Source of the DNA: Syntrophaceae bacterium UBA7544
GTDB lineage: Bacteria > Desulfobacterota > Syntrophia > Syntrophales > Smithellaceae
Reading direction: 5' to 3'
Assembly (NCBI GenBank): GCA_002479215.1
Contig: DLME01000065.1
Coordinates: 1 to 14,119 of the forward strand
DNA length: 14,119 nucleotides
This document shows, piece after piece, positions 1 to 14,119 of this stretch; the stretch's first letter is position 1; each line of letters opens with the position of its first letter. The translations under genes were made by a program, and so were the position numbers. Under the pieces are notes generated by a model, which did not search any database, was not told where the DNA came from, and was given only the letters and a program-made list of their open reading frames with translations.

Positions 1-312
1 GTCGATGACACTTCCACCGCCGATGGCGACAACGACGTTGACCGGTATCTGGCGATATTCGCTGGTTATTGCATCGATAGATTCTGCTGTTGGTTCACCT
101 CGGACAGATACAGTATTGTATTTTATCTTTGATTGATCAAGTTGAGAAGCAAGCGCATCATACCGGCCGGACTGTTTAAACGATTCTCCGCCAACAATAA
201 TAAGTGCATTACGTCCATACGATCGTATTATTTTATGAAGATCAGAAAATGTACCGGCGCCAAAATAAATCTTGGGCAGGCCGGAGATACTGAAAGAGCT
301 TATCGCTTCCAT
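1..312 (-). CDS. Iron-containing alcohol dehydrogenase, N-terminal part (cut by window edge)
   Basis: The minus strand encodes 104 residues of the nucleotide-binding half of a group III (iron-type) alcohol dehydrogenase. I translated this by eye. It starts MEAISSFSISGLPKIYFGAG, the usual 'glycine after a beta strand' opening, and reaches the hallmark GGGSVID at residues 98-104, which contacts the NAD(P) phosphates. The iron-binding half (an Asp and three His in this family) lies outside the window, so substrate and cofactor cannot be told. Relatives include lactaldehyde, butanol and 1,3-propanediol dehydrogenases and maleylacetate reductase. The ATG (complement of 310-312) lies inside the end of the upstream LsrG-like gene, overlapping it by 13 bases, which suggests translational coupling in one transcript. 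The family call is secure; the specific function is unknown. Confidence 0.88.
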   Translation of the reverse strand, partial: MEAISSFSISGLPKIYFGAGTFSDLHKIIRSYGRNALIIVGGESFKQSGRYDALASQLDQSKIKYNTVSVRGEPTAESIDAITSEYRQIPVNVVVAIGGGSVID

Positions 313-614
313 GCAGATTTCTCTACCGGTGCAATAATTGTATGGGCGATTCCCTTGCGCGGCTCTGCCATCCAGGATTCAACGGTCTCCCGCCATTTTA
401 GATAATGAGCTGTTTTTTTATGTGCGGCAGATGCCTCGTCGGATTCATATGCTTCATACAGAGAAAATGCCGAAGGGTTATCCCGATGCTGCAAAACATC
501 AAATCTTAGATTTCCTTCTTCTTTTACTGAATTATTATGATTTTCAATTGTTGCTTCAATAAACTGATTAATGTTTTCCGATTTAACAAGAACATCTACA
601 ATTGTGACTATCAC
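300..614 (-). CDS. LsrG-like antibiotic-biosynthesis-monooxygenase (ABM) domain protein
   Basis: A 104-residue single-domain protein of the dimeric alpha+beta-barrel ABM fold. The stretch NHNNSVKEEGNLRFDVLQ (residues 25-42), then EAY (54-56) and AHKKTAHY (64-71), closely matches what I remember of E. coli LsrG, which isomerises phospho-AI-2 breakdown products. No other lsr gene is visible, so a role in quorum-signal turnover is not shown. Other members are quinol monooxygenases or heme-binding proteins. I chose the GTG at 612-614 because a strong ribosome site (AGGAGGT, complement of 620-626) sits 5 bases before it; a GTG six codons further upstream would start ahead of that site. It overlaps the next gene, an iron-type alcohol dehydrogenase, by 13 bases, so the pair probably handles one small carbonyl compound. 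That link is inferred. Confidence 0.88.
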   Translation of the reverse strand: MIVTIVDVLVKSENINQFIEATIENHNNSVKEEGNLRFDVLQHRDNPSAFSLYEAYESDEASAAHKKTAHYLKWRETVESWMAEPRKGIAHTIIAPVEKSAWKR

Positions 615-638
615 GGAAGACCTCCTGTACACGGATTT

Positions 639-666
639 TTCATAGCATATTACTACAAACTGTCAA
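639..666 (-). promoter_or_regulatory. Sigma70-like promoter for the LsrG-like / alcohol dehydrogenase pair
   Basis: On the minus strand a perfect -35 TTGACA (complement of 661-666) is followed after 16 bases by TATGAA (complement of 639-644, 4 of 6 to consensus). Transcription would start around 632, giving a leader of about 18 bases before the GTG start, just enough to hold the AGGAGGT ribosome site. Prediction from sequence only. Confidence 0.6.
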
Positions 667-775
667 GGTAAGAAAAAATTATTGCGTTTATTCTATAAAT
701 AGACAGAAGGTACAAGGGATACAGGGTGTATGAAATGGCAATTTAAACAGTTACGAAATTCGTGCCTGAAAAACA

Positions 776-2119
776 TCAAATCTTGTTGCTCCGTGTCCAG
801 ATGTTCTGCTCGGCAGCGGCCTTGATTAAATCATCCCTGAAGTCCGGATGCGCGATCGAAATCAGCATTTCCGCCCGTTGGTATGTGGGCTTACCCATAA
901 TGTTAACCATGCCGTATTCTGTAACTACATTGCTGACGGAGCCCCGGGGACACGTAACAATAGTACCCGGCCGAAAATACGGGACAATGCGCGATACCGC
1001 TTGCCCGTTTTTGACAGTAGTGGAGGTCAGGCATATAAAGGCCTTGCCTCCACTGGATTGCTCGGCCCCCAGAGTAAATTCCAGCTGGCCGCCGGTTCCG
1101 GAAAGCTGTTTGAAACCCGATGATTCTGAACTCACTTGACCATATAGGTCGATTTCCACCGCATTGTTGACGGCTATCTGCTTGTCGTTCAGAGCGATCC
1201 TTCCCGGCATATTGATTAAGTCCACCGGGTAGATGGCACAGGCCGGATTCCTGTTAATAAAATCATATAGCCGCTGACTCCCCACAGCGAATGTGTATGT
1301 CATTTTATTTTTATCTATATTCTTTTTAGCTCCATTGACTTTTCCTTGCTCGAACAAATCGACGAAACAATCGGCCATCATTTCCGAATGAATGCCCAGA
1401 TCCTTCAAATTGCTGTTGGCAATCATTTCCCCGATAATACCGGGCATAGCTCCGATCCCAAATTGCAGACAGGCTCCGTCTTCAATTTGTTCAATAATTT
1501 GAGCGGCTATCTTCTTATCGGCTTCTGAAGCTGGGAACTTTGCGGGGATGGTAAACATCGGGGTGTTATTTTCCACAATATAATCAACTTCGGATATATG
1601 GATAGTTTCCTGTTCTCCCCCCAAAGTCCAGGGGGCATTCTCGTTAACCTCAAGGATAACGCATTTCGCCATCTCGCATAAAGCGCGGTGTTCCGAGCAA
1701 GACGTGCTAAAATTGAAATATCCGTTTACATCCATAGGCGTGGTCATGAGCATGAATACATCGGATGGCTGAGATAATTTTCTGCGCGCAACAAACGGCG
1801 TGAAGCCGTAATTATTGGGAACATAGTAACACAGGCCTTTTTCCGCCAGTTTCCTCTCGAAGGGGCTGTAAAAACCGCTATAGTACGTGAAAGATTTTTT
1901 CTGCGGATCAGCCAGAACCGTCTTCGGTACAAAAAGCGCCATGACAGCTTTGATTTTAACATCGGACAGATCTCCCGCCCGTTTGGCCAGGGCTTCATCC
2001 AGACCGATCGGCGACATGGCAAAATGTCCGTAACTGACATGGTCGCCGGATTTGACAGCTTGCACCGCTTCGTCTGCGGTCCGCACTTTATTCTTATATT
2101 CGTTTTTATAATTTCTCAT
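776..2119 (-). CDS. Acetyl-CoA hydrolase/transferase-family CoA-transferase (butyryl-CoA:acetate or 4-hydroxybutyrate type)
   Basis: A 447-residue cytoplasmic enzyme of the family I CoA-transferases that moves CoA between an acyl-CoA and a free acid such as acetate. The N-terminal half runs to about residue 200 and the C-terminal half holds the active site. GIHSEM contains Glu246, which aligns by motif with the Glu that forms the glutamyl-CoA thioester in 4-hydroxybutyrate and butyryl-CoA CoA-transferases. SGTGGQLEF (residues 340-348) and GGKAFICL (358-365) are the typical glycine-rich CoA-binding loop region. Length is normal for the family. The ATG at 2117-2119 follows AAGGAG (complement of 2129-2134) with a 9-base gap. 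It stands alone, with 161 bases to the next minus-strand gene, which has its own promoter. The exact acyl substrate (butyryl, propionyl, 4-hydroxybutyryl or succinyl) cannot be read from the sequence. It fits an anaerobe that makes or burns short-chain fatty acids. Confidence 0.92.
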
Positions 2120-2199
2120 CTCGAATTTCTCCTTATTTATCGGCTTTCCAACCTCATCTTTTTATTAAAAAATTAAAAATTCAGCAATAAAATTTTTTT

Positions 2200-2205
2200 A
2201 TTATA
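2200..2205 (-). promoter_or_regulatory. Candidate -10 box of the CoA-transferase gene
   Basis: A perfect TATAAT (complement of 2200-2205) lies 80 bases before the CoA-transferase start. At 17 bases spacing the -35 position reads AACGAG, a poor match. If this is the promoter it is weak or needs an activator. The surrounding 2160-2220 is very AT-rich, so a chance match is possible. Confidence 0.35.
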
Positions 2206-2246
2206 ATACAGAATAGAAATAACTCGTTAAAAGTGGAGAGACTTAA

Positions 2247-2280
2247 TTTGACGATGTTTATAAAGTCAAACATTGGTTGA
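2247..2280. promoter_or_regulatory. Paired palindromes upstream of the CoA-transferase promoter (possible operator or activator site)
   Basis: Two inverted repeats abut or overlap here. TTTGAC (2247-2252) faces GTCAAA (2265-2270) across 12 bases, and 2266-2280 is an imperfect 15-base palindrome of the form TCAAnCAnTGnTTGA. They lie about 50-85 bases upstream of the expected transcription start, a position more typical of activator binding than of simple repression. No regulator gene is next to it. Recognised only by symmetry. Confidence 0.3.
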
Positions 2281-2459
2281 AACATCTAATTCCAATTCTA
2301 AATCAAAGCGCTATCTTTGTCAGCAATGCAGCCCAGCAGCGCAGACCGTCGCATGCTGGGTGAATCCAGAATCCTATTGTCACATCGAACTGCAGTGAGA
2401 CATCTTACCTCCTTCATCCTTCCACCTTCAGTCTTCAGTCTAATAGCCTCTGTTTTTAC
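2281..2459. other. Gene-free stretch with one strong hairpin and a short tandem repeat
   Basis: No convincing reading frame was found here. CCCAGCA (2332-2338) pairs with TGCTGGG (2354-2360), and inside it GCG pairs with CGC past one bulged base, giving a roughly 10-pair hairpin with an 8-base loop. There is no T-run on either side, so it is not an ordinary terminator. Further right is a purine/pyrimidine-biased tract containing TTCAGTC twice in tandem (about 2427-2441). The hairpin followed by GGTGAATCCAGAAT could be a decayed copy of a dispersed repeat, which needs the whole genome to test. Confidence 0.3.
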
Positions 2460-2488
2460 TTGAACTCAAGAAATATTGCGAGTATATT
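2460..2488 (+). promoter_or_regulatory. Sigma70-like promoter upstream of the HNH-type gene
   Basis: TTGAAC (2460-2465), a 17-base spacer, then TATATT (2483-2488): five of six matches at each box with ideal spacing. A second TATAAT (2518-2523) nearer the gene has no good -35 partner. Transcription from the first would leave a leader of roughly 90 bases before the ATG at 2585. Confidence 0.5.
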
Positions 2489-2584
2489 TAAGCACATGGT
2501 TTTTAAAATGTATTTTTTATAATGTATTTAAAAAATGGAGCGGTGTCACTAATAACTCTTAGGCATTAGAATTAGGAAAAACTT

Positions 2585-3308
2585 ATGCAACTGACTTGTA
2601 CATACTGCAATAGCGTCGCTAATACGAAGGATCATATACCCCCGAAGGGCATGTTCCCGAAACCGAGACCGGCGGCTCTGATTACCGTGCCAAGCTGCTC
2701 TAGCTGCAATTCCTCTTTTTCAAAGGACGATGAATACCTACGCGATGTTCTCTCTTTTAGGGAGGAACTTTCTGATAACCCTTTTGTAAAGCAATTGAAC
2801 AAGACAGTTCCGCGACGATTTGCCCGATCCCAGTCACAGGGCTATTTTAACTACCTGCATGCTTGTATAGGTGAAGAGACTGTTAAAACCAAATCCGGGA
2901 TTTATTGGGGAAGCAAGACCACGTTTGATGTAGACATTTTAAGAATTGAAAGAGTATTGGGGGCGAATAGCAAAAGGACTTTATCGTCATTGCATTGGGA
3001 ACAAATTGACGGAAGGGTTCGACGCTTTAGTATACACGCAGGAGTACTTTTTGAGTCTTGAACCGCATAATGAAGAAAACTTCAGATCCATATTTCAGAG
3101 CAGCCTGGCAAACGAGAAGTGGTTCGTGGTGGTTCCAACCGGTTTCGACTACAAGTACAGAACCCTACCGAATCCTGCATATACAGTCTGGATGTTTTGC
3201 TTTTACTCGAAATATTATGGATTCGCCATTACTTTGAAACAAGAGGAAAAAGAAGCGCAAAATAAAAATGAACCTATTACCTATCGTCCATGCATAATGA
3301 CCGAATGA
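2585..3308 (+). pseudogene. HNH-type zinc-finger nuclease-like protein, split by a frameshift
   Basis: Two overlapping frames form one protein. Frame one (2585-3061) opens with CTYC (Cys5, Cys8), then DHIPPKGMF (residues 16-24) and CSSCN (Cys38, Cys41, Asn42), followed by DDEY: a zinc-knuckle HNH layout. Frame two (to 3308) continues sensibly with GRIAKGLYRHCIG and ends ...YRPCIMTE. Reading jumps between them at a run of five G (2959-2963). Removing one G joins ...RIERVLG directly to RIAKGLYR and yields about 240 residues, a natural length. In the unshifted frame the tail after this point looks random. The ATG follows AGGA (2574-2577) by 7 bases. Cause: a true mutation, a homopolymer sequencing error, or far less likely a programmed shift. 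HNH proteins of this sort often occur in defence or mobile contexts; no partner gene is visible. Confidence 0.7.
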
Positions 3309-3348
3309 AAATTACTAATCACATTGTAGTCAAACGAAGGGGAAATGT

Positions 3349-3843
3349 ATGAATAGATCAAAATTAGTACTGTTAACGGTGATAATCTTTTTAGGAGGTT
3401 GCTCTATGCAACCAACTGTACAAAAGGTTAATGAAAGTAAATCAGGTTTTGATGGTGCTTTTTATGACGGTGAAAGCCACGTTGTTAGTAAAGATTTATC
3501 TAACAGCGAACAATATCGTATATTTGAAAAAGGTTCTTCAGGTTTTGTTTCGCTTGATGCAATCATAAGCGATGCTGAGCAAAGGGCTAAAGATTTTTGT
3601 AGCGGAAAAGACAAAGTAATGAAAACAATAAAGGTGCAGACATCTAAACCTCCACATGTGTTGGGAAATTTTCCAAGAGCAGAAATTACGTTTATTTGTG
3701 TTGATAGACCAAATGTTACAACACCTTCGACTTTCGATGATGTTCTATACATCAGACTTAATAATCTAAAAAAACTCTTAGACAATGGTGTAACTACCAA
3801 AGAAGAATTTGAAAAAGAGAAAGCCAAAATACTTAAACAATAA
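3349..3843 (+). CDS. Lipoprotein with C-terminal SHOCT domain, unknown function
   Basis: A 164-residue protein with a lipoprotein signal: basic MNRSK, a hydrophobic stretch, and lipobox FLGGC with the lipidated Cys at residue 18. The middle (20-130) has two further cysteines and no family I recognise. The last 30 residues (LYIRLNNLKKLLDNGVTTKE and on to the end) match the SHOCT pattern, a short two-helix module with the 'L..L.d.G.IT.EEFe..K.kiL' rhythm, thought to mediate oligomerisation. The start follows AAGGGG (3337-3342) by 6 bases. The first 100 coding bases count to about 35% GC, clearly lower than the aromatic operon, so it may be acquired. It stands 40 bases after the broken HNH gene and faces the hydrolase gene tail to tail. 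The 175 bases between (3844-4018) show no clear terminator. Confidence 0.85.
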   Translation: MNRSKLVLLTVIIFLGGCSMQPTVQKVNESKSGFDGAFYDGESHVVSKDLSNSEQYRIFEKGSSGFVSLDAIISDAEQRAKDFCSGKDKVMKTIKVQTSKPPHVLGNFPRAEITFICVDRPNVTTPSTFDDVLYIRLNNLKKLLDNGVTTKEEFEKEKAKILKQ

Positions 3844-4018
3844 TTGAGCAAAAAATCAGGATAATTAGTGAACTGGTACAACAGCACTCTATTTTCTATA
3901 CCCATCTTGACAGCGGGCCTATTCTTTGAAATAAATTTGATCATTATCAGTTAATACTATTTCATATCCGAATGGAAATTATCGAGCTAGTACACCCTAC
4001 CTTATTTTTTCAGATGTT

Positions 4019-4915
4019 TTAGGGACACCTGTTAACTTCAAGAAACTTAAGAATTTTCTCTTTTACTTCCGGAAGGCTCTGAACGTGATGGAAATTAACG
4101 TTGACAACAACGGACTCTGCATTACGCTTGGAAGACATCCAGCTGCCACAATCGCCGGAGGTCCAAGAATTCGAAAACCAGGGATCGTTGGATGCAACGA
4201 CGGCAAGTATTGGTTCATCCTGGGGGCCGGAAATACCATTGTATTCCGGCCACACGTTGTTACAACATGTCCATCCAAGAATAATCCTACCGGCCAAGCC
4301 GCCATGCCGATATTGCGCGACCGTTATTCCGCCTTCGCTGAACCCCATCATAAAAATGTTACGCTTATCTACCCATGGTAGGCTATTTGCTGCTCGATGG
4401 GCGTAGCCGGCTTCCGCCAGCCGAAAATCCAGTACACCCCTGTGAAGGCCACCTTCGTTGTTTTGGGGATCGCAGCTTTGTGGTTTGTATTTGCGGGCGA
4501 AGCTCAAAGGTGCAAGAACCGCATAACCGTTGCTAAGCAGAAAATTGAAATCTTGCCTGGCGTAGTCATCGAACCCGGCGCAACCATGCAGATAGATAAC
4601 CAATGGTATCTTCTTTTCACCGGCTATCTTGGTCAGGTCTTTTACCACATCTTTCATTCGTCCCGAGGTTGACATGCCGGAAGGAACATTCCATTTGAAA
4701 TACTTTGCAGGAATGGCAATGATGGCGTCGTCTAAGGTGCGCACCAACTCATCTGGAGCATTTGCGGTGTCCATCGTCGCGCAAGCGCTTAGCCAGAAGA
4801 CTGGCAGGAAGCAAATCGATAGCTGAAGAAACCTCACCACTGCTTCAATCCGTGTTTGAATCCTAAAATTTTTATAATCAGTCATTTTAGTCTTAAAATA
4901 TCTAACAATTAACAT
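4019..4915 (-). CDS. Alpha/beta-hydrolase (dienelactone-hydrolase-like) lipoprotein
   Basis: A predicted exported serine hydrolase of 298 residues from the start chosen. After a long basic N-terminus comes a hydrophobic segment ending in lipobox LSAC (Cys45), so it is probably tethered to the outer or inner membrane facing the periplasm. Hydrolase elements: oxyanion-loop HGCAG (110-114), nucleophile elbow GFSEGG with Ser193, acid Asp245 in ASNDPWF, and His276 or His277 in NFHHV. Substrate unknown; relatives cleave dienelactones or esters. Start: the ATG at 4913-4915 has GAGG 5 bases upstream; the ATG at 4883-4885 gives a more usual signal length but has no ribosome site. A GTG at 4979-4981 also lacks one. 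The gene is convergent with the SHOCT lipoprotein and has no partner in its operon. Confidence 0.8.
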   Translation of the reverse strand: MLIVRYFKTKMTDYKNFRIQTRIEAVVRFLQLSICFLPVFWLSACATMDTANAPDELVRTLDDAIIAIPAKYFKWNVPSGMSTSGRMKDVVKDLTKIAGEKKIPLVIYLHGCAGFDDYARQDFNFLLSNGYAVLAPLSFARKYKPQSCDPQNNEGGLHRGVLDFRLAEAGYAHRAANSLPWVDKRNIFMMGFSEGGITVAQYRHGGLAGRIILGWTCCNNVWPEYNGISGPQDEPILAVVASNDPWFSNSWTSGDCGSWMSSKRNAESVVVNVNFHHVQSLPEVKEKILKFLEVNRCP

Positions 4916-5282
4916 ATGAGCCTCGCTTTTCCCGATAACCTGATACCCTAAAGGCGTTAGCACGGCGGATGCCGGGGGCACAAGAGGTCACTCGTAATTT
5001 GGATATCATTAATAGCACGAGTCATTTTTTTCCACGAGAAAATATTACATAATTGCATTGGATGCTGACAGCATCAGACCATTTCACTTTCAAAGGATAA
5101 CGAGGCGGCGAGAAGGAGGCACCGGAAAAGTATTGTACATACATTGAAGAAGCCGACGACGATGCCAACAAAGTTAGCCAAAGACCGGGAGCGCGTCTCG
5201 CAGGGGAGAGCACAGTAAATAAGTTTATTACCTTACCGGTAATTGCCACCTAAAAAGGTGGTAACTTACAAGCGAATTGGTA
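4916..5282. other. Gene-free stretch with several small palindromes
   Basis: About 370 bases between two minus-strand genes. A 75-residue frame exists at 5022-5249 (minus) but has no recognisable domain and no good start signal, so I do not call it. Structure seen: ACTCGT (4990-4995) with ACGAGT (5017-5022) followed on the plus strand by seven T (5025-5031), a weak terminator-like shape although no plus-strand gene precedes it; a perfect GATGCT/AGCATC hairpin with a 3-base loop (5061-5075); and the palindrome cluster at 5233-5264 described separately. Confidence 0.4.
5233..5264. promoter_or_regulatory. Perfect TTACCGGTAA palindrome beside an 8-pair hairpin, 3' of the malic enzyme gene
   Basis: TTACCGGTAA (5233-5242) is a perfect 10-base palindrome. 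It is immediately followed by TTGCCACC (5243-5250) and GGTGGTAA (5257-5264), which form an 8-pair stem (one G-U) with loop TAAAAA. The stem lies about 20 bases past the malic enzyme stop on the minus strand and may end that transcript, but no T-run follows in that direction, so an mRNA-stabilising 3' hairpin or a protein site is equally possible. Confidence 0.35.
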
Positions 5283-6932
5283 TCAGACATATTCCTGATA
5301 GGTCGGGTCATACATCTTCGATTTGATAAGGCCTGGCAGATCGGGAGGTTTTGACAGTGCGGTGAGTCCCCTCGCGAAGGCGATCTTGGCGACGGCCAGC
5401 GCGATATTGACCGACACCTCGCGAATGCGCGACAAGGAGGGATAAATCCGTCCCAGCGCAAAGTCTTCCTCCGAAACCTGTTCATCCAAGGCTTTGGCGG
5501 CCGCAGCGAACATTTCATCCGTAACGCGGGATGCCTCCGAAGCAAGAATGCCCAAACCCACGCCCGGAAAGATGTAGCTGTTATTCGCCTGACCAGGCAC
5601 AAAGGTCTGACCGTCCATCGCAACCTTCGGGAACTGGCTACCGCTGGCGAAGACGGCGCGCTTATCCGTGTAGCGATATGCTTCTTCGGCGGTGCATTCC
5701 GATTGAGAGGTCGGGTTGGAAAGCGCAAAGACAATCGGACGTTTGTTGATCCGGGCCATAGCCGTGAGCACCGCAGGGGTGAAAGTGCTCGACTGGCCCG
5801 ATGCCCCGATGATCGCCGTTGGTTTGACGGCTTCGACGACCGAAAGGAGATCTTGATGAAGAGGATAGTCCTGGGCGAAGCGGCGCTTGTGCTCAGATAG
5901 GTCGGTACGGCTGGTGACGACGAGTCCCCTGGAGTCCACAAACCAGCAACGGCTGCGGGCCTCGTCAACAGAGAGGCCTTCCTCGACCATTGCGGAAACC
6001 ATGAGGCTGCCGATACCGAGGGCGGCCCCGCCCGCACCTAAAACCACGAGCCGCTGGTGGGTAAGTTTACCGCCGATCATACGCAGTGCGGAATGCAATC
6101 CGGCCAGCGTCATGCTGGCGGTTCCCTGTATATCATCGTTGAACATGCAATAGCGGTTCCGGTACCTTTCCAGCAGGCGGAAGGCATTCACGTTTCCAAA
6201 ATCTTCGAACTGGATCATCGCGCGGGGAAACATTTTACCGGTTTCCGCCATGAACTCATCAAGCAGGGCATCGTATTGATCGCCCCGCAAGCGCGGTTCC
6301 ACCAAACCGATATAGCTCGGATCACACAATACTTCGTTGTTATTGGTTCCGACATCGATCATGATCGGCAGACATGTCCCCGGATCGATGCCCGCGCACG
6401 CCGTATAAAGCGATAATTTGCCCACGGGAATTCCCATTCCATTCGCCCCGAGATCACCCAAGCCGAGGATACGTTCACCGTCGGTGACAACGATTACACG
6501 AACATCTCGATAGAGCCAGTTTTGTAAAATCTCTTTAACGCGGTTCCGATCGTGCCTCGAGATGAACAGGCCGCGCGGCCTGCGAAAAATCCTGCTGTAC
6601 TCCTGGCAGGCCAGCCCGACGGTCGGTGTATAGACGATGGGGCTGAGTTCCGCCATGTTGTCGACAAGAACTCGATAGAAAAGTTTCTCGTTGCGATCCT
6701 GCAGACCGATCAAATAAAGGTATTTTTCGAGGTTGTTGGGCTTGCGGCGAATATTGTTCATTACATGTTGTGCCCGCTCGGCTTGCGAGAAGATGCGGGG
6801 TGGAAGCAATCCCCGCAATCCAAGTGCGTCGCGCTCCGCCGCCGTGAAGGAGGTCCCTTTATTCAAACTCGGTTCGTGAAGTAATTCGATTCCTTTCGGA
6901 AGTTCTGTCATACTTAGCTCATGATTAGACAT
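5283..6932 (-). CDS. maeA: NAD-dependent malic enzyme (oxaloacetate-decarboxylating)
   Basis: A 549-residue enzyme that oxidatively decarboxylates malate to pyruvate with reduction of NAD(P); its length is close to the large-subunit bacterial MaeA/SfcA type. Motifs: SPIVYTPTVG with catalytic Tyr101; GLGDLGANGMGIPVGK with general-base Lys172; metal ligands Glu243-Asp244 in QFEDFG and Asp267 in FNDDIQGTA; Rossmann loop GAGGAALG (299-306); GASGQSSTF and ALSNPTSQSE near the cofactor and active site. NAD preference is assumed from subfamily, not read from a residue. The ATG at 6930-6932 follows GGAG by 9 bases; a TTG five codons upstream lies over that site and is rejected. Two sampled lines count to about 55% GC against about 43% in an aroB sample, so its base composition differs from its neighbours and transfer is possible. 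It is a single-gene unit with no clear promoter found. Confidence 0.95.
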   Translation of the reverse strand: MSNHELSMTELPKGIELLHEPSLNKGTSFTAAERDALGLRGLLPPRIFSQAERAQHVMNNIRRKPNNLEKYLYLIGLQDRNEKLFYRVLVDNMAELSPIVYTPTVGLACQEYSRIFRRPRGLFISRHDRNRVKEILQNWLYRDVRVIVVTDGERILGLGDLGANGMGIPVGKLSLYTACAGIDPGTCLPIMIDVGTNNNEVLCDPSYIGLVEPRLRGDQYDALLDEFMAETGKMFPRAMIQFEDFGNVNAFRLLERYRNRYCMFNDDIQGTASMTLAGLHSALRMIGGKLTHQRLVVLGAGGAALGIGSLMVSAMVEEGLSVDEARSRCWFVDSRGLVVTSRTDLSEHKRRFAQDYPLHQDLLSVVEAVKPTAIIGASGQSSTFTPAVLTAMARINKRPIVFALSNPTSQSECTAEEAYRYTDKRAVFASGSQFPKVAMDGQTFVPGQANNSYIFPGVGLGILASEASRVTDEMFAAAAKALDEQVSEEDFALGRIYPSLSRIREVSVNIALAVAKIAFARGLTALSKPPDLPGLIKSKMYDPTYQEYV

Positions 6933-7221
6933 CGTTTCTCTCTCCAATTTTTTAAGCTTTTCCTTAATGAGAACCTGCTCTCAGACAGGATGCATCCGTT
7001 GGCCCCATGTCCCCACATAGAATTGCTCACCCAATATTTAAGCCGCTCATATCATAATTATCGAGGAAATAACATGAATGATTACGGATTGAAGTCCTGC
7101 ATATTCGCCAAAATTGAAGACTTGCGGATTATAATCAATAATCGGCAACATTAGATAAAATAAGATGCTTTTAATCGGGCGAAATAGTGGTCAGCGCCCC
7201 ATTTGTCATCAAAAATTGAGC
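6933..7221. other. Divergent intergenic stretch with a possible 26-codon reading frame
   Basis: Space between the divergent malic enzyme and small-protein genes. On the plus strand an ATG at 7074 follows GAGG (7063-7066) by 7 bases and opens a 26-residue frame (MNDYGLKSCIFAKIEDLRII...), ending at 7154. It lacks a recognisable domain and may be chance or a short leader. A GAGAACCTGCTCTCAGACAGG patch (6969-6989 region) can fold weakly. No clear promoter for the malic enzyme was seen. Confidence 0.25.
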
Positions 7222-7250
7222 ATGACATTCTCCACCAATAGCGGTATAAA
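7222..7250 (+). promoter_or_regulatory. Sigma70-like promoter for the 7334-7961 gene pair
   Basis: ATGACA (7222-7227; one mismatch to TTGACA), a 17-base spacer, then TATAAA (7245-7250; one mismatch). Transcription would begin near 7257, giving a leader of about 77 bases. That leader holds CTTACC (7292-7297) facing GGTAAG (7312-7317), a 6-pair hairpin ending 5 bases before the strong GGAGGTGA ribosome site, so it could affect translation start. Confidence 0.55.
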
Positions 7251-7333
7251 TAGTATCATGGTATAAGTTAACAAAATTAAAACCTCACCAACTTACCGCG
7301 CGCCCTTTATTGGTAAGCGCATGGAGGTGATTA

Positions 7334-7564
7334 ATGGATGTAGTGAATGTTATAACCAAAGGAACGATAAAAGGAAAATTCATGGGGTTTAAAAGCTACA
7401 CTACCTTTGAGTTCACTGACGGTCAGAAATGGCGACAAAATGATACTAAATTTTTGCATCATTATGCGTTTAATCCGGAAGCGCAAATTACCCAAAAAGA
7501 AGGCAAATACTATTTAGAAGTTAAAGATGTATCGGAAACAGTGGAAGTCAGAAGATTAAAATAA
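7334..7564 (+). CDS. Small beta-rich protein of unknown function
   Basis: A 76-residue soluble protein with no signal peptide or membrane segment. Its pattern, GKFMGFKSYTTFEFTDGQKW followed by an aromatic patch HHYAF, a central N-P-E-A-Q-I-T and a closing ETVEVRRL, resembles a widespread but unnamed small SH3-like beta-barrel family ('G-f-x-G-x-T-x-F-x-f-x-x-G-x-x-W'). I recall the pattern only, and no function. The start is well supported: GGAGGTGA (7323-7330) directly precedes ATG at 7334. The glyoxalase-fold gene begins 25 bases downstream and probably shares its transcript. Confidence 0.8.
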   Translation: MDVVNVITKGTIKGKFMGFKSYTTFEFTDGQKWRQNDTKFLHHYAFNPEAQITQKEGKYYLEVKDVSETVEVRRLK

Positions 7565-7589
7565 GAATTTTCAAGAGAGGTATCAAATT

Positions 7590-7961
7590 ATGCAATTCAC
7601 TTTCGCCCACAATAACTTCAATGTATTAAATTTGAAAAAGAGCCTGGCCTTCTACAAGGAAGCATTGCAACTGACCGAAGTGCGCAAGTATGAAGCGCCG
7701 GACGGCAGTTTCATCATTGTTTTTATTTCCGATGGCAAAATGCCACACCAGTTAGAGCTGACCTGGCTCAAAGACAGAAAAGAACCTTACAATCTCGGTG
7801 ACAATGAATTTCATCTGGCCTTCAAGGTGGATGATTTCGCGGCCGCTCATGCCCTGCATCAAAAAATGGGCTGTATTTGTTTTGAAAACAAGACTATGGG
7901 CATTTACTTCATCAACGATCCCGACGATTATTGGATTGAAATAATCCCCCAAAAGAGATAA
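7590..7961 (+). CDS. VOC-family metalloenzyme, lactoylglutathione-lyase-like (glyoxalase I fold)
   Basis: A 123-residue protein with the two beta-alpha-beta-beta-beta modules of the vicinal-oxygen-chelate superfamily. Candidate metal ligands stand where glyoxalase I has them: His7 (FAHNNFNV), Glu56 (QLELTWL), His75 (NEFHLAF) and Glu117 (DYWIEIIP). The helix KKSLAFYKEAL and the phrase YNLGDNEFHLAFKVDD are typical of short bacterial glyoxalases, which detoxify methylglyoxal as a thiol adduct. Whether glutathione or another thiol is used cannot be told. The ATG follows AGAGG (7576-7580) by 9 bases. It lies 25 bases after the small protein gene and is probably co-transcribed with it. Just downstream, TTTTAT/ATAAAA (7967-7972/7979-7984) followed by TATTTT is a weak AT-only hairpin that might partly end the transcript. 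Confidence 0.87.
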   Translation: MQFTFAHNNFNVLNLKKSLAFYKEALQLTEVRKYEAPDGSFIIVFISDGKMPHQLELTWLKDRKEPYNLGDNEFHLAFKVDDFAAAHALHQKMGCICFENKTMGIYFINDPDDYWIEIIPQKR

Positions 7962-8020
7962 AATCGTTTTATTGTACGATAAAATATTTTCTCTAACCTG
8001 CCCAAAATAAGGAGGCCGTT

Positions 8021-8749
8021 ATGTTAGCAATCAGAACAAAATCAATATATGCGTTTATTCTCTGTTTATTAATTGCCGGGTGCGCCACCGCGCCTATCGA
8101 TCCGGCAAAAGAATGGGAGAAAGCTAAAAATATTGATTCATTTGAAAGCTATGCCCACTTCCTTCAAGATAATGCGCCTAATAACTTCACACCGGAGGCA
8201 AAACTTAAGCTCAAAGCTATTATCCGGGAAATTGCTTTAAAGAGTGTGGACGATAATCGCGTTGCCCTAAAAAAAGGAACAGAGTTTAGCTTCAATTTGT
8301 TTTCCCCTGATGATGTCTTAAAATCATTTGTTCAGGAAAATCTGCCTGTAAGTTACAGTATTGTTTATAAATCCGGCCAGGACCCGGCTGTTAAACATTC
8401 CGAAGGTTTTCAGGAATTAAAAAATTACGATGAATTAAAACCTTTTCAGTCCCGCTTGATTCAGAGTCAAAAAGCCACTTCACAATCAAGAGTTGCCGTT
8501 ACGGCCTGGATGATTCCGCTGACCGTTTCCGGCATAAGCACCATCGGCCCGGATACCACGTTTATTTTTTATCGCGATCCCGACCAAGTCAATAATCGCG
8601 CTTTTGGAATTTCCATAAAAAGCGAATTAGTCAAAGGTATTGTAGAAAGAGAGCAGGCTAATATCGTAGGTGCAGGAATTGTTATTATAAAATCATCCGA
8701 ATTTGTCTGGGTATATGATTTTAGCCAGGATGGAAAATCGCTTTTTTAA
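8021..8749 (+). CDS. Predicted lipoprotein of unknown function
   Basis: A 242-residue exported protein. The leader MLAIRTKSIYAFILCLLIAGC has basic residues, a hydrophobic core and lipobox LIAGC with the lipidated Cys at residue 21; Ala22 after it favours outer-membrane sorting. Residues 28-75 (DPAKEWEKAKNIDSFESYAH and on) look helical, in the 'w..A...ds..aY..Fl..np' rhythm often found before tetratricopeptide-like or periplasmic repeat proteins. The rest is mixed beta and unrecognised. The ribosome site AAGGAGG (8009-8015) lies 5 bases before the ATG. It follows the glyoxalase-fold gene by 59 bases, so it may belong to the same unit. It is separate from the aromatic operon, which has its own promoter at 8837. 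Confidence 0.85.
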   Translation: MLAIRTKSIYAFILCLLIAGCATAPIDPAKEWEKAKNIDSFESYAHFLQDNAPNNFTPEAKLKLKAIIREIALKSVDDNRVALKKGTEFSFNLFSPDDVLKSFVQENLPVSYSIVYKSGQDPAVKHSEGFQELKNYDELKPFQSRLIQSQKATSQSRVAVTAWMIPLTVSGISTIGPDTTFIFYRDPDQVNNRAFGISIKSELVKGIVEREQANIVGAGIVIIKSSEFVWVYDFSQDGKSLF

Positions 8750-8765
8750 TTAACGCGTTTCATGT

Positions 8766-8790
8766 AAGTTAATTCGATTTAAACTTTTTT
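8766..8790 (+). terminator. Weak AT-rich terminator after the lipoprotein gene
   Basis: AAGTT (8766-8770, extendable by AA past a bulge) pairs with AACTT (8782-8786), and the arm runs into six T (8785-8790). A second AT-only palindrome, AACTTTT/AAAAGTT ending in TTTT, lies at about 8817-8834. Both stems lack G-C strength, so termination may be partial and some readthrough into the aromatic operon leader is possible. Confidence 0.35.
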
Positions 8791-8836
8791 CTGGTTCCTA
8801 AAATAAAGATTAAATTAACTTTTTAAAAGTTTTTCC

Positions 8837-8865
8837 TTGACAAATATTTTTAGTTTGTTTATATG
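8837..8865 (+). promoter_or_regulatory. Promoter of the aromatic amino-acid operon
   Basis: A perfect -35 TTGACA (8837-8842), an exact 17-base spacer, then TATATG (8860-8865). Transcription should start near 8872, about 23 bases before the leader-peptide ATG and about 240 bases before aroF. The long transcribed leader and its contents point to control after initiation. No operator palindrome was seen over the promoter. Confidence 0.75.
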
Positions 8866-8894
8866 AGCTTCAAGTAAAGGACAGGTTTTTCACG

Positions 8895-8990
8895 ATGGAC
8901 AGAAAACTAAATGCAAACAGCAATATTTATGGTTACTGGTTTTATACCTATTTTGCATTGGTCTGCCTGTCGCTGAGGAGGTCTTGTTAA
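8895..8990 (+). CDS. Aromatic leader peptide of the aroF operon attenuator
   Basis: A 31-residue frame, too short for routine gene callers, running ATG (8895) to TAA (8990). Residues 12-20 read Y-G-Y-W-F-Y-T-Y-F: four Tyr, two Phe and one Trp in nine codons, at 8928-8954. Such a cluster of the pathway's end products, in front of a terminator and of the DAHP synthase gene, is the signature of ribosome-mediated attenuation known from trp, phe and his operons. AAAGGA (8876-8881) and AGG (8883-8885) are possible ribosome sites, 13 and 9 bases from the ATG. GACAGG there (8880-8885) can also pair with CCTGTC (8966-8971) inside the frame, which might limit leader translation. The mixed Tyr/Phe/Trp content suggests sensing of all three amino acids, fitting a common-pathway operon. 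Not experimentally known to me. Confidence 0.75.
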   Translation: MDRKLNANSNIYGYWFYTYFALVCLSLRRSC

Positions 8991-9010
8991 GGTAATATAA
9001 ACCAAAAACA

Positions 9011-9056
9011 GCCATGGGTGGATCAAAAACGAGCCGCCCATGGCTTTTCTGTTTTT
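9011..9056 (+). terminator. First attenuator hairpin (segments 1:2)
   Basis: GCCATGGGTGG (9011-9021) pairs with CCGCCCATGGC (9034-9044): 11 pairs including one G-U, with a 12-base loop, followed by TTTTCTGTTTTT. The A-rich 9004-9010 can additionally pair with TGTTTTT (9050-9056) past a 5-base bulge. The stem begins 20 bases after the leader-peptide stop. Either a terminator or the pause/protector hairpin of a classic attenuator. Confidence 0.75.
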
Positions 9057-9071
9057 AAAGGCCATGGCGGC
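9033..9071 (+). promoter_or_regulatory. Antiterminator-type pairing between the two hairpins (segments 2:3)
   Basis: The 3' arm of the first hairpin (9033-9044) is also complementary to the 5' arm of the second (9061-9071): 11 pairs with a single bulged C at 9037 and a 16-base loop. This stem excludes both terminator stems. The region therefore has the 1:2 / 2:3 / 3:4 alternatives of trp-type attenuators, built on four copies of a CATGG/CCATG core. Read from base complementarity; folding energies not computed. Confidence 0.6.
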
Positions 9072-9092
9072 AAAAACGTCATGGCTTTTTTT
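9061..9092 (+). terminator. Second attenuator hairpin, intrinsic terminator (segments 3:4)
   Basis: GCCATGGCG (9061-9069) pairs with CGTCATGGC (9077-9085): 9 pairs including one G-U, loop GCAAAAA, directly followed by seven T (9086-9092). It ends only 6 bases before the aroF ribosome site (AGGAGGG, 9099-9105), so it must be bypassed for operon expression. This is the most canonical terminator in the window. Confidence 0.85.
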
Positions 9093-9113
9093 AGTTTTAG
9101 GAGGGAAGAAATC

Positions 9114-10124
9114 ATGATTGTGGTAATGAAAAGTCAAGCTACAGAAAAGCAAATAGAGGATGTAATCCGCTGGATTGAATCGGTCGGATACAAAGCGCAT
9201 CCTTCGCACGGGGTCGAACGAACAATTATCGGAGCTGTAGGGGATAACCGCGACAAGGCAATCCTCAAATACGCGGAATCTTTACCGGGGGTGGAAAAAA
9301 CTATGCCTATTTTAAAACCATACAAGCTGGCGAGCCGTGAATCGCACGAAGGCAATACCGTGGTTTCCGTAGGCAAAATTCAAATCGGCGGCCCGGAATT
9401 CGTAGTGATGGCCGGACCCTGCTCGATTGAAAGCGAAGAGCAATTACTGGAAAGCGCCTATATAGCCAAAAAAGGAGGCGCGCAAATTCTTCGGGGAGGC
9501 GCCTACAAGCCGCGCACTTCGCCTTACAGTTTCCAGGGGATGGAAGAAGAGGGCTTGAAAATTTTAGATCAGGTTCGTGTGCGGGCAAGCATGCCGGTAG
9601 TTACGGAAGTGGTTAATCCCGCCGATGTCGATCTTGTTGAATCATACGCCGACATGCTCCAGATAGGCGCGCGCAATATTCAGAACTTTGCCCTGCTTAA
9701 AGAAGTCGGCCGTTCGCAAAAACCGGTGCTTTTAAAAAGAGGCATGATGACCACTATCGAAGAGCTGCTCATGTCGGCGGAATACATCCTTTCGGCGGGT
9801 AACTCTCAGGTTATCCTTTGCGAACGCGGCATCAGAACCTTCGAAACGGCTACAAGAAACACTTTGGATATAAGCGCCGTTCCGGTACTGAAAGGGTTAA
9901 CGCATCTGCCGGTCATTGTTGACCCCAGCCATGCCGCCGGTCATTGGAAATATGTAATCCCCCTTTCCCGTGCCGCAATGGCCGTAGGGGCCGATGGCCT
10001 TATTGTCGAGGTGCATCCGGAACCGGAAAAGGCTGTCTCCGATGGAGCGCAATCCCTGAAACCGGAAAAGTTCTATCAATTGATGGATGAATTAAGGGCA
10101 ATTAACGCGGCGATGAGACACTAA
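9114..10124 (+). CDS. aroF: 3-deoxy-7-phosphoheptulonate (DAHP) synthase, type I-beta with N-terminal regulatory domain
   Basis: Condenses PEP and erythrose-4-phosphate, the first step of the shikimate pathway. The 336 residues comprise an N-terminal ferredoxin-like domain (1-70, [18 protein letters not shown]...), which in relatives such as the Thermotoga enzyme binds Tyr or Phe for feedback inhibition, and a TIM-barrel catalytic domain. Signatures: GPCSIES with metal ligand Cys103, [11 protein letters not shown] (127-137), [10 protein letters not shown] (183-192), KRGM (208-211), DPSHAAG with His273, then Glu299 and Asp310. The ATG at 9114 has AGGAGGG 8 bases upstream. The frame stays open 32 codons further, but that would run through the terminator stem and is rejected. 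First structural gene behind the attenuator; aroB starts 15 bases after its stop. Product made in the cytoplasm; control therefore likely works at both the transcript and enzyme level. Confidence 0.95.
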
Positions 10125-10139
10125 AAACGGAGTAAGTAT

Positions 10140-11234
10140 ATGCGATCAATGAAAGTCAATCTCGATAAGAAGTCTTTGTCTTCCTACGAAATACGCATAG
10201 GTAAAGGCATTGCCGACCGGATGGCTCTGCTTATTGCCAAAAACCACAAAGCGGGACTCTATGTGTTGATAACGGACGATTGTGTCGGTAAAATCTACGG
10301 ACAAAAGCTTTTAATCAGCTTAAAAGATGTAGGACTGAATGTGGATTCCATCGAATTTCCCGCGGGCGAGACTTCCAAAAACATTAACACTGTCCTGGAT
10401 ATTGTGGAAAAGTTGTTAAAACGGGGAGCCGACAGGGAGACTCTTTTAATTGCTTTAGGCGGCGGAGTTGTGGGCGACATGGTCGGCTTTATCGCTTCCG
10501 TTTTCATGCGCTCCATTCCTTATATTCAAATTCCGACAACACTCGTGGCACAGGTGGACAGCAGTATCGGCGGAAAAACCGCTATCGATCTGCCTTACGG
10601 TAAAAATCTACTGGGGACGTTTTACCAACCCAGCGCAGTATTTGCGGATTTGAGTTTTCTGGATACACTGCCGGAAAAAGAATTCAACAACGGACTGGCG
10701 GAAATTATCAAATACGGTGTCATCGAAGATGAAAAAATGTTTCATGCTCTGGAAGATAATATGGAAGCGGTAAAACAAAAAGACGCGTCGCTTTTGTTAA
10801 AGCTTGTGGAAAATTGTTGCCGCATCAAAAAATCAATTGTCGAGATAGACGAAAAGGAGCAAGGCCTGCGCCGCATTCTTAATTTCGGCCACACCATTGG
10901 GCATGCGTTGGAAGCCCTTTCCCAATATAAAGTAACGCATGGAGAAGGAGTGGCTCTGGGGATGATCGCGGCGGCGCGCATTTCCGAAAAAATGGGCTAT
11001 CTGGAAAGCGGGGAAACCATGCGTATCGAAGGGCTTATAAACAGCGCGGGCCTGCCCGTAAACATTCCTAAGCCCTTTTCTCCGGAAAGTATAATTTCTC
11101 AGTTGCGTATGGACAAGAAAAAAAAGGGCGACATCATTCATTTTGTTTTGTTAAAGAAAATAGGAATGCCGTTTGTCAACGGAGGTATAGAAGCCAGTTT
11201 GATAAGAGAAGTAATTGAGGAGATGAAAAAATGA
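10140..11234 (+). CDS. aroB: 3-dehydroquinate synthase
   Basis: Converts DAHP to 3-dehydroquinate, using NAD catalytically and a divalent metal. 364 residues, the usual length. Seen in order: PAGETSK (74-80), NAD loop GGGVVGD (107-113), the long signature IPTTLVAQVDSSIGGKTAID (131-150), metal ligand Glu188 in LAEIIKYG, His251 in NFGHTIGHA, and His267 in THGEGVALG. All key residues are present. CGGAG (10128-10132) precedes the ATG by 7 bases. A second in-frame ATG at codon 4 is possible but has a worse spacing. The stop overlaps the pheA start in ATGA (11231-11234), so translation of the two is coupled. Confidence 0.96.
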   Translation: MRSMKVNLDKKSLSSYEIRIGKGIADRMALLIAKNHKAGLYVLITDDCVGKIYGQKLLISLKDVGLNVDSIEFPAGETSKNINTVLDIVEKLLKRGADRETLLIALGGGVVGDMVGFIASVFMRSIPYIQIPTTLVAQVDSSIGGKTAIDLPYGKNLLGTFYQPSAVFADLSFLDTLPEKEFNNGLAEIIKYGVIEDEKMFHALEDNMEAVKQKDASLLLKLVENCCRIKKSIVEIDEKEQGLRRILNFGHTIGHALEALSQYKVTHGEGVALGMIAAARISEKMGYLESGETMRIEGLINSAGLPVNIPKPFSPESIISQLRMDKKKKGDIIHFVLLKKIGMPFVNGGIEASLIREVIEEMKK

Positions 11235-12313
11235 AGCCGGGGCGCTTGGAAAATTTACGAAAAACCATAAAAGAAAAAGACCGGGATATTATCCGTTTGT
11301 TGAATGAACGGGCGCAAATATCCGTTCAGATAGGCAAGGTTAAAGGCGAAGGCGGAATCGAAGTATATGATCCTGCTCAGGAAGCAAAAGTTTACGGTTA
11401 TCTGCAGGAGCTTAATCCCGGCCCTCTGCCCCGGGATGCCGTAATGTCCATTTTCAGGGAAATTATTTCCGCCTCGCGCAGTTTGCAAAAACCAACGGCC
11501 ATTGCTTTTTTTGGTGCGGAAGCATCTTTTACGCATTTAGCAGCGCGTCTGCATTTTGGTGATTCCAGCCGTTATTTTCCTCAGCCGAGGATTGATCGTG
11601 TATTTGATGAAGTAGAAAAGGGTTCCATAGATTGGGGCGTTGTTCCCGTAGAAAATTCCCTGGAAGGATCGGTGAACATTACTCTCGACCGGCTGATTAC
11701 GACCGCACTGAATATCAGGGCAGAGGTTTTTCTGCGAATCAGCCAGTGCCTGATTTCTTCGGCTAAAAGCATGACGGATATTAAGAAAATTTATTCTCAT
11801 CCGCACGCCTTACCCCAGTGCCAGGTATGGCTCAGAACCAATCTGCCCAATTGCACGCTGGGCGAAGCGGAAAGCACAGCCGCAGCGGCCCGAATGGTGC
11901 GGGGGAAAAAGAACGAAGCAGCGATAGGCAGCGCCCTTGCCGCTCAGATCTACGGCTTGAACTTGCTGGCCGAAGGCATCGAAGATAGCTCCTCCAATAT
12001 GACGCGCTTTTTGGTTATGGGCAGAGGAGAAAGCAATTCTACCGGCGACGATAAAACTTCTTTGATTTTCGCGACACCCCATTCGCCCGGTTCGCTTCAT
12101 CGCGCACTATCTTCCTTCGCCCGCCGCCGGATTAATTTGACCAAAATAGAATCACATCCGGTAAAAGAGAGATTGTGGGAATATCTTTTCTTTGTAGATA
12201 TGCTCGGCCATATAAAAGACAAACCGATAAAAAGTTGTTTACAGGAGTTGAAAGAAAAAACAACTTTTCTAAAGATATTGGGTTCATACCCGAAAGCAGA
12301 AGGCAGAATATGA
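11231..12313 (+). CDS. pheA: Bifunctional chorismate mutase / prephenate dehydratase (P-protein)
   Basis: Turns chorismate into prephenate and then phenylpyruvate, committing flux to phenylalanine. 360 residues in three domains: AroQ-type chorismate mutase (1-88, with Arg10, Arg27 and Lys36 in the expected helix positions); prephenate dehydratase (89-265: AFFGAEASFTH, VVPVENSLEGSV, ESTAAAARM, and the catalytic T-R-F motif with Thr258); and a C-terminal ACT domain (275-355) for phenylalanine feedback. In the ACT domain the usual Phe-site motifs are altered: GSL (287-289) stands for GAL, and ESHP (307-310) for ESRP. Start ATG overlaps the aroB stop by 4 bases, and its own stop overlaps the aroDE start by 4 bases (12310-12313). 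No separate ribosome site is needed if coupling holds, though GAGG (11218-11221) is near. Confidence 0.95.
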   Translation: MKPGRLENLRKTIKEKDRDIIRLLNERAQISVQIGKVKGEGGIEVYDPAQEAKVYGYLQELNPGPLPRDAVMSIFREIISASRSLQKPTAIAFFGAEASFTHLAARLHFGDSSRYFPQPRIDRVFDEVEKGSIDWGVVPVENSLEGSVNITLDRLITTALNIRAEVFLRISQCLISSAKSMTDIKKIYSHPHALPQCQVWLRTNLPNCTLGEAESTAAAARMVRGKKNEAAIGSALAAQIYGLNLLAEGIEDSSSNMTRFLVMGRGESNSTGDDKTSLIFATPHSPGSLHRALSSFARRRINLTKIESHPVKERLWEYLFFVDMLGHIKDKPIKSCLQELKEKTTFLKILGSYPKAEGRI

Positions 12314-13866
12314 TCTGTATCACCATTACGGCCCGCACGAACAAAGAAGCGCTCAAAGACATTGAACGAAGCTGTCTCATTGCCGATTTCATCGAGCTGA
12401 GAATGGATTTAATCAAAGGCGGAGTTTTACCGGAATTGATTTCCGCTGCCCGCAGCGGTTCGGCTTCGGTTAAAATTATCGTTACCTGCAGAAAAAGGGA
12501 GGAGGCCGCCCCTGCCGGAAAAGCAGTGGTTATCAAAAATACGAAAAACCAAAAGATAGCTTTGCTTAAAGAAGCAATCAAACTGGGCGCGGATTTTATC
12601 GATATCGAGCTTGCGGAAGGAAATGTAGCGATTCGTGAGCTCAAAACTTTTTGCACTAAACAGGGAGGTTTTACCAAAATCATTATTTCCTACCATGATG
12701 TTAAGAAGACTCCCTCGCTTACAAAGCTGAAAGAAGTATTCAATAAATGTGCAAAGGCTAAACCGGCAATTGTAAAAATCGTCACCTTAGCCAAAGCACC
12801 TGAAGATAATTTGAGGGTTCTCAGTTTGATCCCTTATGCGCGAAAACATTCTCAGGAAATCATTGCCCTTTGTATGGGAGCTCCCGGCCGCCTCAGCCGC
12901 GCCGTAGCACCTATCATGGGCAATTATTTGAGCTTTGCCGCGCTGGATAAGAAGAGTCAATCCGCGCCGGGGCAGTTCACAGTTGGGGACATGAAACAAA
13001 TATTAAAATTGCTAAAAGGCGAAAATGCTGCGCCGCCGTTAACGATTTCCCCCACGGACACACTGCAGAATTATATTCTATTGGGCAATCCGGTGCAGCA
13101 AAGTCTTTCTCCCTTAATGCACAACGCGGCTTTGAAGGAAATGAAGATGGCGGGAAACTACACCGCGTTTTGCGTCCGAAATCTGGGCGGCGCGCTACGA
13201 GGCATGAGGGACATGAATATCCGGGGCGCCAGCATAACCATACCCTATAAGACCGAAGCTATGGAATATCTGGATGATGTTGATGAACACTCGCTGAAAA
13301 TAGGAGCCGTAAATACAATCATCAACGAAAACGGCCGCCTGAAAGGCTGCAATACCGATTGGCTGGGGTTGATTCTTACGCTTAAAGAAGCAATGACAAT
13401 AAAAGATAAAACTTTCGTAATCATCGGCGCAGGCGGAACGGCGCGGGCGGTGGCTTATGGAATCCTAAAGGAAGGCGGATTCCCGATTATCACAAACAGA
13501 ACTCCGGAAAAAGGAAAGATTCTATCGGGGAAATTCGACTGCCCGTTTTATCCGCTTTCCGAAATAGGCAAGATCAACGCCGACTGCCTCATTAACACGA
13601 CGCCTGTGGGCATGTATCCCCACAAGAATAAATCGCCGGTTGAATCTTCCGTGCTGACCGGATATAAATATGTTATGGATGTAATATACAATCCGCTGAA
13701 GACAAAATTACTGACGGATGCCGAAAAACAGGGCTGCCATATTTTTTCCGGGTTGGATATGTTTGTGCATCAAGGAGCGGAGCAGCTTCAGCTGTGGACA
13801 GGAAAAGAACCACCCCTGATGCTGATGAAAAAAGTGGTATGGGAAAGGCTGACCAAAATTGAATAA
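12310..13866 (+). CDS. aroDE: Fused 3-dehydroquinate dehydratase (type I) / shikimate dehydrogenase
   Basis: One 518-residue chain performs two consecutive steps: 3-dehydroquinate to 3-dehydroshikimate, then to shikimate with NADPH. Residues 1-235 are type I AroD: ELRMD (29-33), ISYHD with catalytic His129, IVKIVT with Schiff-base Lys156, and MGAPGRLSR (189-197) plus SAPGQ (218-222) for substrate binding. Residues 250-518 are AroE: LGNPVQQSLSPLMHN (258-272), catalytic Lys314 in TIPYK, Asp350 in NTDWLG, NADP loop GAGGTARA (373-380), NTTPVGM (429-435). Both active sites look intact. A short low-complexity linker joins them. The ATG overlaps the pheA stop; AGAAGG (12298-12303) lies 6 bases upstream. 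The open frame runs 45 codons further up, inside pheA, and is ignored. Similar fusions are known from plants, Chlamydia and some other bacteria. Confidence 0.95.
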   Translation: MICITITARTNKEALKDIERSCLIADFIELRMDLIKGGVLPELISAARSGSASVKIIVTCRKREEAAPAGKAVVIKNTKNQKIALLKEAIKLGADFIDIELAEGNVAIRELKTFCTKQGGFTKIIISYHDVKKTPSLTKLKEVFNKCAKAKPAIVKIVTLAKAPEDNLRVLSLIPYARKHSQEIIALCMGAPGRLSRAVAPIMGNYLSFAALDKKSQSAPGQFTVGDMKQILKLLKGENAAPPLTISPTDTLQNYILLGNPVQQSLSPLMHNAALKEMKMAGNYTAFCVRNLGGALRGMRDMNIRGASITIPYKTEAMEYLDDVDEHSLKIGAVNTIINENGRLKGCNTDWLGLILTLKEAMTIKDKTFVIIGAGGTARAVAYGILKEGGFPIITNRTPEKGKILSGKFDCPFYPLSEIGKINADCLINTTPVGMYPHKNKSPVESSVLTGYKYVMDVIYNPLKTKLLTDAEKQGCHIFSGLDMFVHQGAEQLQLWTGKEPPLMLMKKVVWERLTKIE

Positions 13867-14119
13867 TGATGACCCGCCTTTTAAGGAATTATCCGCGATT
13901 GTCCGTGTTCCCGGTTCGAAGAGTCTGACCCAGAGGGCACTGGTGGCCGCCGCCCTGGCGAGAGATAATTCTTTTATCGGTAATGCCCTGGTATCCGAAG
14001 ACACGCTGCATTTGATAGACGGTTTACGGGCTTTAGGCGCGAACATTTTATCTGCTTTCGGCGGTTTTTTCGTTTCCGGCACAGCGGGCGAAATTGCCAA
14101 CAGCGGCAAAGAAATCTTT
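13859..14119 (+). CDS. aroA: 3-phosphoshikimate 1-carboxyvinyltransferase (EPSP synthase), N-terminal part (cut by window edge)
   Basis: Joins PEP to shikimate-3-phosphate. The first 87 codons are present. VRVPGSKSLTQRALVAAALA shows the substrate-binding PGSKS motif, and SEDTLHLIDGLRALGA matches the 'D...m...L..LGa' segment of domain 1. The frame is closed by TGA at 13850, and the only plausible in-frame start before PGSKS is TTG at 13859, overlapping aroDE by 8 bases, with AAAGG (13844-13848) 10 bases upstream. This gives LNNDDPPFKELSAIVRV before PGSKS, a normal length for the family. The neighbouring ATGATG (13866-13871) is in another frame that stops after 20 codons. Last operon gene visible. 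Confidence 0.88.
   Translation, partial: MNNDDPPFKELSAIVRVPGSKSLTQRALVAAALARDNSFIGNALVSEDTLHLIDGLRALGANILSAFGGFFVSGTAGEIANSGKEIF

Follow-up and report, generated by a model that had tools for sequence, protein, structure and literature searches.

How could a single leader adjust the common part of aromatic amino acid biosynthesis to three different end products? Textbook leaders respond to a single amino acid, and one that tunes a shared pathway to three is not among them. The question is raised by the window (the whole stretch of 14,119 nucleotides analysed here, which is contig C55 of a genome in 305 contigs), whose closest named relatives, among the best 80 of 358 aroF relatives, are Smithella and other Syntrophaceae. 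On its plus strand we found a 31-codon leader peptide ORF with the product MDRKLNANSNIYGYWFYTYFALVCLSLRRSC according to the ORF translation. Within it, seven of nine consecutive codons (YGYWFYTYF) are aromatic, four for Tyr, two for Phe and one for Trp; translation and the profile matches of aroF bear out the preliminary description, which had placed such a frame upstream of a DAHP synthase gene. We consider this leader peptide to be real; it lies between a promoter and two terminator hairpins 5' of aroF. As in classical attenuators, codons for the end products precede the genes making them, and a predicted intrinsic terminator separates leader and aroF. The features are collected in Table 1.

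Table 1. Features of the aromatic leader and the operon behind it (positions in the window).
Feature	Position	Strand	Basis
Promoter: TTGACA (8837-8842), 17-nt spacer, TATATG (8860-8865)	8837..8865	+	sequence
Leader peptide ORF	8895..8990	+	sequence; kept in relatives
Segment A (GG-A-CAGA at the leader start codon), putative partner of B	8897..8903	+	pairing, permutation
Candidate sensor codon run Y-G-Y-W-F-Y-T-Y-F (codons 12-20)	8928..8954	+	translation; comparison of 74 runs
Segment B, with core GGTCTGCCT at 8960-8968 and an extension reaching 8974, within the VCLSL codons	8960..8974	+	comparison, position
Segment C (AGCCATGGGTGGATC): hairpin 1, left arm with part of the loop; complementary to B	9010..9024	+	comparison
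Segment D: right arm of hairpin 1 (putative terminator 1), followed by TTTCTGTTTTT (9046-9056)	9033..9045	+	terminator scan, C:D pairing
Segment E (AAAGGCCATGGCGGC): hairpin 2, left arm; complementary to D as well	9057..9071	+	D:E pairing, extension test
Segment F: right arm of hairpin 2 (putative terminator 2) and T run (9086-9092)	9078..9092	+	terminator scan, E:F pairing
aroF, DAHP synthase of the B. subtilis (I-beta) type	9114..10124	+	NF006421 and TIGR01361 above cut-off
aroB, 3-dehydroquinate synthase	10140..11234	+	TIGR01357 above cut-off
pheA, chorismate mutase-prephenate dehydratase	11231..12313	+	NF008865 above cut-off; chorismate mutase models below theirs
aroDE, fused 3-dehydroquinate dehydratase/shikimate dehydrogenase	12310..13866	+	TIGR01093 and TIGR00507 above cut-off; start by eye
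Partial aroA (EPSP synthase): N-terminal portion, truncated at the contig end	13859..14119	+	open frame

The operon behind the leader had been called complete, which does not hold: aroF, aroB, pheA and aroDE are whole, but the last frame, which we take to be aroA from its PGSKSLTQRA stretch, is partial, and the window revealed no aroC, aroK, tyrA or trp gene. The order aroB-pheA-aroDE after aroF recurs in 64 of the 65 loci with at least 4.2 kb beyond the aroF start.

The promoter pair ends 29 nt 5' of the leader ATG. Under looser rules a similar pair was found upstream of 64 of 74 leaders, a count that comes without a chance rate for comparison. The near-consensus promoter reported earlier is present in the sequence, though a stricter fixed-rule scan, which requires the -10 element to end in T, returned no promoter. 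The tandem terminators were likewise recovered: a terminator scan gave terminator-like hairpins at 9031-9046 and 9057-9089, 5' of aroF, and a third one on the minus strand at 9195-9209, against an average of 0.9 hairpins in shuffled sequences.

To count as a leader in a relative, an ORF had to contain at least five aromatic codons in nine and to lie no more than 450 nt from aroF. Such a leader is present at aroF in 73 of 80 loci, these being the best 80 of 358 aroF relatives; with the window they make up the 74 leaders referred to below. The remaining seven loci comprise two with the leader one gene further upstream, four that are cut, gapped or altered, and one without leader. In the first two (L047 and L063) the leader is distant from aroF because a gene for an aldolase-like protein, assigned by eye and located at about 1754-2719 in L047, intervenes. 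Contig ends cut the leader region of L031 and L064, the remaining parts being present, and in L039 the leader is followed by a gap of N. L032 retains the run and segments B to F, its usual start is lost and the start region reads as the end of the upstream gene. L089 is without leader and run and keeps one hairpin (25 bits with the covariance model R1, see below). Defects of the kind named beforehand as a sign against attenuation thus occur once each, as loss of the run in L089 and of the usual start in L032, whereas 73 loci are intact. L066 has its start codon at a more upstream position, yet segment A keeps its distance to B and pairs over 7 bp.

The run itself is not a chance product, because 61 of the 65 ORFs that reach seven aromatic codons in nine (from 10,620 short ORFs of 15-60 amino acids in six frames of the 80 loci and the window) lie just 5' of aroF. 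Two others are the leaders of L047 and L063, displaced upstream by one gene, one is antisense to the leader region (L077) and one is unrelated. Tyr occurs in all 74 runs, Phe in 73, Trp in 71, and the mixture of all three pointed out in the preliminary description in 70. An alignment of relatives, suggested there as a check, gave the expected picture of a conserved run with third-base changes: codon totals over the 74 runs are TAT 226, TAC 62, TTT 162, TTC 31 and TGG 80. The aromatic class is kept while codons drift, with Tyr/Phe exchanges and in-frame length changes, and the order of the aromatic residues is not conserved. Among 33 representatives (a greedy pick at a string-similarity ratio below 0.80), 30 contain Trp, though its position shifts.

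These comparisons bear on an alternative, namely that the hairpins simply terminate the upstream gene as an ordinary tandem terminator, the leader frame being an AT-rich accident. Taken alone, the hairpins do resemble plain terminators, and an ORF ends at 8749, directly upstream of the promoter and leader region. We nevertheless regard this explanation as hardly credible and reject it: a promoter-like pair and a leader conserved in frame lie between the upstream gene and the hairpins, and segments A and B, the D:E pairing and the run would have no role in a plain terminator. Moreover, the hairpins precede aroF in the relatives, or else a gene inserted ahead of it (L047 and L063).

The RNA from 8875 to 9100 folds at -74.6 kcal/mol (z = -5.55 against shuffled sequences). 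For the helices we used two alignments, A1 with 31 of the 74 leaders, all close relatives, and A2 with 55 of the 74, hand-chosen to thin near-duplicates and leaving out L094 with its aberrant second hairpin. Across the 55 sequences, 99.2% of the C:D cells and 97.4% of the E:F cells are paired; jointly the two helices reach 98.3%, with eight pairs changed on both sides, which is above all 500 shuffles. At fixed distances, a T run of at least four follows C:D in 73 and E:F in 67 of the 74 leaders. The interpretation of C:D and E:F as intrinsic-terminator-like hairpins is therefore strongly supported by sequence comparison.

Other types of RNA control were considered as well. No Rfam leader, T-box or riboswitch matched anywhere in the window at the gathering score, the best weak match being a streptococcal sRNA with 26.5 bits against 50, and a T-box or riboswitch was excluded on this ground. 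Sequestration of the Shine-Dalgarno sequence of aroF was excluded too, as the AGGAGG at 9099-9104 lies 3' of hairpin 2.

Beyond the two hairpins, the leader RNA is predicted to be capable of forming a six-segment switch with the alternatives A:B or B:C and C:D or D:E, and with the helix E:F. The 9-bp core of B:C is paired in 630 of 666 cells over the 74 leaders, compared with 159 to 358 when the partners are slid by one to four bases, and 47 leaders have all nine pairs. Its own score was reached by 27 of 5000 permutations (mean 625.6), and in 71 of 74 leaders the following stretch contains no better 9-mer complement of B. In L078 both partners of two neighbouring pairs are changed and all nine pairs are kept. 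Extended to 15 nt, the helix is paired in 977 of 1110 cells, a value reached by one of 5000 permutations; one position is mismatched in 73 of 74 leaders, and taken by themselves the six additional positions give a weaker result (118 of 5000). Covariation is less pronounced: alignment A2 gave 94.7% paired cells and a small excess (0.214 against 0.199 shuffled, reached by 2 of 500), and the 31 close sequences gave neither an excess over shuffled partners nor a pair changed on both sides. With strong complementarity and modest covariation, B:C is a good candidate for an antiterminator that adjoins the codon run and would be mutually exclusive with the terminator, in keeping with the proposal that the leader is an attenuator.

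For D:E (95.7% of cells paired) and A:B (92.5%), the 31 close sequences likewise yielded no excess over shuffles and no pair changed on both sides. A CCATGG palindrome confounds D:E, which was therefore tested only outside it. There the own pairings of the 33 representatives averaged -4.57 against -3.40 for permuted ones, a value reached by none of 5000 permutations, and in the 70 of 74 leaders in which the extension could be located (all except L034, L073, L091 and L094) the own mean was reached by one of 5000. By eye, L072 (CGCTA/TAGCG) and L109 (TGCTA/TAGCA) pair D with E through bases that are not used in E:F. Own A:B duplexes exceeded permuted ones in the 33 representatives (-15.24 against -13.34) and in all 74 leaders (-14.71 against -12.97), each with 0 of 5000. 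It should be noted that the permutation tests on helices do not remove the relatedness among leaders. The alternative helices thus have comparative support, that for D:E and A:B coming mainly from permutation tests, and the predicted set (A:B, C:D and E:F versus B:C and D:E) corresponds to a his-type six-segment scheme.

Segment B also encodes the C-terminus of the peptide, VC(P/L)(S/L)L, whose residues are conserved across many leaders. Such conservation might point to a peptide that itself arrests the ribosome and senses a free aromatic compound in the manner of TnaC. We consider this very improbable and rejected it as an arrest peptide, since the conservation follows the RNA. GTCTGCC after the run is nearly fixed as nucleotides, the reverse of the drifting codons of the run, and the codon behind VC(P/L) ends in G in all 74 leaders while its first two bases vary, the amino acid being S, L, A, T, V or others. 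An invariant third base beside variable first and second bases argues that the C-terminus is held by the RNA rather than by the peptide. The change in L078 is compensatory with C, other leaders likewise have VCP- or VCL-like C-termini behind their Trp, Phe or mixed runs, and the order of residues in the run varies.

We therefore return to attenuation. With considerable confidence, we propose that in these sediment bacteria the leader controls the common aromatic operon by ribosome-mediated transcription attenuation, working as a six-segment relay. If Tyr-, Phe- or Trp-tRNA is short, the leading ribosome would halt in the run, with A behind it and B free ahead, and B would form the antiterminator with C. 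This would free D to pair with E, so that neither terminator forms and aroF and the later genes are transcribed. With plentiful charged tRNA, the ribosome would reach the stop codon, B would emerge behind it and pair with A, and formation of A:B would lead to C:D and E:F and to the end of transcription. Without translation, A:B would form as well, with the same outcome. In this way the leader would sense tRNA charging and all three end products. As the run mixes Tyr, Phe and Trp codons, any single shortage would relieve termination, and the leader would act as an OR gate for the three end products to which the shared pathway leads.

The geometry is compatible with this course of events. The last aromatic codon precedes the V codon by 9 or 12 nt in 68 of 74 leaders, and the stop codon follows the V codon after 21-30 nt in 73. 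Of the 37 Trp codons in the representatives, 33 sit 6-11 codons before the V codon. With ribosome footprints of the usual length, a halt at most run codons leaves B free, a ribosome at the last run codon covers part of B, and one at the stop codon leaves the B core just behind it, able to pair with A. As most of the B core would lie open beside a terminating ribosome, the end of transcription would then rest on the presumed re-forming of A:B. In minimum-energy folds of the growing RNA with a ribosome placed in the run, B:C forms up to 9036 and C:D at 9046-9056; at 9075 B:C is present together with D:E, and the folds at 9092 and 9100 contain both terminators. C:D (-25.3) beats B:C (-22.6) under these conditions, and the antiterminated fold at 9100 falls short of the free minimum with both terminators by 5 kcal/mol (-48.5 against -53.4). 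Up to 9100, minimum-energy folds with the ribosome in the run hence give no support for a thermodynamic switch; the terminated fold being more stable, antitermination would have to win kinetically, and a kinetic switch appears plausible from these models.

The same RNA chassis stands before other genes. We built a covariance model, R1, from segments B to F of alignment A2, which makes it blind to the codon run. At E <= 0.01, R1 matched at least once in 153 of the 155 Syntrophales genomes and in 214 of 395 taken from across the phylum, among them Syntrophales; leaders that belong to genes other than aroF are part of both counts. The window's own genome has eight matches at this threshold. With genes assigned by eye, they include leaders before ilvB (..VLVVVL..), trpE (WWWW), trpB (WWW) and leuA (LLL), i.e. 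for Val, Trp and Leu (L112, L113, L114 and L118), as well as one before a binding protein (FIYFFGF) and one before dapA without a clear run; a further match (L117) looks spurious. The genome also has a second DAHP synthase (L198, G000:C101) with an N-terminal extension that by eye resembles chorismate mutase, and the stretch taken from C101 contains no R1 match.

Twenty loci from the phylum search included mixed leaders before an ADH-synthase-like gene (L136 and L137), ADH synthase being an alternative first enzyme of the aromatic pathway. A further 60 matches were a non-random choice, 40 better-scoring ones phylum-wide and 20 from Syntrophales, mostly the second matches of their genomes, and leader picking in them favours runs because the most run-rich ORF was chosen. 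By downstream motif, they divide into DAHP synthase I-beta (5) and I-alpha (5), ADH synthase (16), trpE (2), trpB (1), a binding protein behind a Phe run (13) or a Tyr run (2), a PF13557 protein behind a Trp run (6) and others (10); family identity was checked by HMM for eight proteins and by Pfam for four, the others being assigned by motif. Counting the last 30 residues, Phe and Tyr are both present in all 26 leaders of the DAHP and ADH synthase classes, and Trp in 5 of 5 (I-beta), 5 of 5 (I-alpha) and 7 of 16 (ADH synthase). The 13 Phe-run leaders on the chassis are all without Trp.

Mixed aromatic leaders before ADH synthase, whose identity was HMM-checked for L142 and L144, were seen in L136, L137, L142-L144, L146-L148, L151, L153, L154, L157, L159, L160, L162-L164 and L171. 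Phe-rich leaders of the FFSFFSFF type precede a LivK-like binding protein (L115 on C14 of the window's genome, L174, L183, L185-L192 and L194-L196), identified as Peripla_BP_6 in the one case tested, which suggests a phenylalanine importer. Similarly, Tyr-rich leaders of the YYYYGYLRRSA type before another binding protein (L166 and L177; Peripla_BP_6 in L166) suggest a tyrosine importer. Trp-rich leaders precede a PF13557 (Phenol_MetA_deg) protein in L173, L178, L180, L181, L184 and L193, the family being tested in L173. Leader codons may in this way suggest substrates for unassigned transport genes, Phe and Tyr for the binding-protein families and Trp for the PF13557 protein.

Does the single Trp codon at aroF then matter? 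The leader might be an attenuator in which only Tyr and/or Phe count, with Trp as a passenger of an aromatic-rich run. Trp is missing from 3 of the 74 runs and from 9 of the 16 ADH-synthase leaders, trpE and trpB of the same genome (genes by eye) already have Trp-rich leaders of their own, and the aroR leader of C. glutamicum with its Phe-Tyr-Phe run is said to respond to Phe, not Tyr (PMC11802643). Against this, Trp is retained in nearly all runs and representatives despite its shifting position, and it occurs in every leader of either DAHP synthase type and in none of the Phe-run leaders. Moreover, the prevailing distance of the Trp codons from the V codon is one at which a stalled ribosome would leave B free, going by the usual footprint lengths. 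On balance we regard a passenger Trp as possible but rather unlikely, and prefer the three-way OR gate.

For the Desulfobacterota as a whole, we lean towards a reusable six-segment chassis that would carry Trp, Phe, Tyr, Leu or Val codons before dedicated genes and the Tyr/Phe/Trp OR gate before the enzyme that opens the pathway, be it one of two DAHP synthase types or ADH synthase. Such a series of codon swaps on one RNA chassis would allow codon choice, position and ribosome distance to be related to the gene controlled.

Among known systems, the relay of six segments A to F is the full scheme of the his attenuator, and the leader peptides of pheL, pheST and trpL are dominated by one amino acid. 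Searches of an open-access library brought up no paper on a mixed Tyr/Phe/Trp leader in Desulfobacterota. In the E. coli his attenuator, leader codons choose between terminator (E+F) and antiterminator (PMC10065794); according to this description, it shares with the Syntrophaceae leader that codons set the choice between the two structures of one RNA. It senses a single amino acid, His. In the Syntrophaceae leader C:D is also followed by a T run, giving two candidate terminators. E. coli pheL, pheST and trpL have regulatory codons in leader peptides upstream of aromatic genes, as summarised in PMC11802643; they sit at a terminal branch or a tRNA synthetase, the Syntrophaceae leader at the common pathway.

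The preliminary description knew of no attenuator of this composition, and this is nearly right: the closest case is aroR, the leader of C. glutamicum aroF, for which ribosome-mediated attenuation has been reported (Neshat et al. 2014, via PMC4046766, PMC11802643 and PMC7356990). As described there, it is likewise a short leader ORF with aromatic codons before a DAHP synthase gene, but its run is shorter, with three codons and without Trp, and it belongs to another phylum; the comparison is one of descriptions, and those cited do not mention a six-segment chassis. While the response to Phe given above comes from PMC11802643, control by both Phe and Tyr is stated in PMC7356990. A survey of actinobacteria lists Trp leaders and, in the account cited, none for Phe or Tyr (PMC1262725).

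Attenuation by tRNA charging has also been proposed for other DAHP synthase genes. For E. coli aroF-tyrA, control through Tyr-tRNA was hypothesised (Camakaris et al. 1980, via PMC2659441), and an RNA was predicted before Shewanella aroF (PMC2659441); the proposal as given there concerns Tyr only, and its description includes no comparable leader peptide. The uORFC-13-1 motif combines a predicted uORF and a terminator 5' of aroF as well, and is recorded for Acholeplasma and environmental sequences only (PMC8632094). It differs in that at least one Phe codon is specified, and a six-segment form is not part of the published description. Finally, a putative attenuator was noted before the aroA'-aroB'-pheA-aroF-tyrA-trp supraoperon of Desulfovibrio vulgaris (PMC1173090). 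It resembles the leaders presented here in being a predicted attenuator before an aromatic operon that opens with alternative enzymes, and differs in that the account cited gives no leader peptide or codon run; the leaders before ADH synthase may be its kin.
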